Origin: Lacinutrix sp. 5H-3-7-4
Lineage (GTDB): Bacteria > Bacteroidota > Bacteroidia > Flavobacteriales > Flavobacteriaceae
Length of the DNA: 64,000 nucleotides
NCBI RefSeq assembly: GCF_000211855.2
Contig: NC_015638.1
Span: forward strand, 3,073,001-3,137,000
Direction of reading: 5' to 3'
This document shows positions 1 through 64,000 of the stretch, piece by piece. The notes under the pieces were generated by a model. It saw only the letters and a program-made list of their open reading frames with translations, was not told the DNA's origin and did no database searches. The position numbers were made by a program, and so were the translations under genes. Position 1 is the stretch's first letter. Every line of letters begins with the position of its first letter.

Positions 1-181
1 TGGTGCTGCAATAAATGGTTTTGTTTCTACAGTTATGGCTGTACCAATTGCTAATTTTATTGGTAGTTATGTAAAAACTTCAGTATTACCTTTGTTTCTT
101 GGCTTTATGGTTTTTGGTTTATTAACTGTACTTGTATTTGCTTATGTTAGGCGTATAAATGGTGTTGCAAAAACTGTTTAA
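1..181 (+). CDS. MFS transporter, C-terminal end (partial)
   Basis: Only the last 59 codons are inside the window (frame starting at base 2, stop at 179-181). The fragment has two hydrophobic helices, roughly residues 7-23 and 28-50 of the visible part, the second ending in the basic tail RRINGVAKTV. The helix texture (AVPIANFIGSYV, then LPLFLGFMVFGLL) resembles the last two helices of drug-efflux MFS permeases of the Bcr/CflA type. That assignment rests on resemblance of a short fragment; any polytopic transporter with a similar end is possible. Confidence 0.55.
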   Translation, partial: GAAINGFVSTVMAVPIANFIGSYVKTSVLPLFLGFMVFGLLTVLVFAYVRRINGVAKTV

Positions 182-494
182 TTTAATAGTTATAGGCTAT
201 TTTATTATTTATTCTGAGTAATAAATATTTACAACAAACCCTTTGCCTCTTAGGTAGTATAATTTTTTAGTATATACATATCCAAAATTATTTCTAGTTT
301 TATTTAGACACCAATACCTTAGCGTTTTATTGATAGTATTTTGGTGGAAAATCATCTTTATCCAAATAAAAAAAACCAATACTACTCTCCTATTACAACA
401 AATAATTTAATTATCTAAAAATCAGAATATTAAACACGTGTTTAGTAAATAAAACTGTATTTTAGCTATGCTATTTAATCTATAAAAAAACATT
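182..494. other. Intergenic region with a perfect 14-bp palindrome
   Basis: There is no credible gene in these 313 bp, which are very AT-rich. The only distinct element is the palindrome TAAACACGTGTTTA at 431-444, listed separately. The rest shows no terminator-like hairpin with a T-run and no gene remnant that I can recognise. Confidence 0.6.
430..445. promoter_or_regulatory. Palindromic operator-like site
   Basis: TTAAACACGTGTTTAG contains a perfect 14-bp palindrome (431-444), about 50 bp upstream of the start at 495. It closely resembles CTAAACGAGTGTTTAG at 12363-12378, upstream of the AhpD-like gene: 13 of 16 positions agree, including the outer TAAAC and GTTTAG half-sites. A shared regulator, perhaps the TetR protein at 11777, is an inference. 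Confidence 0.4.
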
Positions 495-1874
495 ATGTAT
501 TCAAAACTTTTATACCTGTGTCTTGCTATACTATTTATTAATTTAAGCTTTGCTCAAGAACAAAAAATATGGGAGCTTGAACATGGTGAGTTTAAACTCT
601 ATAAATCTAATGGTATTTCTGCTAGATTTGAATCTCAAAATTCTAAAAGACATCCAGGAAAATTTATAGCTTCTACAGGAAACCGTAAAGGCAACCGTCC
701 GTCTGCAGAAGATATATTTATTACTTATAGAGGAACTTGTGGCCAACAAATTAAAATAGAAACTGGCCAATTGTTTAATCACAACCCATTACTTCAAACT
801 TTTATAAAAACAAGAAAACTAGAAGACTTACCAATTAAAAACATGTTAAATGCACTATCTAAAGGTTTAAAAAAAGAGTGTGAAGAACTTGAATCTATTA
901 GAGTTAATATTGGGCCTTTATACATACCCAAAACAGAATCTAATACTAAAGCCGAAACAATAACGGTGCAAGCAAACATGTCTAAAACTAATAATTGGAA
1001 ACTTAAAGAAGGTTTTGGTGCATCTTTAGATAACTTAAAAATAAAATTTAACACAACACCATTTTTAAACACTTATTTAGCTGTTAATTATGAAGGACCA
1101 TGTAAAACCGTACAACAATTAAATATAGCACCTGTTTTTAGTAACAATACAGAGCGTTATGCTTATAAAAAGCCAACAGGAATGCTTTATTATGAAAAAA
1201 TTGCAAAACGAACAATTAAACCTTTCCTTTTAGAATGCCCAGATGTGGAAACTTTTGAATTTTCTTTAAAAGATGTACCTGATAATGTTTTTATAAGAGA
1301 AGGCACTAAAGGTGTTATTAAGGCTAATAAAAGCAACAATTGGCAGTTAAATTTGTCTGATTTTGGTTACTACAGCGCAGAAGCACCTAGAATAAACTCG
1401 TACAGCGACTTAATAACACAATTAGAAACCAATGAGTTTCCTTTTTTTGAACGCTACTCTGACTTTTTTAAACTTTTCTACGAAGATTTTATGGATGCCT
1501 ATGGAACCACATGCCGAAACAATTTATCTAACGTAACAAAAATTAGTATTCATGCTTTTGAAAGCCGATATAATAGTGATGGATTTAAAATTAGTGAAAC
1601 CTCGCTTGGAGAACCTCAAGTATCTTATGTAGAAACAAAATACTTTAACATCTACAATAAATTTGCTGCTTATAATAAGCAAACAGTAATGTATAATATT
1701 TTTAAAGCTTATTTAGAGGGAAAATCTCAAAACAATATAGAACCAGTGAGACAAGCCATATTATTTAGGCTCGAAGGCTCACAACAAATTAATAAGTACA
1801 TAAACTCTAATTGTAACGATGCTAAGCTAAAAGCTATGTATAATTATATTCAAAAATTAGCGAGAAGTTTATAA
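495..1874 (+). CDS. Secreted protein of unknown function, 459 aa
   Basis: The first 20 residues (MYSKLLYLCLAILFINLSFA) form a Sec signal peptide with a likely cut after SFA, so the protein is periplasmic or exported. I do not recognise a family. The mature part contains three loosely similar segments, each with a phrase of the type NNWKL or NNWQL (near residues 165 and 285) followed by an aromatic stretch, and Cys residues at spaced positions (TCGQQ, GPCKTV, TTCRNN, SNCND), so an internal repeat and disulfides are possible. There is no lipobox and no T9SS tail. A strong terminator follows at 1926. Confidence 0.7.
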   Translation: MYSKLLYLCLAILFINLSFAQEQKIWELEHGEFKLYKSNGISARFESQNSKRHPGKFIASTGNRKGNRPSAEDIFITYRGTCGQQIKIETGQLFNHNPLLQTFIKTRKLEDLPIKNMLNALSKGLKKECEELESIRVNIGPLYIPKTESNTKAETITVQANMSKTNNWKLKEGFGASLDNLKIKFNTTPFLNTYLAVNYEGPCKTVQQLNIAPVFSNNTERYAYKKPTGMLYYEKIAKRTIKPFLLECPDVETFEFSLKDVPDNVFIREGTKGVIKANKSNNWQLNLSDFGYYSAEAPRINSYSDLITQLETNEFPFFERYSDFFKLFYEDFMDAYGTTCRNNLSNVTKISIHAFESRYNSDGFKISETSLGEPQVSYVETKYFNIYNKFAAYNKQTVMYNIFKAYLEGKSQNNIEPVRQAILFRLEGSQQINKYINSNCNDAKLKAMYNYIQKLARSL

Positions 1875-1925
1875 TTTACAGCTGAAGTATACTGTAGGAT
1901 AGTTATAAAGGTTAAAACAAAAAAA

Positions 1926-1957
1926 AAGCGTTTTTAAATATTACTTTAAAAACGCTT
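1926..1957. terminator. Bidirectional rho-independent terminator
   Basis: A perfect 13-bp stem (AAGCGTTTTTAAA at 1926-1938 with TTTAAAAACGCTT at 1945-1957) and a 6-nt loop sit between convergent genes, with an A-run on the left. It can serve both the secreted protein gene and the csbD-like gene. Confidence 0.85.
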
Positions 1958-1978
1958 AGCTCAGTAAACAATACAATT

Positions 1979-2164
1979 TTACCAGTTATTAATTTCTTCT
2001 TTTACTTCTTCTTTAGTTTTACCATACTTTTCTTGAATTTTACCAGCCAATTTATCTAAATTTCCTTCGGCTTCTTTGTATTCATCATCTGTGACTTTAC
2101 CATATTTTTGTTTAAAATCACCTTTTATCTGTTTCCACTTTCCTTTAAATTGTTCTTCGTTCAT
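1979..2164 (-). CDS. CsbD family stress protein
   Basis: This 61-residue, highly charged, probably helical protein carries the CsbD signature almost from end to end: FKGKWKQIKGDFKQKYGKVT, then EGNLDKLAGKIQEKYGKTKEE. CsbD-like proteins are general-stress proteins (sigma-B dependent in Bacillus, abundant in stationary phase elsewhere) whose molecular role is unknown. It stands alone, divergent from the patatin gene, with a private terminator downstream. Confidence 0.9.
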   Translation of the reverse strand: MNEEQFKGKWKQIKGDFKQKYGKVTDDEYKEAEGNLDKLAGKIQEKYGKTKEEVKEEINNW

Positions 2165-2370
2165 AAGTCTGTTTTTTTTATTGTTTACATTAAAATTAAT
2201 ACTTTAACCAGTCTTTACTTAATTCATTTGCATTAAATCTTATCTCATTTAAAATTTCATTCTTTCTTAAAGATTAATTTACAAATAGAATAGTATTTTT
2301 ATACACAGTTACATCGCTTACTCATAATTTATTCAATTTCAATAATGCATTTACACATGCATAAACATAT

Positions 2371-3678
2371 ATGATAAACAAACAAAAAATAGGATTAAGC
2401 CTTTCTGGTGGTGGTTATCGGGCTACTATATATCATTTAGGAACTTTTAAAAAGTTAAAAGAATTAAACCTTTTAAATAAAGTTGATGTTATTTCTACTA
2501 ATTCTGGAGGCTCTATTACTGGAGCTACTTATGGTCTATACGAGCACGATTTTGAGACTTTTGAACGTGTTATTAGAAATGGAGTAAAACAAAGTGTTAT
2601 AAAAGGTGTATTAACATCATGGCGTATTTTACTTACGCTTTTTACCTTTTTTGCAAGTATCGTTGCTGTATTCTATTTGCTTTACACAAACCATAACTGG
2701 TATGCATTAAGCTTATTAATTTTTGTAGTAGTTATGATGCTTTTATTTCAGTTTCAGTTGTTACCTATTAGTAAATTAAACGAGCGCATGTACAATCGTA
2801 TTTTTTTTAAAGGAAAAACCTTGTCTGCTTTATCTTCAAATATACGGTTTGGAATAAATGCTACAAATTTAGAAACTGGTCGTTTATTTACTTTTTCTAA
2901 TGCCTATATGGGCGATTCGGTTTATAATTATCCAGATGATGAGGATAAAACTAAACCTATTCATTTTAAAGCAAAAAAATTTCCAATAGCTCGTGCTGTC
3001 GCGGCTTCTACCGCTGTACCATTTGTTTTTACACCTGTAAAAATAGACAAGCAGTTTTTTAGTAATCCCGAAGATTTTAATCGTGTAAAACCTCGATTAG
3101 TAGATGGTGGCGTTTACGATAATCAAGGTGCACATAAACTTACTCAAACAAAAAGTGCTTATGGTTGTAATACTGTAATTATTAGCGATGCTGGTAACAT
3201 AATGCCTTTTAAAAACACTTATAAAAACACACTTACTTTACTTATAAGAACGAGTGATGTTTTTATGAATAGAATTAAAAACCTGCAAATGGTTCAATAT
3301 TTATATGAAAACCATAAAACTGGCAAGCGCGAAATTGCTTATCAATCGCTTGGTTGGAATATTGAAGATTCTATAAAAAAGTTTATTGATGGCGTTAAAG
3401 AAGGCACAATTATGCCTCACGTTTTAAACCACCACAATATTACTGAAGATGATATTACTAGTAAAAACTGGAAACTAATTAAACAGAAATTAAAATTGAG
3501 TATAGATTATAACTCAATTATAAAAGATATTAATACTACCGAGGCACTAGAGATAGCAAGAAAAGTAAGCACCAACTTAATACCTTTAAAAGATAACCAA
3601 ATTGATGCTCTTGTAAAACATGCATCTGTTTTAACCGAAATACAAGTAAAATTGTATTGTGTTAGTTTATTTAAATAG
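2371..3678 (+). CDS. Patatin-like phospholipase with membrane insertion
   Basis: The protein (435 aa) is a patatin-fold lipid acyl hydrolase. The oxyanion loop SGGGYRA lies at residues 12-18, the nucleophile elbow STNSGGS puts the catalytic Ser at 45, and the dyad Asp is in VDGGVYDNQG (Asp245). The elbow is T-N-S-G-G rather than the usual G-X-S-X-G, so the first Gly is replaced. Between elbow and Asp sits a hydrophobic segment of two membrane helices (about 85-130), which should anchor the enzyme to the inner membrane. There is no signal peptide. Its 3' end overlaps the convergent desaturase gene by 8 bp. Confidence 0.85.
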   Translation: MINKQKIGLSLSGGGYRATIYHLGTFKKLKELNLLNKVDVISTNSGGSITGATYGLYEHDFETFERVIRNGVKQSVIKGVLTSWRILLTLFTFFASIVAVFYLLYTNHNWYALSLLIFVVVMMLLFQFQLLPISKLNERMYNRIFFKGKTLSALSSNIRFGINATNLETGRLFTFSNAYMGDSVYNYPDDEDKTKPIHFKAKKFPIARAVAASTAVPFVFTPVKIDKQFFSNPEDFNRVKPRLVDGGVYDNQGAHKLTQTKSAYGCNTVIISDAGNIMPFKNTYKNTLTLLIRTSDVFMNRIKNLQMVQYLYENHKTGKREIAYQSLGWNIEDSIKKFIDGVKEGTIMPHVLNHHNITEDDITSKNWKLIKQKLKLSIDYNSIIKDINTTEALEIARKVSTNLIPLKDNQIDALVKHASVLTEIQVKLYCVSLFK

Positions 3679-4405
3679 CAGCTTTTTTAAGCTTTATAAT
3701 TTTAAGCTTATCTAAAACTACCATTATACAGTATGTAAAATCTATTTCGTGCCATTTTACTCCAAAATTAGCACGACCACTATGTGTGTGGTGATTATTA
3801 TGGTAACTTTCTCCCATCATTAAAAAATCGAACGGTAATAGGTTTTTAGAAGTATCTTTTACTTTAAAATTTGTATAACCATAAATATGTGCAAACCAAT
3901 TAATTATAACACCATGAATTGGTGCCATAAAAAATGCTACTGGCAATAATAACCATTGCCACCATGCCGTAGCAAATAGTGCAAAAAAAGTAATATATAA
4001 CGCAGCCCATGTTAAGCGTGATGCTCGTGAGCTTGCAAATTGGTCAAAACGTTTCCATTGTGGTACGTTTTTGGTAAATTTATTTGCAACCGCAATACGT
4101 TTTTTATTTATGTCTTGATAAATATTTTTTGTTCGCCACATCATAGAAAACAAATTAGGATCGTATTTTGGTGAATGTGGATCGTTTTCTGTATCTGCAT
4201 AAGCGTGATGCATTCTATGCATTACACCATAACCATAAGCACTTAAATAGTTACTTCCTTGGAAAACCCATGTTAATACAAAGCAAACACGCTCTGTAAT
4301 TTTAGACATTGTAAAGGTTTGATGTGCTGCGTAACGGTGTAGAAAAAATGTTTGAAAAAATAAACCTGTATACCACAGAATAATTATAAATATTAAAATA
4401 GTCAT
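3671..4405 (-). CDS. Acyl-CoA / acyl-lipid fatty acid desaturase
   Basis: This is a membrane di-iron desaturase of the stearoyl-CoA delta-9 type, 244 aa. All three His boxes are visible: HRYAAH (His23, His28), HRMHH (His63, 66, 67) and HNNHH (His202, 205, 206). Four hydrophobic segments place it in the inner membrane. It would introduce a cis double bond into membrane acyl chains using reduced electron carriers and O2. The length is short compared with eukaryotic homologues but usual for bacterial ones. It is followed upstream on the same strand by a Crp/Fnr gene (gap 60 bp), which may control it. Confidence 0.9.
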   Translation of the reverse strand: MTILIFIIILWYTGLFFQTFFLHRYAAHQTFTMSKITERVCFVLTWVFQGSNYLSAYGYGVMHRMHHAYADTENDPHSPKYDPNLFSMMWRTKNIYQDINKKRIAVANKFTKNVPQWKRFDQFASSRASRLTWAALYITFFALFATAWWQWLLLPVAFFMAPIHGVIINWFAHIYGYTNFKVKDTSKNLLPFDFLMMGESYHNNHHTHSGRANFGVKWHEIDFTYCIMVVLDKLKIIKLKKAAI

Positions 4406-4465
4406 AGCCTTTGCTTTAATTTTGCAAAGTTCTATATACTTAAGGCTAATTAAAATGAACCTAAG

Positions 4466-5038
4466 TTAAGAAATACGTTTTCTAATTCTACTTAAAGCTT
4501 GCGCTGTAACGCCAATATACGAAGCGACATACTTTAAAGGTATTTCTTTAATTAAGTTAGGTCGTTCTGTAAATAATTTAAGGTAACGCTCTTCTGCTGT
4601 GTGATTTAAAAGGGATTGTTCTCGTTTAGATTTTATAAGAAATAAACGCTCTGAAGATAGGCGACCAATAACATTTCCTGCAAAACTCTTCTCGTAAACC
4701 TCTTGCAAATCGTTATACGAAATACTCCACATAGAAATATCAGACAATGCTTGTAACTTATATAATGAAGGTTTTTGGGTTAAAAAAGAATCGTAAGCAC
4801 TTACAAATTCATTTTTAAAACAGAAACCAAAAGTGATGTCTTTATCTTTATCTTCTTTAGGAATTAAAAATCTTGCAATACCACTTTCTATAAAAGATAT
4901 ATAGTTTTCTGTCTCGCCAACATCTAGAATAGTACTTTTTTTCTTAAAGACTCTATTCTTTAACTTTGATGAAAATAGTTGCCAATCTTCATCTGAAATT
5001 GCTACCGTTTTTTCTATATACTCTCTAATGTTTTTCAT
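4466..5038 (-). CDS. Crp/Fnr family transcriptional regulator
   Basis: This 190-residue protein has an N-terminal cyclic-nucleotide-binding-like beta-roll (KSTILDVGETENYISFIESGIARFL, about residues 34-60) and a C-terminal helix-turn-helix (EIPLKYVASYIGVTAQALSRIRKRIS). The HTH resembles the degenerate type of the many Bacteroidota Crp paralogues rather than true CRP. The residues that bind cAMP phosphate in CRP are not evident, so the ligand is unknown. It lies directly upstream of the desaturase gene on the same strand. Confidence 0.88.
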   Translation of the reverse strand: MKNIREYIEKTVAISDEDWQLFSSKLKNRVFKKKSTILDVGETENYISFIESGIARFLIPKEDKDKDITFGFCFKNEFVSAYDSFLTQKPSLYKLQALSDISMWSISYNDLQEVYEKSFAGNVIGRLSSERLFLIKSKREQSLLNHTAEERYLKLFTERPNLIKEIPLKYVASYIGVTAQALSRIRKRIS

Positions 5039-5097
5039 TGTAAATTATTCCATACAAATAACGTTATTTTTTACTCTATCCTTTCAATTTTTTATAT

Positions 5098-5125
5098 AAA
5101 AAAACGTCCCTTTTCAAGGACGCTT
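5098..5125 (-). terminator. Rho-independent terminator of the YceI gene
   Basis: Read on the minus strand, CGTCC (5122-5118) pairs with GGACG (5109-5105) around an 8-nt loop and is followed by a run of seven T. Confidence 0.75.
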
Positions 5126-5147
5126 TTAAAAACTTAATTAATATAAA

Positions 5148-5708
5148 TTAAAATTGTAAATCTGCTACTAAATCAAATTCGTCGTATATAGCTTTATCCT
5201 TTAAACCATCGAAAAAGCTTGCAGAACCATACTTTACGTCAAATTTTGTTCTGTCTACTTTTAACGTTGCTGTTGCTTTACTTCCATAAACAGATATTAT
5301 TACTGTTACGGGATTTGTTTTATCTTTAATAGTTAAATCTCCTGTAACACTATAAGAGTTCTTTCCTGTTACCTTAACATTATTAAAAACAAGTTTTGCT
5401 GTTTTATAATTATTTACACCAAAAAAGTCGTCAGACTTTAAGTGCCCATCTAATTGATTTTTATAATCACCTTTTAAATCTGTAGTACTAATAGTGCTCA
5501 TATCCATAACAAATATTCCTCCAGTTAAAACCTCATCTTTAAAATCTAGACTACCCGATTTTAAATTAATTGTACCTTCATGAGATCCTGCTACTTTATA
5601 ACCTTTCCATACAACCTTACTGTCTGCTGTATTAATTGTTTTGTTTTGTGCCATAATTGTTGTTGTAAATGCTGCAAATATTAGTATTGCTGTTAAAATT
5701 TTCTTCAT
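5148..5708 (-). CDS. YceI family periplasmic lipid-binding-like protein
   Basis: This 186-residue protein has a signal peptide (about 1-20, MKKILTAILIFAAFTTTIMA) and a YceI beta-barrel: TADSKVVWKGYKVAGSHEGTI near the start, DGHLKSDDFFGVNNYKTAKL in the middle, and the typical DLTIKDKTNPVTV strand. YceI proteins form lipocalin-like barrels that bind polyisoprenoids or other amphiphiles; the physiological role is generally unclear. It is flanked by two Crp/Fnr genes and has its own terminator, so it is probably a single-gene unit. Confidence 0.9.
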   Translation of the reverse strand: MKKILTAILIFAAFTTTIMAQNKTINTADSKVVWKGYKVAGSHEGTINLKSGSLDFKDEVLTGGIFVMDMSTISTTDLKGDYKNQLDGHLKSDDFFGVNNYKTAKLVFNNVKVTGKNSYSVTGDLTIKDKTNPVTVIISVYGSKATATLKVDRTKFDVKYGSASFFDGLKDKAIYDEFDLVADLQF

Positions 5709-5804
5709 TTTTTTAAATTTTAATATTAATACAGCAAAGATCTAACAACAACAAAACACAAAAAATAAACTGGTTTATTAAATAAAGTTAAACTAGATTA
5801 ACAT

Positions 5805-6389
5805 TTAATTTTCTAAAGTAATTTGACTTTTAATTTTACTTAAAAACTCTTTAGTTATACCCAAATAAGAAGCTACCATATATTGTGGAATACGTTGTTC
5901 TATTTCTGGATAACTTTGCTTAAAAACTAAGTATCTTTCTTTAGCAGACATACTAAAATTTCTAACAATTCTATTTTGTGAAGCTACAAGTGCTTTTTCA
6001 ATTATTTTTCGAAAAACCCGTTCTAACTTTGGAATTTTTTCAAATAACATTTCAATTGTATTAAAATGAAATTGAATGATTTCTGTATCTTCAAGACATT
6101 GCACATTAAAGTTTGAAGGTGTTTGAGAAATAAAACTACCAAGATCTGATGTCCACCAGTTTTTTATTGAAAAATTAATAATATGCTCCTGTCCATCATC
6201 ATCAACAAAAAACATTTTTGTACAACCAGAAATTATAAAACATTCGGTTTTACTTACATCTCCTTGCTGTAAAATATACTGTCCTTTTAAATATTTCCTT
6301 GAAGTTAAATGACTTTTTAAAAAAGTTTTTTCATCTTCTGTTAAGGTTACATATTCACTAATATAAACCAAAAGTGGCTCTACATTCAT
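5805..6389 (-). CDS. Crp/Fnr family transcriptional regulator
   Basis: The protein has 194 residues. The N-terminal sensor beta-roll contains LKGQYILQQGDVSKTECFIISG (about 34-55), and the C-terminus has the DNA-binding HTH QYMVASYLGITKEFLSKIKSQ. The recognition helix differs from that of the paralogue at 4466, so a different operator is expected. Its ligand cannot be read from the sequence. It stands between the YceI gene (97 bp downstream on the same strand) and the serine hydrolase terminator. Confidence 0.88.
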   Translation of the reverse strand: MNVEPLLVYISEYVTLTEDEKTFLKSHLTSRKYLKGQYILQQGDVSKTECFIISGCTKMFFVDDDGQEHIINFSIKNWWTSDLGSFISQTPSNFNVQCLEDTEIIQFHFNTIEMLFEKIPKLERVFRKIIEKALVASQNRIVRNFSMSAKERYLVFKQSYPEIEQRIPQYMVASYLGITKEFLSKIKSQITLEN

Positions 6390-6421
6390 TTTTAAAATTT
6401 AGTTACTTAACAAATATAAAA

Positions 6422-6445
6422 AAAGCCATTTTAAGAAATGGCTTT
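6422..6445 (-). terminator. Rho-independent terminator of the serine hydrolase gene
   Basis: Perfect 10-bp stem AAAGCCATTT / AAATGGCTTT with a 4-nt loop, followed on the minus strand by a T-run. Confidence 0.85.
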
Positions 6446-6478
6446 AATATATTTTTGCGTTTAAATATGTGTAATAAG

Positions 6479-8188
6479 TTATTCAACTCTTTTTCCTGGC
6501 ATAATTTGCCCATTTTGATATAGCGTCATACTATCTACTTTTCCTTTATTATTAGTATTAAACTCTACACGTGCTTCAACAACTTTTAAATAAAATTTAT
6601 TATAGTTTGATGGGAAAATTTCAAATTTAGGCTGACCTGTTGCTTGTAAAAAAAGACGTCCATTATTTGTGGTTACTGTTATAAAAAAGGTTGGTGCCAA
6701 TTGGTATTTACCTGTATAACTTTGCAACATCTCTTTACTTACGGTTACGTCTTCTATAGTAACATTTAAGCTTTTTAAAACATCTTTTGCATTAGTATTT
6801 GCAGGATTTAGCTCTAAAGATTTTTTATAATTTTGAATTGCCAAATCTTGTTCTCCCATTTTTAAATATAACTCTGCTAAAGAGTCGTAAGGATTTGAAG
6901 CTTCAGGAAATTCTGCCACATTTAATTTAAAAATTTCTAAAGCAATATCATTTTTATTTTGTTCTATAAGTTGATAGCCTAATGTATTTAGTTGGTTTTC
7001 ATCAAAATTATATGCGTTTGGATTTGATGATTTTGTAGACCTATATAAAGCTAAAGCTCTTTCAATACCGTTAGTTTCTATTTCTTTAATTATAAGTTTA
7101 GCTATTGATGGTTTTATAGGTTTTAATGGGTATGATGGCACCATTAATTTAATTGCAATAGCATCTACATTTTCGTTTGTATTGGTTAAAACTACAACGC
7201 CTTTTTTATTGCCTTTGTCTATTGCAGACATTGCACTATAACCACCAGTAGCACCATTATGCATTAAAAATTTGCCATTCTCGATATGCCATGCTAATGC
7301 CATTTCGGTTTTTTGCTCCTCACTTTTAAATGAAGATTGATGAGCCAAAGCCATTGCATTATGTAATTTTGAATCTATAATATCACTATCTAAATTTGCT
7401 TGTAAATATTTAACCATATCGCTAGCTGTAGAACGAATTCCTCCTGCTCCACCAAGAGTAGTAATATCCCAGTTTGATGTTTCAGTTAGTCCAGAATGAC
7501 CTTTAGCTAATCTGTTTTTCATTGCTGGTGTAAATGCTAATCTGGTGTCATTCATTTGTAAAGGATTTGCTATATGTTCTATCACTAACTCCTCGTAAGA
7601 TTTTCCGCTTTGTAATTCTAAAACATGCCCAAGCAAACCCATTCCTAGATTGGAATATTCGTAAAGTGAACCAATATCCCTAGTTAAAGTGTGGTTAGAT
7701 AAAAAACTATATAACTGCTCTTTAGTATAATCTGCAAATGGGTTTAAAGGATCTGAAGGTGAAAAATTACTTGGCATTCTTGGCAATGCAGATGTATGTG
7801 TTGCCAAATGCTTTAAAGTAATCTCTTGTTCGTTTCTTGTTGGAATGTTTACTGTTTTAGGTAAATATTTTGAAACAGGATCGTTTAAATTTATTTCTCC
7901 ACTATTCACTTTTAAAGCTAAAAGTGTTGTGGTGAAGGTTTTAGAAATAGAACCAATTTCGAAAACTGTATTTTCGTCTACTTCTTTTCCATTTTCTATT
8001 GCTGTTTTTCCAAAACTATAATATGTTACATTATCGCCATTAATAAAGCCAACGACAATACTAGCATTAATTTGATTATCAATCCTAGATTGAATATATT
8101 CTTTTACCTCTTTTGGTATATTGTCTTGCTGAGAAAAACCAACAAAACTTAATATAAAAAAACTAACAAGTAATACTATTTTTCTCAT
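6479..8188 (-). CDS. Serine hydrolase (class C beta-lactamase-like) with TPR tail
   Basis: The protein has 569 residues: a signal peptide (1-19), then a penicillin-binding-protein-like domain with all three catalytic motifs, SISK (Ser80-Lys83), YSN (Tyr178-Asn180) and HNG (310-312, replacing KTG). After this come about two TPR motifs (near residues 385-475; AIQNYKKSLELNPANTNAKD is typical) and a C-terminal beta domain of the kind fused to such esterases. Likely a periplasmic esterase or D-amino-acid peptidase rather than a true antibiotic-hydrolysing enzyme. It has its own terminator. Confidence 0.85.
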   Translation of the reverse strand: MRKIVLLVSFFILSFVGFSQQDNIPKEVKEYIQSRIDNQINASIVVGFINGDNVTYYSFGKTAIENGKEVDENTVFEIGSISKTFTTTLLALKVNSGEINLNDPVSKYLPKTVNIPTRNEQEITLKHLATHTSALPRMPSNFSPSDPLNPFADYTKEQLYSFLSNHTLTRDIGSLYEYSNLGMGLLGHVLELQSGKSYEELVIEHIANPLQMNDTRLAFTPAMKNRLAKGHSGLTETSNWDITTLGGAGGIRSTASDMVKYLQANLDSDIIDSKLHNAMALAHQSSFKSEEQKTEMALAWHIENGKFLMHNGATGGYSAMSAIDKGNKKGVVVLTNTNENVDAIAIKLMVPSYPLKPIKPSIAKLIIKEIETNGIERALALYRSTKSSNPNAYNFDENQLNTLGYQLIEQNKNDIALEIFKLNVAEFPEASNPYDSLAELYLKMGEQDLAIQNYKKSLELNPANTNAKDVLKSLNVTIEDVTVSKEMLQSYTGKYQLAPTFFITVTTNNGRLFLQATGQPKFEIFPSNYNKFYLKVVEARVEFNTNNKGKVDSMTLYQNGQIMPGKRVE

Positions 8189-8245
8189 GACTTTATATTT
8201 AAACTAACAATACAATTTAGACGCAGGTTTATTTAAAATGTTACA

Positions 8246-10153
8246 TTACAACACATTATCTATAATTTCTTGAACACATTCTGGGTTTAATAAGGTACTA
8301 ATATCTCCTAAATTATTTGATTCATTACTAGCTATTTTACGCAAAATACGACGCATAATTTTTCCGCTTCGGGTTTTTGGTAATCCATTAGTAAATTGAA
8401 TTTTATCTAATTTAGCAATAGGTCCAATTTGATCTGTAATTAACTGGTTAATTTCTTTACGTAAATTATTTTGATCTCTACTTTCTCCAGTTTCTTTTAA
8501 AGTTACATAACCGTACAATGCATTTCCTTTAATATCATGTGGAAAACCTACTATTGCACTTTCGGCAACAGCTGGATGCTCATTTATGGCATCTTCAATT
8601 GGTGCTGTACCTAAATTGTGACCAGATACAATTATTACATCATCTACTCTACCAGTAATTCTATAATATCCAACTTCGTCACGTAATGCACCATCGCCTG
8701 TAAAGTATTTGTTTTTATAAGCCGAAAAATAAGTATCCTTATAGCGCTGGTGGTTTCCCCAAATGGTTCTTGCCATACTTGGCCAAGGATATTTTATACA
8801 TAAACGACCATCAACTTGATTGCCTTTTATTTCTTTACCGTGCTCATCCATTAATGCTGGTTGAATACCAATAAATGGTAATGTTGCATAAGTTGGTTTT
8901 GTTGGTGTTGCATAAGCTATTGGCGTAATCATGATGCCTCCAGTTTCGGTTTGCCACCACGTGTCTACAATTGGAGATTTACGTTTACCAACATTATCAT
9001 CATACCAATGCCAAGCTTCTTCATTAATAGGTTCTCCAACTGTACCTAATACTTTTATTGAAGATAAATCGTGTTTTTCTAAATGTTCTACACCTTCTTT
9101 TGCTAATGCACGAATAGCAGTTGGTGCTGTATAAAACTGATTCACTTTATGCTTTTCTATAATCTCCCAAAAACGACCAAAATCTGGATAACTTGGTACA
9201 CCTTCAAACATTATAGTAGTAGCGCCATTACATAATGGGCCATAAATAATATAACTGTGTCCAGTAATCCATCCTATATCTGCCGTACACCAATACACAT
9301 CTTTTTCACGGTATTGAAATACATTTTTAAAAGTATAAGCAGCATATACCATATAACCTGCAGTAGTATGTACCATACCTTTTGGTGTTCCTGTAGAACC
9401 TGAAGTATATAAAATAAATAATGGATCTTCTGCATCCATTACTTCTGCTTTTAATTGGTTTGAAGCTTCGTCTAAAAGCGGTTGTAACCATTGGTCACGA
9501 CCAGCTTTCATTTTTACGTTAGAGTTGATGCGTTTTGCAACTAATACTGTAGAAACATTTTCACATTCATTTAAAGCATCGTCCACAATCCCTTTTAAAT
9601 CTATAGTTTTTGCGCCACGATAAGAACCATCACTTGTAATTACAAGCTTACAATCACTATCATTTATTCGTGTTGCTAATGCTGAAGCTGAAAAACCTGC
9701 AAAAACCACAGAGTGTATTGCTCCTATTCTTGCACAAGCTAAAACTGAAACTGCTAATTCTGGTATCATTGGTAAATAAATACACACACGATCACCTTTT
9801 TTTACACCTTGACTTTTTAAAACATTTGCAAATTTATTTACACGATGGTAAAGCGCTTTATAAGATATGTGTACCGCCGCTTCTTTAGGGTTATTAGGTT
9901 CAAATATTATGGCTGTTTTATCTCCTCTTGTTGCAAGGTGTCTGTCTATACAGTTTTCGGTAATATTTAACTTTGCACCTTCAAACCATTTTACCTCTGG
10001 TTTAGTAAAGTCCCAACTTAAAACATTATCCCATTTTTTTCGCCATAGAAAATGCTCTTCGGCTATTTCTTCCCAAAAATGTTCTGGTTCTCTAACTGAT
10101 TTTCGATATACCTGGTAGTATTCTTCTAAGTGTTTTATGTGGTAATTACTCAT
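8246..10153 (-). CDS. acs: Acetyl-CoA synthetase (AMP-forming)
   Basis: This 635-residue enzyme makes acetyl-CoA from acetate, ATP and CoA via acetyl-AMP. The AMP-binding P-loop TSGSTGTPKGM, the Trp-bearing acetate pocket region (DTWWQTETGG) and the C-terminal TRSGKIMRR motif are all present; Lys598 in the latter is the catalytic and typically acetyl-regulated lysine. The N-terminal cap PEHFWEEIAEEHFLWRKKWD is typical of Acs. Length matches the family. It lies upstream of the serine hydrolase with a 57-bp gap and downstream of the symporter gene. Confidence 0.96.
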   Translation of the reverse strand: MSNYHIKHLEEYYQVYRKSVREPEHFWEEIAEEHFLWRKKWDNVLSWDFTKPEVKWFEGAKLNITENCIDRHLATRGDKTAIIFEPNNPKEAAVHISYKALYHRVNKFANVLKSQGVKKGDRVCIYLPMIPELAVSVLACARIGAIHSVVFAGFSASALATRINDSDCKLVITSDGSYRGAKTIDLKGIVDDALNECENVSTVLVAKRINSNVKMKAGRDQWLQPLLDEASNQLKAEVMDAEDPLFILYTSGSTGTPKGMVHTTAGYMVYAAYTFKNVFQYREKDVYWCTADIGWITGHSYIIYGPLCNGATTIMFEGVPSYPDFGRFWEIIEKHKVNQFYTAPTAIRALAKEGVEHLEKHDLSSIKVLGTVGEPINEEAWHWYDDNVGKRKSPIVDTWWQTETGGIMITPIAYATPTKPTYATLPFIGIQPALMDEHGKEIKGNQVDGRLCIKYPWPSMARTIWGNHQRYKDTYFSAYKNKYFTGDGALRDEVGYYRITGRVDDVIIVSGHNLGTAPIEDAINEHPAVAESAIVGFPHDIKGNALYGYVTLKETGESRDQNNLRKEINQLITDQIGPIAKLDKIQFTNGLPKTRSGKIMRRILRKIASNESNNLGDISTLLNPECVQEIIDNVL

Positions 10154-10220
10154 GTTTTTAAAATTTTAGTAATACGATATCTTACTAACGGCTCTTAAAA
10201 ATAGTAAATAATCTATCAGT

Positions 10221-11603
10221 TTAAAATTTTACTGCTTTCATTCTTTTAAAATACGCTTTTGCTTCTTTTATAACTCTTGGTGCTAATATTAATGTCGCTG
10301 TCATTGTTGGTATTGCCATTAAAGCAAAAACACCATCAATAAGATTTATCATTAATGCCAACGATGTTGTAGCTCCTAAAATAATACTTAATATATAGAA
10401 GTAGTTGTAATAATGTTTGTACTTATCTCCTATTAAAAAAGACAAACATTTACCGCCATAATAAGCATAAGAAAATAATGAAGACACACTAAATACCACA
10501 ATACATAACAATAGTAAATATTTACCAAACGTTGGCATTGCAGCACCAAATGCATTAGCTGTTAAACTAACACCATTAGCTTCAGTAGTTTGCCAAACAC
10601 CTGTTACTAAAATTGCTAAAGCTGTAAGTGTACACACAATTAAAGTGTCTATTGCAGGACCTAACATAGCTACTAATCCTTCGCGAATAGGTTCGTTAGT
10701 TTTTGCTGCACCATGTGCTAAAGGCGCAGTACCAATACCTGCTTCGTTAGAGAATGCACCACGACGAATTCCTAAAACAATTAGTCCACCCAATAAACCA
10801 CCTAAAAAGGCATCACCTTTATAATTTTCTGCAGCAAAAGCATCAGTAAAAATAAGTTTAAAATAATGTGGTACAACTTCAGCATTAACAAATAAAACAA
10901 TTAGAATAAGTACAAAATATAATAAAACCATACTTGGTACTAACTTAGATGCTACTTTACTTATTCGGTTTAAACCACCTAAAATAACAATAGATGTAAT
11001 GGTTACTAATACTAAACCAATAATTAGATTAGAACTAAAATCTACGGTAAATCCATTAGGTTTTAAAACAATATCATTAATTGCCTGTGTTAATTGATTA
11101 ACGTTAAAAACAGGTAAAGCACCTATTAAACCACAAAAACTAAATAAAACGGCTAAGGGTTTCCAATGCTTACCTAAACCTTCCATAATAAAATACATTG
11201 GTCCGCCTTGAGTTTTTCCCGCGCTATCTTTACCTCTGTACATTATAGCTAAACTTGAGGTAAAAAACTTTGTAGACATACCAACAATGGCACTAATCCA
11301 CATCCAGAAAACAGCACCTGGACCACCAATTGAAATAGCAACTGCTACTCCAGCTATATTTCCCATACCAATAGTAGACGATAAAGCAGTGGTTAATGCT
11401 TGAAAATGGGTGATTTCTCCTTCATCTTCTTTATTATCATATTTACCACGAAGCACTTGTATAGCGTGACCTAAATATCTAAATGGTAAAAATTTAGATA
11501 AAATAAGTAAATACAATCCACCACCAATTAATAAAACCAATAATGGTAAACCCCAAACAAATGAAGCAAACTCCGCAATAAAATCATTAATAATCTTGTA
11601 CAT
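10221..11603 (-). CDS. Alanine or glycine:cation symporter (AGCS family)
   Basis: The protein has 460 residues and about 10-11 transmembrane helices. Family signatures include GNIAGVAVAISIGGPGAVFWMW and the conserved FSNEAGIGTAPLAHGAA segment. It should import alanine or glycine with Na+ in the inner membrane. It stands alone on the minus strand, upstream of acs with a 67-bp gap; cotranscription with acs is possible but no terminator or promoter decides it. Confidence 0.93.
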   Translation of the reverse strand: MYKIINDFIAEFASFVWGLPLLVLLIGGGLYLLILSKFLPFRYLGHAIQVLRGKYDNKEDEGEITHFQALTTALSSTIGMGNIAGVAVAISIGGPGAVFWMWISAIVGMSTKFFTSSLAIMYRGKDSAGKTQGGPMYFIMEGLGKHWKPLAVLFSFCGLIGALPVFNVNQLTQAINDIVLKPNGFTVDFSSNLIIGLVLVTITSIVILGGLNRISKVASKLVPSMVLLYFVLILIVLFVNAEVVPHYFKLIFTDAFAAENYKGDAFLGGLLGGLIVLGIRRGAFSNEAGIGTAPLAHGAAKTNEPIREGLVAMLGPAIDTLIVCTLTALAILVTGVWQTTEANGVSLTANAFGAAMPTFGKYLLLLCIVVFSVSSLFSYAYYGGKCLSFLIGDKYKHYYNYFYILSIILGATTSLALMINLIDGVFALMAIPTMTATLILAPRVIKEAKAYFKRMKAVKF

Positions 11604-11716
11604 CTACATTTATATTTTAAAACCTTAAATATAGCTATAATCTATACATTACTTAGCATTATTTTAATGCATTTACGGTCTAAAAACCCAAATATTTGTT
11701 AATCCCTTTTTTATTT

Positions 11717-11732
11717 CTAAACAATTAGTTAG
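11717..11732. promoter_or_regulatory. Possible TetR-type operator upstream of the tetR gene
   Basis: CTAAACAATTAGTTAG carries the half-site CTAAAC and a near-complementary GTTAG, 45 bp upstream of the TetR start. The left half-site is the same as in the better palindrome at 12363-12378, suggesting autoregulation. The symmetry is imperfect, so this is tentative. Confidence 0.3.
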
Positions 11733-11776
11733 TTTTGTTGAGTAATTAAATATTATCGCTTTCGCGGAAATAATAA

Positions 11777-12340
11777 ATGGCTAGAAAAAAACAATATAAC
11801 GAAGCTGAAGTTGTAGAAAAAGCAATGAATCTTTTTTGGAAAAAAGGATATGAAACAACTTCTATGTTAATGCTTGAAAAAGAAATGGGCATTAATAAGT
11901 TTTCTATATATTCTAGTTTTGGTAACAAACATGGTTTGTTTTTAGAAAGTTTAAAACTTTATAAGTCTAGAGTTAATATTACTCTAAATAAACTAAAAAA
12001 AGGAAACAAAGGCGTTGAGGATATTAAAGATTTTTTTTATGAATCTATTAATTCAAACTTAAAAAGTGGCAATAGAAATGGATGTTTTGTAACTAATACC
12101 TATAATGAGTTTTCTAATAATGAAGACGAGATAATTAAGAATCAAATGAATAATTTCATGAATAATTTAAAAGAAATTATAATTGCAAAATTAAAAATTG
12201 ATTCTAGTAAAGATGAAGCTACAATATTAAAGCAGGCTAATTATTTATTATTAGCAAAACATGGGTTAGCTGCTGCATCTAGAGTAAATACAAGACAAGA
12301 AATTGAAGATTATATAGAAATGATTTTTGACGCTATCTAA
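11777..12340 (+). CDS. TetR/AcrR family transcriptional regulator
   Basis: The protein has 187 residues with an N-terminal HTH (about 10-55: VVEKAMNLFWKKGYETTSM, then MGINKFSIYSSFGNKHGLF) and a helical ligand-binding C-terminal domain. This pattern (FWKKGYE, SIYSSFGNK) is that of regulators next to oxidoreductase clusters. It heads a plus-strand series of genes to 17727 and is the natural candidate for their repressor. The inducer is unknown. Confidence 0.92.
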   Translation: MARKKQYNEAEVVEKAMNLFWKKGYETTSMLMLEKEMGINKFSIYSSFGNKHGLFLESLKLYKSRVNITLNKLKKGNKGVEDIKDFFYESINSNLKSGNRNGCFVTNTYNEFSNNEDEIIKNQMNNFMNNLKEIIIAKLKIDSSKDEATILKQANYLLLAKHGLAAASRVNTRQEIEDYIEMIFDAI

Positions 12341-12362
12341 AATCATTTTTTTTTAACAATAA

Positions 12363-12378
12363 CTAAACGAGTGTTTAG
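12363..12378. promoter_or_regulatory. Operator-like palindrome before the AhpD-like gene
   Basis: CTAAACGAGTGTTTAG has perfect 6-bp half-sites (CTAAAC / GTTTAG) around a 4-bp spacer, in the tetR-AhpD intergenic space 37 bp before the start at 12415. The position fits repressor control of the cluster by the TetR protein just upstream. A near copy lies at 430-445. Confidence 0.5.
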
Positions 12379-12414
12379 AAAATATTAACATAACAATAAA
12401 TAAAAAGAAAAATT

Positions 12415-12966
12415 ATGACAAGTTTAAAAATTCACAACATTGAAACTGCACCAGAAGGAAGTAAATCTTTATTAGAAAACTCACAAAAAGCTTATGGTAT
12501 GATTCCTGGTTTACATGGTGTTTTAGCGGCTTCACCACAAATTTTAGAAGCTTACCAAAAACTACATGAATTATTTACACAGTCTTCATTTAATGAAGAG
12601 GAATTAACTGTAGTTTGGCAAGCCATTAACGTAGAACATGCTTGCCATTACTGTGTACCTGCACATACTGGTATTGCAAATATGATGAAAGTAGATGAAA
12701 ATATTACCGAAGCTTTACGTAATGAAACACCTTTAGAAAGTGAAAAATTAGAAGCATTACGTACAATAACGTTGTCTATTGTAAGAAATCGAGGTAATGT
12801 ATCTCAAGCAGATTTAGATGCCTTTTATGCAGCCGGTTACGAAGAGAAACACATTTTAGATATCATTTTAGGTTTATCTCAAAAAACAATAAGTAACTAT
12901 ACAAATCACATTGCAAATACACCTGTAGATGCTGCTTTTGAGAAGTTTGCTTGGTCAAAAAAATAA
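12415..12966 (+). CDS. Carboxymuconolactone decarboxylase / AhpD-like protein
   Basis: This 183-residue helical protein contains the AhpD signature E-x2-C-x2-C-x3-H: Glu74, Cys77, Cys80, His84 in VEHACHYCVPAH. Proteins with the CxxC and nearby His and Glu act as alkylhydroperoxidases or thiol-disulfide carriers, as opposed to true carboxymuconolactone decarboxylases, which lack the Cys pair. First gene after the regulator; a hairpin terminator at 12999 separates it from the SDR gene, so it may be transcribed at a higher level. Confidence 0.88.
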   Translation: MTSLKIHNIETAPEGSKSLLENSQKAYGMIPGLHGVLAASPQILEAYQKLHELFTQSSFNEEELTVVWQAINVEHACHYCVPAHTGIANMMKVDENITEALRNETPLESEKLEALRTITLSIVRNRGNVSQADLDAFYAAGYEEKHILDIILGLSQKTISNYTNHIANTPVDAAFEKFAWSKK

Positions 12967-12998
12967 TTAAGAATCCCTTATTAATTAGTAGCTATAAG

Positions 12999-13024
12999 CC
13001 TTCCGTGTTATTCGGAAGGTTTAT
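12999..13024 (+). terminator. Probable (partial) terminator after the AhpD-like gene
   Basis: Stem CCTTCCG / CGGAAGG (7 bp, perfect) with a 7-nt loop, followed by the weak T-rich tail TTTATT. It may attenuate rather than fully stop transcription into the SDR gene. Confidence 0.6.
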
Positions 13025-13059
13025 TAATCATTAAATTATCAACCTTAAAAAATAAAACT

Positions 13060-13752
13060 ATGAGTATTTCAGTAGAAAATAAAATTGCATTAGTAACCGG
13101 TGCTAATAGAGGAATTGGTAAATCTATAGTCGAAACTTTTTTAAAACATGGTGCTAAAAAAGTATATTTAGCTGTACGTGATACAGACTCAACAAAAGCA
13201 TTAGAAGAAAAATATGGTGATAAAGTAGCTACTTTAAAAGCAGATGTTTCTAAAACTGAATCTATAGAAAATTTAGCTAAACATGCTACAGATGTAGAAA
13301 TTGTTGTAAATAATGCTGGTGTAGGTTCTCCTCAATCAACTATTAGTAATGGCGTTGAAGACGATTTACAATTTCAGTTTAATGTTAATACTTTAGGTCT
13401 ATTACGTATTGCAAATTCATTTTCTAATATCTTAGAAAATAATAAAGGTGCCTTGGTACAATTAAACTCTGTTGCTTCAATTAAAAATTTCCCTAAACTA
13501 TCTACCTATTCTGCATCAAAAGCAGCGTCATATTCTTTAACACAAGGTTTAAGAGCAGATTTTCAAGAAAAAGGAATTCGTGTACTTAGTGTACATCCTG
13601 GACCTATAGATACAGATATGGCAGAAAAAGCTGGTTTTGAAGAAACTTCAACAAAAGAAACAGTTTCAGAAGGTATTGTTAGTGCATTACAGTCTAACGA
13701 TTTCCATTTATTTCCAGATAAAATGGCAAAAAAAAATAGAAGATGCTTATAA
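13060..13752 (+). CDS. Short-chain dehydrogenase/reductase, C-terminus frameshifted
   Basis: This 230-residue NAD(P)-dependent SDR has the Rossmann motif TGANRGIGKS (14-23), NNAGVG (near 87-92) and the catalytic Ser plus YSASK. The reading frame ends in the aberrant tail NRRCL because of a run of nine A at 13728-13736. With eight A the frame would continue as KIEDAYKEFSQNVVLGDS to a stop at 13787-13789, the C-terminus expected for this family. Either a sequencing error, a natural frameshift or slippage. Third gene of the TetR cluster, 27 bp (from the restored stop) before the EthD gene. Confidence 0.9.
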   Translation: MSISVENKIALVTGANRGIGKSIVETFLKHGAKKVYLAVRDTDSTKALEEKYGDKVATLKADVSKTESIENLAKHATDVEIVVNNAGVGSPQSTISNGVEDDLQFQFNVNTLGLLRIANSFSNILENNKGALVQLNSVASIKNFPKLSTYSASKAASYSLTQGLRADFQEKGIRVLSVHPGPIDTDMAEKAGFEETSTKETVSEGIVSALQSNDFHLFPDKMAKKNRRCL

Positions 13753-13815
13753 AGAATTTTCGCAAAATGTAGTTTTAGGAGATTCCTAAAAAACAAATAC
13801 AATAAAATTAAAAAT

Positions 13816-14130
13816 ATGATAAAAGTTTCAGTAATGTATCCAAACAGTAAAGATGTACAGTTTGATGTAGAGTATTACAAAAACACACATTTACCAATGG
13901 TAACAAATGCAGTTGGTTCTGCTTTAAAAGGTTTAGAACTAGATTTAGGTTTAGCCACTAGAGCTCCTGGAGAACCTGCTCCATACGTAGCTATTGCTCA
14001 TTTAAAATTTGAAAGCTTACAAGCTTTTCAAGATGCTTTTGGGCCACACCAAAACACATTTGCTGCAGATGTAAAAAATTATAGTAATGTAGATGGTAAA
14101 CTTCAAATTAGCGAACTTGTTACATTTTAA
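13816..14130 (+). CDS. EthD family protein
   Basis: This 104-residue ferredoxin-like fold protein has the EthD start IKVSVMYPN and the conserved YYKNTHLPMV (about 21-30). EthD proteins accompany oxidative degradation clusters, usually as small dimeric proteins of uncertain catalytic role. It is tightly packed between the SDR gene and the next unknown gene (18-bp gap), consistent with one transcript. Confidence 0.9.
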   Translation: MIKVSVMYPNSKDVQFDVEYYKNTHLPMVTNAVGSALKGLELDLGLATRAPGEPAPYVAIAHLKFESLQAFQDAFGPHQNTFAADVKNYSNVDGKLQISELVTF

Positions 14131-14148
14131 ACTTAATATATTTCTTCA

Positions 14149-14820
14149 ATGAAAATTAAAGATGAAAATATAAAACAAATAGCTAAAGAGAGTTTTAAAA
14201 ACGTTTTTAGAACAACTACTTCTGCGCCAGGTTTTATACATCTTATTTTCAACAAAAAACAATTAACTCCTTTTCAATTTAGGTCTATAATGGTAGATTT
14301 AAAAAAGGAGTTATCCTCACTTAGTCTTTCAAAATTCAACAAAAAATTAAGTTATCACTGGTTAGTTAGGTTTGACCAGCAAGTAAACACTCCTTTTCAT
14401 GTGGATAATGCAGGAGATCAATCAATATTAATGTTAGGCTACGAACCTAGTACTGTTGATAGTGAATTGCATATTGCAGACTATCATACTTATGCTAATA
14501 AAGCATTCAATTCTCCCAAGGATTATTATAAAATGTTCTCTCCTATTTTTAAGGGAGAAGATAAATTATTGGTACCTTTTACTTCTAAAATAAATTCTAA
14601 TAACAAAGGTAATTATGCTATTGTAATATTAAACAATAGCAATCCTAAATCTAGTTTAGAAACTTTAGGTGTTTTTCATAAAGCAAAAATTTTAAAGAAA
14701 GATTTAACTAAAAGTAGAGTTGTAAATTCTATGGTTTTAAATCTAGTATCAAAAAATAAAATTACAGAAGACAAAACGAATGAAACTAATTTTTTAAAAA
14801 ACACTGTAATTAGTAAATAA
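14149..14820 (+). CDS. Unknown protein, possible 2-oxoglutarate/Fe(II) oxygenase-like fold
   Basis: I do not recognise this 223-residue cytoplasmic protein. It has TPFHVDNAGD, giving His84-x-Asp86, followed about 90 residues later by His177 (LGVFHKAK) and Arg190. That spacing (HxD...H...R) is the metal- and 2-oxoglutarate-binding arrangement of Fe(II) dioxygenases, so such a fold is a reasonable guess, not more. It is inside the TetR cluster, 18 bp after EthD and 23 bp before the FrnE-like gene. Confidence 0.65.
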   Translation: MKIKDENIKQIAKESFKNVFRTTTSAPGFIHLIFNKKQLTPFQFRSIMVDLKKELSSLSLSKFNKKLSYHWLVRFDQQVNTPFHVDNAGDQSILMLGYEPSTVDSELHIADYHTYANKAFNSPKDYYKMFSPIFKGEDKLLVPFTSKINSNNKGNYAIVILNNSNPKSSLETLGVFHKAKILKKDLTKSRVVNSMVLNLVSKNKITEDKTNETNFLKNTVISK

Positions 14821-14843
14821 ATATAACAGAATTAAAAAATATT

Positions 14844-15488
14844 ATGGCAGATAAATTAAAAATAGATATCGTATCAGATGTTGTGTGTCCTTGGTGTACC
14901 ATTGGTTACAAACGTTTAGAAAAAGCAATACAAGAATTAGGTATTGAAGATAAAATTGAGATAGAATGGCAACCTTTTGAGTTAAACCCAAACATGCCTG
15001 CAGAAGGTCAAAATGTTATTGAACATATAGCCGAAAAGTATGGTTCTACTTTAGAGCAACAAAGAGCATCGCAAAAGCACATGACAGATGCTGGTGAAGC
15101 ACTAGGTTTTAAATTTGATTATTATGACGACATGAGAATGGCAAATACTTTTGATGCACATATTTTATTAGAATATGCAAAAGATTTTGGCAAACAAACC
15201 GAGTTAAAAATGACCTTAACTAAGGCTTTTTTTAGCGATAGAAAAGATGTATCTAAAAGAGAGGTTTTAAAAGAAGCTCTTTTAGAAGTTGGCTTAAATG
15301 CAGAAGAAGCTTTAGCAAAGTTAGATAGTGATGACGCACGAATAGAGGTTAGAAACAAGCAAGACTTCTGGAAAAATATGGGTGTAAACTCGGTACCAAC
15401 TATAGTTTTTAATCGTAAAAGTGCAGTAACTGGTGCACAACCTGTAGATACTTTTAAACAAGTACTTTCAGAATTATTAGCAGAATAA
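14844..15488 (+). CDS. DsbA family oxidoreductase, FrnE type
   Basis: This 214-residue thioredoxin-fold protein carries the active site CPWC (Cys15-Cys18 in SDVVCPWCTIGYKRLE) and the FrnE-type helical insert, ending with the cis-Pro loop VNSVPTIVFN (about 184-193). No signal peptide, so it works in the cytoplasm, probably as a disulfide isomerase or glutathione-dependent enzyme in stress defence. Its stop is 2 bp before the start of the DoxX-like gene, clear evidence of an operon. Confidence 0.93.
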   Translation: MADKLKIDIVSDVVCPWCTIGYKRLEKAIQELGIEDKIEIEWQPFELNPNMPAEGQNVIEHIAEKYGSTLEQQRASQKHMTDAGEALGFKFDYYDDMRMANTFDAHILLEYAKDFGKQTELKMTLTKAFFSDRKDVSKREVLKEALLEVGLNAEEALAKLDSDDARIEVRNKQDFWKNMGVNSVPTIVFNRKSAVTGAQPVDTFKQVLSELLAE

Positions 15489-15490
15489 TC

Positions 15491-15898
15491 ATGAGTAAAT
15501 CAGTTAGAATTATCACAGGAATCCTAGGTTTCATCATGTTTGTTCCGGGTTTAGCAAAATTTAGAGAACCTTTTAAAACATTTATTTACAAACATCTTAC
15601 AGGTATTGGTTTTCCGTTACCAGATGTTATGCAATATGTTGTAAAATTTAGCGAAATTGGTGTTGGTTTAGCCATGTTATTTTTAGCATTTAAAGGTAAT
15701 AGTATTAGTAAAAACCTAAGAGAAAAAATATTCTACTTAGGCAATTTAACCATTATTATAATGATGGTAGTTGCTGTGTACACGCACTTGCACCCAGATA
15801 TTCCTGCCGATGTATTACCATTAGAATTTAAACCGCCCGTAATGCCTATATCTTATATAGTATTGGTATCTTTAAACCTCTATTTATATAAAAAATAA
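15491..15898 (+). CDS. DoxX-like membrane protein
   Basis: This 135-residue protein has four transmembrane segments (about 7-22, 45-70, 80-100, 115-132). The start RIITGILGFIMFVPGLAKF and the KFSEIGVGLAML helix are typical of DoxX-like small membrane proteins. Such proteins often accompany thiol/redox stress genes; here it follows the FrnE-type DsbA gene by 2 bp. The molecular function is unknown. Confidence 0.75.
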   Translation: MSKSVRIITGILGFIMFVPGLAKFREPFKTFIYKHLTGIGFPLPDVMQYVVKFSEIGVGLAMLFLAFKGNSISKNLREKIFYLGNLTIIIMMVVAVYTHLHPDIPADVLPLEFKPPVMPISYIVLVSLNLYLYKK

Positions 15899-15910
15899 AA
15901 ATCGTAAATT

Positions 15911-16990
15911 ATGAAAACGTTTTACTGTATTTTTGTTCTATCTGTGCTTTTTATGTCTTGCAAAGACAAAACACAAAGCAAAACAGAATCTATTCCTGTA
16001 ACAGAGCAAACCAAAACGCCAAAAGTTACCCAAATAACGGCGTTTAAAGGTCAACAAGTTACCGGTATTTCTGTTAGTAACGACGGACGCATTTTTGTGA
16101 ATTTTCCAAGATGGAGAAAAGGTGTTAATAATGCTGTAGTGGAAGTAAAAAACGACACGAGTTTACCATTTCCTAATAAAACATGGAACTCATGGGAAAT
16201 TGGAGATCAAGTAGAAACCAATAAATTTGTTGGTGTACAATCTGTAGTTGTATATAATGATTTAATTTACATTTTAGATACTAGAAGCGCATTGTTTCAA
16301 GAGGTTGTAGATGCTCCAAGAATTTTTGCATTTAATATAAACACTAAAAATTTAGAGCATACTTACATTTTAAATGAAGAAGCTTATCATCCAAATTCAT
16401 ATATAAATGATTTACGTTTAGATAAAAAGAATAACAAAATTTACTTTACAGATTCTGGAAATTCCGGATTAGTAATTTTAGATTTAAAATCTGAAAAATT
16501 TACACGTGTTTTAGATAATCATCCTTCAACTGAAGCTGATGCTGAGTTTTTAACCTTTGGAACTAACAAATTTGAAAAGCAAATACACTCCGATGGAATT
16601 GCTTTAGACACTAAAAATGATAAATTATATTATCACGCACTTACAGGTTATAATTTACATAGTATATCTACTGAAGCTTTAACTCAAAATAACACTGAAA
16701 CCATTGAAAATGCAGTAACATTTGAAACTAAAACAGCTGCACCAGACGGTATGATAATGGATGAAAACGGCAACCTATATTTTGGTGATTTAGAAAACAG
16801 TAAAATTATGTACCGTAAACCAGATGGTAGCATACATACTTTAGTTGAAGGTGATGTTATAAAATGGCCAGATACATTTAGCATTTATAATGGCTATTTA
16901 TACTTTACCAATGCTAGAATTAATGAAGCTGGTGAAGATATTTCTAAGATGGAGTTTACCGTTAACAAAATTGCTTTAGCAAAAAAATAA
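15911..16990 (+). CDS. Yellow / major royal jelly-like beta-propeller lipoprotein
   Basis: This 359-residue protein has a lipoprotein signal peptide (LFMSC, lipidated Cys17). The mature part looks like a six-bladed propeller of the yellow/MRJP family: GRIFVNFPRW near the start, then VQSVVVYNDLIYILDT, NDLRLDKKNNKIYFTDSG and HSDGIALDTKNDKLYY, all family phrases. Bacterial members bind small aromatic or catechol-like ligands or act as lactonases in related folds; here the activity is unproven. It lies 12 bp after the DoxX-like gene in the same operon. Confidence 0.85.
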   Translation: MKTFYCIFVLSVLFMSCKDKTQSKTESIPVTEQTKTPKVTQITAFKGQQVTGISVSNDGRIFVNFPRWRKGVNNAVVEVKNDTSLPFPNKTWNSWEIGDQVETNKFVGVQSVVVYNDLIYILDTRSALFQEVVDAPRIFAFNINTKNLEHTYILNEEAYHPNSYINDLRLDKKNNKIYFTDSGNSGLVILDLKSEKFTRVLDNHPSTEADAEFLTFGTNKFEKQIHSDGIALDTKNDKLYYHALTGYNLHSISTEALTQNNTETIENAVTFETKTAAPDGMIMDENGNLYFGDLENSKIMYRKPDGSIHTLVEGDVIKWPDTFSIYNGYLYFTNARINEAGEDISKMEFTVNKIALAKK

Positions 16991-17019
16991 TTATAAATTT
17001 TAAGTAAAATTTTAAACGC

Positions 17020-17727
17020 ATGAGTACTACTATTAAAACTATAAATTTTATAAAACCTAAAGTAGTATTCTTTGATGTAAACGAAACACTTTTAGATTTA
17101 AAGCCATTAAAAAAGGAAGTTAAAGCCGTTTTAAATAATCAAGACCATTTGTTGTCTTTATGGTTTACTACACTTTTACAATATTCATTAGTAGTTTCTG
17201 CAAGTAAACAATATAAACCTTTTGGACACATTGGTGCTGCAGCTTTACAAATGGTTGCTGCAAACAATAATGTTTTTATTTCTGAAGAAAAAGCAAGAAA
17301 TATTGTGCTTAAAGGTTTACAAAATTTGCCACCACATCCTGAAGTAAAAAATGCTTTAAATAATTTAAAAAACGAAGGTTTTACACTTGTGGCTTTAACC
17401 AATTCTAACAATGAAAGTTTAAAAACTAAAATTGAAAATGCAGGTTTAACCCAATATTTTGACAATTTATTAAGTATAGAGTCGGTTGGAAAATTTAAAC
17501 CTTTTACAGATGTTTATAATTGGGCATCACACAAAATGAACATACAACCAGAGGATTGTATGCTTATTGCTGCACATGGTTGGGATGTTGCTGGAGCACT
17601 TTGGGCTGGCTGGCGTGCGGCTTTTATAAGCAGACCTGGACAACAACAATTTCCTTTAGCGCCAGAAACTGAAATTAACGAAAGTGACTTACAAAAAGTA
17701 GTAGATATTTTAGTGACTTATAAGTAA
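17020..17727 (+). CDS. Haloacid dehalogenase, type II
   Basis: This 235-residue HAD-fold hydrolase has the nucleophile motif FFDVNETLLDL (Asp19), motif II LTNSN, and the type II-specific KFKPFTDVYNWA and AAHGWDVAGALWAGWRAAFI segments. Type II enzymes hydrolyse L-2-haloalkanoic acids using the Asp as nucleophile. The final gene of the TetR cluster; dehalogenation would suit a xenobiotic role. Some cap residues of proven dehalogenases cannot be checked by eye, so the substrate is uncertain. Confidence 0.9.
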   Translation: MSTTIKTINFIKPKVVFFDVNETLLDLKPLKKEVKAVLNNQDHLLSLWFTTLLQYSLVVSASKQYKPFGHIGAAALQMVAANNNVFISEEKARNIVLKGLQNLPPHPEVKNALNNLKNEGFTLVALTNSNNESLKTKIENAGLTQYFDNLLSIESVGKFKPFTDVYNWASHKMNIQPEDCMLIAAHGWDVAGALWAGWRAAFISRPGQQQFPLAPETEINESDLQKVVDILVTYK

Positions 17728-17741
17728 TATTTTGTTTATAG

Positions 17742-17837
17742 TTTAAAGCTAAATCTGCTTTTGCTAAACTATTAGGTTTAAATAGTAATACATATACTCC
17801 TTTATTAGATTTAGAAAGTGATTATCTTAAAATTTAA
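17742..17837 (+). pseudogene. Short gene remnant
   Basis: In the gap after the dehalogenase, one frame reads FKAKSAFAKLLGLN (start of the stretch) and ends LLDLESDYLKI before a stop at 17835-17837. It has natural codon use and no start codon; a stop precedes it directly. It looks like the tail of a decayed gene, but 31 residues are too few to identify a family and chance is not excluded. Confidence 0.3.
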
Positions 17838-17852
17838 AAAACAGATAAAAAA

Positions 17853-17883
17853 AAGAGCTTGCAAACGCAAGTTCTTCTTTTTT
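17853..17883. terminator. Bidirectional terminator between convergent genes
   Basis: AAGAGCTTGC (17853-17862) pairs with GCAAGTTCTT (17867-17876), one G-T pair, loop AAAC, flanked by an A-run and a T-run. It ends the TetR cluster on the plus strand and purC on the minus strand. Confidence 0.85.
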
Positions 17884-17905
17884 ATTTTAAATAGTAGAAA
17901 TATGC

Positions 17906-18859
17906 TTATTTTAAGTAGTCTAAAACATTTGCTTCAATACGTGCTTGTATGTTAGACACATCGGCTTTTATAAAAGGTTCTCCCATAATGTTTTCGTATA
18001 ATTCTATATAACGTTCAGAAACTGTTTCAATATATTCATCACTCATTTCTGGTACAGTTTGCCCTTCTAAACCTTGAAAATTATTTGCAATTAACCATTG
18101 TCTTACAAACTCTTTAGATAATTGTTTTTGGGTTTCGTTATTATCTTGACGTTCTTGATAACCTTCAGTATAAAAATAACGTGAAGAATCTGGTGTATGT
18201 ATTTCGTCTATTAAAACAATTTTTCCTTCTTTAGTTTTTCCAAATTCGTACTTGGTATCTACTAAAATTAAACCTCTAGAAGCTGCTATTTCAGTTCCTC
18301 GTTGAAATAATTTACGCGTATAATCTTCTAAAACACTATAATCTTCTTTAGATACTATGCCTTTTTTAAGTATATCTTCTCTCGATATATCTTCGTCATG
18401 ATCTCCCATTTCTGCTTTAGTTGCAGGAGTAATAATAGGCTCTGGAAATTTATCATTTTCCTTCATACCATCTGGCATGGGTACACCGCAAAGCATACGT
18501 TTTCCTGCTTTATACTCACGTGCTGCATGACCAGAAAGGTAACCACGAATAACCATTTCTACTTTAAAAGGCTCACATAAATGACCTACTGCTACATTTG
18601 GATCTGGTGTTGCTGTTAACCAATTTGGCACCAAATCCTCTGTGGCTTTCATCATGCTTGTAGCAATTTGATTAAGAATTTGTCCTTTGTAAGGAATTCC
18701 TTTAGGCATCACAACATCAAAAGCACTAAGCCTATCGGTTGCAATCATTACTAATTCTTCATCATTTATATTATAAACTGCTCTTACTTTTCCTTTATAC
18801 ACGTTTTTTTGTCCTGGAAAATTGTAATTTGTATCTGTAATTGTATTGCTTTTCGCCAC
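17906..18859 (-). CDS. purC: SAICAR synthase
   Basis: Phosphoribosylaminoimidazole-succinocarboxamide synthase, 317 aa, joins aspartate to CAIR with ATP in purine synthesis. Characteristic segments: [12 protein letters not shown] near the N-terminus, [37 protein letters not shown] and [12 protein letters not shown]. This is the longer (about 310 aa) form usual in Bacteroidota and yeast rather than the 240 aa form. It follows the phoH gene by 76 bp on the same strand. Confidence 0.96.
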
Positions 18860-18935
18860 TTTTTATAGTTGGTTTTAGTTGTGTTGTTTGTATAATTGAC
18901 AAAATTATAAATTACTTACTAATATCGCTTATAGT

Positions 18936-19892
18936 TTAAGCATCAATATTTTCAATTTTTTTATAGGCTGCAATAACTTTTTTAACCAGTTTATGTCTAA
19001 TAACATCTTTATCATCTAGAAAAACCATACCAATACCATCAATATCTTTTAGTACTAATAGTGCTTCTTTTAAACCAGAAATTGTACGGCGTGGTAAATC
19101 TATTTGTCCTGGATCTCCTGTTAGTAAAAACTTTGCGTTTTTTCCCATACGTGTTAAAAACATTTTCATTTGTGCGTGTGTGGTATTTTGCCCTTCGTCT
19201 AAAATTACAAATGCATTATCTAATGTTCTACCACGCATAAAAGCTAAAGGTGCAATTTGTATAGTACCATTTTCTATATATTGTGCAAGTTTTTCGGGAG
19301 CAATCATATCGCGTAACGCATCGTATAAAGGCTGCATATAAGGATCTAATTTTTCTTTTAAATCTCCTGGTAAAAAACCTAAATTCTCTCCTGCTTCTAC
19401 TGCCGGACGTGTTAATATAATACGTTTTACTTCTTTGTTTTTTAAAGCTTGTACAGCTAAAGCAACACCTGTATATGTTTTTCCAGTTCCCGCAGGACCA
19501 ATGGCAAAAACCATATCATTTTTACGCATTAATTCTACTAACTTACGTTGGTTTGCAGTTTGTGCTTTTATTAATTTACCATTAACTCCATGTACAATAG
19601 TTTCACCACTTTTAGCACTTGTAGTGTAATCATCACTACTTTGGCTAAATAAAACACGTTCTATAGAGTTTTCGTCTAACTTATTATATTTAGCAAAATG
19701 CTTGAATAACATGTTGAGCCTTCTATCAAACTCCTCTAAAAGATCTTCTTCTCCGTAAGCTTTAATTTCGTTACCTCTGGCAACAATTTTTAATTTTGGA
19801 AAGTGCTTTTTTAAAAGCTTAATGTTTTCGTTTCCAGCTCCAAAAAATTCTTTTGGATTGATTTCTTCAAGTTGAATAATTATTTCGTTCAA
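18936..19892 (-). CDS. PhoH-like ATPase (YbeZ type)
   Basis: The protein has 318 residues: an N-terminal KH-like region (about 20-60, KIVARGNEIKAYG), then a P-loop ATPase domain with Walker A GPAGTGKT (132-139) and Walker B VILDEGQN. PhoH/YbeZ proteins are cytoplasmic RNA-linked ATPases that work with the endonuclease YbeY in ribosome maturation. Upstream of purC on the same strand; divergent from the SAM hydrolase gene. Confidence 0.94.
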   Translation of the reverse strand: MNEIIIQLEEINPKEFFGAGNENIKLLKKHFPKLKIVARGNEIKAYGEEDLLEEFDRRLNMLFKHFAKYNKLDENSIERVLFSQSSDDYTTSAKSGETIVHGVNGKLIKAQTANQRKLVELMRKNDMVFAIGPAGTGKTYTGVALAVQALKNKEVKRIILTRPAVEAGENLGFLPGDLKEKLDPYMQPLYDALRDMIAPEKLAQYIENGTIQIAPLAFMRGRTLDNAFVILDEGQNTTHAQMKMFLTRMGKNAKFLLTGDPGQIDLPRRTISGLKEALLVLKDIDGIGMVFLDDKDVIRHKLVKKVIAAYKKIENIDA

Positions 19893-20014
19893 AAGCGCAT
19901 AGATTTAATTAAGAATTTCTATTCTAATTTCTTAGTTTTGTTTTGTGTTATAAACTTAAGGAAGTTACACAACTTTTATTCACTTTAATCAAAATAAATA
20001 TCAACAATTACTAA

Positions 20015-20863
20015 ATGGCTATTATCACATTAACAACAGACTTTGGTGAGAAAGATCACTTTGCTGGTGCGATAAAAGGCGCTATTTATACTGAAATGCC
20101 CGATGTAAAGATTGTTGATATCTCACATTCTATTTCACCTTTTAATATACCTGAGGCTGCTTATATTATTCAAAATGCATATAGTAGCTTTCCAGAAGGA
20201 ACCATACATATTATTGGAATAGACTCTGAAATCAACCAAGAAAACAAACATATTGCCATAGAATTAAATGGGCATTATTTTGTTTGTGCAAACAATGGTA
20301 TTATGAGTATGATTTGTGCCGAAATTTCACCTAAGCAAATTGTAGAAATTAATATTCACGATAAAATAGAAACCAGTTTCCCAGTATTAGATGTTTTTGT
20401 AAAAGTCGCTTGCCATATTGCACGTGGCGGCACTTTAGGAGTTATAGGTAAAAGTATAGATAAAATAAAACCTATAAAAAACCTAGAACCTTACATTAAC
20501 GAAGAAAAAACACAAATTATTGGTAGTATTATTTATGTAGATAATTACGGTAATGTAGTTACAAATATTAAAAAAACATTTTTTGATACAATTTGTAAAA
20601 ACAGAACTTACGAGATTTCTGCTAGAAACCATAAGTTTAAAAAAATATACACCAAATACAGCGATATTATAAACTTTAATACGCCTGAAGAATCAAGAAA
20701 CGACGAAGGCCGTGGTTTAGTAGTGTTTAACTCCTCTAATTATTTAGAAATTGCTATTTACAAAGGTAATACTGGTAATGTTGGCGGAGCAAGTTCTTTA
20801 ATGGGATTAAAACTAAGAGACACAATAACAATAAATTTCTTTAAAGAAAATAGAGCCTTTTAA
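20015..20863 (+). CDS. SAM hydroxide adenosyltransferase (SAM hydrolase, DUF62)
   Basis: This 282-residue protein belongs to the fluorinase/chlorinase superfamily. The start ITLTTDFGEKDHFAGAIKG and the VDISHSISPFNIPEAAYI segment are signatures. Members without the halogenase loops hydrolyse SAM to adenosine and methionine. A Bacteroidota house-keeping gene, commonly near gld genes. It starts a plus-strand run with a 23-bp gap to the next gene. Confidence 0.93.
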   Translation: MAIITLTTDFGEKDHFAGAIKGAIYTEMPDVKIVDISHSISPFNIPEAAYIIQNAYSSFPEGTIHIIGIDSEINQENKHIAIELNGHYFVCANNGIMSMICAEISPKQIVEINIHDKIETSFPVLDVFVKVACHIARGGTLGVIGKSIDKIKPIKNLEPYINEEKTQIIGSIIYVDNYGNVVTNIKKTFFDTICKNRTYEISARNHKFKKIYTKYSDIINFNTPEESRNDEGRGLVVFNSSNYLEIAIYKGNTGNVGGASSLMGLKLRDTITINFFKENRAF

Positions 20864-20886
20864 ACTTTAAAAATAAAAAATATATA

Positions 20887-21183
20887 ATGTTTGTAAGAAT
20901 TGTAAAAATGAGTTTTGCTGAAGAACATATAGAACAATTTCTAAGTAATTTTGAAACTGTAAAACAGAAAATTCGCAATTTTGAAGGTTGCCAGTTTTTA
21001 GAACTTTATAGAGACAAACACAATACAAATATTTTTTTTACGTATTCTTATTGGAATACAGAAACCGATTTAAACAACTATCGCCACTCTAAATTATTTA
21101 AAGGCGTTTGGGCGCAAACAAAACCAATGTTTAATGCTAAACCTGAAGCTTGGAGTGTAGATAAATTAACGAGTTTAACGTAA
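20887..21183 (+). CDS. ABM-domain monooxygenase-like protein
   Basis: This 98-residue ferredoxin-like protein has the antibiotic biosynthesis monooxygenase (ABM) pattern: FVRIVKMSFAEEHIEQFL, then GCQFLELYRDKHNTNIFFTY and the W-N-T-E-T-D-L-N-N-Y helix. Such proteins are small dimers that oxidise quinols or bind haem; here the substrate is unknown. The next gene starts 4 bp after its stop, so it is cotranscribed with the SDR. Confidence 0.8.
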   Translation: MFVRIVKMSFAEEHIEQFLSNFETVKQKIRNFEGCQFLELYRDKHNTNIFFTYSYWNTETDLNNYRHSKLFKGVWAQTKPMFNAKPEAWSVDKLTSLT

Positions 21184-21187
21184 TTAA

Positions 21188-21982
21188 ATGACTTTTAAAG
21201 ATAAAATTATTTGGATTACAGGAGCATCTTCTGGCATTGGAAAACACCTTGCTATGGTGTTATCTCAATATAATGCCAAACTTATTTTATCTTCAAGAAA
21301 CGAAAACGATTTAAAACTTGTTAAAGCGCAATGCAAAAATCCAGACTTAGTTATAATAATACCGCTAGACTTAGAAAACACAGTCACTTTTAAGCAAAAA
21401 ACAGAAACTGCAATTAATAGTTTTGGTCATATAGATATTTTGGTTAACAATGGTGGAGTAAGTCAAAGATCACTAGCCAAAAACACTACATTTGAAGTTG
21501 ATAAACGCATTATAAATATTAACTATTTAGGCACCGTTGCACTTACTAAAGCTATATTACCACATTTTATTGCAAGACAAGCAGGACAGTTTGTAGTAAC
21601 TACAAGTATTGTTGGTAAAATTGGTACACCTTTTCGCTCTAGTTATGCAGCAAGTAAACATGCATTACATGGCTTTTTTGATAGTTTAAGAGCAGAAGTA
21701 TTTAGTGATAATATTCAGGTTACAATAGTTTGTCCAGGATTTGTTAAAACTAATGTTTCCATAAATGCATTAACAGGAAATGGTACTGCTCAAAAAACCA
21801 TGGATATAGCCACTAAAAATGGTATAAAACCAGAGCAATTTGCAAAAGTAATGGCTAAAGCTATTTACAATAAAAAGCAAGAAGTTTACATTGCAGGTTT
21901 TAAGGAAAAACTTGGTGTTTTTACCAAACGTTTTTTTCCTAAATTGCTCTCTAAAATGATTAGAAAATTAAGCGTAACCTAA
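21188..21982 (+). CDS. Short-chain dehydrogenase/reductase
   Basis: This 264-residue SDR has the cofactor loop TGASSGIGKH (11-20), NNGG in place of the usual NNAG, a catalytic Ser (TTSIVG) and YAASKHALHG. The sequence resembles DHRS7-like SDRs that act on lipid or steroid-like substrates. The stop codon lies inside a small hairpin (GTAACCT-AAA-AGGTTAC, 21974-21990) with no T-run, so it is not a terminator. Confidence 0.9.
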   Translation: MTFKDKIIWITGASSGIGKHLAMVLSQYNAKLILSSRNENDLKLVKAQCKNPDLVIIIPLDLENTVTFKQKTETAINSFGHIDILVNNGGVSQRSLAKNTTFEVDKRIININYLGTVALTKAILPHFIARQAGQFVVTTSIVGKIGTPFRSSYAASKHALHGFFDSLRAEVFSDNIQVTIVCPGFVKTNVSINALTGNGTAQKTMDIATKNGIKPEQFAKVMAKAIYNKKQEVYIAGFKEKLGVFTKRFFPKLLSKMIRKLSVT

Positions 21983-22014
21983 AAGGTTACTCAAAATATA
22001 ACATAAAGTAAATA

Positions 22015-24414
22015 ATGTTCGCACTTTTAAAAAAAGAAATAAACTCATTTTTCGCTTCTCCAATTGGTTATTTGGTAATAGCCATTTTTCTATTACTAAA
22101 CGGCTTATTTTTATGGCTGTTTAAAGGTGAATTTAATGTGTTAGATTACGGTTTTGCAGATTTATCATCATTCTTTTTATTAACACCATGGATTTTAGTT
22201 TTTCTTATTCCGGCGGTTACTATGCGAAGTTTTAGCGATGAGAAAAAACAAGGAACTTTAGAGCTTTTATTAACCAAACCTATTTCACATTTACAAATTG
22301 TACTAGGTAAATACTTTGGCGCATTTTTACTAATTATTTTAGCGCTTATTCCTACTCTACTCTATGTTTATACCGTTAACCAATTAGGGAAACCTGTTGG
22401 TAATTTAGATGTTGGTAGTACATTAGGCTCGTATTTTGGATTACTTTTTTTAGTTGCTGCATATACCGCCATTGGCATATTTTCTTCAACATTAAGCGAC
22501 AATCAAATTGTAGCATTTATTATTGCTGTATTTCTATGCTTTTTATTTTATGTTGGTTTTGAAGGGCTTTCAGAGTTTTTAAACAGTACATTTATTGAAC
22601 AATTAGGCATGGCTTCTCACTTTAAAAGTATGAGTCGCGGTGTTTTAGATACGCGAGATATATTATATTTTTTAAGTATTACAATCTTTTTTGTGTTTTT
22701 AACGGTAAAACGAATTAATCTAGAAGGTGCAAAAACCATTAACAAATTCAACCTTTTATTATTACCACTAGCACTTCTGCTAATAAACATATTTATTAGT
22801 TCAAGATTTTATGGCAGATTCGATTTAACATCAGATAAACGTTACACTTTAAACGAAGCATCATTAAATGTTATAAAAGATGTAAACAGACCAATTGTTA
22901 TTGATGTATTTTTAGAAGGTGACGATTTTCCTTCGGAATTTAGAAGACTTCAAACTGAAACAAGGCAGTTACTTGAAGAATTTTCGGCTTATAACAGTAA
23001 TATAAAATTTAGTTTTATAAATCCAATTGAAGATGAAGCTACTCGTGACCAAAATATAGCACAATTAAGTGAACGTGGTTTAAAACCAATGCAACTTAGC
23101 GTACAAGAAAACGGGCAGCAATCACAACGTGTTATTATTCCATGGGCATTGGCTAGTTACGATAATCACACCATAGACATCCCGTTAGTAAAATATAAAG
23201 TAAATGCCAACCAGCAAGAATTAGTTACTAACTCTGTACAACATTTAGAATACGCCTTTGCAGATGGTTTAAGCAAATTGGTAAACCCAAAACGTAGAAA
23301 AATTGCCATTTTAAAAGGAAATAATGAATTGCCAGATCTTAAAATTGCCGACTTTTTAAAAACATTAGGGCAGTATTATTACATCGCACCATTTACTTTA
23401 GATAGTGTTGCTACTAATGCACAAAAAACATCAAAATCTTTAAATAGTTACGATTTAGTTATTGCTGCTAAACCTACTGAAGCGTTTACAGAAGCCGAAA
23501 AATATGTACTAGACCAATACACCATGAATGGTGGTAAAAGCCTTTGGCTAGTAGATAAAATTATCATGGAAAAAGACAGTTTATTTAATCCTGAAGGAAA
23601 AAATATAGCGGTACCAAGAGATTTAAATTTAACCGATTTCTTTTTTAAATATGGTGTTAGGGTAAACCCTTTACTAACTAGTGTAAAAAGTCAAAATATT
23701 GGGCGTATTACTCTAGAAACAGGACAAGACGAAAGCTTAAAATTACAGCATTTTCGTTGGCCATATTCTCCATTAGCACTTAGTGACGTTAATCACCCAA
23801 TTGTAAATAACATAAACTTTGTAAAGTTTGATTTTGCAAACCAAATAGACACACTTAAAAACGCTATTAAAAAGACTATTCTTTTAAAAAGTGACAAACC
23901 AAGCCGTTTAGAAGGTACGCCTAAAGAAATTAGTTTAGGTTTTGCACTTAAAGAACCTGCTCAAGAGTTATTTACTAAAGACAGGCAAAATCTTGCAGTG
24001 TTATTAGAAGGTGAATTTACATCGGTTTACAACAATCGTGTTAAACCAATTACACTTGAAAACGACAAAACAAAAAGTAGCAATACAAAAATGATTGTTA
24101 TTGCAGATGGAGACGTTATTAAAAACGATTTAGACAAAGGAAGACCAACAACTTTAGGCTTCGATAAATGGACAAAAGAAACCTACGGAAACAAAGAATT
24201 TTTACTCAATGCTGTTAATTATCTATTAGATGACGATGGACTTATAAACATTCGCAGCAAAGAAGTTAAAGTTGCCTTTTTAGATCATGCAAAAATTGCA
24301 AAACAAAAAACCAAATGGCAACTGGTTAATATTCTATTGCCATTATTGATATTAGCAGTGTTTGGCTTAATATTTAATTTTATAAGAAAACGTAAATACG
24401 CTAAAAAATCTTAA
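22015..24414 (+). CDS. gldFG: GldF-GldG fusion, gliding motility ABC transporter
   Basis: This single 799-residue frame covers two proteins that are normally separate. Residues 1 to about 235 are the ABC permease GldF (six helices; FASPIGYLVIAIFLLLNG, KKQGTLELLLTKPI). Residues about 240-799 are GldG: a membrane helix, then FDLTSDKRYTLNEAS, a large periplasmic part and a C-terminal helix (about 773-790) with basic tail. The join at RINLEGAKTINKF contains no Met, so no separate GldG start is available. With the ATPase GldA encoded elsewhere, it forms a transporter needed for gliding in Flavobacterium. Upstream of dnaN, with a 124-bp gap. Confidence 0.88.
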   Translation: MFALLKKEINSFFASPIGYLVIAIFLLLNGLFLWLFKGEFNVLDYGFADLSSFFLLTPWILVFLIPAVTMRSFSDEKKQGTLELLLTKPISHLQIVLGKYFGAFLLIILALIPTLLYVYTVNQLGKPVGNLDVGSTLGSYFGLLFLVAAYTAIGIFSSTLSDNQIVAFIIAVFLCFLFYVGFEGLSEFLNSTFIEQLGMASHFKSMSRGVLDTRDILYFLSITIFFVFLTVKRINLEGAKTINKFNLLLLPLALLLINIFISSRFYGRFDLTSDKRYTLNEASLNVIKDVNRPIVIDVFLEGDDFPSEFRRLQTETRQLLEEFSAYNSNIKFSFINPIEDEATRDQNIAQLSERGLKPMQLSVQENGQQSQRVIIPWALASYDNHTIDIPLVKYKVNANQQELVTNSVQHLEYAFADGLSKLVNPKRRKIAILKGNNELPDLKIADFLKTLGQYYYIAPFTLDSVATNAQKTSKSLNSYDLVIAAKPTEAFTEAEKYVLDQYTMNGGKSLWLVDKIIMEKDSLFNPEGKNIAVPRDLNLTDFFFKYGVRVNPLLTSVKSQNIGRITLETGQDESLKLQHFRWPYSPLALSDVNHPIVNNINFVKFDFANQIDTLKNAIKKTILLKSDKPSRLEGTPKEISLGFALKEPAQELFTKDRQNLAVLLEGEFTSVYNNRVKPITLENDKTKSSNTKMIVIADGDVIKNDLDKGRPTTLGFDKWTKETYGNKEFLLNAVNYLLDDDGLINIRSKEVKVAFLDHAKIAKQKTKWQLVNILLPLLILAVFGLIFNFIRKRKYAKKS

Positions 24415-24491
24415 AAAATAATGACGAAACATACCGTTTCTTAAGAAAAAACTTGTTAATAAGTTTGTTTCAGTTTTAAACAGTTAAACAA

Positions 24492-24499
24492 TATATTTG
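24492..24499 (+). promoter_or_regulatory. Bacteroidota -7 promoter element of dnaN
   Basis: TATATTTG matches the TAnnTTTG consensus and lies 40 bp before the dnaN start. A TTTG at 24464-24467 could be the -33 element, although the spacing is longer than usual. Confidence 0.55.
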
Positions 24500-24538
24500 T
24501 AATAATCAATTTTATAGAATTTAACGACCATTTCATAT

Positions 24539-25657
24539 ATGAAGTTTATAGTATCAAGTACTTATTTACTTAAGCAACTACAAGTTTTAGGAGGTGTAAT
24601 AAACAACTCAAACACCTTACCTATTTTAGATAATTTTCTTTTCGATATTGATAACAATGCGCTTACAGTTTCGGCTAGTGATTTAGAAACCACTATGTCT
24701 TCAACATTAGATATAGAAAGTGATAGTAAAGGTAGTGTAGCAATTCCTGCTAGATTATTATTAGATACTTTAAAAACATTTCCAGAGCAGCCATTAACTT
24801 TTACAGTAGAAGAAAACAATACGGTAGAAATTAGCTCAAACCATGGTAAATATGCTTTAGCTTATGCAGATGGTGCAGAATTTCCAAAAGCTGTATCTCT
24901 TGAAGATCCAAGTGCTACAACAATTTCTGGAGATATATTAGCAACAGCAATTAGTAAAACAATTTTTGCTGCTGGTAACGATGATTTAAGACCAGTAATG
25001 AGTGGTGTGTTTTTTCAATTCTCTACAGATAACTTAACTTTTGTAGCTACAGATGCGCACAAACTAGTAAAATACACTCGTGAAGATGTTTCTGCTTCTC
25101 AAGTTGCAGAATTTATTATGCCTAAAAAACCATTAACGTTATTAAAAGGTATTTTATCTTCTAGTGACCAAGATGTAACTATAGAGTATAATGACTCTAA
25201 TGCTAAATTTACTTTTGAAAACACAATTTTAATTTGTCGTTTAATTGATGGTAAATATCCAAATTACGAAGCTGTAATACCAAAAGAAAACCCTAATAAA
25301 TTAAGTATAGACAGAACACAATTTTTAAATTCTGTAAAACGTGTTAGTATTTTTTCTAATAAAACTACACACCAAATACGCTTAAAAATTGCTGGTGCAG
25401 AATTAAATATTTCTGCAGAAGATATAGATTACTCTAACAAAGCTGAAGAACGTTTAACTTGTGATTATCAAGGAGACGATATGCAAATAGGTTTTAACTC
25501 TCGTTTTTTAACAGAGATGCTTAACAACTTAAATGCTACAGATGTACAATTAGAAATGAGCATGCCTAATAGAGCAGGAATTTTAACACCAATTGATGGT
25601 CTAGATGAAGGAGAATATGTTACTATGTTAGTAATGCCAGTAATGTTAAACAGTTAA
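24539..25657 (+). CDS. dnaN: DNA polymerase III subunit beta (sliding clamp)
   Basis: This 372-residue protein forms the ring-shaped processivity clamp of the replicase. The family pattern is clear throughout: MKFIVSSTYLLKQLQVLGGVI, LPILDNFLFDI, FVATDAHKLVKYTRE and the C-terminal LVMPVML. Length is normal. It has its own -7 element and a strong terminator. I see no origin or dnaA nearby, as is usual for Bacteroidota where dnaN is separated from dnaA. Confidence 0.97.
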   Translation: MKFIVSSTYLLKQLQVLGGVINNSNTLPILDNFLFDIDNNALTVSASDLETTMSSTLDIESDSKGSVAIPARLLLDTLKTFPEQPLTFTVEENNTVEISSNHGKYALAYADGAEFPKAVSLEDPSATTISGDILATAISKTIFAAGNDDLRPVMSGVFFQFSTDNLTFVATDAHKLVKYTREDVSASQVAEFIMPKKPLTLLKGILSSSDQDVTIEYNDSNAKFTFENTILICRLIDGKYPNYEAVIPKENPNKLSIDRTQFLNSVKRVSIFSNKTTHQIRLKIAGAELNISAEDIDYSNKAEERLTCDYQGDDMQIGFNSRFLTEMLNNLNATDVQLEMSMPNRAGILTPIDGLDEGEYVTMLVMPVMLNS

Positions 25658-25678
25658 AAAAAACACCTTTTTAACTAT

Positions 25679-25714
25679 AAAAAAAGCAATTCATCCGTGA
25701 ATTGCTTTTTTTTT
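25679..25714 (+). terminator. Rho-independent terminator of dnaN
   Basis: Perfect stem AAAAAAGCAATTCA / TGAATTGCTTTTTT with loop TCCG and a run of nine T. Confidence 0.92.
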
Positions 25715-25809
25715 AATCAAAATAAAAATAAAACTGTACATTTATAATATAATTACCATTTATTAAATAGATAATTTTACATTTTAATAAAATTATTTTA
25801 GAAACAGAT

Positions 25810-26196
25810 ATGAAATTTATAGCTAAACTAACACTAATTGTTCTTATTTGCTTGACACAATGGTCTTGTAATAGTGATGATGATTTAACAGAAACTAAAT
25901 CTGCAACAGAAACTGCGTTGGTTGGAGAATGGCTAAGAGCAGATCACCTTATTGATCCTAATGTTGAATATAAAATAACATTATCTAACGATAATGGTAG
26001 TGGTCTTATTACAGATTTACGTATTACAGATGAAGGTATAATTTCTAGTGCTAATGAATTAACGTGGCATGTTAATAACAATATGCTATACATTACTTTA
26101 AGTGATGATACAGAAATTACAAGTTCTGTTGAGTTTATAGATAATGGTACTGTTATTCTAGCTAACATATCAAACCATCATTTTATAAAACAATAA
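25810..26196 (+). CDS. Small lipoprotein of unknown function, lipocalin-like
   Basis: This 128-residue lipoprotein has a signal peptide with lipidated Cys20 (TQWSC), followed by NSDDD, the acidic surface-export signal of Bacteroidota lipoproteins. The mature part contains VGEWLRADHL and repeated beta-strand pairs (TWHVNNNMLYITLSDDTE), a pattern seen in lipocalin-like domains (VGxW... then NxLxI). It therefore probably sits on the outer membrane as a small beta-barrel. Function unknown. A terminator directly follows. Confidence 0.75.
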   Translation: MKFIAKLTLIVLICLTQWSCNSDDDLTETKSATETALVGEWLRADHLIDPNVEYKITLSNDNGSGLITDLRITDEGIISSANELTWHVNNNMLYITLSDDTEITSSVEFIDNGTVILANISNHHFIKQ

Positions 26197-26210
26197 TTAC
26201 AAATTATTAT

Positions 26211-26244
26211 AAAAAAAGGGCAACCAAATGGTTGCCCTTTTTTC
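26211..26244. terminator. Bidirectional terminator between two lipoprotein genes
   Basis: AAAAGGGCAACCA pairs with TGGTTGCCCTTTT around AA, flanked by A- and T-runs, between convergent genes ending at 26196 and 26257. Confidence 0.9.
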
Positions 26245-26256
26245 TTTAAATATTAT

Positions 26257-26814
26257 TTATTCTTGATCATCTAAAGGTAAAAGTATACCATTATAACTTC
26301 CTGAAATTTCGGTACCATCATGTCTTAAAAAGTTAAAACTTAAAGTTAAATTATCTGTAGAATAATTAGTAACCGTAATACTACCTTGGGTAACCTCTAA
26401 ATTCTCATCACTACCACTTTTATAAAATTGACTAAAACCATTTTCGTATTCAGAATTTATAACGTCACCATCTACAATAAATTCTAAATTTGATATTTCA
26501 GTTAAATCATAAGTGACATTAGATGTCAAATCTGAATGGTTTATTCTAGCCGTAAAGTAATCTACATTGTTAAGTATAGTACCGCTATAAGATGCTTCAA
26601 TTTCTGCTTGTATTTTATTTGTTAAGCTTAAAAATATCGAATTATTTAATGTAGGTTCAACAATTGCTGTACTCATTTCAAAATCTGAATCGCCTACAGT
26701 TATTTTATTTGTTATTGTAGTATTGTTTTCATTTGAGTTATTATCATCATCTGATGAACAAGATGCAAAAACGATTACTAATAGACTTAAGTATAAAATT
26801 TTTAATGTTTTCAT
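26257..26814 (-). CDS. Lipoprotein of unknown function, 185 aa
   Basis: The signal peptide ends at a lipobox with Cys19 (VFASC), followed by SSDDDN, again an acidic surface-export signal. The mature part is rich in Asn, Thr and Ser with alternating hydrophobic residues, ending GTEISGSYNGILLPLDDQE, which suggests an all-beta domain. I recognise no specific family. It is single, with its own terminator region on the low-coordinate side. Confidence 0.75.
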   Translation of the reverse strand: MKTLKILYLSLLVIVFASCSSDDDNNSNENNTTITNKITVGDSDFEMSTAIVEPTLNNSIFLSLTNKIQAEIEASYSGTILNNVDYFTARINHSDLTSNVTYDLTEISNLEFIVDGDVINSEYENGFSQFYKSGSDENLEVTQGSITVTNYSTDNLTLSFNFLRHDGTEISGSYNGILLPLDDQE

Positions 26815-26837
26815 TTTTTTTTATTTTTTAAAAGTTG

Positions 26838-26868
26838 AAAAGCACCTTATAAGCAAGGTGCTTTTTTA
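26838..26868 (-). terminator. Terminator of the T9SS cargo gene
   Basis: AAAAGCACCTT pairs with AAGGTGCTTTT around a 6-nt loop, 12 bp beyond the stop at 26880. Confidence 0.75.
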
Positions 26869-26879
26869 ATTAATACGTA

Positions 26880-29414
26880 TTAGTTTTTAATAAACTTTTT
26901 AATGCTCTCTCCGTTATCAGATTTAATATTTATAAAATATAAACCTGCATTTAAAGCAGACACGTCTAATCCGTTAGAAAATGCTTCTTTTTGTTTAATT
27001 ATTTGTCCATTTACATTATAAATTGTTATTGAGTCTATTCTGTTATCCGATTTTATAAACAATCTATCATTTACTGGATTAGGATATAATTTTATTGAAT
27101 TTGTATTTAAAGAAATAGCATCAACACTTAATGTAGAATTGTACTCGTAAGCTCCTAAATCTATCGTAGTGTTAAAAATTCTTGTAATACCCGCTAAATC
27201 TAAATCGCCAAATAAAGCTTCATCGTAGTAAGCGTTATCTCCTTGATCAACAATATAATTTGAAGCTGATGTTGGTTTGTATTCTGCGTCTAAATTTAAA
27301 TTATCTGTTGCTGGATCTAAAGTGGTTAGGTTAGTCGTTGAAAACGTTCCATAAGTTCCAGCGTTTGACGGAACATTTGCAATAGCATTTCTAATAAACA
27401 CATCGTAATGCTCGTCTAACCCATTAGAAATATCTCTAGTGGCTGCTGTACCATTAACAGTATTCTGCCAAAAAATAGTATTATTAATATTAAGGTTTAC
27501 ACTTCCATTACCTGATGCCGTTATAGAATTGCCATAAGTACCATTATAATCGTTATTAACAAACGTACTATTATTAATTACAACATCTAATGTGCTTCCG
27601 TTATTCCAATCTTCTCTGTAAATATCTAAGGCTGTAATATTTATATCGTTATCTGCTACCAAGACATTTGCCCAACGTGTAAAAATATAACCGTTTGTAC
27701 TATCAGAGACTAAGAGAACCAATCCCATATTAACAATGGTGTTATTTATAAACTTGGTGTTTTCAATTAGTAATCCTTGATTAAACTTTCTAATTTTTAG
27801 TAAATACCCATTAGAATAGTTATTTCTAAATACCGAATTTTTAATTTTTAAGTTATTAGCATTTAAATTATTTGGTATAAATATCACACCGTTTTCCTCT
27901 ACTCCACCAGATTGTGAAGTATCGTAAATGTTTTCAAAAATAATACCATCAAAAGTGACGTTGCTTGTTCTTAATTCAAATAATCGTTCTGCATTATCTG
28001 TTTTGTTCGATGAGAAATCACCATCAATATCATCACCATTAATATCACCTGTAAAAATAGTAGCATTTGTAGTATGAATAGCTGTTAAAACTCTATCAGC
28101 TAGAGTCGTTTCGGTTCCTGCAAAACCTCCAATAATATCTACTTCGTTTGTACTAACGGCTATTGGTGTGTTTTTATCTGCTAATGTATAGGTTCCTTTT
28201 GCTACCCAAACAGCATCATTTAAATTGGTAAGTGCTAAAGCGTCCGTTACGTTTGTAAAAGCATCTGTCCATGAACTTCCATCGTTGGCGCCTGTTGCAT
28301 TTGCATCTACATAATACACTGAAGGAATACAATTTTCGCTATAACTTGCTTGACCATCTTTAGTCCAACCTACATTATACAGACCAGTGTTTGCTGGTGG
28401 TGAAAAGCCTGCATCTACCTGAATACAATTTAAACTTGGATTATTATAAGCTTTCATATAGATGAAATTGCTATTATTTCCGTTAGAGATTAATAAGGTA
28501 TCTAATAAACTATTTTCATGACAAAACAATTCATCAACATTTGTATTTAAACGTATATCTAAACTTGTTAAGTTATTGAAACCAGCATGCAAACGTGTTA
28601 ATGATAAGTTATTACTCACGTCTATAGTAGTTAAGCTATTATTAGGAACATCTAAACGTGTTAAATTTATAAAGGCTTCTATACCTGTTAAATCTGCAAT
28701 ACCAATACCGTTCATAATTAACTCGGTAGTAGCTTGTGCTTCAGCCATTGTAATTTCAGTATCATTATTTAAATTGATACTACTATCGTTTACTAAAAAA
28801 CTTTTAAAATTGGCATCTGGAATGTTTACAGTTTGGTTTAACGCAGCACAATCGTCGCCATAAACTGCCGTATTACCTTTGGTCCAACCTTGGCTGTATA
28901 TTCCGGCATCTGCAGGCGGCGTAAAACCAGCATCTTTTTGAATGCATGATAAACTATTTCCATAGGCTTTCATATAGCTAAAGTTGCTGTTATTACCGTT
29001 GGCAATGTTTAATTCATATAACACACCATTGTTATGACATTGTATATCTGTAATTGATGTATTTGCGCTAATATCCAAGGTTTCAATTTGATTAGCAGCA
29101 CAGTGTAAACGTGTTAATGCTAGGTTATTACCTACATCTAAAGACGTTAAATTATTATTGTAACAATCTAATCGTGTAATGTTTATAAATTCTTCTATTC
29201 CTGTTAAATCTGAAATTGACAAACCATTAATTAATAATTCACCTGAAAAAGCTTGTGCTTCAGCAACTGATATTTCAGAGTCACCATTTGTATTAATAGC
29301 TGGATCTCCAACAAGATACGCTTTAAAATTAGCATCGGGAATGTTTATTTGTGCATGTATGCTACACCATGCAGTCGCTATTAAAAAAGAAAATAAGAGT
29401 AAAGTTTTTTTCAT
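26880..29414 (-). CDS. T9SS-secreted protein with duplicated LRR module and beta-helix
   Basis: The protein has 844 residues: signal peptide 1-21; two tandem copies of a roughly 170-residue module (about 23-190 and 196-363), each starting NIPDANFK, carrying LRR-like turns (TSLDVGNNLALTRLHC) and ending GWTKxxxASY/AVY...C; then a right-handed beta-helix region (about 368-720: SSWTDAFTNVTDAL, ATIFTGDINGDDID) rich in Asn and Thr; then a Por secretion tail (about 770-844: LYPNPVNDRLFIKS, GLYFINIKSDNGESIKKFIK). It should be secreted by the type IX system and held at the surface, perhaps for adhesion or polysaccharide binding. Confidence 0.88.
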   Translation of the reverse strand: MKKTLLLFSFLIATAWCSIHAQINIPDANFKAYLVGDPAINTNGDSEISVAEAQAFSGELLINGLSISDLTGIEEFINITRLDCYNNNLTSLDVGNNLALTRLHCAANQIETLDISANTSITDIQCHNNGVLYELNIANGNNSNFSYMKAYGNSLSCIQKDAGFTPPADAGIYSQGWTKGNTAVYGDDCAALNQTVNIPDANFKSFLVNDSSINLNNDTEITMAEAQATTELIMNGIGIADLTGIEAFINLTRLDVPNNSLTTIDVSNNLSLTRLHAGFNNLTSLDIRLNTNVDELFCHENSLLDTLLISNGNNSNFIYMKAYNNPSLNCIQVDAGFSPPANTGLYNVGWTKDGQASYSENCIPSVYYVDANATGANDGSSWTDAFTNVTDALALTNLNDAVWVAKGTYTLADKNTPIAVSTNEVDIIGGFAGTETTLADRVLTAIHTTNATIFTGDINGDDIDGDFSSNKTDNAERLFELRTSNVTFDGIIFENIYDTSQSGGVEENGVIFIPNNLNANNLKIKNSVFRNNYSNGYLLKIRKFNQGLLIENTKFINNTIVNMGLVLLVSDSTNGYIFTRWANVLVADNDINITALDIYREDWNNGSTLDVVINNSTFVNNDYNGTYGNSITASGNGSVNLNINNTIFWQNTVNGTAATRDISNGLDEHYDVFIRNAIANVPSNAGTYGTFSTTNLTTLDPATDNLNLDAEYKPTSASNYIVDQGDNAYYDEALFGDLDLAGITRIFNTTIDLGAYEYNSTLSVDAISLNTNSIKLYPNPVNDRLFIKSDNRIDSITIYNVNGQIIKQKEAFSNGLDVSALNAGLYFINIKSDNGESIKKFIKN

Positions 29415-29541
29415 TGTAATTGAGATTAATATTCAACAACAAAATAACTGCACTTTTGAAGGTTTTCAATTTGCTTTTTTCTGAATAGCTCTAATTTCTT
29501 TCTGAATGATTTATAAAGATTATTTTTACACTAAATATTAT

Positions 29542-29570
29542 AAAAAAAGCCTGCTTAAATAAGCAGACTT
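29542..29570 (-). terminator. Terminator of the gene at 29602
   Basis: On the minus strand AAGTCTGCTTA pairs with TAAGCAGGCTT (one G-T pair), followed by a T-run. Confidence 0.8.
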
Positions 29571-29601
29571 AAAAAACTATGGGTTATTAGCGCATTTTTA
29601 A

Positions 29602-30819
29602 TTATTCGCAATTCATTTTTTGTCCGTAAGGCATTTGACCGTGAATAACACCACCAAATTGTGAGCTACCATAGCCGCTACCATTGTACTGTTGCTTGAT
29701 TAAAAATCCTTGTAAATAGCAATCGTTATTTTTATTTTTTTCTGTGAATGCACCTTTTATCCAACGGTATAAAATACGACCTGTGTATTTGTTTTTTACA
29801 ATACTCCAGTCGTTAGATTCTATATTTAACTTTAGAAGTTTTGCACCATCTTTTGCAATGGTTTTAGATACATTTTCTTTAGCAAAACTCACTAATGATG
29901 TATTACTATTCATGCTACCTACTTTTGGCATTTTTATAGCATCCATAGTTGATTTTGCAGCTGCATCATAATTTGCTTTTAACGTGGCTTCAAATTCTTT
30001 TACAATTGGTTTTGCTTTTTCTAACCACTCTACATGAAATTGTTGTTCGCCTTTACCAATAACGTTTAAAATAGTAATATCTTTTTCGTGCATATATGAT
30101 GGTACGTTAAATGCGTGTCCGCCTTGGTGCGATGCAGCATAAATAACAAAAACATCGTCTGCAATTAACATTCCTCTTACTAAAATTGGCATGCCTGTAC
30201 CAAACTCTAAAGTTTGCGATCGGTCTGCTCCAACTTTGGTTGTAAACATTCCTGAAACCAACTCATAACCAACATAACCTTCTGGTGACATGGCTACTAG
30301 TTCTGGTGTTGTTAAAAAGCGTAACCATGCATAATCTGGATCTTGTGCAGGCAATAAATCTACATTATCGCCCATGTCTGTCATTTGGCGTCTTAATTTT
30401 ACACGATCAACACCAACTGCGCTCATGCCTTTTGTCATTGCAAATGGATACGACATGTATAAAAACTCATCACTTACTGAATTTTCAGATTTTGGCTTAT
30501 TAGCGTCTGCTTCTTGTTGCTTTTTTTCAAGATATTTTTGATAGTATAAATCTTGCTTTGCCTGGTCGTTTGGATATTTTTTGGCTAATTCTGCTTTAAA
30601 TTCTTCATCGGTATATTCTGTTTTTGATGAATTTTCAGTTGAAGAATTGCCAACCATTCCTGAAGCGTTTTCAGATTTTGAAGATGTACTGCTCGTTTCT
30701 TTTTTATCTAACTTCTTCTCTACTGCTGCTTTGGCTTTCTTTTTTAGCATTTTACCAAATTGAGCATGAGAGACGTTATAGCATAATGCCAAAACGAATA
30801 ATAGAACTATTTTTTTCAT
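29602..30819 (-). CDS. Secreted protein of unknown function, 405 aa
   Basis: The signal peptide (1-19, ends SHA) is followed by a Lys/Ser-rich, coiled-coil-prone stretch (about 22-115, with KKKAKAAVEKKLDKKE and a YPNDQAKQDLYYQKYLEKKQ helix). A globular part follows, with an all-beta texture and segments such as GHAFNVPSYMHEKDITIL. The C-terminus has GFLIKQQYNGSGYGSSQFGG. I recognise no family. It lies downstream of the LytTR regulator on the same strand with a 113-bp gap and may be a target or partner of that system, which is inference. Confidence 0.65.
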   Translation of the reverse strand: MKKIVLLFVLALCYNVSHAQFGKMLKKKAKAAVEKKLDKKETSSTSSKSENASGMVGNSSTENSSKTEYTDEEFKAELAKKYPNDQAKQDLYYQKYLEKKQQEADANKPKSENSVSDEFLYMSYPFAMTKGMSAVGVDRVKLRRQMTDMGDNVDLLPAQDPDYAWLRFLTTPELVAMSPEGYVGYELVSGMFTTKVGADRSQTLEFGTGMPILVRGMLIADDVFVIYAASHQGGHAFNVPSYMHEKDITILNVIGKGEQQFHVEWLEKAKPIVKEFEATLKANYDAAAKSTMDAIKMPKVGSMNSNTSLVSFAKENVSKTIAKDGAKLLKLNIESNDWSIVKNKYTGRILYRWIKGAFTEKNKNNDCYLQGFLIKQQYNGSGYGSSQFGGVIHGQMPYGQKMNCE

Positions 30820-30932
30820 AAGAATTGTGTTTAATAGACTTCAAAATAAAGCACATAACCACTATTCTTAATTTGGTTTTTTCTGAAAATGATGATTTTT
30901 TTTCTGAAGGAATTTCAAAAACTTCAAATAAA

Positions 30933-31685
30933 TCACATAAACGTTTCCTTAATTACTTCAAGAAACTGATCGCGTTTCGATTTTGAAATTGGGATGCGTT
31001 TTTGGTTATTCATTAATAAATAATCGCCATCATCCTTAACTAATTCATCAACATATTTTAAGTTAATTAAATACGAACGATGACATTTAAAAAACATCGC
31101 GTTACGCTCTAATTGATCAACAAAATGCTTTAATGGCTTGCAAATGGTTTTTTGTTTACCATCCATAAGTTGTACGTTGGTATACATACCATCGGCTTCA
31201 AAATAAACAATATCATTATGCGATGCGAACATGATGCCTTTTGGGATTTCTAAAGCAATTTTGTCCATTGAAAGTTGCTTTAACGAATCGCGTAACTTAT
31301 TTAATTGGTCATTTAAATTGTTGGCTTTTATCGCTTCTTCAGCTTTTGTTACTGCTTCTTTTAACTCGTTGGTATCAACTGGTTTTAACAGATAATCTAC
31401 AGCCGACAGTTTGAAAGCTTCAATCGCATATTGATTGTATGCCGTAACGAAAATGATTTTAAAATCGATTTGGTTTGGAAAGTATTCTAAAATATCTAAT
31501 CCAGACTGATTAGGCATTTCAATATCTAAAAATACAACGTTTGGTTTACTGGTTTTTATTAAATCGACACCAGATGCTAAATCTTGCGCTTCTTCAATGC
31601 TAGTAATACTTGCGCAATGTTCGGTTAATAGGTTTGATAGTAAATGTCTGGCGCGTTTTTCGTCGTCTATAATTATCGCTTTCAT
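30933..31685 (-). CDS. LytTR-family response regulator
   Basis: This 250-residue protein has a receiver domain (1-120; acidic pair Asp7-Asp8, phosphoacceptor Asp54 in VFLDIEMPN, Lys in YLLKPVD) and a LytTR DNA-binding domain (about 145-248; MFFKCHRSYLINL, RIPISKSKRDQF). It is the partner of the kinase encoded just upstream: the kinase stop is 3 bp from its ATG. LytTR proteins bind pairs of 9-bp repeats upstream of exopolysaccharide or stress genes; the target here is not visible. Confidence 0.95.
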   Translation of the reverse strand: MKAIIIDDEKRARHLLSNLLTEHCASITSIEEAQDLASGVDLIKTSKPNVVFLDIEMPNQSGLDILEYFPNQIDFKIIFVTAYNQYAIEAFKLSAVDYLLKPVDTNELKEAVTKAEEAIKANNLNDQLNKLRDSLKQLSMDKIALEIPKGIMFASHNDIVYFEADGMYTNVQLMDGKQKTICKPLKHFVDQLERNAMFFKCHRSYLINLKYVDELVKDDGDYLLMNNQKRIPISKSKRDQFLEVIKETFM

Positions 31686-31688
31686 ATC

Positions 31689-34592
31689 TTAATGTATTGG
31701 CATGGTGATAACCACTTTTGTACCTGCAGCTACGTCGTTTTCGTCATACAAATCGTTGGTAGTTATGGCTATATCACGCTTTAATTTGTTTTTATAAAGA
31801 TGCACACGTTCTTCGTTAGCTTTAGTAGCAAACGGTTTGTGCTGTTGGTTTGGTCGTTTTAATTTTTCGGATTGTGCGCGACCAATGCCGTTATCTTTAA
31901 CTGTAATTTCTAATTTATTTTGCTGAATAATTTTAGCTTTAATATGTAATTTTCGGTCACTTAATTTGTGTAACAATCCGTGTTTTAAAGCATTTTCAAC
32001 ATACGGCTGAATGAATAATGACGGCACTTTTATTTGTTTTGTTTTTAACTGATTATCGATAGTAATCTTATATTCCAATTCGTCTTCAAAACGCACTTTT
32101 TCTAATTCTAAATACAATTTTAAAGCATTTAATTCTTCTTCTAAAGTAATTTCGTTTTGCTGACTATAGTCTAAGTACATGCGAATTAAGCGGCTAAACT
32201 TCACTAAATAAGAGCTTGCCAATTCCTTTTCATTAGAAATGATATAATCTTGAATAGAATTTAAAGCATTAAATATAAAATGCGGATTCATTTGCGAACG
32301 TAAATTTTCTAACCTTAAATTGGTTATTTTTTTATCGGTTAAAATTCTATCAATTTCTGCAATGCGTTGTACTTCTTTTTGTTGTAATCGCCATCTAAAA
32401 TATAACCAAACTAAACCTATTATTGTTGCTATAACTAAACCATAAAACCAATAGGTTTCCCAAAATGGTTTAGCAATTATAAAGGTTATTGGTGTAGCAA
32501 AAACAGCTTGTTTAGCACTTAAATTTTGGGCTTTTAACTCAAAAGTATATGTGCCACTAGACAAACTATTAAAGTTTACAAAGTGAGTGTTTACAGGTAA
32601 ATTTTGCCAGCTTGTATCAATTTCTTTTACACGATATTGGTAATTAACATGTTGATTAGATTGAAATCCGTTAGAATTAAAAGCTAGTCCTATTTTATTA
32701 TAATTATGAGGTAATTTATAGTTGTTTTTAACTACAGTATCACGATCGTTAATTTTTATAGCTTCTACCCTAACTTTAGCAGTTTTTAAATCTTTGAACA
32801 AGGTACCCGATTTTGGCAAAGTATAAAATGCTTTAGGCAAGTTTACAATAATTTGATTTTGAAGAATTAAAAAATCATTAACTGCTGTATTTAAACCATC
32901 TTGCGCACTTAATGATTTAAGCTGATGTGTTTTTGTATGATATTGAAATAACCCAGCATCAGTTGAAATCCATAACACTAAACCATCGGCATAAATGGCA
33001 TTAATTTGAAGATTTTCAGGAAGCTTTATTCCTGAAGGTTTTAGCGTATTGTTTTCGTATTTTAATAATCCATTGTGTTGGGTTGCAACCCAAACTGTTC
33101 CGTTAGTTTTAGTTAGGGTATTAACCAGTAAACTTTTAGAATTGAAGGTAATTTCTTCTGCATTAAATGTTTGGGTATTGTATTTGTAAAGTCCATCGAT
33201 ATACGATACAAATAAATGATTATTAGAAACCACCGAAGCTTTTACACGACTTTCTTTTAGAATTTGTTGTTTAGGATTATTAAACGGATTTTTATATACA
33301 ATTCCTTGACGATAATTACCATAAAACAAGGTATTAACATCTATTTTAGAAAATGTTTTAGCAACTGAAAATTGGTTATTTACGTCTAAAATTTCATCAT
33401 TTTTTAGATTAACTACAAACGATTCTGAAGCATTAATACTTACTATAAGTTTTTCGCTTTGCGCATCAAAAAAAAGTTTTCCGATGATTTTTTTTCCTGG
33501 TAATTGCAGTGTTTTTGTTAGCTGATTGTGATTGTAAAACAGTAATTTACCATCATTGGTTCCTAAAACAAATTGATTGTTTTGTAATGCTAAAGACGCT
33601 GTTATTTTAGCGTCTATAAATTCTAAACTTGTACGTCTAACATTAAGATTTGGAACTACAAACACGCCGTTATCTAGTGTTGTAAACCAATAATTATTAT
33701 TAAAATCTACTTGAACATCGGTAATAGATTCTGTTTTAAAAAGTTGTTCTTTAAACGTGAAAATTTCATTTTCAAAACGATAAACAAACACACCAGAACT
33801 GGTTAAAAACCAATACTCATTTTCAATATTTAAAACATTATAAAAAATTTCGTTTTTTAATCTAGCAGGTGTTATTACTTTTTTTGATGTGTTTTTGGTT
33901 TTATCTATTCTATAAATAAGATTTCCACTAGAACTCTTATATGTAAAAAAAACAATGTTTTTAAAGGCAAAAATTCTTGGTGATTGTATACGATTACTAC
34001 TTGTGATTTCAAGTATTTTTGTATCTGTATTACTATCAAATTTGTATAATCGATGACGCTCTAAATCGCCTTCAAAATTGATTACAAATGTGTAGTTATT
34101 GTTACCATCTTTAGCATTAGTAATACACATGCCTTTAAACACTTCGGTAACTTTTTTGGTGCTTTTATCAATATCAAAAATGCCAATAACGGTAAATAAA
34201 CGTATGCTGTTTTCTAGTATTTCAAAATTTGCTAATTGTCCATTTACCAATTTACTAGCATCATAAAATAGCTTTAAGCTACTGTTTTCAACATAAAATA
34301 ATTGCCCGTAAATATTGTTGCACCAAAGTCGGTTTTTAGCATCAAATTTTAACTGAAAAAGAGAATTTCCTCTTTGTTTAGGATGACTAAAGTGTTTGTA
34401 GTTTTTTCCGTTATAGCGGTATAAACCTTTGTCTGCAGCTAACCAAATGTAGTGTTGTTGGTCTTCTATTACATCATAAAACTCAACATCTGGAAGTTTA
34501 GAAACATTAGACATAGGCACAAAAACAGGATTTTGCGCTTGTACCAAACAAATGTTTATTAAAAATAGTATGTAAATAATAAAACGAGACAT
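31689..34592 (-). CDS. Sensor histidine kinase with periplasmic beta-propeller (LytS type)
   Basis: This 967-residue protein has a signal peptide (1-19), a large periplasmic two-component propeller region (repeats such as YIWLAADKGLYRYNGKNY, NNYWFTTLDNGVFV, TVWVATQHNGLLKYENN), a Y_Y_Y domain (about 635-700), one membrane helix (about 712-732), and a His_kinase domain with MNPHFIFNALNS (His771) and N-box PYVENALKHG (Asn867). The architecture is that of hybrid-like Bacteroidota sensors of polysaccharides, but the partner is a LytTR regulator and no AraC domain is fused. Tight operon with the regulator. Confidence 0.95.
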   Translation of the reverse strand: MSRFIIYILFLINICLVQAQNPVFVPMSNVSKLPDVEFYDVIEDQQHYIWLAADKGLYRYNGKNYKHFSHPKQRGNSLFQLKFDAKNRLWCNNIYGQLFYVENSSLKLFYDASKLVNGQLANFEILENSIRLFTVIGIFDIDKSTKKVTEVFKGMCITNAKDGNNNYTFVINFEGDLERHRLYKFDSNTDTKILEITSSNRIQSPRIFAFKNIVFFTYKSSSGNLIYRIDKTKNTSKKVITPARLKNEIFYNVLNIENEYWFLTSSGVFVYRFENEIFTFKEQLFKTESITDVQVDFNNNYWFTTLDNGVFVVPNLNVRRTSLEFIDAKITASLALQNNQFVLGTNDGKLLFYNHNQLTKTLQLPGKKIIGKLFFDAQSEKLIVSINASESFVVNLKNDEILDVNNQFSVAKTFSKIDVNTLFYGNYRQGIVYKNPFNNPKQQILKESRVKASVVSNNHLFVSYIDGLYKYNTQTFNAEEITFNSKSLLVNTLTKTNGTVWVATQHNGLLKYENNTLKPSGIKLPENLQINAIYADGLVLWISTDAGLFQYHTKTHQLKSLSAQDGLNTAVNDFLILQNQIIVNLPKAFYTLPKSGTLFKDLKTAKVRVEAIKINDRDTVVKNNYKLPHNYNKIGLAFNSNGFQSNQHVNYQYRVKEIDTSWQNLPVNTHFVNFNSLSSGTYTFELKAQNLSAKQAVFATPITFIIAKPFWETYWFYGLVIATIIGLVWLYFRWRLQQKEVQRIAEIDRILTDKKITNLRLENLRSQMNPHFIFNALNSIQDYIISNEKELASSYLVKFSRLIRMYLDYSQQNEITLEEELNALKLYLELEKVRFEDELEYKITIDNQLKTKQIKVPSLFIQPYVENALKHGLLHKLSDRKLHIKAKIIQQNKLEITVKDNGIGRAQSEKLKRPNQQHKPFATKANEERVHLYKNKLKRDIAITTNDLYDENDVAAGTKVVITMPIH

Positions 34593-34674
34593 AGTGACTG
34601 ATAAACAAAATTAATATTTAATCACATATTCTGTTTTATTTTTTTCTGTAGGTCTGTCTTTTTTTTCTAAACAA

Positions 34675-34705
34675 AAAACGCAACCTATAGAGGTTGCGCT
34701 TTTCT
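34675..34705 (-). terminator. Terminator of the DUF4870 gene
   Basis: CGCAACCT and AGGTTGCG (8-bp perfect stem, loop ATAG) followed by a T-run on the minus strand. Confidence 0.85.
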
Positions 34706-34724
34706 TTATCTAATAATCACTTTT

Positions 34725-35063
34725 TCAACTAACAAAATTATAAGATAAGGGATAAGATGGATTTTCTCCATTACTAGCTTTTATTGCATTTATTATTGGA
34801 AATATTATAGAAAAAAGTCCTAATATTATAAAGCCAAGTATGCCTAAACCAAATAATAAAATTAAAGGTATACAGATAATACAGTTTACAATTAAGCTTA
34901 ATTGAAAATTAATAATTTTCTTGCCATGACTGTCTATCTCGTAATTTTCGTCTTTTTTTGTTGCCCAAATAATTAGAGGAACTATTAAACCTCCAAAGCC
35001 AGTAATTACTGTAAGTAATTGGCTTAAATGGGTTATAACAACTAATTGTCTATCGTTTTGCAT
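34725..35063 (-). CDS. DUF4870 domain-containing membrane protein
   Basis: This 112-residue protein has three membrane segments. The N-terminus (LVVITHLSQLLTVITGFGGLIVPLIIW) and the later ISHGKKIINFQLSL-like part (here DSHGKKIINFQLSLIVN) are diagnostic of DUF4870 (TIC20-like small membrane proteins). The function is unknown. It is monocistronic, with a terminator just after the stop. Confidence 0.9.
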   Translation of the reverse strand: MQNDRQLVVITHLSQLLTVITGFGGLIVPLIIWATKKDENYEIDSHGKKIINFQLSLIVNCIICIPLILLFGLGILGFIILGLFSIIFPIINAIKASNGENPSYPLSYNFVS

Positions 35064-35190
35064 TTTTTTTTGATTTAATACTGAAAAAAATCCAGTTGAT
35101 TGATTGATACTTATATGACGCAGAACAATAACAATTGTTACATTTTTTATAAAGAATTTATTAATTTAAATAGAAAAATACCAAAATGTA

Positions 35191-35607
35191 TTAATGTGGT
35201 AATTTATTTCTTAAAACACCATATATAAAAGTACCTAAAAGCGCTCCTAAAATAAGCACTAGTATACTAGGCAATAAACTTCCTAGAAGTACAAACATTG
35301 GTCCTGGACATGCACCAGCTAGCGCCCAACCTAATCCAAAAAGAATACCTCCTAATAAATATCGCGTTACACCTTTTTCTTTTGGTGGAATGTTAATAGT
35401 ATGACCACTAAAATCTTTTGATTGATTATATTTCAAATATTTTACTACTATAATACCTAACACGATTGCAGATCCAATAATGCCATACATGTGGAAACTT
35501 TTAAACTGAAACATTTCGTAGATACGAAACCATGAGGCTACTTCAGACTTTATAAATAATATTCCTAAGAATAAACCTATACTAAAAAACGATAAAAAAC
35601 TTTTCAT
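35191..35607 (-). CDS. YeeE/YedE family sulfur transporter, second half
   Basis: This 138-residue membrane protein (four helices) has the YeeE/YedE signature GLGWALAGACPGPMFVLLG with a central Cys (GACPGP). The neighbouring gene at 35681 encodes the partner half with its own Cys motif (GGCTSGH). Together they correspond to the two halves of a full-length YeeE/TsuA-type thiosulfate or sulfide-species channel, split over two genes. The gap is 73 bp. Substrate inferred from the adjacent persulfide genes. Confidence 0.88.
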   Translation of the reverse strand: MKSFLSFFSIGLFLGILFIKSEVASWFRIYEMFQFKSFHMYGIIGSAIVLGIIVVKYLKYNQSKDFSGHTINIPPKEKGVTRYLLGGILFGLGWALAGACPGPMFVLLGSLLPSILVLILGALLGTFIYGVLRNKLPH

Positions 35608-35680
35608 TTGCTATATATTATAACTTTTAGGTTGTTGAAACCTAATTAATAAACTACCTCTTTTTACAAGTTTAGTTTTG

Positions 35681-36235
35681 TTAAAAAATTAAAGGAAATA
35701 TTAAATGAACCATTATTAAGCCTCCAACAAAAAAACCTATAACAGCTATTAAAGATGGTAACTGTAAATTACTTATACCAGAAATTGCATGTCCAGAAGT
35801 ACAGCCACCAGCGTAACGTGCACCAAAGCCAACTAAAAAACCACCTATTAACAAAATAGAGAAACCTTTAACAGTTAACATATGCTCTGTGCTAAAAATT
35901 TCTGAAGGTAAAAAAGCAGTATTTGTACTAGTAATCCCTAATTCTTGTAATTGTAAAACAACATCATTATTAATTTGAGGTGCTGTAGGAGATAAAAATT
36001 GCAAAGCTATATAACCGCCAACAATTACGCCCAAAACGATATATAAATTCCAGGTTTGTTTTTTCCAATCGAATTTAAAAAAATCCACAAATTTTCCTGC
36101 ACCACCTATAGAACACATGGTTCTTAAATTAGAAGACATACCAAATTTTTTACCTGTTTTTAAAAGTAAAAACATAGTTAAGGTTATAAGCGGACCTGCC
36201 ACATACCATGGCCAAGTATTATATATTAAATCCAT
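35681..36235 (-). CDS. YeeE/YedE family sulfur transporter, first half
   Basis: The protein has 184 residues and four to five helices. It has the conserved FGARYAGGCTSGHAISG motif (Cys near 147), which in TsuA lines the thiosulfate path. It is the first gene of a two-gene unit with the 138-aa partner. Its promoter has a TATATTTG -7 element (36259-36252) and a Crp-type dyad at 36281-36296, the same arrangement as upstream of tauE and the persulfide dioxygenase gene. Confidence 0.9.
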   Translation of the reverse strand: MDLIYNTWPWYVAGPLITLTMFLLLKTGKKFGMSSNLRTMCSIGGAGKFVDFFKFDWKKQTWNLYIVLGVIVGGYIALQFLSPTAPQINNDVVLQLQELGITSTNTAFLPSEIFSTEHMLTVKGFSILLIGGFLVGFGARYAGGCTSGHAISGISNLQLPSLIAVIGFFVGGLIMVHLIFPLIF

Positions 36236-36251
36236 TAAATTATTTTTTATG

Positions 36252-36296
36252 CAAATATAAACGTTTAGAAATGTACTATTTGTAACAATTGTAACA
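36252..36296 (-). promoter_or_regulatory. Promoter with Crp/Fnr-type dyad before the yeeE pair
   Basis: The -7 element TATATTTG lies on the minus strand at 36259-36252. TGTAAC-AATT-GTAACA (36281-36296) is a dyad with one mismatch to TGTAAC-N4-GTTACA. The dyad edge is 22 bp from the -7 element, exactly as at 40207-40251 and 41071-41115. A centre near -41 is the geometry of a class II activator. Confidence 0.6.
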
Positions 36297-36306
36297 CAAT
36301 CGAATT

Positions 36307-37344
36307 TTAATAACTAGTATCGTCTAACTTAACAGTACCATGAAATGTTTTGTATAGAAACAAAAAATAACCTGCTAAAAGCGGTGCACCAATTACAACT
36401 ATAGTTAACATTATACCTAATGACTTTTGAGATGACGCTGCATTATAAATTGTTACATCAAAACTAGAATCTATTGTTGAAGGTAATAAAACAGGATATA
36501 ATTGAAACGCTACTAGCATTAATAAAAAAGCCATTGTAAGCGAAGAAAAAATTAATGCTCTCGTATATTTCTTTTTTGTTGTTAATCTTGGAACATTTGC
36601 TACAGATAAAAAAGCCAAAATTGGTAAAATAAAAAACACAGGATTTTCTTTAAATTTATCTGCTACTCCTGGTAAAAATATTAAAGTATATAGCGATGTA
36701 ATTGAAAAACTACTTATAAAAAAAATAATCCCTTTTTTTAATAAAAAAGTTAATCTAGCATGCAAACGTCCTTCTGTTTTAAGCAATAAAAATATGGCGC
36801 CTTGCATCATGAATAAAGATAAAGTTGTTAAACCAACTATAATAGCATAAGGATTTAAAAAAGAGAAAAATACGCCACCCTTGTAAGCAAAGTTTTCATG
36901 AATTTCTATGCCTTGTAATATATTCGCTAAAACTACTCCTAATAAAAAAGAGATTAGTGTATTAGATGTAAAATAAATTATATCCCATGTTTTTCTCCAC
37001 CATTTCATCTCTTCTGCGCTTCTAAATTTTATAGAAGCAGAACGTAATACCAGTAACATTAAAAACAACATAAAAGGAACATACATGGAAGATAACATTG
37101 TGGCATACATAACAGGAAACCCTGCAAATAATGCGCCACCACCAATAATTAACCACACCTGGTTTGCATCCCATAGTGGACCAATAGCATTTATTGCTAT
37201 ACGTCTACTTAAATCTTTTTTAAAAAATAAATGCCAAGCACCGGCTCCATAATCAAAGCCTTCTAATATGGCATAACCAGAGAATAATAAGCCTACTACT
37301 AAATACCATAATGTTGGATAATCCAGACCAAAAATAGTTTCCAT
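36307..37344 (-). CDS. cydB: Cytochrome bd ubiquinol/menaquinol oxidase subunit II
   Basis: The protein has 345 residues and about nine helices. The start LDYPTLWYLVVGLLFSGYAILEGFDYGAGAW and the GPLWDANQVWLIIGGGALFAGFP segment are CydB signatures. It partners CydA (12-bp gap) in the inner-membrane quinol oxidase that reduces O2 to water without pumping. I found no cydX-like small gene in the 71 bp after it. Bd oxidases resist sulfide, which fits its position in a sulfide locus. Confidence 0.95.
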   Translation of the reverse strand: METIFGLDYPTLWYLVVGLLFSGYAILEGFDYGAGAWHLFFKKDLSRRIAINAIGPLWDANQVWLIIGGGALFAGFPVMYATMLSSMYVPFMLFLMLLVLRSASIKFRSAEEMKWWRKTWDIIYFTSNTLISFLLGVVLANILQGIEIHENFAYKGGVFFSFLNPYAIIVGLTTLSLFMMQGAIFLLLKTEGRLHARLTFLLKKGIIFFISSFSITSLYTLIFLPGVADKFKENPVFFILPILAFLSVANVPRLTTKKKYTRALIFSSLTMAFLLMLVAFQLYPVLLPSTIDSSFDVTIYNAASSQKSLGIMLTIVVIGAPLLAGYFLFLYKTFHGTVKLDDTSY

Positions 37345-37356
37345 AATTATTATATT

Positions 37357-38712
37357 TTAGACGTATTTTAAAAATTCGTTAGGATTTTTAGCTTCATCAT
37401 AAGGACCATGTTTTATTTTTTTGTTTAATGAATAAATAAACAGAAGAAAAAGTATTGCATATACTACCAAAAACAAAATCAATGAAAATAAAATTTGATT
37501 TGATGACACTTCTTGAGAAAACCCTTCATTGGTTTTTAAATGTCCGTAAACAATCCATGGTTGCCTTCCCATTTCTGCCGCAAACCAACCTACTTGATTT
37601 GCTATTTGCGGCAATAGTACAGAAAAAGCGAAAATTTTTAGCAACCATTTTTTATCAAAAAGTTTTCCTTTCCACCATAAAAAACTAGCATACAGTGTTA
37701 GTAATATTAAAAATATACCTATTGAAACCATTATATGATAAAACTGAAAAACGGCATTAACTTGACCTGGTCTTTCTTCTTCTGGAAATGCATTTAATCC
37801 TGTAATTGGCGCATTAAAATCCTGATGTACTAAAAATGAAAGTCCTCCTGGTAATGCTAAACCGGTTACATTTTGTGTTTCATTATCTACCCAACCAAAA
37901 AGGTATAAATCTGCCGGAGCAGACTTATTATAATGGCCTTCCATTGCTGCTAATTTTGCTGGTTGATTTACTGCAACTCCATCTGCAGAGCTGTGTCCAG
38001 ACACCAATTGTGAAAGAGAAATAATAGTTGCAACACCTAGTGAAATTTTAAATGCTTTTTTTGAAATTTCTATATATCGTCCTTTTAAAAGGTAGTATGC
38101 ATGAACACTCAATACTAAAAATGCTCCGGCAAGAAAAGCGCCTTGCCAGACATGAATAATTCTATCTACACTTGAAGGATTAAAAACCATTGCCCAAAAG
38201 TCTGTAACTTCTGCTCTTGCATTAAATCCTTCACCAACAATTTTATAACCTGCTGGAGTTTGTTGCCAACTATTGGCTACTACAATCCAAACTGCAGAAA
38301 ACATAGACCCTAAAAACACACCTATTGTAGAAATAAAGTGCACTTTTGGTGAGACGCGATTCCAACCAAATACTAAAACACCTAAAAAAGCACTTTCTAA
38401 ACCAAAGGCAAATAAACCTTCTGCCGCCAAAGCACTTCCAAAAATATCACCTACATATCTTGAGTATACAGCCCAATTGGTACCAAACTCAAATTCCATT
38501 ATTATTCCTGTAGCTACACCTATACCAAATGTTAATGCAAAAATTTTAAGCCAAAAACGAGTTAATATTTCATAATGTTTATTTCCCGTTTTTAAATATA
38601 AACCTTCCATAATTACCATTATTAAACCAATACCTATACTTAACGGTGGATATATGTAATGGAAAGCTATTGTAAATGCAAATTGTATTCTTGCTAATAT
38701 TTCGGTATCCAT
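37357..38712 (-). CDS. cydA: Cytochrome bd quinol oxidase subunit I
   Basis: The protein has 451 residues with nine helices. The haem ligand His18 is in FAFTIAFHYIYPPLSIG; the Q-loop side contains KLAAMEGHY, and GWFAAEMGRQPWIVYG is the classic CydA motif. The Q-loop is of the short type, so the protein is shorter than E. coli CydA (522 aa). It starts 59 bp after the stop of the MBL-rhodanese gene and has no recognisable promoter of its own, so it is probably read from the 40.2-kb promoter. Confidence 0.96.
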   Translation of the reverse strand: MDTEILARIQFAFTIAFHYIYPPLSIGIGLIMVIMEGLYLKTGNKHYEILTRFWLKIFALTFGIGVATGIIMEFEFGTNWAVYSRYVGDIFGSALAAEGLFAFGLESAFLGVLVFGWNRVSPKVHFISTIGVFLGSMFSAVWIVVANSWQQTPAGYKIVGEGFNARAEVTDFWAMVFNPSSVDRIIHVWQGAFLAGAFLVLSVHAYYLLKGRYIEISKKAFKISLGVATIISLSQLVSGHSSADGVAVNQPAKLAAMEGHYNKSAPADLYLFGWVDNETQNVTGLALPGGLSFLVHQDFNAPITGLNAFPEEERPGQVNAVFQFYHIMVSIGIFLILLTLYASFLWWKGKLFDKKWLLKIFAFSVLLPQIANQVGWFAAEMGRQPWIVYGHLKTNEGFSQEVSSNQILFSLILFLVVYAILFLLFIYSLNKKIKHGPYDEAKNPNEFLKYV

Positions 38713-38771
38713 ATTTTATTTTTTTAGCTACATTGTTATTATAATTTTATTTTGGTATTTATTAATGCTTA

Positions 38772-40187
38772 TTATTTTTTTAAGGTGCTTGGGCAAACAA
38801 AATCTGAAACTGGTATTCCTGCTTTTTTAATTGCTCCCATTCCTCCTGCGACATCTACTAGGTTATGTATACCTCTACTTTTTAATATTGAAGCTGCAAT
38901 AACTGAACGGTAACCACCAGCACAATGCACATAAAATGGTTCGTTTTCCGGGAATTCTGCTAAGTGGTTGTTTAAATTATCTAATGGTGTGAAATTTGCG
39001 TTTTCTATATGACCTGCAATAAACTCACCTTCTTTTCTAACATCGAAAACAGGGATTTTATTTTTTTCTAATCTTGATTTAAATTCATTGGCAGATATAG
39101 AAATTAAACTATCGGTTTCTTTACCTGAAGCTTCCCACGCTTTAAAACTTCCTTTTAAATATCCTAATGTATTATCAAAGCCTACACGAGATAATCTTGT
39201 TATAGCTTCTTCTTCGCTGCCTTCATCTACAACTAAAAGTATTGGTTGATTAATATCTGCTATTAAAGCGCCAACCCAAGGAGCAAATCCTCCTTTTAAA
39301 CCAATAAAAATAGAGCGTGGTATATGACCTTTAACATACTCTGATTGATGCCTCACATCTAGAATTAAAGCTTCGGTTTCGTTTGCTGCAGTTTCAAATT
39401 CGTCTGGTGTTAGTGCTTTACTACCTTTTTCTATTATAGTATCTATATCTTGATATCCTTCTTTATTAAGTTTTACGTTTAAAGGAAAATATTTTGGTGG
39501 TGGTGCTAAACCATCGGTTACTTCATTTATAAATTCTTCTTTCGTCATATCTTGACGTAAAGCATAATTCATTTTCTTTTGGTTACCTAAAGTGTCTACA
39601 GTTTCTTTCATCATGTTTTTTCCACATGCAGAACCTGCACCATGTCCAGGATATACTGTAACATCATCTGCTAGTGGCATAATTTTATTACGAAGACTTT
39701 CAAAAGACATTCCTGCAAGATCTTCCATTGTCATATCTGCAGCTTTTTGGGCTAAATCTGGACGACCAACATCTCCTAAAAATAATGTATCACCACTAAA
39801 TATGGCGTGATCTTTTCCTTTTTCGTCTTTTAATAAATATGTTGTACTTTCCATGGTGTGACCTGGAGTATGCAAAGCTGTAATTGTAATGTTTCCAATT
39901 TTAAAGACTTGTCCATCTTGAGCAATAATAGCATCAAAAGATGGGTTTGCTGTTGGTCCATAAACTATTGGTGCTCCAGTTGCTTTAGATAATGTTAAGT
40001 GACCTGATACAAAATCTGCATGAAAATGTGTTTCAAAAATATATTTAATTTCTGCTTCATTTTTTTTTGCTGTTGCTATATAGTCTTTTACTTCTCTTAA
40101 AGGGTCTATAATTGCAACTTCGCCTTCACTTTCTATATAATAAGCACCTTGTGCTAAACATCCTGTGTATATTTGTTCTATTTTCAT
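38772..40187 (-). CDS. CstB-like persulfide dioxygenase / sulfurtransferase fusion
   Basis: This 471-residue protein has an N-terminal metallo-beta-lactamase domain (about 1-235) with THFHAD (His54, His56, Asp58), GDTLFLGDVGRPDL and HGAGSACG, then two rhodanese domains. The first (about 265-350) lacks a catalytic Cys at the usual position (VVDEGSEEE); the second (about 370-465) has it, Cys422 in VHCAGGYRS. This order, with one dead and one active rhodanese, is that of S. aureus CstB, which oxidises persulfides to thiosulfate. Position 59 is Phe instead of the His of HxHxDH, in line with a mono-iron site. First gene of a likely operon with cydAB. Confidence 0.92.
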   Translation of the reverse strand: MKIEQIYTGCLAQGAYYIESEGEVAIIDPLREVKDYIATAKKNEAEIKYIFETHFHADFVSGHLTLSKATGAPIVYGPTANPSFDAIIAQDGQVFKIGNITITALHTPGHTMESTTYLLKDEKGKDHAIFSGDTLFLGDVGRPDLAQKAADMTMEDLAGMSFESLRNKIMPLADDVTVYPGHGAGSACGKNMMKETVDTLGNQKKMNYALRQDMTKEEFINEVTDGLAPPPKYFPLNVKLNKEGYQDIDTIIEKGSKALTPDEFETAANETEALILDVRHQSEYVKGHIPRSIFIGLKGGFAPWVGALIADINQPILLVVDEGSEEEAITRLSRVGFDNTLGYLKGSFKAWEASGKETDSLISISANEFKSRLEKNKIPVFDVRKEGEFIAGHIENANFTPLDNLNNHLAEFPENEPFYVHCAGGYRSVIAASILKSRGIHNLVDVAGGMGAIKKAGIPVSDFVCPSTLKK

Positions 40188-40206
40188 GACTTATATGTTT
40201 GTTATA

Positions 40207-40251
40207 CAAAATTAAGGCATTTAAACTAAAATTAAGGTAACCTTAGTTACA
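40207..40251 (-). promoter_or_regulatory. Promoter with Crp/Fnr-type dyad before the cstB-like gene
   Basis: The -7 element TAATTTTG (minus strand, 40214-40207) lies 20 bp before the ATG. The dyad GGTAAC-CTTA-GTTACA (40236-40251) has one mismatch to TGTAAC-N4-GTTACA. Its distance from the -7 element is 22 bp. Confidence 0.65.
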
Positions 40252-40252
40252 T

Positions 40253-41059
40253 TCATGAGCTAATAAAAAACTCCATATAAAAAATAAATATTGCCATTAA
40301 AAAGATAAAGTATCCAAATCCTTTTTTTAGTTTTTTTCCATCAACAAAATTACTCAGGTAGCTTCCTAAAAATATTCCTATTAATGATATTGTTGTAAAA
40401 AGTATTAAAAAACTCCAGTTTACATTCATTGTTATTGCATCTCCTAAAAAGAAACCTAATAGAGATTTTGCTGCAATTATTATTAGTGATGTTGCTATAG
40501 CAACTTTCATTTTAACTTTTGCTAATATCACTAAAGCTGGAATAATTAAAAAGCCGCCACCTGCACCTATTAATCCTGTTAGCGCACCAACAAAAAGACC
40601 TTCGATTAAAATTAATGGATAATTGTATTTTACTTTTTTATTTACGTTTACTTCTTTTCTTGTTTTTAACATAGCTATTCCTGCGGGAAACATTAATAAA
40701 GCAAACAAGCCAAACATAGCCATACGCCTTGTAAAAGTTATATTATTGTAAAAGAATAAAGTATTTGGTAAAATAGGTATTATAAAATATCTAATTGTAG
40801 TTACTCCTATTATAGCAGGAACTCCAAATACAATTGCGGTTTTCCAGTCTACATAACCTTTTAAATGTTGTTTTAAACCTCCTACTAATGCACTAAAACC
40901 GACAACAAATAAGGAGTAAGCTGTTGCTGTTTTTTCGTTTATATTAAACAAATATGCCAATACTGGCACTGCTAATATAGAACCACCACCACCAATTAAT
41001 CCTAAAGACACACCTATTAACAGTGCTCCTAAATACCCAATAATTTCAAGACTATGCAT
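40253..41059 (-). CDS. Sulfite exporter TauE/SafE family protein
   Basis: This 268-residue protein has about eight membrane helices. Both halves carry the family Gly motif: GVSLGLIGGGGSILAVPVL near the start and GLIGAGGGFLIIPAL in the middle. TauE/SafE proteins export sulfite or related anions; in cst operons the member next to CstB is part of sulfide detoxification. It lies between the Crp/Fnr gene and the CstB-like gene and has its own promoter with the dyad. Confidence 0.93.
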   Translation of the reverse strand: MHSLEIIGYLGALLIGVSLGLIGGGGSILAVPVLAYLFNINEKTATAYSLFVVGFSALVGGLKQHLKGYVDWKTAIVFGVPAIIGVTTIRYFIIPILPNTLFFYNNITFTRRMAMFGLFALLMFPAGIAMLKTRKEVNVNKKVKYNYPLILIEGLFVGALTGLIGAGGGFLIIPALVILAKVKMKVAIATSLIIIAAKSLLGFFLGDAITMNVNWSFLILFTTISLIGIFLGSYLSNFVDGKKLKKGFGYFIFLMAIFIFYMEFFISS

Positions 41060-41070
41060 GCTTTTTTTAG

Positions 41071-41115
41071 CAAAAGTATGCCTATAAAAGTGTTTTGTAT
41101 GTAACTTATGTTACA
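41071..41115 (-). promoter_or_regulatory. Promoter with perfect Crp/Fnr-type dyad before tauE
   Basis: TGTAAC-TTAT-GTTACA (41100-41115) has perfect 6-bp half-sites. The -7 element TACTTTTG (41078-41071) is 22 bp away and 11 bp before the ATG. The dyad overlaps the last codons of the Crp/Fnr gene, so the regulator gene ends inside the operator. Confidence 0.7.
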
Positions 41116-41743
41116 GGTCTAAAACTTTTATATAATTACGTTGTAACTCTATTTTATTACTGTTTTCTAATTTTTTTAATAGCCTAGAAATAACGACTCT
41201 TGAAGTATGAAGATCGTTTGCGATATCTAAATGTGTTGTATTAATAATATCGTTATGGTTTACTTTTGCTTTGTCTCTTAAAAACTTAATTAAACGCTCG
41301 TCCATTTTAAGAAAAGCAATACTATCTATAGTTTCAAACATTTCCATCATTCTATCATGATAGCTTTGCAGTATAAAATGTTGCCATGTTTGATATTTAC
41401 TCATCCATTCTCCCATTTTTTTTATTGGCACCATAATTAGTTGGGTATCAACTTCGGCAACTGCTCTAATTTTGCTTTTTACTTGACCCATGCAACAGTT
41501 AATTGTCATTGCACAAGTATCACCTTGTTCTATAAAATATAGAATTAGTTCGTTACCATTTTCGTCTTCTCTTAAAATTTTAATTGCGCCGTTAATTAAA
41601 AGTGGCATAGCCATAAGTTCCTGACCAATATCCATAAGCATATCACCTTCTGACACAGTTTTTAAAATTCCTACTTTATTAATTTCTTGTAATAATTCAT
41701 CTTCAAAAAGGTAGTTGTATTGTTTTAAAAATTGCTCTTTCAT
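41111..41743 (-). CDS. Crp/Fnr regulator with Cys cluster, probable sulfide regulator
   Basis: This 210-residue protein has an effector beta-roll (about 25-110: EGDMLMDIGQELMAMPLLINGAIK) and a C-terminal winged HTH (TTHLDIANDLHTSRVVISRLLKKLEN). In the beta-roll it has Cys77, Cys83 and Cys84 (DTCAMTINCCMG). There is no N-terminal Fe-S Cys cluster as in Fnr and no CRP cAMP pocket, so thiol-based (persulfide) sensing is a natural hypothesis. The HTH is the expected reader of the TGTAAC-N4-GTTACA dyads at the three promoters downstream. Confidence 0.9.
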   Translation of the reverse strand: MKEQFLKQYNYLFEDELLQEINKVGILKTVSEGDMLMDIGQELMAMPLLINGAIKILREDENGNELILYFIEQGDTCAMTINCCMGQVKSKIRAVAEVDTQLIMVPIKKMGEWMSKYQTWQHFILQSYHDRMMEMFETIDSIAFLKMDERLIKFLRDKAKVNHNDIINTTHLDIANDLHTSRVVISRLLKKLENSNKIELQRNYIKVLDL

Positions 41744-41851
41744 ATGCTCTTTTATATAATTTCAAAGCTAACACTATTTCCATAATTATTATGTTTAGTG
41801 GCTTTTTTATGTCACAAATAAGTTCATTAATTTAGCCAAAAAGTAAAAGAA

Positions 41852-42511
41852 ATGCTAAACGCGATACTATTTGATATGGATGGTGTAATTGTAGACACCG
41901 AACCGTTACATAAAAAAGCTTATTTTAAAATGTTTGAAGCTTTTAATATTGAGGTTTCCATAGAATTATACGAATCCTTTACAGGACAATCTACATTAAA
42001 TGTTTGCAAAAAACTTTGTGATATTTATAAACTTGATAGTGATCCCGAAGATTTAGTACAAACAAAAAGAGATTGTTTTAAAGGTTTGTTTAATACAGAT
42101 CCTAGTTTAAAATTAATTGATGGCGTTTTAGATTTAATAAAAAACTATCACGCTAATGGTTTAACTTTAGTTTTGGCATCTTCTGCTTCTATGTTTACTA
42201 TTAATAATGTATTTACAAGGTTTAATTTAGATCAATATTTTAAAGCAAAAATTAGCGGTGCTGATTTAGAAGCTTCTAAACCTCATCCCGAAATATTTAT
42301 TAAAGCTGCAGCATTAGCAGGTTTCCCAAAGCAAAACTGCTTAGTGATAGAAGATTCTACAAATGGTATAAAAGCTGCTCACTCTGCAGGTATTTACTGT
42401 GTCGCTTACAAAAGTGAACATTCTACTAATCAAGACTATAGTTTGGCCAACTTAATAATTAACAACTATAAATCAATTTTTTATGAAAAAATTGGGACAT
42501 TTTTTCAATAA
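41852..42511 (+). CDS. HAD superfamily hydrolase, beta-phosphoglucomutase-like
   Basis: This 219-residue protein has motif I FDMDGVIVDTEPLHKKAY (Asp8, Asp10), a helical cap, motif II LASSAS and motifs III/IV SKPHPEIFIKAA and VIEDSTNGIKAAHSAG. This is the IA subfamily that includes beta-phosphoglucomutase and small phosphatases. No sugar-metabolism neighbours support a specific substrate. It is divergent from the Crp/Fnr gene. Confidence 0.9.
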   Translation: MLNAILFDMDGVIVDTEPLHKKAYFKMFEAFNIEVSIELYESFTGQSTLNVCKKLCDIYKLDSDPEDLVQTKRDCFKGLFNTDPSLKLIDGVLDLIKNYHANGLTLVLASSASMFTINNVFTRFNLDQYFKAKISGADLEASKPHPEIFIKAAALAGFPKQNCLVIEDSTNGIKAAHSAGIYCVAYKSEHSTNQDYSLANLIINNYKSIFYEKIGTFFQ

Positions 42512-42595
42512 AAAATGAAACCTTGCAAGGAGAATTTACGTATTTAGTCTAATAAATAAGTATTTAAACGGAGTTTTATTGGTTTTTATACGTTA

Positions 42596-43807
42596 ATGAC
42601 CTCAAGTATTATGATTGAAGCACAAATACCCAAAGATGAAAGAAAAAGACAACGTGCTGTTGAGAGTTACGCTATTTTAGATACTTTTCAAGAAGAAAAT
42701 TACGATAGTTTAACGGAGTTGATGTGCTATATTACAAACACACCTATTTCGTTAATTACCTTTATAGATAATGACCGAAACTACATAAAATCTAATTGTG
42801 GATTTCCACATAGCGAAACGCCACGTAATGTTTCGTTTTGTGGTCATGCTATAAACAGTGATGAAATCATGATTGTTGAAGATGCTAGAAAAGATGAGCG
42901 TTTTCACGATAACCCTTTAGTTGATAAACATCAAGCAATATTTTATGCTGGAGTACCATTAATAAATCCCGAAGGATATAAATTAGGCACTTTATGTGTT
43001 TACGATCACGTACCACGCCAATTAGACGAAGCACAAAAAAAAGCTTTAGTTACAATTTCTAAACAGGTGGTTAACTTACTAGAAACCAGGCTTAGAAACA
43101 AAAGACTAAACGAAATAAAAAATAAGTTAGAAAAACGAAACGACGAGCTTAATAAATTTGCTGGTGTAGTTTCTCATGATTTAAAATCGCCTTTGTCTAA
43201 TATTTTAGCATTAACACGTTTGCTGGAAGAAGAAAATAAAGGAAAACTAACTAAGGACTCGAAAATGTATTTAGAATACCTTCAAGACTCCTCGGTTGAA
43301 TTAAAAAATTATATTGATGCTACTTTAGCATATTATAAAAATGACGAATTAATTACACAAAAAAAAGAAGTAATACCGTTTGAAGATTTAATTTTAAAGG
43401 CAAAAAAAATAGCAGTTCCAAAACAAAATGTCGAGCTTATTTACACGCAAAATGTTGGTAACATAACTATTAATAAACCAGCTGTTTTACAAATTTTGGT
43501 TAATCTATTAACTAACGCTGTAAAATATAGCGATAAAGAAACTACAATTGTTAATATTGATTTTCAGGAAAACGACGATTTTTATAGTTTTACTGTTAAA
43601 GATAATGGTCGTGGTATTCCAGAGGATAAATTAAATACTGTGTTTGATTTATTTGTTACTCTTGGAAATAAAGATAACGAAGGTAATTTAGGCACAGGTA
43701 TGGGACTTGCTTCTGTTAAAAAACTAGTTGAAAGTCAAAATGGAAGTATTACATTAAATTCTACTCTTGGAAAAGGCAGTATATTTAAGTTTTATATTGA
43801 AAAGTAA
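42596..43807 (+). CDS. GAF-domain sensor histidine kinase
   Basis: This cytoplasmic kinase has 403 residues: a GAF domain (about 25-165; FCGHAI, VPLINPEGYKLGTLCVYD), a short coiled coil, HisKA with phospho-acceptor His194 (VVSHDLKSPLSN), and HATPase (NLLTNAVKYSD, DNGRGIP, GTGMGL). The GAF part is of the type found in free-standing light- or redox-insensitive Bacteroidota kinases; the ligand is unknown. It converges with the receiver gene at 43817 (9-bp gap), which could accept its phosphoryl group. Confidence 0.93.
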   Translation: MTSSIMIEAQIPKDERKRQRAVESYAILDTFQEENYDSLTELMCYITNTPISLITFIDNDRNYIKSNCGFPHSETPRNVSFCGHAINSDEIMIVEDARKDERFHDNPLVDKHQAIFYAGVPLINPEGYKLGTLCVYDHVPRQLDEAQKKALVTISKQVVNLLETRLRNKRLNEIKNKLEKRNDELNKFAGVVSHDLKSPLSNILALTRLLEEENKGKLTKDSKMYLEYLQDSSVELKNYIDATLAYYKNDELITQKKEVIPFEDLILKAKKIAVPKQNVELIYTQNVGNITINKPAVLQILVNLLTNAVKYSDKETTIVNIDFQENDDFYSFTVKDNGRGIPEDKLNTVFDLFVTLGNKDNEGNLGTGMGLASVKKLVESQNGSITLNSTLGKGSIFKFYIEK

Positions 43808-43816
43808 ATTATAGGC

Positions 43817-44257
43817 TTAAATGTTTTCCTGAAAATTATTTTCTTTTTCTAATTTATAATTATTGAAAACACTTTTTATTGTTTCTTTTGTTAATGGTTT
43901 ATTTATAAACCCAATACAAGATTCTTCATTTTTAACTTTTTGAATATCTATTATATTTACTGAAGAAGACAACATATAAATTTTAATTGAACTTTTATTT
44001 TCAATATTAAGCGCTTTAAAAGCTTCTAGAAACTGAAATCCGCTCATGTCTGGCATATTAATATCCAAGAAAATTATGTCTGGCTTACTAAACGTATTAT
44101 AATCCATAACATTTTCTAAAATTTTTAGATATTTCATTGCTGAATTTGCACTTGTAAAAGCTTCTATATTACATAGTGCAGATTCTTTTTCGATAATTTT
44201 TTGATTTATAAATAAATCTATTTTATTATCATCTATTAACATTAAGTTTACTATCAT
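43817..44257 (-). CDS. Single-domain response regulator
   Basis: This 146-residue receiver has no output domain: Asp9-Asp10, phospho-acceptor Asp65 (IIFLDINMPDMSGF), Ser97-Ser98 in the switch position, Lys120 (FINKPLT). It is the last gene of the four-gene unit read from the sigma-54-type promoter at 46974, 12 bp after the PAS kinase. It probably receives phosphate from that kinase. Confidence 0.93.
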   Translation of the reverse strand: MIVNLMLIDDNKIDLFINQKIIEKESALCNIEAFTSANSAMKYLKILENVMDYNTFSKPDIIFLDINMPDMSGFQFLEAFKALNIENKSSIKIYMLSSSVNIIDIQKVKNEESCIGFINKPLTKETIKSVFNNYKLEKENNFQENI

Positions 44258-44269
44258 AACATAAATATT

Positions 44270-46105
44270 TTAATTAAAAGGTAAAAACATTTTAAAACGT
44301 GTGCCGTAATTAACTTCACTTTTAACTTGTATTTCACCTTTTAAACCTTCAACTATACTTTTTACTATATATAAGCCTAAGCCACTTCCTGGTACCGTAT
44401 CTGAATTTGACTTGTAATATAAATTAAATATTTTATTAATATCTCTACTATTTATACCAATACCATTGTCATAAATTTCAATTTCTACTCCTTTACTGTT
44501 TGTATTAACTAAAATATCTATATTAGGTTTGTGTGTTGGCGCTAATGGTCTTGAGTATTTTATTGCATTTTCAATTAAGTTATTAAATATAGAGACTATT
44601 AACTCTGGTTTAGACTTAAATGTTCTTTCTATATTAACATCTACATTAAAATCTATTGTACTACTTACTTTATCACAGCTTAATTTTCTTAATACTTTAT
44701 TTATTATTTGTGTAAAGTTTATTCTTTTAAATTCTGATTTTTTTGCAGTAATCATAGACGCCTCTAGTAGATTGTTGGACAGGTTTCTACCATTATCTAT
44801 AGTTGTATCTAGCATATGCACAATATCTTGTGCGTGGTTAATATCTGTTTCGTCTTTTAATAAATTAATTAATCCTTTAGCAGAAGCAAATGGCGCTCGA
44901 AGATCGTGAGCAGAACGGTATAAAAACAGTTCTAAATCTTCGGTTTTTTGTTTTAGTTTTTCTTTTAAGTTTTTACGATCACTAACATCTAACATCATGG
45001 CGCAATAAGACATTTTACCGTTAAATGTTAAGCTACTAAAAGTAAACTCTACAGGAAATTCTTTACCATTTTTTTTAAGGCATTGCATTTCTATAATATC
45101 TACTTGTTTATTGTTTTTAAGTAATTTTACTGCATTTGCTAATTCTTTTATGCTTGATTCTCTATAGGTTTTAGATGTTAAAACAGCTAATGGTCTACCT
45201 AATATTTCTTTTTCGGTGTAACCAAAAGCTAATTCTGCACCTCTATTCCATTCTCTAATTTTGCCTTCGTGATCTGCTACCACAATTATACCCACATCAA
45301 TAGATTTATAAATTAATCTATATTTTGCTTCTTTTTCTTCAACTTCTTTATCTAATTCTTTAAACTCTGTAACGTCATTAATGCACAAGGTTAGAGAATC
45401 TACTTCGCCTAGCGCATTAAAATTAGGAGAAACAATAGATGAGTAAAAAGATTTTGCACCTTTAAAATCAAAGTCGAAAAAATCAAATTGTCTTGCCTTT
45501 TTACTTTTAAAAGATTCGTAGATATTATTTTTAAATTCTTCGTAACAATTAAAGCCAATATAATCGTAGATATAAGTATCTATAATATCATTAACTTCTT
45601 CTTCCCAAAAGTCTTTATTTACTTTTAAAATTTTACCAAATTTACTTATAGAGAAAATACGAAAAGGAATGCTTTTTAAAAACATATTGTTTTTATTTCT
45701 TTCTGCTATAAGTTCTTTATTTTGTAATTTAAGCTTTGTATTATCTTTACATATAACTAAATATACGAGTTTGCTTTCTTTATCTACAGGTATAACTGTT
45801 GTGTCTAACCATAAATCATTATTATAATGGTCTTTTGCTTTTAATTCGCCATTCCATTTTTCTTTAGATTTTATTGTTTTCCAAAGTGTTTTATAAACCA
45901 AGCCGCTGTGTAATGGAGATTCTAAAAGTTTTAATGGTTCTCCTAAAAGCTCATTCTCACTATAACCTAAAAGTTTACACATATTTGCATTAGCATATTC
46001 TACTCTACCAAATTTATCTATCATGGCATAAATGGATTGTTCGCCAATAACATCTAAAATAGTAGTGTCTTGTAAATATGGTAAGTTATAGTTAGTTGCT
46101 TTCAT
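44270..46105 (-). CDS. PAS-domain sensor histidine kinase
   Basis: This cytoplasmic kinase has 611 residues with three PAS domains (about 15-125, 140-250, 260-380; typical phrases GRVEYANANMCKLLGYSENELLG and EGKIREWNRGAELAFGYTEKEILG), HisKA with His400 (SAHDLRAPFA) and HATPase (FNNLIENAIKYS, YDNGIGI, GSGLGLYIVKS). No membrane segments. Its ATG lies 14 bp inside the preceding gene, so translation is coupled to the STAS-like protein. Third gene of the sigma-54-type operon. Confidence 0.94.
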   Translation of the reverse strand: MKATNYNLPYLQDTTILDVIGEQSIYAMIDKFGRVEYANANMCKLLGYSENELLGEPLKLLESPLHSGLVYKTLWKTIKSKEKWNGELKAKDHYNNDLWLDTTVIPVDKESKLVYLVICKDNTKLKLQNKELIAERNKNNMFLKSIPFRIFSISKFGKILKVNKDFWEEEVNDIIDTYIYDYIGFNCYEEFKNNIYESFKSKKARQFDFFDFDFKGAKSFYSSIVSPNFNALGEVDSLTLCINDVTEFKELDKEVEEKEAKYRLIYKSIDVGIIVVADHEGKIREWNRGAELAFGYTEKEILGRPLAVLTSKTYRESSIKELANAVKLLKNNKQVDIIEMQCLKKNGKEFPVEFTFSSLTFNGKMSYCAMMLDVSDRKNLKEKLKQKTEDLELFLYRSAHDLRAPFASAKGLINLLKDETDINHAQDIVHMLDTTIDNGRNLSNNLLEASMITAKKSEFKRINFTQIINKVLRKLSCDKVSSTIDFNVDVNIERTFKSKPELIVSIFNNLIENAIKYSRPLAPTHKPNIDILVNTNSKGVEIEIYDNGIGINSRDINKIFNLYYKSNSDTVPGSGLGLYIVKSIVEGLKGEIQVKSEVNYGTRFKMFLPFN

Positions 46106-46508
46106 ATAAATTATTTTTTATTGCTAGAGAATGTTTTTTAGCTGCTGCGATATCTTTAAATACACCAAATGGTGTAATGGGATCATACAGCCGTTTATAA
46201 AAGCCTATTAATAGTTTTGTGCCAATGGTATTACTTATATAGGATTCTGAGATTTTTAATTTTTCTAATTCTGGATTAGAGGCTAAATATTTAGCTGCTG
46301 CTATAGAAAAAGTACCGCGTGCACCTTTTAGGTCTATAATAAATGGCATGGCTTTACCATTACATAATTTTATGATTGCAGCGATATAAGATTTTAGCAA
46401 GCTTAACTCTAGTTTTGCTCCAGCATCGTCATTATTAAATTCACAATACAATATATTGGCTTCGTCTGTCCAAAACATTGCATTATTAAATCCTATCATT
46501 TTACTCAT
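46092..46508 (-). CDS. STAS-like small protein (second of a pair)
   Basis: This 138-residue protein, without signal or membrane segments, has an alternating strand/helix pattern (YCEFNNDD, LELSLLKSYIAAIIKL, MPFIIDLKGARGTFSIAAAKYLAS). This resembles a STAS/SpoIIAA-like fold or the small STAS-like DUFs found next to PAS kinases in flavobacteria. It is a paralogue of the gene just upstream: both have MP-hydrophobic strand-Asp followed by a helix and ARN-like spacing. Role probably in signalling; not established. Confidence 0.65.
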   Translation of the reverse strand: MSKMIGFNNAMFWTDEANILYCEFNNDDAGAKLELSLLKSYIAAIIKLCNGKAMPFIIDLKGARGTFSIAAAKYLASNPELEKLKISESYISNTIGTKLLIGFYKRLYDPITPFGVFKDIAAAKKHSLAIKNNLYESN

Positions 46509-46514
46509 GGCGGT

Positions 46515-46928
46515 TTAGTTTAATTTATTAAACACTCTACTTTTATTCTCGGCATATACAATGGCCAAGCTATTTTCTGAATATGGTTCTACTACAATAT
46601 TTTGATCTCCTAAAGAACCTCTATATGAAAAGATTGATTTTAAGCCTTGTGAGCGTGAGATAAAAATTCTAGAAAAGTTAAGCGCATTTATTGCTGCACT
46701 ATTAGAGATTAGTCTAAAAATGTTTACAGCATTTAAACTACTAACTTGATCCAGGTTTAATAAAAGAGGCATATCGTTTCTAAAATTTAGAATACTAACT
46801 GCATTGTAGAAAATCTCTTCTATATCATGCTCATTATAGCTTGTAAAAAAGCTTGGATAGATTTTGCATAAAATAACTTCTCTGTTTACGTAAAATTCAA
46901 TACCATTAAATTGGATAATGTTGTTCAT
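46515..46928 (-). CDS. STAS-like small protein (first of a pair)
   Basis: The protein has 137 residues and the same layout as its neighbour: beta strands at the start (IEFYVNREVILCKIY), helix, MPLLLNLDQVSSLNAVNIF, then ALNFSRIFISRSQGLKSIF. No membrane segment. It is the first gene downstream of the sigma-54-type promoter, with a leader of roughly 30-35 nt. The function is unknown; partner-switch-type regulation of the adjacent kinase is a guess. Confidence 0.65.
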   Translation of the reverse strand: MNNIIQFNGIEFYVNREVILCKIYPSFFTSYNEHDIEEIFYNAVSILNFRNDMPLLLNLDQVSSLNAVNIFRLISNSAAINALNFSRIFISRSQGLKSIFSYRGSLGDQNIVVEPYSENSLAIVYAENKSRVFNKLN

Positions 46929-46973
46929 AGTTTGTAATGTTTTTTATTAATTATGATTTGGGATAAACACCAA

Positions 46974-46989
46974 TCCAATTGATGTGCCA
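46974..46989 (-). promoter_or_regulatory. Sigma-54 (-24/-12) promoter
   Basis: On the minus strand the sequence reads TGGCACATCAATTGGA: TGGCAC at -24 is a perfect match, then TTGG at -12 (consensus TTGC), and the GG-to-G spacing of 10 nt is correct. The start of the STAS-like gene follows about 45 bp downstream. The sigma-54 activator gene ends 142 bp upstream. Confidence 0.65.
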
Positions 46990-47077
46990 AAAAAATAATT
47001 ACTTAAAAAAATAATCACAAACACCTGATAAATAGGTATTTAAAAAAATAAGTAAGAAAAATCACAGTTTTAAAATC

Positions 47078-47093
47078 CACGAAATACCGTGAA
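47078..47093. promoter_or_regulatory. Enhancer-type dyad, promoter-proximal copy
   Basis: CACGAAATACCGTGAA contains the dyad CACGA-AATA-CCGTG. It lies about 90 bp upstream of the -24 element and is nearly identical to the copy at 47119. Confidence 0.55.
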
Positions 47094-47118
47094 TTAGATA
47101 GTTGCAAAAAAAGGCAGA

Positions 47119-47134
47119 CACGGAATACCGTTAC
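47119..47134. promoter_or_regulatory. Enhancer-type dyad, promoter-distal copy
   Basis: CACGGAATACCGTTA contains ACGG-AATA-CCGT, a perfect dyad. It starts 41 bp (about four helical turns) from the start of the other copy and overlaps the stop codon of the activator gene (47131-47133). Confidence 0.55.
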
Positions 47135-50100
47135 TTTTTATTGCTTTTTTTTATGTCAAGTTTTGACATTCTATCTCTTAATGTACTAGGCTTTAATTTT
47201 AGCAATTCTGAAGCACTGTTTTCTCCACTAATTTTCCAATTACATTTTTCTAAAACCTGAAGAATATGGTTACGTTGTGCCGTATCTAAAGAAAAATCTT
47301 TTTCGTTAATGGTTTTTGAGTTTTGTACAGTAGATTCAAAACCTGGTATTAGTAATGTTTCACTTGTAGATAATATTGAAGCTCGCTCTATTAAGTTTTC
47401 TAATTCCCTTATATTACCTGGCCAATTATAGGCTTTTAGTTTACTCATAGACTCGTCTGCAATAAATTTTATGTTTTTACCATAAGCCTTATTAAATTTA
47501 TCTACAAAATGTTCTACTAATAACGGTATATCGTCTTTTCTTTCTCTTAGCGGTGGTACTGCTATAGGAAAAACGTTTAGCCTAAAATACAAATCTTCTC
47601 TAAATTGTTTCTTTTTAACTTCTTCTTCAAGATTTCTATTTGTTGCAGCTATTACTCTAACGTTTAATTTTTTTACGTTAGCACCACCAACAACTTCAAT
47701 TTCTCCTTCTTGTAAAAATCTTAAAATTTTAGGTTGCATATCTAGTGGTAATTCTCCTATTTCATCTAAAAATAAAGTTCCTTCATGTGCTAATTCAAAC
47801 TTTCCTATTTTGTCACTAAATGCTCCTGTAAAAGATCCTTTTTTGTGCCCAAACAATTCACTTTCTATTAACTCTCTTGGTATTGCAGAACAGTTTACTT
47901 TTATTAATGGTTTTTTATTTCTAGAACCTATATTGTGTATTGCTCTTGCTAATAACTCTTTACCTGTACCAGATTCTCCTAATAAAAGTACTGTAGCATC
48001 TGTTGGTGCTACTTTTTCAATTTCAGTTAAAACATTACTAAACTCAACACTACCATAAACCATTTCTTCAAAATTAAAAACAAGATCTAACTCATTTCTA
48101 AGGTAAACGTTTTCTTGTTCTAATTGATCTCGTAATTGATTTAACTCTTTATTTGCTTCTACCAGCAACTGGTTGGTTTGTACAATACCACGTTCTGCTA
48201 TTATACGTTCTTTACTTTCAACCATAAGTGATACAAGACTTGCTATTGAGAGCGCAAAACTTTCTTCGTCTGGTGTAAATACTCTATTTGGTACTGTACA
48301 CTCAAAACTTATTATACCATAATCTTCATTTCTACCATAAACAACAACGTCTAATCTTGATAAAATTTTATTATAGTTATAAAATTCATCTGTAAATGCG
48401 CTTGTAATTGGATTATTAACAACATCTGATATATTTAGACTGGATTTTTCCTCGAATGCTTCAAAATATTTAGGGTATTTTCGTTTTGTAACTAATACTT
48501 TGTTTGCTTCAAATTTATCTTCTATTAAATTATAGAAAACTTTACTTAGTAATTGCGTTTTACGGTCTTTATATTCCCAAATGGTAACCATTGCAACATC
48601 CATTGCTTTAGCAGATGTAATGGCTATTTTTTTTAGAGACTCGTTAAAATCTTCACCTATTGAATTAGCGAGTTCTATTATGGTATTTTTTCTAATATTT
48701 GATTTTAAAGCTCTTTCTTTTAATTCATTTTCTCTTTCAACATTTTTAGTCACATCGTTTATAGTAGAAAATAAGGCAATTAATTCTCCATTTTTATCTT
48801 TTATGGCAGATATAGCTAAAACAGCAGGAAAACGTTCTCCTTCTTTTCTCATTAGTTTTAATTGAATGGTTTTTCCAATATTATCTAATGGGTTTTCTAA
48901 AATATTATATATGTTTTTATACTCTTCTGGTGGCCAATAAGGAAATGGTGCTTTAATACCTATTAGTTCTTCTTCTGTAAACCCTGTCATTCTACACAGT
49001 GCTGGATTTACTTTTATATGTACACCATTAGTGTTTACTACAGAAAGTCCTTCTTGAAGCGAGCTTAATAACTCGTCTGAAAATTCTTTCTCGATAATTA
49101 ATTCGTCTTCAGCAATTTTTCTTTGATTGCTCTCAATCATTAAAGACACTATGTTTGCTATGGAACTTGCAAATTCCTGCTCATCTGCCGTCCATTCTTT
49201 TATTGTTTTTGTTTGCTCGAAACTTAATACACCATAAAAACCATTTGCTGTGTTTATGAAAACATCCATCATGGATTTAATTTTATTTGGTATAAAATAC
49301 TCTTGTGCAGAGTCTTTTGTTATTGGGTTTGTTAAAACGTCGTTTACAATAATTGTTTTTTCGGCTTTTAATTGCTCTAAGTAAGCTGAATGTACGGTTA
49401 AGTCTACTATATCGCCTTTTGTATATTTATTTGTTTCTAAATCGTAATTTTTTTCGCAATAAAATTCTACATTATCTTTATTGTAGCTCCAAATGTTTAC
49501 TCTGCCAACATCTAATGTTTGTGCCGCGAGTTTTGTTATTTTATTTAGTGAGGTTTTTAAATCTTTTCCTACAAGCTTTGCCAGTTCTAATATTACTTCC
49601 TTTTTTTGTTTTGATTTTTTAGCGTTTTCTCTTAGTATTTTTTTATTTTTTTCTTCTTCGGAAATATCTTTCATTGTACCAAACAATGCGATGACCTCAT
49701 CTTTGTCATTTTTTATATTTCCTGCTAAAAATGAAGCTAAAAATTGTTCTCCATTTTTTCTAATTAGTTCTAATTGAAACAGAGGTATTTCACCTTCAAC
49801 CAAACTTTGAATAATATTAGATATTTTTTCAAAATCTTCTATTCTAGCAAATGGATATGGCATCTCCATACCTATTAGCTCTTCATTTGTATAACCAAGA
49901 ATGTCGCAACTAGACTTATTTGCCATTAATATTTCGCCTTTTAAATCTACTATTAAAAGTCCTTCTTGCATTGCCATAATGAGCCTATCGTTAAACTCTT
50001 TGGCGCTTTTAATATCGTTTTCGGCTTTTTTACGCTCTGTTATATCTTGAATTGTGCCTATAAAATTAGTTGCCTCTTTTTTATTATAGACTATTTCTCC

Positions 50101-52929
50101 AAGGCCATGAACCCATTTTTCTTGTTTATTATTTTCTGTTAAAATTTTATATTCTAAATCGAATGTTTTAGCATTTTTAATACACTCTAACATTTGATTT
50201 TTTACCATTGCTTTATGCTCTGGAACAACTATGTTTTGCCATAAACTAAATGGTATTTTTAAGCCTTTTTTAACTCCTATTATATTACTAAACGTTATTG
50301 ATGTTTCGGCTTCTTTTTTTAACAAGTCTAGATTAAAACTCCCAATTTTAGCTATATCTTGGGCTACAATTAGGGATTTTTCATTTTCTTTTAATTTAAT
50401 TTCTGACTCTTTACGACTTGTAACATCTTGTATTGTACCAATCATTTTAACTGGCTTTGCCTCTTCATCAAAAACTGTTTCGGCAATACCATATAACCAG
50501 ACTACTTTTTTGTCGTTATGTCTTATTACTCTATACTCTTTATTAAATTGCTTGTAGTTTTTTATACAACTATTTAGATAGGCAACTAACTCTTCTCTAT
50601 CTTCTGGATGAATTAATTTCGCCCAGTTATCTAGAGTTTTGTTGTAGTCTTTTGGTATACCAAAAATTTTATCAAGAACGTCTGTTGTTTGCCAAGTATT
50701 TGTTGTGAGGTCTACAGTTATTGAACCAATATTACCAACTTCCTGAGATTGCCTTAACCTAAACTCGTCTTCCTCTAGTTTAATTTGTATTTGTTTACGC
50801 TCTGTAATGTCTTGTAACGTTCCTATTAATTTTACAGGATTACCATTATCATCAAAAATACTTTCGGCTATACTATGTACCCAAATTTCTTTTTTATCTA
50901 CAGGTCTAATGATCCTGTATTCTTTGTCAAATTTTTTGTTATATTTTATGGCTTGCTGTAAGGCTCCAAAAATTTCATTTATATCTTCAAGATGAATATG
51001 TTTATTGTAATTTTCTACTGTTTTTACAAAGTTTTTATCTACACCAAGGATATTGTCGAATATTTTAGACGACTCAAATTCCATAGTTTCAAAATCTACT
51101 ACTATAGAACCAATGTTACCTACTTTTTGAGATTGTTTTAATCTAAACTCGCTTTCCTGCAGTTCTTTTTCTGCCTTTTTACGAAGTGTAATATCTTGTA
51201 CTGTTGCAAAATTAGCTACTTTATTTCCTTGCTCATCATCTAGTCTAGAGACTAAAATATGTACTGGGAATTTTTCGCCATTTTTACGTTGGTATATGTT
51301 TTCGTAATCTGTTAAGTTTTTATCTTGTTTTAGTAACTTATACCTTATATCATTTTCTTTTTTTAATTCTGGTGGAGAAAATGGGTATGGACGTTTAACT
51401 CCTAAAAGTTCGTTTTTTGTGAAACCCGTCATTTTACAAAATGAAGGATTTACTCTTATAATTTTAGAATCTAGATCTATTGCGTACAAGCCTTCTCGCA
51501 TAGTATCTAAAAGGTTTGAAGTAAACTCTTTTTCTTTTTTTATTTCTTTTAGGTGTTGTTGACGCTCTGTTATATCTCTTACAACCCCTAATATATAACC
51601 AGATTTTTGTTTTCTTGCAGAAATTTCGGCATCTAATAAATGGCCTTTTTTATGTCTAAACTTTTTTATTAATACTACTGGTTTTCCTTCTCCTAAATCT
51701 TTGTTTACTATAGGGTCTTGAAATACTTGATCTACTACAATGTCTTGGATTTTAAGTTTTGAAAACTCTTTTAGAGTATAACCTAAATTTTTATAAGTCG
51801 CTTTATTAAAATCGTATATTACACCATCTTGTTTGTATGTAATTATAGCATCGTTAGTTTGGTCTATTAAATTTCTATAATATTCGTCTTTTTGCTTTAC
51901 CTCTTCAATAGCCTTAGTTTTTTCTATTGCTATTTTGGCTAAGTTTACTGCAAAATTAAGTTCTTTTATGTCTTCTAAAGATGGTGTGTTTACAGATTTT
52001 GTATAGATTGCAAACGTACCATATACTTTATTATCTTTTGACAAAATAGGTAACGACCAGCATGATTTTAAATTAAATTTTGCTGCAATATCTTTATAGT
52101 CTTCCCACAGTTTATCTTCTGGTATATTAGAAACAATTACTGGTTTTTTTAGATATGCTGATGTTCCACAAGAGCCTACGTTTTTTCCTATTTTTAAGTT
52201 TTTAATATGCTTAGTATATCCTTTTGGCAATGATGGTGAAGAAAATGTGCTTAAAAGTTTACTATCATCATCTAAAAGGCTTAAAGAACCATAGGTGTTT
52301 GGGTGTATAGACTCATAATTTAAAAGCAACCTATCGAATACTTTTTTTAGTGGCGTGTTTACTGCTAATAGTTCAAGAACTTCGTTTTCATGAAGTAATA
52401 ATTGCTCTGCTTTATCTTTTTCTAAAACTTCCTTTTTAAGGTCTATATTTTTTTGTTCTAGTTTACTTATTAGCCTTTCGCTAAAAAATTTTAAAACCTC
52501 TTCTTCTGTTATTTTCTCTTTATCTGTTGCTTTGTTTTTAGGTGTATTATTTTTAAATATTTTTTCTATTGTACTTAATAATTTATTTTGATCATTAGGT
52601 TTACGTAAAAAGCGAGTTGCTCCTATTTTTAATGCTAAATCTTCGTCTGGTTTTTCGGTATAAGTAGAGGTATAAAAAATAAAAGGTATTTCTCTATATG
52701 TTTCGTCGTTTTTACATGCTTGACAAAACAAATAGCCATCCATTACTGGCATTAAAATATCTGATATTATTAAATCTATATTACATTTTTGAAGTTTCTC
52801 TAAGCCTTCTTTTCCTTCTTTTGCTTCTATAATTGCATATCCAGCTTCTAATAATATTGCTCTTAGTAAATATCTATTTTCAAAGGTGTCATCTACTAAC
52901 AGTATGGTTTTTGTATTTTTTTTATTCAT
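47131..52929 (-). CDS. Giant sigma-54 activator: REC, 3 GAF, 7 PAS, AAA+, Fis HTH
   Basis: The protein has 1932 residues. The order is receiver (about 7-125, Asp57 acceptor, Lys110), GAF (185-345), six PAS domains (about 348-1092), GAF (1110-1270), PAS (1280-1395), GAF (1410-1572), coiled coil (1575-1620), AAA+ (1625-1860) with Walker A GESGTGKE (1651-1658), the sigma-54-contacting loop GSFTGA (1698-1703; usual GAFTGA), and Walker B LFLDEIGE, then a Fis-type HTH (1885-1926; CNWKISGENSASELLKLKPS). Typical activators have 450-550 residues, so the sensory part is extreme. The HTH is expected to bind the dyads just downstream. The ORF starts 8 bp inside the preceding receiver gene. Confidence 0.95.
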   Translation of the reverse strand: MNKKNTKTILLVDDTFENRYLLRAILLEAGYAIIEAKEGKEGLEKLQKCNIDLIISDILMPVMDGYLFCQACKNDETYREIPFIFYTSTYTEKPDEDLALKIGATRFLRKPNDQNKLLSTIEKIFKNNTPKNKATDKEKITEEEVLKFFSERLISKLEQKNIDLKKEVLEKDKAEQLLLHENEVLELLAVNTPLKKVFDRLLLNYESIHPNTYGSLSLLDDDSKLLSTFSSPSLPKGYTKHIKNLKIGKNVGSCGTSAYLKKPVIVSNIPEDKLWEDYKDIAAKFNLKSCWSLPILSKDNKVYGTFAIYTKSVNTPSLEDIKELNFAVNLAKIAIEKTKAIEEVKQKDEYYRNLIDQTNDAIITYKQDGVIYDFNKATYKNLGYTLKEFSKLKIQDIVVDQVFQDPIVNKDLGEGKPVVLIKKFRHKKGHLLDAEISARKQKSGYILGVVRDITERQQHLKEIKKEKEFTSNLLDTMREGLYAIDLDSKIIRVNPSFCKMTGFTKNELLGVKRPYPFSPPELKKENDIRYKLLKQDKNLTDYENIYQRKNGEKFPVHILVSRLDDEQGNKVANFATVQDITLRKKAEKELQESEFRLKQSQKVGNIGSIVVDFETMEFESSKIFDNILGVDKNFVKTVENYNKHIHLEDINEIFGALQQAIKYNKKFDKEYRIIRPVDKKEIWVHSIAESIFDDNGNPVKLIGTLQDITERKQIQIKLEEDEFRLRQSQEVGNIGSITVDLTTNTWQTTDVLDKIFGIPKDYNKTLDNWAKLIHPEDREELVAYLNSCIKNYKQFNKEYRVIRHNDKKVVWLYGIAETVFDEEAKPVKMIGTIQDVTSRKESEIKLKENEKSLIVAQDIAKIGSFNLDLLKKEAETSITFSNIIGVKKGLKIPFSLWQNIVVPEHKAMVKNQMLECIKNAKTFDLEYKILTENNKQEKWVHGLGEIVYNKKEATNFIGTIQDITERKKAENDIKSAKEFNDRLIMAMQEGLLIVDLKGEILMANKSSCDILGYTNEELIGMEMPYPFARIEDFEKISNIIQSLVEGEIPLFQLELIRKNGEQFLASFLAGNIKNDKDEVIALFGTMKDISEEEKNKKILRENAKKSKQKKEVILELAKLVGKDLKTSLNKITKLAAQTLDVGRVNIWSYNKDNVEFYCEKNYDLETNKYTKGDIVDLTVHSAYLEQLKAEKTIIVNDVLTNPITKDSAQEYFIPNKIKSMMDVFINTANGFYGVLSFEQTKTIKEWTADEQEFASSIANIVSLMIESNQRKIAEDELIIEKEFSDELLSSLQEGLSVVNTNGVHIKVNPALCRMTGFTEEELIGIKAPFPYWPPEEYKNIYNILENPLDNIGKTIQLKLMRKEGERFPAVLAISAIKDKNGELIALFSTINDVTKNVERENELKERALKSNIRKNTIIELANSIGEDFNESLKKIAITSAKAMDVAMVTIWEYKDRKTQLLSKVFYNLIEDKFEANKVLVTKRKYPKYFEAFEEKSSLNISDVVNNPITSAFTDEFYNYNKILSRLDVVVYGRNEDYGIISFECTVPNRVFTPDEESFALSIASLVSLMVESKERIIAERGIVQTNQLLVEANKELNQLRDQLEQENVYLRNELDLVFNFEEMVYGSVEFSNVLTEIEKVAPTDATVLLLGESGTGKELLARAIHNIGSRNKKPLIKVNCSAIPRELIESELFGHKKGSFTGAFSDKIGKFELAHEGTLFLDEIGELPLDMQPKILRFLQEGEIEVVGGANVKKLNVRVIAATNRNLEEEVKKKQFREDLYFRLNVFPIAVPPLRERKDDIPLLVEHFVDKFNKAYGKNIKFIADESMSKLKAYNWPGNIRELENLIERASILSTSETLLIPGFESTVQNSKTINEKDFSLDTAQRNHILQVLEKCNWKISGENSASELLKLKPSTLRDRMSKLDIKKSNKK

Positions 52930-53290
52930 AATAGATATCTTCCATTTGTTGTATAAATGTCTCTGGATTTATAGGCTTTTCTATATATCCATTAGCTCCA
53001 GATTTTAAAGCTTTCTCTCTATCGCCACTCATAGCATAAGAAGTTACTGCTATAATAACAGTAGATTTAGGCAAACCATTATTTCTTAATGCTGAGCATA
53101 TTTGGTATCCATCCATGTCTGGTAATTGAATGTCCATTAAAATTAGATTTGGTTGGTTTTTTTTTGCTAATTCTATACCGTCTTTACCATTAAAGGCTTT
53201 AGAGACTTCAAAACCTTTACTGGCAAGTAAGTAAGCTAACATATACATGTTTTGCTCATTATCTTCAATTATTAAAACGGTTGGTTTCAT
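52922..53290 (-). CDS. Single-domain response regulator (DivK-like)
   Basis: This 122-residue receiver has Glu9-Asp10, Asp53 (LILMDIQLPDMDGY), Thr83 and Lys105 (YIEKPIN). It lacks an output domain and so should pass phosphate on. It is between the large kinase (95-bp gap) and the activator gene (8-bp overlap), which suggests a relay kinase, receiver, activator, although no Hpt protein is seen. Confidence 0.95.
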   Translation of the reverse strand: MKPTVLIIEDNEQNMYMLAYLLASKGFEVSKAFNGKDGIELAKKNQPNLILMDIQLPDMDGYQICSALRNNGLPKSTVIIAVTSYAMSGDREKALKSGANGYIEKPINPETFIQQMEDIYYE

Positions 53291-53385
53291 GTACTTTATA
53301 TATTAATATATCAACAATCAACACAGCACCGTTAAATATATTAAAATGTTTGTATTAAAAAGATACAATTTTCATTATTATTCTG

Positions 53386-56300
53386 TTATTTTTTACTTTT
53401 TAAAGGTAATTTAAAGGTAAATGTGCTGCCTTCACCTAATTGACTTTTTACAAGTATCTCTCCTCCAAGTTTTTCGACTAAACTTTTACTTATAGATAAA
53501 CCTAATCCTGTACCTTCATGTCGCCTGCTAAGTCCTGCTTCTAATTGTACAAAAGGCTCGAAGAGTGTTTTAATATGTTTTGCTTCTATACCAATACCTT
53601 GGTCTATAATTTTAGTAATAACAAAATTACCTTCTAGTTTAACTTTTATAGATATTATACCTTTATTTGAAAACTTTATTGCGTTAGAAATTAGGTTTAG
53701 TAATATTTGCTCTACGCGCCTTTCGTCACTTTCTATAACAATATCAAAGTTTGAAATTTCAGTTTTAATTTTCAATCCTTTTTTTTCTGCTTGTGGTGTT
53801 AAAAAGGCTATTGTTTTTTCTAATATTTCTAAATATTTAAATGCACTGTATGCTACGTTTAATTTACCTGCTTCAATTTTTGATACATCTAAAATATCGT
53901 TTATTAAACTTAACAAACTTTCGCCACTGCTTTTAACCATTGTGAGTTGCTTTTTTTGCTCATCGTTTAAAGGACCTGCCAATTGTTTTAATAATATACC
54001 TGTAAAGCCTATTATAGAATTCATAGGTGTACGTAACTCATGAGACATGGTTGCCAAGAAAGCAGATTTCATTAAATCTGCAGATTGTGCTTTTTCTTTT
54101 TCTTTTTCTAATTCTAATGTTCTTAACTCTACTAAATCTTCTAATTTGTTTCTATATATTTCAAGTTCTAATTCTGATTTTTGTTTCTCTGTATTATCTA
54201 TCACCGCAAATAGTGCATGAGGTTCTCCTCCTATTTCTATAGCTTCGACAGAAACTAAAAGGCTTATTTTTTTTCCGCTTACTAAGGTTCTTGTTAGTTT
54301 TTCGTTAGACAAGAAACCTTGTGTCATCATTTTTTTAAATAATTTATCTTTTTGCTCGTAATATTTAGCATCTATAATCTCTACTGTTGGGTCTTCTAGT
54401 TTGTTTCCTATTAAGTGCTCTCTAGTAGTTTCTAACATTCCAGCCAATGCTTCATTAACATCTATTCTAATTTGATCCATATTAATTATTGAATAGCCTA
54501 TGGCACTAGATTGAAATACTTTTAAAAACTTTTCTTGACTTTCTTTAATTTTTATTTCATCTTTTTTTCTTTCTGTTATATCTCTAATTACACCAATAAG
54601 GAGTTTTTTATTACTAACGTCTATATATCTGGTTTTTTTAACGGATAGTGTTCTTATTATTTGATTATTAAGGCTTACTGTTTCTTCATTAACATTTTCG
54701 ACACCTGTTGCTAAAACTTGTTTATCTATCTCAAGAAATCTTTCTCTTTCTTCGTACGGTACTTTTTCGGTTAGTGTTTTACCTAATATTTGTTCTCTTG
54801 GTAAATTAAATAGTGAACACAATGCATTATTTACAAGTATTAACTTACTGTTTTCATCTTTAACAAAAACGGGATCTCCTATATTATTAATTATGTTGTT
54901 TAGGTATTGTTTGTGTTTTATTTCTAATTTTTCGTTATTCTTTTTTGTAGTTACATCTAAAGCTACACCTATATAACCGTACAATTTATTATTAGCATTA
55001 AAGGTTCTAACTGCACTAACTGAAAGCCATGTTATTTTCCCTTTTTTATTTTTAAACCTAAGGTCTACATAGTAATTTTTTTTTAGCGATACAGCTTTCA
55101 TCCAGCTTTGTAGAACTCTATCTCTATCTTCTGGATGGATTGCTTGGGTCCAACCAAAGCCCATAGCATCATTATATGACATGTCTGCATATTTTACCCA
55201 TGTTGCATTAACATAGTTACATGTGCCGTCTAAATCCATTTTAAAAATTCCTACTGGTGCATTTGAGGTTAATTCTCTAAATAGTTTTTCGCTATTAATA
55301 AGTTTTTCTTCGGCTATTTTTCTATCTGTAACATCTAAGGCCATACCTATATAGCCATTAATGTTATTTTTAGAATCAAAAGTTCCTACTGTTTTTACAG
55401 ATACCCAGGTAATTTTACCATTTTTATGTTTAAATCTAAAAGATGTTTCAAGTTCTTTACTACTGGATTTCATATAAGCTTCCCACTCAATGGTAATTCT
55501 TTCTCTATCATCTGGATGTATAGCGTCTGCCCAACCATATCCCATTGCTTCATTATAATCTATGCCTGCATATTCTATCCATCTTTCATTTACATAGTTA
55601 CAATAACCATTAGCGTCTGTTTGAAATATTCCAGCTGGTGCTTTAGATGTTAACCTTTTAAATAGATGTTCGCTTTTTATTAATTTTTCTTCGGCAGCTT
55701 TTCTTTCAGTAATATCTATTAATAAACCAACGTAGCCTTGAAATTGCTTATTATCATCAAACAGTGCTGCAGACTTGGATGTAAACCAAAGAATTTCGTC
55801 TTTTTTATTTACAAATCTTAAATCTGTTAAGTAATCTTCTTTATTTTTTAATGCTTGGTGCCAACCGCTTAAAATTCGATCTTTATCATCTGGATGTATT
55901 GAATCTGTCCAACCGTAACCTAGAGATTGTTGGTAGGTTAATCCAGAATATTTAATCCAACCATCATTAACAAATATGCATTCTCCTTCTTTATTAGTTT
56001 TAAACATTGCTACAGGAGCTCCATGTGTTAAACCTCTAAATAAAAGCTCGCTATCTCTTAGTTTCTCTTCGGCAGCTTTTCTTTCTGTAATATCTATAAC
56101 TGTTCCCTGAAACATTATAGCTTTATTCATTTCGTTAACTATTACTTCCATTTGTACCATTACATATCTAATGGTATTATCCTGCCTTAGTACTTTATAT
56201 TCAAAAGGTTCTGTGCTTTTATTATTTATTCTATTTTTTGTTATTTCTTCATGAAATGCTTTATCATCTGGATGAACTCTACTTAATACTGTTTCGTAAT

Positions 56301-57930
56301 TAAGTTTTTTATTTATATCTACATCGTAAATTTCATAGAGTATATCTGACCAAAAAACCTCGTCTTTTACAATGTCCCAACTCCAGTAACCTATATTCCC
56401 TATTCTTACTGCTGCTTGTAATTTTTGTTGTATATTTTTTATTTTAGATTCTGATTCTTTTCTTTTTTTTATGTTTGATGCCACTACGCCTAATGCAATT
56501 GGTTGTTGTGTTTTACTATCTTTTATAGCAAACCCAGACATTTCAATAGGTAACAAATTATTGGTTTTAAAGTTTTTAAAATTTGCTTCACCATACCACT
56601 TACCTTCTTTTTCTATAGCAGGCATGTGTTCATTTTCTATTACTTTATTATATTCTTTTGGGAAAAAATCTGAAATTGAATTTGGCAGTACTTCATCTTT
56701 TTCAAGCCCAACTAATGCTCTACCTTTTGTATTTAAATATATTGGTTCACCTTTTAATGATGCCAAACCAATAAACTCGTCGCTTGTTTCTACTAACGAG
56801 AGTAACATTTGGTTTTGTTTATCTTGTTTTTTCTTTTCGGTTATATCTGTAAAATATATTGCTAAACCATTAGAAGATGGGTATATTCTGTTTTCAAACC
56901 ATTTATCTAAACCTTGATAATAATCCTCAAAATATTGTGTCTCCTGTGTACTAAAAGCTTTTTTATATGTTTTATAAAAATTAGAACCAACACCTTCCGG
57001 GAATTCTTCCCACATGTTTTTACCTATTAAACTTTCTCTACTTCTACCTATATATTCTACAGCCTTATCATTTAAATAAGTGTAACACCAGTTAGAATCT
57101 AAAGACACAAAACCATCTGATATGCTGTTTAATGTAGATATTAATTGTGTTTCTAATTCATTTTTTACATAAGCATTTTTATATGTTGATTGGTAACGTA
57201 ATATTGAAAAAACATCTCTATTTTGACCTGCAATAAAACTTGCCTTGTTTTTTTGTTTGCCTTTATATTTTATATAAATATATAATACTAATGCAAATAA
57301 TGTTGCTGTTATTAAAACTCCTAAAATATTATTTGATAAAGCTGTATTGAAACTTTGCGAACCGTAATTAAATAATACATTTAAAAGTGATACATCAAAA
57401 ACTAAAACAAAGAGTAGCGAAAGAAATAGAATTACAAAATAATTTAGTTTGCTAAATTTTGAAACTAAAGTTTGATAGGCAGTTATTATTAATAAAAAGT
57501 CTAAAAGAAGCACTAAAGTTCCAGAAATTACAAACCTTTGATTCATAAAAAACACAGACGATTCTACCTTATCGAATCCTGTAGAATATAATTCTTGTGT
57601 GTACGAAACACTAAACAAAATAGAGAGAAAAAAATTGGAAATTATTATACCTAGAATTAATGTTCTTGTGCTACTTACGCCTTCTTTAATATATACAAGT
57701 AGTAAAGCAAATAAAACCGAACAAAAAAGAACTTTAGAATTAGGATAAGTTGCTACGTCTCCCAATAAATTAAAACTTATAATTTTTCCTGAGAAAGCTT
57801 GCAGGTATTGTATAGCTCCTAATATTAAATATAATGGTGCTAAACCTATTTTGTGTCTAAATTCAAATAGTATTAAAATACTAGATGATAAAAGTAAAAA
57901 TTCTAATAGTATTGTTAGGTAAATACTCAT
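53386..57930 (-). CDS. Membrane histidine kinase with eight PAS domains
   Basis: The protein has 1514 residues. A seven-helix membrane sensor (1-222) is followed by eight PAS domains (about 260-365, 372-490, 505-617, 622-742, 750-871, 878-995, 1005-1120, 1125-1245), a coiled coil, HisKA with His1297 (MSHELRTP) and HATPase (NLISNAIKFS, IDQGIGI, GTGLGL). Domains four to six are close copies (GYGWTDSIHPDD, GYGWADAIHPDD, GFGWTQAIHPED), a recent tandem expansion. There is no C-terminal receiver; this role can be taken by the neighbouring 122-aa protein. Confidence 0.95.
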   Translation of the reverse strand: MSIYLTILLEFLLLSSSILILFEFRHKIGLAPLYLILGAIQYLQAFSGKIISFNLLGDVATYPNSKVLFCSVLFALLLVYIKEGVSSTRTLILGIIISNFFLSILFSVSYTQELYSTGFDKVESSVFFMNQRFVISGTLVLLLDFLLIITAYQTLVSKFSKLNYFVILFLSLLFVLVFDVSLLNVLFNYGSQSFNTALSNNILGVLITATLFALVLYIYIKYKGKQKNKASFIAGQNRDVFSILRYQSTYKNAYVKNELETQLISTLNSISDGFVSLDSNWCYTYLNDKAVEYIGRSRESLIGKNMWEEFPEGVGSNFYKTYKKAFSTQETQYFEDYYQGLDKWFENRIYPSSNGLAIYFTDITEKKKQDKQNQMLLSLVETSDEFIGLASLKGEPIYLNTKGRALVGLEKDEVLPNSISDFFPKEYNKVIENEHMPAIEKEGKWYGEANFKNFKTNNLLPIEMSGFAIKDSKTQQPIALGVVASNIKKRKESESKIKNIQQKLQAAVRIGNIGYWSWDIVKDEVFWSDILYEIYDVDINKKLNYETVLSRVHPDDKAFHEEITKNRINNKSTEPFEYKVLRQDNTIRYVMVQMEVIVNEMNKAIMFQGTVIDITERKAAEEKLRDSELLFRGLTHGAPVAMFKTNKEGECIFVNDGWIKYSGLTYQQSLGYGWTDSIHPDDKDRILSGWHQALKNKEDYLTDLRFVNKKDEILWFTSKSAALFDDNKQFQGYVGLLIDITERKAAEEKLIKSEHLFKRLTSKAPAGIFQTDANGYCNYVNERWIEYAGIDYNEAMGYGWADAIHPDDRERITIEWEAYMKSSSKELETSFRFKHKNGKITWVSVKTVGTFDSKNNINGYIGMALDVTDRKIAEEKLINSEKLFRELTSNAPVGIFKMDLDGTCNYVNATWVKYADMSYNDAMGFGWTQAIHPEDRDRVLQSWMKAVSLKKNYYVDLRFKNKKGKITWLSVSAVRTFNANNKLYGYIGVALDVTTKKNNEKLEIKHKQYLNNIINNIGDPVFVKDENSKLILVNNALCSLFNLPREQILGKTLTEKVPYEERERFLEIDKQVLATGVENVNEETVSLNNQIIRTLSVKKTRYIDVSNKKLLIGVIRDITERKKDEIKIKESQEKFLKVFQSSAIGYSIINMDQIRIDVNEALAGMLETTREHLIGNKLEDPTVEIIDAKYYEQKDKLFKKMMTQGFLSNEKLTRTLVSGKKISLLVSVEAIEIGGEPHALFAVIDNTEKQKSELELEIYRNKLEDLVELRTLELEKEKEKAQSADLMKSAFLATMSHELRTPMNSIIGFTGILLKQLAGPLNDEQKKQLTMVKSSGESLLSLINDILDVSKIEAGKLNVAYSAFKYLEILEKTIAFLTPQAEKKGLKIKTEISNFDIVIESDERRVEQILLNLISNAIKFSNKGIISIKVKLEGNFVITKIIDQGIGIEAKHIKTLFEPFVQLEAGLSRRHEGTGLGLSISKSLVEKLGGEILVKSQLGEGSTFTFKLPLKSKK

Positions 57931-58060
57931 AAAGATAGCGTTAGAGGTCTTAACAAGATAAGTGTTTATTTATAAACTCCCAATATGATTATTGTAAATA
58001 GTATAAAAAAGGATTTATGATAAACTAAAATCTACAGTAATTACTACATTCGCCACTATT

Positions 58061-59059
58061 ATGGATTCACTTACTCAAATTATATTAGGTGCCAGTGTTG
58101 GCGAAGTTGTACTTGGTAAAAAAATAGGCAATAAAGCTTTGCTATACGGAGCTATTGCTGGTACAATACCAGATTTAGATGTATTTGCTTCTTTTTTTAC
58201 AGATACGGTTACAGCACTTGCTATACATCGTGGTTTTACTCATTCAGTATTATTTTCTATTGTATTTGCTCCTGTTTTTGGATGGATTGTGAATAAATAT
58301 GAACGTTATAAGAATTTTAAGTCTTGGTCGCTATTATTTTTTTTGGCATTTTTAACACATCCAATTCTTGATGCTTTTACTACTTGGGGAACCCAACTAT
58401 TTTGGCCTTTAGACATTAGGCTAGCTTTTAAAACCATTTTTGTAATAGACCCTTTATATACACTACCTTTTTTACTTTGTTTAATTATTGTAATGTTTTA
58501 TAAACGACATACTAAAAAAAGGCATTTTTATAATATTCTAGGTCTTAGTATAAGTTCAATTTATTTATGTACTACACTTATTTTTAAACATTTAGCTCTT
58601 GAGGAATTTAAAAATGCTTTGCAAAACCAAAATATTAAGTACAAACAAATAGATACTCGACCTTCTCCACTTAATACCATTTTATGGAGTGCTAATATAG
58701 AAACCGAAAACAATTACCTTTTGGCTAATTACTCTTTTTTTGACACAAAACCTATTACTTTTTATACTTACAATAAAAACCATGAGTTAATAAAACACCT
58801 TGAAAAAAACAAGAAAGTACAAAAAATGATAGCAATTTCTAATGGTTGGTACACTATCTCTAAAAAAGATGATAGCTTATTTTATAACGATTTGCGTTTT
58901 GGCCTCTTAGATTTAGAACCAGAATCACAAGCTTTTGTATTTAAATATAAAATTGAAAAAGATGAAAATGGAATTGTTTCATTTACAGAACAAGAAAAAA
59001 ACAAACGTGATGCAAAAAAACTTATGCAAAACCTATGGAAACGTGTAAAAGGAAACTAA
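58061..59059 (+). CDS. Metal-dependent hydrolase-like membrane protein (YdjM family)
   Basis: This 332-residue protein has four to five N-terminal helices and a soluble C-terminal half. The family motifs are clear: MDSLTQIILGASVGE, GTIPDLDVFASF, HRGFTHS (around residues 52-58) and HPILDAFTTWGTQLFWP. Members (YdjM/YbcI type) are induced by DNA damage in some bacteria and are annotated as inner-membrane hydrolases, though activity is poorly studied. It converges on the phospholipase gene with a 4-bp gap. Confidence 0.9.
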   Translation: MDSLTQIILGASVGEVVLGKKIGNKALLYGAIAGTIPDLDVFASFFTDTVTALAIHRGFTHSVLFSIVFAPVFGWIVNKYERYKNFKSWSLLFFLAFLTHPILDAFTTWGTQLFWPLDIRLAFKTIFVIDPLYTLPFLLCLIIVMFYKRHTKKRHFYNILGLSISSIYLCTTLIFKHLALEEFKNALQNQNIKYKQIDTRPSPLNTILWSANIETENNYLLANYSFFDTKPITFYTYNKNHELIKHLEKNKKVQKMIAISNGWYTISKKDDSLFYNDLRFGLLDLEPESQAFVFKYKIEKDENGIVSFTEQEKNKRDAKKLMQNLWKRVKGN

Positions 59060-59063
59060 TACA

Positions 59064-59921
59064 TTATTTACCATTAAACCATTTAAACTCATTGGTTCTA
59101 ATTACATAACCTAACCTTATCATACTGCTAGATTGCTCGTAGTTTAATAAACCTTCGGCTTGACCAACAAACCACTCTAACATTATGTATTGATTTGATA
59201 CATTTTGTTTAAATGGATTAAAATATAATCTTGATCTAACAGAGCCTTTGCCATGTAAATTAAGACCTTTTCTAAGCCTTAAATCAAATATAAACTTATC
59301 TGGTTTTATAGTATGTGTTAAATTTACTTCACCCAAACCTACATACTCTAACAGTTCTGGATTTCCATCTCGATACCCAAATGGTACCCAAGCCTTAACA
59401 TTAGCTATTGTGTTTTTAAAAATTTTTGTAGTGTACTCTAAACTTAATCGATTCCAACTTCTTGAAGCAATACTATCTCTTCCATTAGATTCATGTTCGA
59501 AAGCAACAACTGCTAAACCTTTTAAACGTTCATCTTTATCATAAATAATTTTTCCTACAGCTAATGATGGATTAAAATTAATATCCTTAAACGGAAAAGA
59601 CTCTTCATAAATATTCCAAAAAGATTTTTGTGTATATGTTAAATATATATATGTATCCCAAGGTAATTTACTTCTTGTAAGTATTTGCTTAAAGCTTATT
59701 TGGTATTTTGCATTTGCTGTACTGCTGTTTATGGCATTATTTGTAGGAACTCCTGTTATGAAATAATTATCTTTATGTATTGAAAAATAAGGTGTTTTTG
59801 CTATCGAATCTTGCAACTCCTCTTTAGTAAATGCTTGCGCATTAATATTTAAAGTTATTAATAGCATAGCTATTAAACTACTTATTGTTATTATTTTTTT
59901 ACTTTTTAAAAAGTCTCTCAT
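59064..59921 (-). CDS. Outer membrane phospholipase A
   Basis: The protein has 285 residues with a signal peptide (1-28, ending INA) and a predicted 12-strand outer-membrane barrel. The catalytic motif EHESNGRDS gives His143, Ser145 and, 12 residues on, Asn157 (RSWNRLSLEY). This is the spacing of E. coli OMPLA (His142, Ser144, Asn156). It would hydrolyse phospholipids that reach the outer leaflet. It is followed on the right by 600 bp without genes. Confidence 0.9.
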   Translation of the reverse strand: MRDFLKSKKIITISSLIAMLLITLNINAQAFTKEELQDSIAKTPYFSIHKDNYFITGVPTNNAINSSTANAKYQISFKQILTRSKLPWDTYIYLTYTQKSFWNIYEESFPFKDINFNPSLAVGKIIYDKDERLKGLAVVAFEHESNGRDSIASRSWNRLSLEYTTKIFKNTIANVKAWVPFGYRDGNPELLEYVGLGEVNLTHTIKPDKFIFDLRLRKGLNLHGKGSVRSRLYFNPFKQNVSNQYIMLEWFVGQAEGLLNYEQSSSMIRLGYVIRTNEFKWFNGK

Positions 59922-60527
59922 TACTTTACAATTTACTTACTAATACAGAAGTTTAAAATCCTAATAAACAACACTCTAGACTAAAGAAATGTACAAATTT
60001 GTATAAATTTAAACTTAATCTATTGTTATTATTAATATTTTAAGCCTTTAATTATTTAAGTCTTCGTTCCATTATTTTAAGCTAAAATAATGGTTTTATT
60101 TAACTTGTTTGCTTATGTCAATCAAGCTTTTTTATTATTGAAACTAAATTGCTATCTACATTTTAGCTAAGCAAACCTTTACTTGTATTATAAGTTTTAA
60201 ATTTAGAATTTGGGTAATTAAATTTTAATAAAAATAAAATAGCATCATTTATAATTTCCCGCTTTTACCATTGATTTAAATTCTCCAGAACATTTTGTTA
60301 AATAATAGCTACTTAATACACTTAAAACATTTTAAACCTATTTTAAAACAGCATATTTATGATTTATTTTAATATTACTATATATTTAACTTTAAAAACA
60401 TTTTTTTTTTAAAGTTGCGATATCATGCCAAAAATAAAATATATACAAACTTTAATAAAAGTTGGTATATACCGCCAAATTTGTTTGCTAACCGGTACAA
60501 AAATGATTATGTTTGGTATATATAATA
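59922..60527. other. 606-bp AT-rich gap at the left edge of the cassette array
   Basis: There is no plausible gene; homopolymer A/T stretches dominate. The last 80 bp hold the foldable element listed at 60466. The stretch may contain decayed cassette material, but I cannot identify any. Confidence 0.5.
60466..60527 (+). other. att-like boundary site before the first cassette
   Basis: TATATAC (60466-60472) and CAAA (60476-60479) pair with TTTG (60512-60515) and GTATATA (60516-60522) with a 3-nt bulge, ending just before the G^TT of the first cassette. The layout (stem arms with extra-helical bases, then GTT) mimics the arms of the att sites further right, which suggests either an attI equivalent or an att site of a lost cassette. 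Confidence 0.4.
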
Positions 60528-60537
60528 GTTGGCAATA

Positions 60538-61200
60538 ATGATGAAAAAGAACCTCGAAATAGAATTAGAATATCTGAATTCAGCAATTGACTTGACTGAT
60601 TTTAATACAATTGAGCGTGGACTAAAATATCATTTACGATTTGAACTCGGTGACCCATATGAAAACGGAACTAAAAAACGAGTAAATCAATCCACAAAAC
60701 GTGCGACTGAATTATTTGAAAATCACATTGACGAAGATTCAGAAATTTATTTGATTATTTACGACTTCGGAGACGATATGTTTGCTCAGACACCAAACCA
60801 CATTTACGACTTATTAAAATCGGAAAACATAAAAACCGAACAGTTTACGGAAAATTTGGCGACAAGATATTTTGACCACGAAGACAATATTGAGCGAGAA
60901 AAAGGAAAATTAACGATTTGCAAAGCGGAAAGAAATGAAATTAAATACTCTGAAATATTTAATGGAATAGCGAATACCGAAATGGGATTTTCACCAACCA
61001 TTCATCAACTTGTTTATTTTTTTGAACCGAGAACTAAAAAATGGTTTTGGATGTACGATGACAGAGGTTGTTTAATGTTCAGCGACAAAATATCGGACTT
61101 AAAACAGAACCTGATAAAATTTGACAATTGGATAGTGGAAAATCAAAGAGATGAAATGGAAAAACAATTTGAACAAATCACTATTGCCAACAATGTATAA
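60538..61200 (+). CDS. DUF3885 domain protein in cassette
   Basis: The protein has 220 residues from the ATG at 60538 (an upstream TTG at 60529 lies in the cassette junction, so the ATG is preferred). The N-terminal LKYHLRFELGD, the middle IYLIIYDFGDD and the C-terminal WFWMYDDRGCLMFSDK are DUF3885 hallmarks; function unknown, often in cassette or polymorphic-immunity settings. Codon use is less AT-biased (CGA, GAC, GCG) than in the chromosomal genes, a sign of transfer. Its stop codon overlaps the following att-like site. Confidence 0.8.
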   Translation: MMKKNLEIELEYLNSAIDLTDFNTIERGLKYHLRFELGDPYENGTKKRVNQSTKRATELFENHIDEDSEIYLIIYDFGDDMFAQTPNHIYDLLKSENIKTEQFTENLATRYFDHEDNIEREKGKLTICKAERNEIKYSEIFNGIANTEMGFSPTIHQLVYFFEPRTKKWFWMYDDRGCLMFSDKISDLKQNLIKFDNWIVENQRDEMEKQFEQITIANNV

Positions 61201-61315
61201 CCGCAATTACGGCGGATTCGACTACGTCCGAATCCACTCGGAATTGCTAACGTCTGTGCTAAACCGAAAAATTTACGTACTTTAACCCGTAACTGACGGT
61301 TATACGAGACCGTTC
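61183..61315 (+). other. att-like recombination site after the DUF3885 cassette
   Basis: It starts with the cassette-specific ATTGCCAAC (61183-61191, complement of 60528-60536). GTATAACCG (61195-61203) pairs perfectly with CGGTTATAC (61297-61305), and an inner hairpin GGATTCG / CGAATCC (61214-61220, 61229-61235) follows. It ends GACCGTT, after which the next unit begins. Confidence 0.6.
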
Positions 61316-61495
61316 TGGTTAATGCTGCGCTACGCTTGCATTAACCAGAACCGCCGACGAGCCGCAGAGTTCTTGTTGACTGCAAAGCTTCGCTTCGCAC
61401 TAAACAAGAACTCTGCCTATAAGTCATTTTTAACGAAATCAAATAACTTCGTCATATTTGATTTCGCCAAAAACAACTCATAGTCGTCGGCGGTT
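61312..61495 (+). repeat. Gene-less mini-unit made of nested inverted repeats
   Basis: No ORF. GTTCTGGTTAATGC (61312-61325) is repeated inverted at 61338-61351 (14 bp, perfect, 12-nt loop). AACCGCCGACGA (61349-61360) pairs with TCGTCGGCGGTT (61484-61495; 12 bp, perfect) and encloses two further perfect hairpins: GCAGAGTTCTTGTT (61364-61377) with 61403-61416, and CGAAATCAAATA (61434-61445) with 61455-61466. The fold would be a two-armed cruciform. Confidence 0.7.
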
Positions 61496-61979
61496 CTAAT
61501 TAATTTAACAAATAATACGGAATCGTTCGTGATTTAGAAGGAATATAGACGGGATGTATACAAGTTAATTTACTTGCAAGTCTTTAACGATTGGCATCGT
61601 AGAAATGCATTTCTAAACGTTGTTAACGTATTAAAGACTTAAGTTAAGATAGCAAAAAAAAATGAGAAAGTCAAATGCTATCTTATATACAGAGCTCTTA
61701 TGCCTTATAAATCATCACGTGTGCAACTACCCTTATACAAGGTATAAAGGTAATAACACACGATCTCACGAGTGCTTCTATAGCATATCTGGTACTGGAT
61801 TTGTTAAACTACGTTTTTTTGGTTACAGCTTAAAAGCTGAATGTGCTGTAAAAAACTTATCAGAACGCCGTATACAAGTCATACCTTACATGTCTTTTTA
61901 TTTTAGATAGTCTAATTTATTTATTTAAACTATCTTTAGTTTTGGATATGAGTCGGTACGACTCGTATACATAAACGTT
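61493..61979 (+). repeat. 487-bp direct repeat, copy 1
   Basis: Identical to 62836-63322 at every position, offset 1343 bp, starting at GTT and ending at ACGTT, the same boundaries as the cassettes. TTCTAA (61494-61499) recurs inverted as TTAGAA (61534-61539). ATGTATAC (61554-61561) can pair with GTATACAT (61965-61972) near the right end. Inner hairpins include AAGTCTTTAA / TTAAAGACTT, AAGATAGC / GCTATCTT, AGATAGT / ACTATCT and GAGTCG / CGACTC. Confidence 0.9.
61662..61910 (+). CDS. Small ORF (82 aa) inside repeat copy 1, doubtful
   Basis: The frame gives an 82-residue product, basic, with five Cys and several His (LCLINHHVC, SHECFY, AECAVK), so a metal-binding mini-protein is conceivable. 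Against it: it sits inside a stretch that is folded by inverted repeats, including one over its start, and it lacks an obvious leader. The exact second copy cannot support coding because the whole unit is identical. I do not recognise a family. Confidence 0.3.
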   Translation: MRKSNAILYTELLCLINHHVCNYPYTRYKGNNTRSHECFYSISGTGFVKLRFFGYSLKAECAVKNLSERRIQVIPYMSFYFR

Positions 61980-62835
61980 AGGCAACATTAAGACGAATGA
62001 ACTACATTAAAATATTTGCAATTTCAATTTTATTATTTAGCTGTTCAGAAAATAAAAATACTACAACTGACCTAGAAAAAATTGGATTGACTGGACAAGT
62101 GAAAAGCCTAAAGTTTGAACACACAAAAAATGAAAAAGAAGATGAAAATAGCTTTTACATTGATAATGAATTTTACTTCAATGAAAATGGAATGATATCC
62201 GAACAGAATCAGTATTCGTCCGAAGGTTTATTACATTTTCATTCTTTTAATTATGATGAAAAGAACCTTTTGATTTCGAAAACATATTTCAATGGTTCAA
62301 GGGAATTTGTAAGTAAATCCAAAATTGAAAACGTACTAAATAAAAAAAGAAAATTAATTATGCAATCTGAATACAGAGCTTTAGGAAACTCTTTAACAGA
62401 TTCAATAAATTTAAAATACAGTGTGTTTCCTTACCAAATAACAGAGTTTTTATATGATTCAAATTGGAATTTGATTAAGTTTAATGTTTACGATAGATTT
62501 TCCTCAAATATCAAAGATGTTACTGAATTGAATAACGGAAAAATAGTAAAAAACTCAATCGTTGTTATTGAAGATGGAGAAATTTTTAGCGAAAGTATTT
62601 ATGATTGTGTTAAGTATGATTCTAAAAAAAACTGCATCAGATATAAAGCTACGGGAATTGATTCAACAGAATCTTTTATAAATGCAAGAATTGAATATTA
62701 TAAATAACGTTGCCTAACAACGTATATAATCCATTGCTAGTACTAGCCTACTTACGAAAATCCTCGCGGATTTTCTATCTGGTTTTTATTTGCTAAATTA
62801 CGTGCTAAACTACGCAACGTATCATATACAAAACC
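61977..62835 (+). other. Cassette carrying the lipoprotein gene
   Basis: The unit runs from GTTAGGC (61977) to the next GTT. The start GTTAGGCAAC (61977-61986) is inverted as GTTGCCTAAC at 62709-62718, just after the gene. This unit lies between the two 487-bp repeats and would be lost if they recombined. Confidence 0.6.
61997..62707 (+). CDS. Lipoprotein of unknown function in cassette
   Basis: The protein has 236 residues; lipobox LFSC with Cys16 and SENK following. The mature part has FYFNENGMISEQNQYSSEGLL and FNYDEKNLLISKTYFNG, resembling the YD-like turns of RHS-related lipoproteins that are common in Bacteroidota and sometimes act as immunity or surface proteins. A function is not assigned. 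It fills a cassette with a matching inverted repeat on either side. Confidence 0.7.
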   Translation: MNYIKIFAISILLFSCSENKNTTTDLEKIGLTGQVKSLKFEHTKNEKEDENSFYIDNEFYFNENGMISEQNQYSSEGLLHFHSFNYDEKNLLISKTYFNGSREFVSKSKIENVLNKKRKLIMQSEYRALGNSLTDSINLKYSVFPYQITEFLYDSNWNLIKFNVYDRFSSNIKDVTELNNGKIVKNSIVVIEDGEIFSESIYDCVKYDSKKNCIRYKATGIDSTESFINARIEYYK

Positions 62836-62838
62836 GTT
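62709..62838 (+). other. att-like recombination site after the lipoprotein cassette
   Basis: It begins GTTGCCTAAC and has arms GTATATAAT (62722-62730) and ATCATATAC (62821-62829; one mismatch). A perfect hairpin GAAAATCC-TCGC-GGATTTTC (62756-62775) lies inside. It ends AAAACCGTT, and the second 487-bp copy follows. It is homologous over about 100 bp to the site at 63884, with a compensatory base change in the hairpin. Confidence 0.65.
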
Positions 62839-63322
62839 CTAATTAATTTAACAAATAATACGGAATCGTTCGTGATTTAGAAGGAATATAGACGGGATGT
62901 ATACAAGTTAATTTACTTGCAAGTCTTTAACGATTGGCATCGTAGAAATGCATTTCTAAACGTTGTTAACGTATTAAAGACTTAAGTTAAGATAGCAAAA
63001 AAAAATGAGAAAGTCAAATGCTATCTTATATACAGAGCTCTTATGCCTTATAAATCATCACGTGTGCAACTACCCTTATACAAGGTATAAAGGTAATAAC
63101 ACACGATCTCACGAGTGCTTCTATAGCATATCTGGTACTGGATTTGTTAAACTACGTTTTTTTGGTTACAGCTTAAAAGCTGAATGTGCTGTAAAAAACT
63201 TATCAGAACGCCGTATACAAGTCATACCTTACATGTCTTTTTATTTTAGATAGTCTAATTTATTTATTTAAACTATCTTTAGTTTTGGATATGAGTCGGT
63301 ACGACTCGTATACATAAACGTT
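62836..63322 (+). repeat. 487-bp direct repeat, copy 2
   Basis: Exact copy of 61493-61979. The flanks differ on both sides (left: AAAACC versus CGGCG; right: GTAACAC versus AGGCAAC after ACGTT), so the unit was copied or moved as a precise block. Confidence 0.9.
63005..63253 (+). CDS. Small ORF (82 aa) inside repeat copy 2, doubtful
   Basis: Base-for-base the same as the ORF at 61662, with the same reservations. Confidence 0.3.
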   Translation: MRKSNAILYTELLCLINHHVCNYPYTRYKGNNTRSHECFYSISGTGFVKLRFFGYSLKAECAVKNLSERRIQVIPYMSFYFR

Positions 63323-63349
63323 GTAACACATTTGACCAAACTACCGCAA

Positions 63350-63877
63350 ATGAATGAAATTAAGATACCTTTAAGCAAAACGAAAATCATATTAATTATG
63401 ATTGGCGCATTAGCATTTGTTATTGGTGGAGCTTGGGGAGTTTTAGAACCTGAAAGATTTGCATCTATTCGTTATCCGAAAAACATTGTTTTTATAAGTG
63501 GACTAGCAGGAGTTTTATTCTTTGGACTTTGTTTCGTTTTTATAGCTAAAAAAGTCTTTAGCAGAAAAGCAGGTTTAACTATAAATGATGACGGAATTAT
63601 TGACAACTCAAACGCTACAAGTGTTGGACTTATAGAATGGAAAGATATAACTGGAATAAAATCTTGGGGAACAGGTTCAGCAAAAGTTATTGTCGTTTTG
63701 ACTTCTGAGCCAGAAAAATATATTGAACGTTCAAAGAACTTTATTTCAAAAAAAGCAATGAAAGCGAATAATAGAATCTATGGTTCACCATTGTCAATTA
63801 TTTCGAACTCATTGAGAATAAATTTCTCGGAATTAGAAAAACTGATTTCGGAACAAATTGAGAAACGGAAAAAATAA
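63350..63877 (+). CDS. Two-helix membrane protein in cassette (STM3941-like)
   Basis: The protein has 175 residues from the ATG at 63350; the upstream TTG at 63332 is part of the junction. Two adjacent membrane helices (IILIMIGALAFVIGG and IVFISGLAGVLFFGLCFVF) are followed by a soluble beta-rich domain (GLTINDDGIIDNS, VGLIEWKDITGIKSWG) that resembles bacterial PH-like domains. The start IPLSKTKIIL fits the STM3941 family. Role unknown; GTTGTAACAC / GTGTTACAAC flank it. Confidence 0.7.
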   Translation: MNEIKIPLSKTKIILIMIGALAFVIGGAWGVLEPERFASIRYPKNIVFISGLAGVLFFGLCFVFIAKKVFSRKAGLTINDDGIIDNSNATSVGLIEWKDITGIKSWGTGSAKVIVVLTSEPEKYIERSKNFISKKAMKANNRIYGSPLSIISNSLRINFSELEKLISEQIEKRKK

Positions 63878-63883
63878 AAAAAC

Positions 63884-64000
63884 GTGTTACAACACCGTAT
63901 ATAATTTATTGCTAGTTATAGCCTACTTACGAAAGTCCTCGCGGACTTTCTATTCGGTTTTTATTTGCTAAATTAGTTGCTTATACACGTAACAAACCAT
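63884..64000 (+). other. att-like recombination site after the third gene cassette (cut by the window end)
   Basis: It begins GTGTTACAAC (63884-63893), then CGTATATAAT and the hairpin GAAAGTCC-TCGC-GGACTTTC (63931-63950). The right arm and GTT lie beyond the window. Compared with 62709, the hairpin stem differs by A to G on one side and T to C on the other, which keeps the pairing. Confidence 0.65.

Follow-up and report, generated by a model that had tools for sequence, protein, structure and literature searches.

A fused gldF-gldG gene in Lacinutrix, its recurrence in the class and its alternation with an interrupted form

We analyzed a 64,000-nucleotide stretch of the Lacinutrix sp. 5H-3-7-4 genome (NC_015638.1, positions 3,073,001 to 3,137,000, hereafter the window), in which GldF and GldG are encoded by one open reading frame. 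The fusion is confirmed, and we read it as the mark of two proteins working as one unit, not a genome oddity. Its interest lies in its recurrence and in the alternation between a fused and an interrupted form of the locus. We claim no priority for it, although the passages covered by our search of the open-licence literature contain no report of a natural GldF-GldG fusion.

A single reading frame for GldF and GldG

The frame lies at 22015..24414 on the + strand of the window, whose contig represents the whole genome, and runs from ATG to TAA, encoding 799 aa plus the stop, with GldF first and GldG second. Residues 1-235 match the NCBIfam model TIGR03518 (GldF) with 362.2 bits against a cut-off of 288.5, over profile positions 1-238 of 240. 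Residues 251-796 match TIGR03521 (GldG) with 726.4 bits against a cut-off of 389.85, over positions 7-552 of 552. With scores above both curated cut-offs and full profile coverage, the window protein belongs to the GldF equivalog family and to the GldG equivalog family, and this near-complete coverage agrees with the initial annotation, which had described both parts as intact. The locus does not have the usual two-gene layout of GldF permease and GldG, as it is one frame; it is a variant arrangement that still falls inside both families.

Within codons 206-300, ATG, GTG or TTG occurs just twice, as ATG 206 upstream of the last GldF helix and as GTG 227 within that helix. None is present in codons 228-300, and the linker has no stop codon either. 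Thus, the initial annotation was right that the frame is open through the junction and that no Met separates the final GldF helix from the first helix of GldG, and the latter observation extends to GTG and TTG.

The frame is also open across the junction, with codon-level conservation, in nine Lacinutrix-type fused sequences, comprising the window's own, one that is 99% identical to it, and seven others. Their alignment over residues 218-275 contains a single in-frame gap of one residue. In this set, dN/dS was 0.20 for linker codons 228-246, 0.05 for GldF and 0.06 for the soluble part of GldG, all of them rough figures, as synonymous sites are close to saturation. The linker codons of these nine sequences appear to be under purifying selection. 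The linker evolves faster than the rest of the gene, so it may be only a tether. The idea that the frame is open by chance is ruled out by the two profile matches together with the codon conservation across the junction.

The GldF part (22015..22719, +) is an ABC-2 type permease with six predicted transmembrane helices, assigned by TIGR03518, hydropathy and Foldseek; the hydropathy helices span residues 17-35, 50-68, 103-121, 142-160, 164-182 and 210-228. In the AlphaFold2 model (48 rows; mean pLDDT 79.5, pTM 0.73), a helix at residues 213-236 is followed by a loop at 237-243 and a helix at 244-264. This linker loop (22723..22743, +) sits between the last GldF and the first GldG helix, and falls within 22700-22760, the junction interval named by the initial annotation. 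It would be cytoplasmic. The pLDDT at the loop is only about 64-65, and confidence is lower still in parts of the membrane region. The first transmembrane helix of the GldG part (residues 244-264; 22744..22806, +) coincides with a hydropathy helix at 245-263.

Pfam finds ABC-2 membrane domains, DUF7088 and ABC_transp_aux in the window protein. In the GldG part, the DUF7088 domain (PF23357; 22831..23154, +) scores 113.8 bits and the ABC_transp_aux domain (PF09822; 23293..24213, +) 289.3 bits, the latter with a GIFT-like fold according to Foldseek. The part ends in a C-terminal helix with a membrane anchor (residues 758-798 in AlphaFold2; 24286..24408, +), containing a hydropathy helix at 769-787. 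The GIFT domain takes its name from GldG and IFT52 (PMC7226087, PMC10191852). Foldseek aligned the periplasmic part of GldG with the N-terminal domains of IFT52 (5fmr_A, E 2.8e-07; 5fms_B, TMt 0.71, rmsd 7.3) and with chain B of the OST complex 6c26 (TMt 0.42). By structure it belongs to the GIFT-domain fold, at an rmsd of 7.3-9.0 and a sequence identity of 12-16% in the matches; the matching GIFT domains of IFT52 and of Wbp1 in OST are eukaryotic and belong to other complexes. The GldF part matched chains of NosDFY, the system of the NosY permease (7o0y_E, TMt 0.70, rmsd 4.1). NosD, the periplasmic partner in NosDFY, is a separate and unrelated protein, unlike the GldG part. A PDB sequence search with the window protein returned only a nanobody (E 0.31) and no close solved structure. 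The natural fused protein would be a practical target for purification and cryo-EM.

Recurrence of the fused state

All 13 Lacinutrix genomes carry GldF/GldG genes, and in 11 of the 13 these are fused (10 complete, one cut by a contig end). The two exceptions, G004 and G005, have a small gene, ORF I, between gldF and gldG. A fusion private to this strain is therefore rejected. The initial annotation had presented the fusion as unusual, and this is not supported, given its frequency in the genus and its recurrence in the class. It had also named a fusion that is the known norm of the genus as an argument against its claim; in substance this is the situation in Lacinutrix, though we found no paper that states it. 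It was right that two normally separate genes are joined here, but the fusion is neither rare in the genus nor confined to it.

Among the 397 Flavobacteriaceae genomes searched, 339 had a match and at least 77 of these carry the fusion. The matches listed covered 150 family genomes, of which 75 are fused, 11 are separate in one frame with a single stop, and 64 have separate pieces. Because the search reads through stops, the frequency of these one-stop loci should not be over-read. Six loci from the 64 two-piece genomes were inspected (L170-L175), and all were separate. For many of these 64 genomes an open frame of about 953-998 aa was listed; the four loci checked hold frames of 558-566, 239-244 and 161-169 aa instead. 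The other 189 genomes were re-searched with the GldG model, which added two fused cases (G148 and G210). TIGR03521 matched nothing in four of the 189, and in a few others the gene was broken or ran off a contig end. The state of most was assigned from the length of the open frame, not from the locus itself, which makes 77 a lower bound.

Among the loci fetched, a fused copy is present in 50 genera of Flavobacteriaceae. Outside Flavobacteriaceae, GldG-containing frames of about 800 aa are present in families f2, f7, f19, f23 and f55. The order search gave at least 12 such genomes among 246, and the class search at least 10 among 295; 19 such loci outside the family were fetched, and all 19 were fused. 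A fused frame of family f50 (G740, L283) exceeds the GldG cut-off with 518.3 bits and falls just below the GldF one (284.3 against 288.5). Fused frames thus exist in six other families of the class. Outside the class, f90 has frames of 895-908 aa with weak GldF and GldG matches (L277 was scored). Both states are present in f1, f7 and f55 among the loci fetched. Separate genes are the commoner state in the lists surveyed, in line with the view of the initial annotation that GldF and GldG are normally two genes, and consequently fusion is not needed for function. As a point of caution for annotation, these genes may be miscounted where a survey looks for two proteins of about 240 and 560 aa.

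Gene trees were built from GldF and GldG columns for 228 of the 275 loci, leaving out three without a GldF match and 44 near-duplicates (more than 93% identical, same state). FastTree implied 23 changes between fused and separate states, a quick IQ-TREE search 25, and a thinned 148-row tree 21; exact counts should not be leaned on, since all are gene trees from quick or FastTree searches under a plain LG model with no mixture model. When branches with SH-aLRT below 80, 90, 95 or 99 were collapsed into soft polytomies, the lower bound, with a separate root, was 22, 22, 19 and 15 changes, respectively. On these trees, the fused state arose repeatedly. A single ancient fusion for all fused rows is incompatible with them, and outside the window's clade the junction spacing is variable.

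How little a fusion requires can be seen at the junction. The distance between the GldF anchor in the last helix and the first soluble GldG anchor has a median of 47 residues in fused rows (89 of 108 measurable), and summing the two tails of separate genes gives 49 (52 of 84 measurable); these spacings, like the start-codon counts below, omit rows without a detected anchor motif. Stop removal alone would therefore nearly suffice for fusion. Almost no residues are lost at the join, and a short basic loop remains to connect the last GldF helix with the first GldG helix. In all 89 measurable fused rows, the least hydrophobic 15-residue segment of the junction is net positive. This fits a cytoplasmic loop but is supportive only, as the segment was picked for low hydropathy.

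The motif SRKW is found in the last ten residues of separate GldF proteins in 21 of 34 cases outside f1 (for example L201, L205 and L214-L216) and in 0 of 39 separate GldF C-termini within f1 (L236-L275). Three fused sequences of f7 (L179-L181) carry SRKW inside the linker with a GldG-like start right after it. By its sequence, this SRKW appears to be the visible scar of a simple stop loss.

A small gene at the junction in the window's clade

The window's gene belongs to a clade of 108 rows (support 100), composed of 72 fused rows and 36 rows with ORF I. All ORF I rows of the tree lie within this clade, and none of its 108 rows has plainly separate gldF and gldG. ORF I is a small membrane-protein gene encoding 161 aa, located between gldF and gldG (for example L085:3717-4202, +, and L032:3810-4295, -). 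The interrupted form was found at 45 loci, giving 36 rows after near-duplicate removal; in the 275 loci classified, ORF I was detected in 0 of the 143 fused and 0 of the 84 plainly separate ones. No Pfam family over cut-off was found for the two ORF I copies scanned. We do not claim that ORF I is BamE, for which the two copies gave sub-threshold Pfam matches only (E 0.009 and 0.026).

In 33 of 35 measurable interrupted rows, gldG lacks an ATG or GTG in the codons examined, and its start candidate is a TTG located 27 residues before the anchor, with an 8 nt overlap with ORF I (as in L085:4195-5862, +). In plainly separate rows, gldG has an ATG in 55 of 71 measurable cases. The conserved TTG and the 8 nt overlap suggest that gldG may be translationally coupled to ORF I. 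At the other boundary, 22 of 35 rows show a 4 nt overlap between gldF and ORF I, counted from the first ATG of ORF I. Interrupted GldF continues for 18-20 residues after its anchor, and 20 plus 27 gives 47. Among the clade's fused rows, 51 of the 61 measurable ones show this same anchor spacing of exactly 47 residues; the fused rows outside the clade range from 39 to 52, with 47 in 6 of 28. Consequently, apart from the presence of ORF I, almost no GldF or GldG residue is gained or lost between the fused and interrupted forms.

Two histories are conceivable: ORF I was inserted into a gene that had already been fused and then spread, or the ancestor carried ORF I and lost it on many later occasions. 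Parsimony, with 8-9 gains against 11-12 losses of ORF I, slightly favours insertion into the fused gene. Under the second history, to which we assign a real but clearly less than even chance, the fused form of the clade would be secondary, the ancestor having carried gldF-ORF I-gldG and ORF I having been excised many times with its flanks joined in frame. The identities of ORF I and of GldF/GldG correlate (r 0.74, 630 pairs), which is expected if they were co-inherited and favours long joint inheritance. The TTG overlap points the same way, since gldG may need ORF I translation and would then survive the loss of ORF I only as a fusion; however, insertion into an already fused gene would leave a TTG start too. 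Besides the parsimony count, the clade's fused rows at exactly 47 residues speak against repeated excision, as they look like the outcome of one event. In addition, the ORF I tree places the two Lacinutrix-type copies beside Tamlana copies. This arrangement suggests a lateral transfer of ORF I from Tamlana-like donors to the two interrupted Lacinutrix-type genomes, but receives no support from the AU test (p-AU 0.425, not significant). The reverse AU test on the GldF/GldG data gave p 0.0675, and sliding identities revealed no clear recombination break. Elsewhere in fused Lacinutrix genomes, the relatives of ORF I are weak (24-34% identity), and none were found in the fused genomes G104, G206 and G422; thus, no clear relocated copy is seen.

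As a speculative proposal, which we consider doubtful, the GldF-GldG junction may be an evolutionary switch point. In the Lacinutrix/Formosa/Algibacter/Tamlana clade, only the fused and the interrupted form were seen, and these would have been exchanged perhaps 8-12 times, never, among the sampled rows, by way of two plainly separate genes. On this view, ORF I is a removable and as yet undescribed third component or regulator of the Gld transporter that would matter only when the chains are separate. The alternation itself suggests that a small membrane protein, for which Pfam gave no family over cut-off, is tied to the Gld transporter.

In one of the interrupted Lacinutrix loci (L033, G004:C1:21000-28500), gldG, ORF I and a neighbouring dehydrogenase-like gene are broken by frame changes. 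The G004 genome is 84% complete and the same genes are intact in G005; assembly quality or decay may be the cause.

A proposed single-chain transporter and its relatives

We consider it likely that the frame encodes a single-chain GldF-GldG half-transporter that partners GldA in the Gld ABC transporter. On this reading, the six ABC-2 permease helices would lead through the short basic cytoplasmic loop to the N-terminal anchor of GldG, whose GIFT-like domain would sit in the periplasm and be anchored again by the C-terminal helix. Two GldFG chains and two copies of the GldA ATPase would form a (GldFG)2(GldA)2 ABC-2 transporter, which would support the type 9 secretion machinery as well as gliding. 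By fusion, two proteins already acting as one unit would be replaced by a single chain, GldG insertion would follow that of GldF, and the ratio would be fixed at 1:1, as the initial annotation had proposed. We infer the stoichiometry, the assembly of the complex, its orientation in the membrane and its role in gliding from what is generally known of ABC-2 transporters and from the modelled structure. GldA itself is encoded in the same genome, unlinked to the window (G000:C1:497320-498207), and qualifies as a family member with 461.4 bits against a cut-off of 402.6. Repeated independent fusion would be natural evidence for a 1:1 GldF:GldG unit and for a start of GldG on the cytoplasmic side.

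The system is like GldA/GldF/GldG of Flavobacterium johnsoniae and F. psychrophilum, with the same families above the curated cut-offs. The gene downstream of the fusion (24539-25657, +) is presumably dnaN, encoding the DNA polymerase beta clamp. The same order is described for F. psychrophilum, where gldG is just upstream of dnaN (PMC5682007). In F. johnsoniae and F. psychrophilum, in contrast, gldF and gldG are two genes, with a GldG of 559 aa in F. psychrophilum (same source), whereas the window has one 799-aa frame.

The mutant evidence considered here is for F. johnsoniae, which needs GldA/F/G to glide (PMC7440613). There, GldF and GldG are both required for the membrane localisation of GldA (PMC9127263), and motility and biofilm formation are lost in mutants of gldA, gldF or gldG (PMC8444969). 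For the window protein, gliding-motility transporter is the family label. The exact role of GldA/F/G in gliding has been called largely unknown so far (PMC5879114). It is possible, though on balance unlikely, that the fused transporter is intact but has a main job other than gliding, serving as an envelope ABC exporter, so that secretion and gliding suffer only indirectly when it is lost. GldJ is unstable in gldA, gldF and gldG mutants (PMC9870892), which allows such an indirect route, and Cellulophaga tyrosinoxydans glides without GldF and GldG, as C. algicola and Maribacter sp. HTCC2170 do without the genes of the Gld transporter (PMC7440613). The tie to gliding may therefore be indirect. 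The existence of related one-chain systems is also compatible with an exporter of this kind, but the non-motile mutants of F. johnsoniae argue against it.

We think it improbable that the fused chain is cut, or that GldG has an additional internal start, leaving the cell with two proteins as in other species. The linker is short, basic and variable, as such a reading would have it, and 39 of 94 measurable fused rows have an in-frame ATG, GTG or TTG within the 16 junction codons, an ATG in 16 of them. However, the other 55 rows have no start codon there, the place of the ATG varies along the junction among the 16, and the window itself has none of the three codons in the stretch from 228 to 300. 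A sequencing or assembly error that removed a stop or shifted the frame has a negligible probability and is rejected by the comparative data, as the fusion recurs in 11 of 13 genus genomes and across dozens of distinct assemblies, and the codons of the junction are conserved.

The single-chain half-transporter that we favour has diverged counterparts. Gld-like one-chain frames are present elsewhere in Bacteroidota (L279-L282 and L285, of 754-824 aa; more distantly L277 and L278), and these systems share an ABC-2 permease, PF09822 and a C-terminal helix in one frame of 754-908 aa, with Pfam run on L277, L279, L282 and L285. These four are far below the GldF and GldG equivalog cut-offs, whereas the window protein is above both and does not belong to this diverged group. 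At L279, the one-chain frame (1708-4089, -) adjoins a GldA-like ATPase (3980-4975, -) that matches TIGR03522 with 290.5 bits, below the GldA cut-off of 402.6. By resemblance, L279 would encode a Gld-like transporter.
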